A DNA stretch of 6,890 bases from a bacterium (GTDB taxonomy: Bacteria; Coprothermobacterota; Coprothermobacteria; Coprothermobacterales; JAADFF01), in assembly GCA_027063755.1 (NCBI GenBank), contig JAMORD010000101.1, positions 1-6,890 on the forward strand, in the 5' to 3' direction. Below the pieces are notes generated by a model, which was given only the letters and a program-made list of their open reading frames with translations, made no database searches and was not told the origin of the DNA. Below are positions 1 through 6,890 of the stretch, piece after piece. The position numbers and the translations under genes are program-made. Each line of letters starts with the position of its first letter. Within the stretch, counting starts at the first letter, position 1.

Positions 1-1
1 T

Positions 2-883
2 ATCATTACCTCCATCCATGCATCTAAAAAAATTGCTCACGGCATTGCTTTACCATTAGAAAATCTTAGTAATCTTGTTGAGAACCTTGATATATCCAAA
101 CAAAATGAATCAAACATCATAGACTTGTCTGACTTTAAAACCAATACCCCTTATGAAATTAAAACCCTTGCTGAAAAGATAGAAGAAATGGTGAAGAAAA
201 ACAGAGAATTTCTGAAGCAGATAGACAGGGAAAGGGCCAACACACTAAGGGCCTATGAGCATGTTAGCAAACGAGAAAAAGAACTCTACGATGCCTACTA
301 CAACTTTGCCACAACGCTAGCCCGCATAGCAGAAAAACACGATGATATTACGGGTAAACATATTCAAAGAGTGGGAGAAATATCTGGTTTTATAGCTGAA
401 AAAATGGGGTTACCTCCGATGCTTGTTGACCAGATTAGAAAATATGCTCCACTTCACGATATAGGTAAGATCATGGTCCCCGATAAAATACTTCAGAAAA
501 AAGGTCCTCTTACCGAAGAAGAATGGGAACTCATGAAAAAGCATACAGAATTTGGAGCCGAACTGATTGGTAACAAACAGCACTTCATGGTTGCACGCAA
601 CATTGCACTTTACCATCACGAAAAATACGATGGTAGTGGATATCCATTTGGGCTTAAGGGTAATCAGATTCCTATAGAGGCTCAAATTGTTGCTATCGCC
701 GATGTATATGATGCCCTAAGAGATGCCAGACCATACAAACCAGCCCTTACCCATGAAGAGGCTATGAAGATTATTTTAGAAGGTGATAGACGCACTAAAC
801 CTGAACATTTTAATCCCAAAATACTGGATATATTCCGCCAGTATCACGAACAGATTAGGGATATATACGACAGTCTCAAATAA
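2..883 (+). CDS. HAMP/HD-GYP domain protein, probable cyclic-di-GMP phosphodiesterase (5' partial)
   Basis: The reading frame is open from base 2, so the start lies outside the window. The TTG at 125 has no ribosome binding site and is not the start. The visible 293 residues begin with a HAMP-like stretch (about residues 10-65, with a PLENL segment near 18 and an EIKTL segment near 52), then a charged helix (about 65-95), then a complete HD-GYP domain. Metal and signature residues are all present: GKHIQRV, the HD pair of HDIGK (bases 455-460), KKHTEFG, the HHE motif, and GSGYP followed by GLKG. The ADVYDAL and RPYKPA blocks also match the family. HD-GYP proteins hydrolyse cyclic di-GMP to pGpG or GMP. 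The HAMP segment implies an upstream membrane sensor part, which I cannot see. The gene converges on the minus-strand operon, with 17 bases between stop codons. The HD-GYP call is very secure; substrate and signal are inferred. Confidence 0.93.
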   Translation: MITSIHASKKIAHGIALPLENLSNLVENLDISKQNESNIIDLSDFKTNTPYEIKTLAEKIEEMVKKNREFLKQIDRERANTLRAYEHVSKREKELYDAYYNFATTLARIAEKHDDITGKHIQRVGEISGFIAEKMGLPPMLVDQIRKYAPLHDIGKIMVPDKILQKKGPLTEEEWELMKKHTEFGAELIGNKQHFMVARNIALYHHEKYDGSGYPFGLKGNQIPIEAQIVAIADVYDALRDARPYKPALTHEEAMKIILEGDRRTKPEHFNPKILDIFRQYHEQIRDIYDSLK

Positions 884-917
884 AAAAACCGATGCAGAGG
901 CTACTCCTCTGCATCGG
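882..917 (-). terminator. Intrinsic terminator of the nifS-like operon
   Basis: A perfect 12-bp stem (889-900 pairing with 906-917) closes a 5-base loop. On the minus strand it is followed directly by seven T residues (bases 888-882), the classic rho-independent layout. The upstream arm and loop lie inside the last codons and stop codon of the PHP-like gene, so that gene's end is constrained by both protein and RNA structure. On the plus strand the hairpin follows the HD-GYP stop codon but is not followed by a T run, so it should terminate that transcript less well. Confidence 0.93.
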
Positions 918-1521
918 CAAATGTAAAGCCTAAAATAGGTATTTCATATCGTGGAAGTTCCTCTGGAGACCCCACATCTACACCAACAACAAATCTATAC
1001 CCCAGTTCATCAAGCAGTGCTGGAACATATGGTGGTGGTATATTATACCTGCGGTTAACCTCCAGTATAATTCTATCTTCTGGCACCCTTTTCAGAATAT
1101 CCACATAGTACTCAAGTCCCAGCAAAGTATCTCCATACTGTTTATACCACATACCCGGTCTTATCCAGTATATAAGTGGCAGTTTTTCTGTCCACTGAAG
1201 GAATAAATCTTCCATAATGTGAGGCACATCGTCATTTTTATCAAAGCACCGCTCAGATATAGCTACAATATCAAATATCTCAAGCAGCGATGGTGGAGTA
1301 TCTTTTAAAACCTTTGCAGGCACCTCAACACCATAAGAAACATTTATTCCGTCTGTCTTAAGATCTTCCATAGCCTTCTTATACTCTTCCCACTTACCCG
1401 GTGGCACAAAGTCAATAAATGTTATCTCTTCTATGCCACGAGAATTAGCATACTCTATCCACTTCTCTGGGGAATATGAACCTTCACCCCAGGTTGTATG
1501 TACATTAAACAACTTAGTCAT
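901..1521 (-). CDS. PHP-like domain protein with degenerate metal site
   Basis: I start this 206-residue protein at ATG 1521, where GGAGG stands 9 bases upstream; the longer open frame to 1560 would overlap the preceding gene without a comparable site. The start, VHTTWGEGSYSPEKW followed by ITFIDF, lines up with the PHP opening pattern (HxH..SDG..SPEE..ITDH), and GVEV (64-67) matches the PHP GxE motif. Near the end, LEVN (153-156) and GVDVGSPEEL (180-189) match the family's LEIN and SDAH..P blocks. Most metal-binding histidines are gone: Asn6 for the first His, Phe38 in the TDH position, Arg121 where an HP motif belongs, and Gly184 in the DAH position. His8, Glu66 and Asp182 remain. It probably binds fewer metals or none and may be non-catalytic. 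Another TIM-like barrel family, such as sugar isomerases, is possible. It is last in the operon, 2 bases after the PfpI gene, and its 3' end forms the terminator stem. Confidence 0.72.
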   Translation of the reverse strand: MTKLFNVHTTWGEGSYSPEKWIEYANSRGIEEITFIDFVPPGKWEEYKKAMEDLKTDGINVSYGVEVPAKVLKDTPPSLLEIFDIVAISERCFDKNDDVPHIMEDLFLQWTEKLPLIYWIRPGMWYKQYGDTLLGLEYYVDILKRVPEDRIILEVNRRYNIPPPYVPALLDELGYRFVVGVDVGSPEELPRYEIPILGFTFADAEE

Positions 1522-1523
1522 AA

Positions 1524-2030
1524 TTACGCCTCCAGCAATTTTATAAACTTCTTCATCCACACATGGAGATCTCCCGGATGACGGGACGATACCCAGTTTT
1601 CATCAACCACAACAGGTTCATCAACATACTCTACCCCTGATGCAATAAGATCATCTCTTATTCCTGCATACGATGTACCCTTTCTTCCCTTAATAATACC
1701 GGCAGAGATAAGTACCTGAGGCCCATGGCATATTGTAGCAACAGGTTTGTCCTTTTCAAAGAAATGTTTAACAATAGATTTAACGCTATCGTAGAGCCTT
1801 ACCTTCTCGGGTGCCCTTCCACCGGGAATGACAAGAGCATCATATTCTTCAGGATTGACTTCATCAAACGATATATCCGCCTTTATAACATAACCATGTT
1901 TGCCTTCCAGTCTACCCCTCTCTGGGGCTGCAATAACAACATCGTATCCATCTTCTTTCAGCCTATAGTAAGGATACTGAACCTCTATATCCTCAAAGAA
2001 AGGCCCTGTAATAATAAGCACTCTCTTCAC
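1524..2030 (-). CDS. PfpI/DJ-1 family protein (class I glutamine amidotransferase-like)
   Basis: At 168 residues it is the length of Pyrococcus PfpI and is similar throughout, notably in GLEGKHGY-like, VNPEEYDALVIPGGRAPE and GRKGTSYAGI blocks. The nucleophile elbow AT-ICHGP gives Cys101 and His102, with the acidic Glu13 that flanks the cysteine in this superfamily. The SSRHPGDLHVW segment (148-158) is the usual C-terminal signature. Members have been described as proteases, glyoxalases or deglycases, and the true cellular substrate is debated, so I give no specific activity. It starts at GTG 2030, with GGAGGTGA well placed upstream; the GTGA overlap with the stop of the membrane-protein gene indicates translational coupling. 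The stop is 2 bases before the next start. A reactive-cysteine protein beside Fe-S genes could serve thiol protection or repair, but this is inference. Confidence 0.93.
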   Translation of the reverse strand: MKRVLIITGPFFEDIEVQYPYYRLKEDGYDVVIAAPERGRLEGKHGYVIKADISFDEVNPEEYDALVIPGGRAPEKVRLYDSVKSIVKHFFEKDKPVATICHGPQVLISAGIIKGRKGTSYAGIRDDLIASGVEYVDEPVVVDENWVSSRHPGDLHVWMKKFIKLLEA

Positions 2031-2452
2031 TCCGCTTCACCTCCATCATAAAGGGTCTTCTCCCAATATGCAATCAACTCTTCTCCCCTCTGCCTATCCT
2101 CCGGCGACAAAGACTCCAGAAACGCATCTTTTACGCGGAGCACCCTCTTTACAACAGACAGCGTAGGAAACGCTATATAAGGTTTTCCAGTATTCATCGT
2201 CATAATAAGCAAGACAAGATAGACAATTACCAGCAGAACCGATACACCTGCCGTTATAACAGCAAGTGAAGTTAAAAACATCATAAATGTCATATTAGAC
2301 GGTGGAAAAAGCCACAGCCACAAAAACGACAAAAGAGACAGAACACCACCGGTAGCTATAATGACCGTCAGCAGTCGTGCTCTATCTATAGCCTTTTTAT
2401 CAATAAATGCCAGTAGTAGACGATAGGAATCCTTACGCTCCAAGTCCGACAT
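2027..2452 (-). CDS. Small two-helix membrane protein, function unknown
   Basis: I do not recognise this 141-residue protein. It has a charged N-terminal arm (1-26), a first hydrophobic segment (about 27-49, rich in Leu, Trp and Phe), a short PPSN turn, a second hydrophobic segment (about 56-86), and a charged C-terminal tail (about 100-141). Arg and Lys residues just before helix 1 and after helix 2 suggest both tails face the cytoplasm, with a short outer loop. There is no signal peptide cleavage motif and no cysteine, so it cannot itself be a thiolate cluster ligand. The start at ATG 2452 lies inside the end of the NifU-like gene (20-base overlap). AAGGTG close upstream and AAGGAG 13 bases upstream are both possible ribosome binding sites. 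Its stop overlaps the PfpI start. The tight packing makes it a true operon member, perhaps a membrane anchor for the cytosolic partners. Confidence 0.85.
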   Translation of the reverse strand: MSDLERKDSYRLLLAFIDKKAIDRARLLTVIIATGGVLSLLSFLWLWLFPPSNMTFMMFLTSLAVITAGVSVLLVIVYLVLLIMTMNTGKPYIAFPTLSVVKRVLRVKDAFLESLSPEDRQRGEELIAYWEKTLYDGGEAE

Positions 2453-3074
2453 TGTTCACCTTAATCTCCTTTACACCAGGAAGCACACTAACTTTCTCCT
2501 CTATCTCATGTTTTATCTCATCAAGATATGGATCTTCTTCATCAAAGGCAATATCTATAGTTACAACCCCGTCTTCTACACCAATGTACTTTACCCGTTT
2601 AGCAGAAACAATATCCACACCAAGAGGAGGATATATAACATGATACAGTTCTCCTCTAACAAGATCACTGTTAAGATCCTCCGGTTTTATACGCCCCTCT
2701 TTCATAAGATAGTGTCTAATGGCAGCTCTAAGCCCATCAACGGCAAGCACAGAGCAGTGATACTTAATAGGTGGAAGACCTCCCAATTCATCAACGGCCT
2801 TCTTCCATGTAATATTCATAGCCTCATCAATCGTCTTTCCCTTGGCAAGTTCCGTGATAATAGATGCTGTTGCAATATTGGAAGCACATCCAAAAGACTC
2901 AAACTTGATATCTTCTATTTTCTCCGTCTCCGGGTCTATCTTCAGATAAATAGCAACCTGGTCGCCACAGGCAGGACTACCAACAACAGCCTCCGCATCG
3001 GGATTCTCTATACGTCCCAGGTTCCTTGGGTGAAGAAAGTGGTCAACAACCTTCTCATTGTATTTGATTGCCAT
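2433..3074 (-). CDS. NifU/IscU-type Fe-S scaffold fused to a MIP18/DUF59-like domain
   Basis: Residues 1-125 are a full IscU/NifU-N scaffold. The opening YNEKVVDHFLHPRNLG is typical, and the cluster ligands are all present: Cys36 and Asp38 in ACGD, Cys63 in FGCASN, and Cys107 in HCSVLA. GGLPPIK before the third cysteine matches the family. It should therefore assemble an Fe-S cluster. After a linker, residues about 144-213 resemble the MIP18/DUF59 family: PPLGVDIV, then VEDGVVTIDIAF, then LPGVKEIKVNNV. The TPxCP-type cysteine of that domain is replaced (EEDPYLDE), so the domain has no cysteine. Classical NifU instead ends in an Nfu domain with a CxxC, absent here. The gene starts 13 bases after the NifS-like stop, with GGGAG upstream, and overlaps the following gene. 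The scaffold call is firm; the second domain is a pattern match by eye. Confidence 0.93.
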   Translation of the reverse strand: MAIKYNEKVVDHFLHPRNLGRIENPDAEAVVGSPACGDQVAIYLKIDPETEKIEDIKFESFGCASNIATASIITELAKGKTIDEAMNITWKKAVDELGGLPPIKYHCSVLAVDGLRAAIRHYLMKEGRIKPEDLNSDLVRGELYHVIYPPLGVDIVSAKRVKYIGVEDGVVTIDIAFDEEDPYLDEIKHEIEEKVSVLPGVKEIKVNNVGLGA

Positions 3075-3087
3075 ATAACATCACTCC

Positions 3088-4284
3088 CTACCTTTTATAT
3101 ATTTCTGGTGCAATCGGACTTCTTTTCCTCAGCGTGGCAACAATCTCAGGTGCCACATCAAGAAATCTCTTTACATCTTCCTCTGTGTTATACCATGAGA
3201 GTATTAGTCTAATAGAGCCATGTGCTCTTGCATAATCGTTGTAAAGGGCTAAGATAACATGGTTTGCCTGAAGGAATGGGTTAGCACATGCAGAACCAGT
3301 ATCAAGAACAATACCATTCATATCAAAATACATCTGCACTGCCTCGCCCTCAATATACTTAAATGTCACGCATACATTAGATGGACTACGATGCTCTGGC
3401 CATGGTCCATTAATTTGAACTTCAGGAATACGCTCCAGTAGGCCATCAAAGAGCATTTTTTGAAGTTTTTTCCTTTTCTCATACTTTTCTTCATAATCCT
3501 CAAGCAAAATCTGTAGTGCCTTCATGCCACCACGAATAGTAGGAATATCAGGCTTGTCTTGTGTAATATCAAAATGCTTGACAGTACCCCACACCACAGG
3601 TACTACCGATACACCACTTCTAACCCACAACACGCTTGAGTTTCTTGGACCATGTATTCTATGAGCATCGGTAAATACTACATCGGCAAAATCTGCGTAC
3701 TTCCATCGGGGCGTATGTCCCAGCGAACGAGTAGCATCTATAACAAATCTTACATCGTCTTTTCTCTCTTTTATAGCTCTACCAATAGCAGGAACATCTT
3801 GAACAGTACCTACCATGAAGTTGACATCGGCCATAACCACCATTGCCGTATTATCCTTGATGGCATTTTTTACATCATCAGGTGATACCAGTCCATCTTC
3901 AGATACCTTAAGATATGTTACCTCAGCCATACCGGATTTTTCCAGTTTTCTCAATATGGCAAGAACAGTAGAACCTGCCTCTATTTCGGTAGTAATAATA
4001 TGCGGCTTAGTATCATGCTTTTTATAATACGCCTCTACAATACCTCTAATGGCAACATTGGCAAGCACCACTTCACTAGCACCAAACTGGACCTCTTCAG
4101 GTTTTCCTCCAAAGAATTTAGCCCATACAACCTGAGCTTCTTCTATGGCCTCTTGTGCCTCGGTCCCCGTTGATGTAAATGGTGCCGGTGACCAATACTT
4201 TTCGGTCATCCATATATTCATTTCTTTTATCACTTCAGGATCAACGAATGTACTACGACAGTGGTCAAAGTATACTCTTTTCAT
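3088..4284 (-). CDS. NifS/IscS-like protein lacking the PLP lysine (predicted non-canonical desulfurase homologue)
   Basis: Length (398 residues) and overall layout are those of NifS/IscS cysteine desulfurases: fold-type I opening (YFDH..STFVDPEV), GASE (68-71) in the phosphate-binding GATE position, GTVQ (159-162), VIDATRSLG (181-189), the cysteine loop TGSACAN with Cys333, and SIRL (357-360) with the substrate-carboxylate Arg359. The cofactor site is altered. In the SAHK motif the sequence is DAHR, so Arg209 (AGA codon) replaces the lysine that forms the PLP Schiff base. Ala103 replaces the histidine that stacks on PLP, and Arg186 replaces the glutamine contacting the ring. The mobile loop and cysteine survive. 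Desulfurase activity is therefore unlikely; a role as structural or thiolate partner of the adjacent scaffold is more plausible. It is the first gene of the operon, with GAGGAGGG 6 bases before ATG 4284. Homology is certain; the altered function is inferred. Confidence 0.94.
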   Translation of the reverse strand: MKRVYFDHCRSTFVDPEVIKEMNIWMTEKYWSPAPFTSTGTEAQEAIEEAQVVWAKFFGGKPEEVQFGASEVVLANVAIRGIVEAYYKKHDTKPHIITTEIEAGSTVLAILRKLEKSGMAEVTYLKVSEDGLVSPDDVKNAIKDNTAMVVMADVNFMVGTVQDVPAIGRAIKERKDDVRFVIDATRSLGHTPRWKYADFADVVFTDAHRIHGPRNSSVLWVRSGVSVVPVVWGTVKHFDITQDKPDIPTIRGGMKALQILLEDYEEKYEKRKKLQKMLFDGLLERIPEVQINGPWPEHRSPSNVCVTFKYIEGEAVQMYFDMNGIVLDTGSACANPFLQANHVILALYNDYARAHGSIRLILSWYNTEEDVKRFLDVAPEIVATLRKRSPIAPEIYKR

Positions 4285-4317
4285 ACTGTTCCCTCCTCAA
4301 ACTTCGTTTTCATGGCT

Positions 4318-4326
4318 ATTATACCA
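4318..4326 (-). promoter_or_regulatory. Extended -10 promoter of the nifS-like operon
   Basis: On the minus strand the sequence TGGTATAAT is a perfect extended -10 element (TGn followed by TATAAT at 4323-4318). The best -35 candidate, TTTATA about 18 bases upstream, is weak, as is common where an extended -10 is used. Transcription would start near 4311, leaving a leader of about 26 bases that contains the GAGGAGGG ribosome binding site (4298-4291). It is the only clear promoter in the window. Confidence 0.8.
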
Positions 4327-4332
4327 CATAAA

Positions 4333-4348
4333 GTTTATGTATATAAAC
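4333..4348. promoter_or_regulatory. Palindrome upstream of the -10 element, candidate operator
   Basis: GTTTAT and ATAAAC form a perfect 6-bp inverted repeat around a 4-base spacer. The site is centred about 30 bases upstream of the predicted start of the nifS-like transcript, so it covers the weak -35 region, where a dimeric repressor or activator could act. It also lies directly downstream (minus strand) of the hairpin ending the previous operon, so part of it may simply serve as the T-rich tail of that terminator. No regulator is identifiable from the sequence. Confidence 0.45.
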
Positions 4349-4379
4349 AATACGGGAGACACATACATGTCTCCCGTAT
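4341..4379 (-). terminator. Probable intrinsic terminator of the ftsY operon
   Basis: A perfect 12-bp stem (4350-4361 pairing with 4368-4379) with a 6-base loop lies 27 bases after the stop of the phosphatase gene. On the minus strand it is followed by the moderately T-rich TGTTTATAT. The tail is weaker than at the other terminator, so some read-through into the nifS-like operon is possible. On the plus strand no T run follows. Confidence 0.7.
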
Positions 4380-4406
4380 ATACTCGCCAGAAAAAAAACG
4401 CTTAAC

Positions 4407-5216
4407 CTATCTTTTATACTTCTCATACCCCTTTAGATAAGGAACAATATCGGCATATGCCGTGTATAGATCATCATTTCCACTAGCCCATACACCATAA
4501 GTCTTTTCATCAACCCTATGAATATATACAGAACCACCTACGGCAAGTACCAGTGCGACTCCGGCTGCCATATCCCACATGCTAAGACATGGCTGGAAGT
4601 ATACATCAAGAAAACCGGCTGCCACCCATGCAAGACCCAATGCAGCAGACCCAATACTTCTCAGCTTACGGGCATGAAGCACAGAATATTCCTGAAATAC
4701 AAGGGCTGCCTCTTTGGCATTTTCAGTGCATCTACGGGGAAACCCCAAACCAACATAGGCTCCCTTTATCTCTGTCTCATACTTTGGTATCAGTTTTTTT
4801 CCATTGCTCCATGCACCGGCCAGCGTACTTCCCCAATAAAGGACATCTTCTGTAGGATGATATATGGCCCCAACAGAAAAATTTCCCTCATCAAGCATGC
4901 CCACACTAACTGAAAATATGGGCACTCCCTTGGCAAAGTTTGCCGTACCATCAAGGGGGTCTACATACCATACATATTTACCAGTGGCATTGCCCCCTTC
5001 TTCTTCACCAACAATAGAATGTTTATCGTCAAGTACACCTTCAAGATATGCCCTTACAACCTTTTCGGCTTCTCTGTCGGCCTCAGTCACAAGGTCGGTA
5101 ATATCTGTTTTCTCCTTGATATCTTTGACATGAAGATATTTGGACTGAAGCACATTACCGGCAAGATATGCTGCCTCAGAGGCTATAGCCATCATTGTTC
5201 CTATATCCATAAACAT
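4407..5216 (-). CDS. Inositol monophosphatase family protein
   Basis: From ATG 5216 the protein is 269 residues, the usual length. It carries the complete metal-dependent phosphatase signature: GEEEGG (about 70-75), DPLDGTANF (86-94) with both aspartates, and the C-terminal WDMAAG (215-220) supplying the third aspartate. DLVTEADRE (42-50) is another family block. Members hydrolyse inositol-1-phosphate and, in some bacteria and archaea, fructose-1,6-bisphosphate or related sugar phosphates; the sequence does not decide between them. The start is ambiguous among GTG 5219, ATG 5216 and ATG 5210. GGAG at 5230-5227 suits the first two, and AGGTGA at 5221-5216 suits the third. I chose 5216 because its A is the last base of the ftsY TGA stop (TGATG junction), typical of translational coupling. 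It is the last gene before the 4350-4379 hairpin. Confidence 0.93.
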   Translation of the reverse strand: MFMDIGTMMAIASEAAYLAGNVLQSKYLHVKDIKEKTDITDLVTEADREAEKVVRAYLEGVLDDKHSIVGEEEGGNATGKYVWYVDPLDGTANFAKGVPIFSVSVGMLDEGNFSVGAIYHPTEDVLYWGSTLAGAWSNGKKLIPKYETEIKGAYVGLGFPRRCTENAKEAALVFQEYSVLHARKLRSIGSAALGLAWVAAGFLDVYFQPCLSMWDMAAGVALVLAVGGSVYIHRVDEKTYGVWASGNDDLYTAYADIVPYLKGYEKYKR

Positions 5217-6505
5217 CACCTACTTTCTCCAAAAAGATTGTCAAGAATAACCGATGGAGAATATTCTACCCAGTCATCAAGTTCCTGTCCAAAGCTAAGA
5301 AAAGCTATAGGAAGCCCTAGTTCCTTCCATATGGAGAATATGAAACCTCCTTTGGCTGTAGAATCAAGCTTTGTAAGAATAATGCGGGTCACCTGCACGG
5401 CCTCCATAAAGGTCTTGGCCTGTCTAAAAGCAGCCTGCCCCTGAGTGGCATCAAGCACAAGAAAACTCTCATGGGGAGCATCGGGCACAATCTTCTTAAC
5501 AACCCTCTCCATCTTCTTCAGTTCTTCTATGAGGTTTTTCTTGGTAGACATTCTACCAGCCGTATCTACAAGGACAAAGTCGTATCCCCTGGCCTTGGCC
5601 TTTTCTACCCCAGTATAAATAACAGATGATGGATCGGCACCTCTCTCACCAAGATGGGCATCTACACCAACCTTTTCTGCCCACAACCCAAGCTGGTCTG
5701 TGGCAGCAGCCCTAAATGTATCGGCACCAATAACCATCACCTTACCCTTCTTTTTCAATATATGGGCAAACTTTGCAATAGTTGTCGTCTTACCTACACC
5801 ATTGACACCGAAAAAGTAATATACTGTCGGTGGTTCAGATGCTATTTTTATCGGTTCAGGTTTAGGAGGTAAGTATGAAGCAAGAAGTTGGCGAAGTCTC
5901 ATAGTTCGTTCCTCAGGAGGATACTCCTCAACAACATCAAGTAACTCCTCAGCAAGCATAACTCCAAAATCTGCCTTAATGAGAAATGCCAGAAGTTCAT
6001 CCCTCTCATCTTCAGACATCACCTGTATAGAAGAAAAGTCTATGACAGGCGCTGTTTCTTCTCCTTCCTCCTGTATGCTCTCCTTTTCCTTTCTAACCTC
6101 TTCTACAGATTCAGCGACAGATACTGCTTCATTTTCATATACTTCTGCCTCTTCTAAAGAAACGGAAACTTCAACATCTGAAACATCTGTGGTAGTCTTT
6201 GTCTGCGTCTCAGGTACATTCTCAACAGGTAGGGTATCTTCTAAAGCAGGTGTTTCTTCCTGAGATGTGATTGTTGGTGTTTTCTCTTTTTCTACAACCT
6301 CTACCATTTTTTTCTCAGCAGATGCCACTTCTTCCTTTGGCAAAGATTTCTCTGCTTTTTCCTCTTTTTCTACTACAACTTCTGCTCCCTCGTCAGACAA
6401 GATAATATCTTCATCGGCCACCACGGGCTCCCTTTTCTCTACAGGCTTTTCCTCTTTTCTCTTACCAAATGAAAACATCTTTTTAAACTTATCAAGTATT
6501 CCCAC
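5216..6505 (-). CDS. ftsY: Signal recognition particle receptor FtsY
   Basis: FtsY is the membrane-associated GTPase that receives SRP-ribosome complexes and delivers nascent membrane proteins to SecYEG. The 429 residues start with a basic amphipathic segment (MGILDKFKKMFSFGKRK), a likely lipid-binding helix. A long acidic low-complexity A domain (about 18-155, rich in Glu, Val and Lys) follows, then the N domain (about 160-215) and the G domain. The GTPase motifs are intact: GVNGVGKTTT (233-242), DTFRAAA (262-268), DTAGR (314-318), TKLD (378-381) and AKGG (384-387). The closing GxGE motif reads SFGQ (404-407) before ELDD, a mild departure from most FtsY. The start is GTG 6505, with GGAGGAGGG upstream; it lies 14 bases inside the radical SAM gene. 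Its stop overlaps the phosphatase start. FtsY rather than Ffh is shown by the acidic N-terminus and lack of an M domain. Confidence 0.97.
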   Translation of the reverse strand: MGILDKFKKMFSFGKRKEEKPVEKREPVVADEDIILSDEGAEVVVEKEEKAEKSLPKEEVASAEKKMVEVVEKEKTPTITSQEETPALEDTLPVENVPETQTKTTTDVSDVEVSVSLEEAEVYENEAVSVAESVEEVRKEKESIQEEGEETAPVIDFSSIQVMSEDERDELLAFLIKADFGVMLAEELLDVVEEYPPEERTMRLRQLLASYLPPKPEPIKIASEPPTVYYFFGVNGVGKTTTIAKFAHILKKKGKVMVIGADTFRAAATDQLGLWAEKVGVDAHLGERGADPSSVIYTGVEKAKARGYDFVLVDTAGRMSTKKNLIEELKKMERVVKKIVPDAPHESFLVLDATQGQAAFRQAKTFMEAVQVTRIILTKLDSTAKGGFIFSIWKELGLPIAFLSFGQELDDWVEYSPSVILDNLFGESR

Positions 6506-6890
6506 GCTGTATCACCCTCCTCCATCTATCAAACATGCGTCTTTGAGATACAGGTACATCTTCTTCTCTTATCTTACCCTCACTTACGAGTATAAAGTTG
6601 ATAAACGAACGCACCATTTCCCCCAAATTACCCACATATGGACCGGCCACAATGGCCTTTTGCAGTTCTTTGCTATCATGCAGTCCTATCTGTATAACTG
6701 GAATACCGTAATCTTCCAGCTGTCTGACAATACGGGCCAGCTTATATACAGCCTCGTCTACATCAAGTGGCTTATATCTACCTTCCCTATACCACTGGGC
6801 AACTTCTGTTTGTTCAAGCACAATAAGTGGAAAAATACGCACACCTTGTAAGCGATGCTCTTTACTCCACATGGGGATATCGTATATCTC
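6492..6890 (-). CDS. Elp3-like radical SAM protein, C-terminal part (5' partial)
   Basis: The frame is open to the window edge, so this is the last 132 residues of a longer protein; the ATG at 6872 is internal. The fragment matches the C-terminal part of the Elp3-like/TIGR01212-type radical SAM proteins of Clostridia: GVRIFPLIVLEQTEV, then YKPLDVDEAV, then GIPVIQIGLH, then VAGPYVGNLGEMV, equivalent to the usual VRIYPTLV..T.L...Y..G.YKPL, IPVIRIGLQ and VAGPFHPAFGELV. The CxxxCxxC cluster motif would lie upstream, outside the window, so I cannot confirm it. The cellular role of this bacterial group is uncertain. In many Clostridia the gene is found near rnc, smc and ftsY; here it abuts ftsY with a 14-base overlap and no smc between them. 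Confidence 0.8.
   Translation of the reverse strand, partial: EIYDIPMWSKEHRLQGVRIFPLIVLEQTEVAQWYREGRYKPLDVDEAVYKLARIVRQLEDYGIPVIQIGLHDSKELQKAIVAGPYVGNLGEMVRSFINFILVSEGKIREEDVPVSQRRMFDRWRRVIQRGNT

Follow-up and report, generated by a model that had tools for sequence, protein, structure and literature searches.

Cysteine desulfurase is usually regarded as the indispensable sulfur donor of ISC-type iron-sulfur (Fe-S) cluster assembly, and the roles of the residues that make up its PLP site are established for the IscS family. IscS proteins that lack the catalytic lysine are already known from Archaeoglobus fulgidus and, as IscS1, from Methanosarcina acetivorans. The A. fulgidus protein (AfIscS) has Asp199 at the lysine site, which was confirmed against the sequence of PDB entry 4EB5, and passages in two later papers describe it as being without desulfurase activity and as giving a cysteine ligand (Cys321) to the cluster on IscU (PMC7585200, citing Marinoni 2012 and Pagnier 2014; PMC9769115), much as stated in a preliminary description of the locus presented here. 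In a figure legend of the second paper, the 4EB5 complex is drawn with PLP bound to AfIscS despite the missing lysine (PMC9769115). In M. acetivorans, the essential lysine is reported missing from IscS1, which is encoded in an iscSU cluster; this organism also carries two sufCB clusters and an IscS2 that is functional (PMC7585200). Two-component machineries without dedicated carriers have also been described in anaerobes under the names MIS (Minimal ISC System) and SMS; MIS is described with a cysteine desulfurase, while SMS relies on SmsCB and can be supplied by sulfide, which suffices for this minimal system (PMC12192291). What is new here is an order of bacteria whose sole detected Fe-S assembly system includes a lysine-less IscS. 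The combination of retained and lost residues, in which a substrate-type arginine (Arg359) is kept, and the fusion of IscU to a DUF59-type domain are new as well.

The window, meaning the whole stretch of 6,890 nucleotides that was analysed, corresponds to contig C101 in an assembly of 1.5 Mb that is 88% complete, and it belongs to the Coprothermobacterales, a heat-loving, deep-branching bacterial order. The features of the locus are as follows, with E. coli numbering for the equivalent positions.

3088..4284 (-): iscS/nifS homologue, 398 aa, without the PLP lysine (PF00266, 136.5 bits; AlphaFold2 model similar to IscS/NifS structures)
4066..4071 (-): Val72-Val73, at the T76-E77 positions (alignment)
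3976..3978 (-): Ala103, at the position of the PLP-stacking histidine H104; genus-specific, His in Coprothermobacter
3814..3819 (-): Phe156-Met157, at the N155-E156 positions (alignment)
3736..3738 (-): Asp183, kept equivalent of D180, the ring-nitrogen aspartate (alignment)
3727..3729 (-): Arg186, where E. coli has Gln183 and Coprothermobacter has Trp
3661..3669 (-): Asp206-Ala207-His208, at the S203-G204-H205 positions, the phosphate-binding Ser being replaced by Asp (alignment)
3658..3660 (-): Arg209 (AGA), replacing the Schiff-base lysine K206 (alignment; Arg invariant across the order)
3286..3288 (-): Cys333, mobile-loop cysteine (C328; C321 in AfIscS), invariant across the order
3208..3210 (-): Arg359, substrate-type arginine that is kept here, although AfIscS and the other lysine-less clade have lost it
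2433..3074 (-): iscU, 213 aa, NifU_N scaffold domain and C-terminal DUF59-type domain (PF01592, 148.1 bits; PF01883, 42.7 bits)
2967..2969 (-): IscU Cys36, cluster ligand position (alignment)
2886..2888 (-): IscU Cys63, cluster ligand position (alignment)
2754..2756 (-): IscU Cys107, cluster ligand position (alignment)
2457..2660 (-): FeS_assembly_P/DUF59-type extension of IscU, residues 139-206 (PF01883; present order-wide)

The frame at 3088-4284 (-) translates without interruption into a 398-aa protein that contains VVFTDAHRIHGPR. Its membership in the class-V aminotransferase fold is apparent from the PF00266 match and from the AlphaFold2 model (pLDDT 78, pTM 0.80, with six sequences in the alignment), which matches IscS/NifS structures over the full length with Z of about 40-41, including 40.0 for 4EB5. 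Confidence in the model drops below a pLDDT of 50 at residues 28-39, 232-242 and 330-352, the last of which takes in the Cys333 loop. Against the NCBIfam equivalog models, the protein stays below the cut-offs for both NifS (269.8 vs 530.75) and IscS (204.2 vs 643.2). AfIscS is among its closest PDB sequence matches, at 33% identity only. The top PDB sequence matches (9wep, 9wer, 9wew, 9wf8, 9wfb, 9wfe and 9wfy) are seven highly similar 406-aa cysteine desulfurase sequences that carry the lysine and vary among themselves at a few active-site positions.

Both a codon-by-codon reading and the alignment to E. coli K-12 IscS agree with the preliminary description that DAHR stands in place of SAHK, with AGA encoding Arg209; the range it quoted for this motif, 3654-3662, does hold the arginine codon but is one base off the codon register. 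The alignment pairs Arg209 with K206, Ala103 with H104, Arg186 with Q183 and Cys333 with C328, and the retention of Cys333 (in GSAC) and Arg359 (in SIRL), also claimed earlier, is borne out by their codons. Substitution of the PLP site extends further, through T76 to Val72, E77 to Val73, N155 to Phe156, E156 to Met157, S203 to Asp206 and T243 to Lys244, so that the PLP contacts T76, H104, N155, Q183, S203 and T243 are all replaced (V72, A103, F156, R186, D206 and K244). By alignment, the phosphate cup and the ring contacts of this protein are thus largely dismantled, with Asp183, Cys333 and Arg359 kept. Lys244 was considered as a compensating lysine, which is unlikely, as the order has Thr or Ala at this position and the lysine is not conserved.

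All six Coprothermobacterales homologues, which come from two families and from separate assemblies, one of them an isolate genome, have arginine at the lysine position, and Cys333 and Arg359 are kept in the same six. The nearest relative of the window protein (91% identity) is encoded by a metagenome-assembled genome deposited as "Dictyoglomota bacterium"; this sister genome (L036, JAADFF010000092.1) is grouped by the genome collection in the order of Coprothermobacter. The next relatives, at 49-51% identity, belong to Coprothermobacter-type genomes of the same order, including C. platensis DSM 11748. The three coordinated cofactor-site changes that had been proposed are all present in the window protein, but only the Lys-to-Arg replacement is order-wide, as Ala103 and Arg186 are limited to the window's genus and Coprothermobacter has His and Trp, respectively. 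The Coprothermobacter homologues also have Glu in place of His205 (E. coli numbering). The TGSACAN segment around Cys333 is invariant across the order, whereas neighbouring catalytic residues vary.

In the comparison with the sister species, dN/dS was 0.053 in iscS and 0.018 in iscU; no other window gene with usable dS had a value this low (the HD-GYP gene was saturated and was left out of this ranking), and the window iscS is under strong purifying selection. The presence of this arginine in six independently assembled genomes, together with this dN/dS value and the open frame, rules out a sequencing error or a pseudogene, in keeping with the earlier argument, and no close homologue within the order turned out to carry lysine at this site. 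An order-wide IscS without the residue needed for desulfuration is real.

A wider survey covered the top IscS-like matches from 290 genomes. Lysine-less homologues were found in 13 other bacterial genomes, of which eight have Gln at the site, two have Arg, and three have Asp, His or Thr, each of these residues occurring once. Wherever the genomes of these other homologues were checked (G167 and G268 were left out), a lysine-bearing NifS was also present. All 13, like AfIscS, have lost the substrate arginine and mostly kept the phosphate cup, and the Coprothermobacterales clade shows the reverse: AfIscS retains the phosphate-cup T, E, S and N as well as the stacking His and has GTLLL where the arginine was lost, while the window clade has lost the cup and kept Arg359. 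In the maximum-likelihood tree, the Coprothermobacterales homologues form a clade with 100/100 support. Twelve of the others form a separate Q/R/H/T clade, also at 100/100 (L014, L020, L084, L103, L106, L112, L116, L126, L132, L135, L137 and L141). Members of the Q/R/H/T clade keep the loop cysteine, and many adjoin iscU; they share with the Coprothermobacterales proteins the missing lysine and the loop cysteine, and differ in also being without the substrate arginine. The best tree groups Coprothermobacterales IscS with AfIscS at a support of 28/0, and AU tests gave p 0.41 for all lysine-less proteins as a single clade, so that one common loss was not rejected, and p 0.52 for this order with the Q/L clade. 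One of the two lysine-less proteins scanned, L014, exceeds the NCBIfam NifS equivalog cut-off (540.1 vs 530.75), so automatic annotation would label a lysine-less protein as an active desulfurase.

As in A. fulgidus (PDB 4EB5/4HVK), the replaced lysine and the kept loop cysteine of the window protein are accompanied by an adjacent iscU with intact ligands. The scaffold motifs of IscU are all present (Cys36, Asp38, Cys63, His106-Cys107 and LPPIK, cf. LPPVK), and iscU immediately follows iscS at all six loci of the order. The window IscU is 97% identical to that of the sister species and 71-73% identical to those of Coprothermobacter. It differs from the A. fulgidus system in its DUF59-type C-terminal domain. 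Among 84 IscU ORFs (a count that includes repeat fetches of the same places), a match to this extension was found outside the order in a single genome only, G009. The G009 IscU with the matching extension (L012 2651-3433) adjoins a lysine-bearing IscS.

Searches across the seven genomes of the order yielded neither a SufB/D core nor an A-type carrier, and the control genomes were positive for both; no second Fe-S system was found in the form of the SUF core and A-type carriers. iscU is single-copy in six of these genomes, and the iscU/iscSU locus was not found in the seventh, G005, which is 78% complete. The order resembles MIS in having IscS and IscU with neither SUF nor A-type carriers, but the catalytic lysine of the desulfurase is absent; it differs from SMS in that SmsCB is absent from its genomes, and from M. 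acetivorans in that it has no SUF and in that no second desulfurase was found in two genera. A PF00266 search recovered a lysine-bearing desulfurase-family protein in three Coprothermobacter genomes only (G002, G004 and G005), where it is of the TIGR01977 type and is encoded far from iscU. In G000, G001 and G003, which represent two genera and are incomplete genomes (88, 93 and 95% complete, respectively), the same search did not find a cysteine desulfurase with the lysine. Other class-V matches in the window's genome were considered as desulfurases and set aside because their sequences read as different enzymes, namely a subunit of glycine dehydrogenase, a decarboxylase of the Orn/Lys/Arg type and an aminotransferase of class I/II.

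With respect to sulfur metabolism, cysteine-synthase homologues are encoded in six genomes of the order, each scoring below the family cut-off, and Mrp/NBP35-type ATPases in five. MnmA has the C-type CxxC...C pattern in all six genomes read, out of seven in the order. C-type MnmA is associated with [4Fe-4S]-dependent thiolation, and such thiolases accept inorganic sulfide in vitro (PMC11784392, PMC10067955); in addition, reduction of thiosulfate to sulfide has been reported for C. proteolyticus (PMC10356935). The MnmA proteins of the window's genus (L155 and L156) are without the CC motif that Coprothermobacter has, and the cysteines of the one in the window's genome are those of CxxC...C only, resembling the CC-less C-type variant of Campylobacter and Helicobacter.

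The best explanation, to which we give a probability of roughly two in three, is that the window protein is a desulfurase-dead IscS kept as a structural or cluster-ligand partner of IscU, with sulfide as the likely sulfur source. Because AfIscS, with Asp199, is reported to have no activity and to give a cysteine ligand, and because SMS uses sulfide, we infer that the window IscS performs no PLP-dependent desulfuration, that it forms a complex with IscU, that Cys333 ligates or gates the nascent cluster, and that sulfide feeds Fe-S assembly in the order. A former IscS/NifS-type cysteine desulfurase would have lost its PLP-dependent chemistry and been retained for IscU. On the pattern of the complex between IscS and IscU from A. 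fulgidus, the dimer of IscS would dock two IscU molecules, and Cys333 on the mobile loop would reach the assembly site, where Cys36, Cys63, Cys107 and Asp38 of IscU would hold the nascent cluster and Cys333 would either complete its coordination or gate the entry of sulfide. Sulfide from an anaerobic, sulfide-generating physiology would replace the cysteine-derived persulfide. A structural or ligand partner, or the use of an external sulfide source, had been suggested from the locus alone, and this best available reading is strengthened by the genomes, through the lack of SUF, the three genomes in which no lysine-bearing desulfurase was found, the C-type MnmA and the cysteine-synthase homologues. 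Also in its favour are the invariant Arg209, the lost PLP-site residues, the low dN/dS of iscS and iscU, the six adjacent iscSU pairs, the intact ligands of IscU and the thiosulfate reduction of C. proteolyticus. The three Coprothermobacter genomes with a second, lysine-bearing desulfurase-family protein speak against it, as this protein could supply sulfur in trans, and so do the retention of Arg359 and Asp183 and the incompleteness of G000, G001 and G003.

Such supply is central to the main rival explanation, in which Cys333 carries sulfane sulfur from another donor to IscU and the protein acts as a sulfur-transfer adaptor rather than as a ligand donor; candidate donors are polysulfide, a rhodanese and, in genomes that have it, the TIGR01977-type desulfurase. 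The order-wide invariance of Cys333 and its loop would fit this relay, as would the lysine-bearing protein of the three Coprothermobacter genomes, but that protein is encoded far from iscU and no counterpart was found in G000, G001 and G003. We regard the relay as unlikely overall, possible in Coprothermobacter and less so in the window's genus. Invariance of Cys333 and TGSACAN, set against the variation of the neighbouring catalytic residues, also makes it improbable that the protein is purely a pseudoenzyme, a platform that serves IscU, and perhaps delivery partners too, in a structural or regulatory capacity and in which Cys333 has no direct chemistry, even though a retained fold with an eroded PLP site is what such a platform would look like.

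A residual or altered PLP enzyme, holding PLP non-covalently or binding a small ligand through Arg359, Arg209 and Asp183 for some other chemistry, is more improbable still. Arg359 and Asp183 are kept, and AfIscS has lost its arginine, so some ligand may still bind; moreover, the legend to the 4EB5 figure shows PLP in a protein that has no lysine (PMC9769115). However, the equivalents of T76, E77, N155, Q183 and S203 are lost from the window protein, whereas AfIscS keeps the T, E, N and S.

Extending the preferred reading of a desulfurase-dead IscS to a whole bacterial order that makes its Fe-S clusters with an IscU-DUF59 protein, this IscS and sulfide, at least two of its genera having no cysteine desulfurase, is tentative, and we hold it at somewhat less than even odds. 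If true, bacteria would have an equivalent of the sulfide-based Fe-S assembly of archaea, arrived at through the ISC rather than the SUF lineage. If the desulfurase activity has been lost, this would show that sulfide can sustain an ISC-type system in living bacteria, and the order would offer a natural system for testing whether the loop cysteine acts as a ligand, as has been proposed. Our literature search, which left subscription journals mostly outside, found no biochemical evidence or prior report on cysteine desulfurase or iron-sulfur assembly in Coprothermobacter.

Finally, the gene that follows iscU in the window's genus is different from the one in Coprothermobacteraceae. In the window, 2027-2452 (-) encodes a 141-aa protein that is membrane-like by eye and begins with a 20-base overlap just after iscU; it is 80% identical in the sister species, was not seen in Coprothermobacteraceae neighbourhoods, and has no match in Pfam or NCBIfam. 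In Coprothermobacteraceae, the gene after iscU encodes a flavodoxin-like protein (L044 4574-5083 (-); also L037, L038 and L049) that weakly matches menaquinone-dependent protoporphyrinogen IX dehydrogenase (E 1.8e-4) and may donate electrons for cluster assembly.
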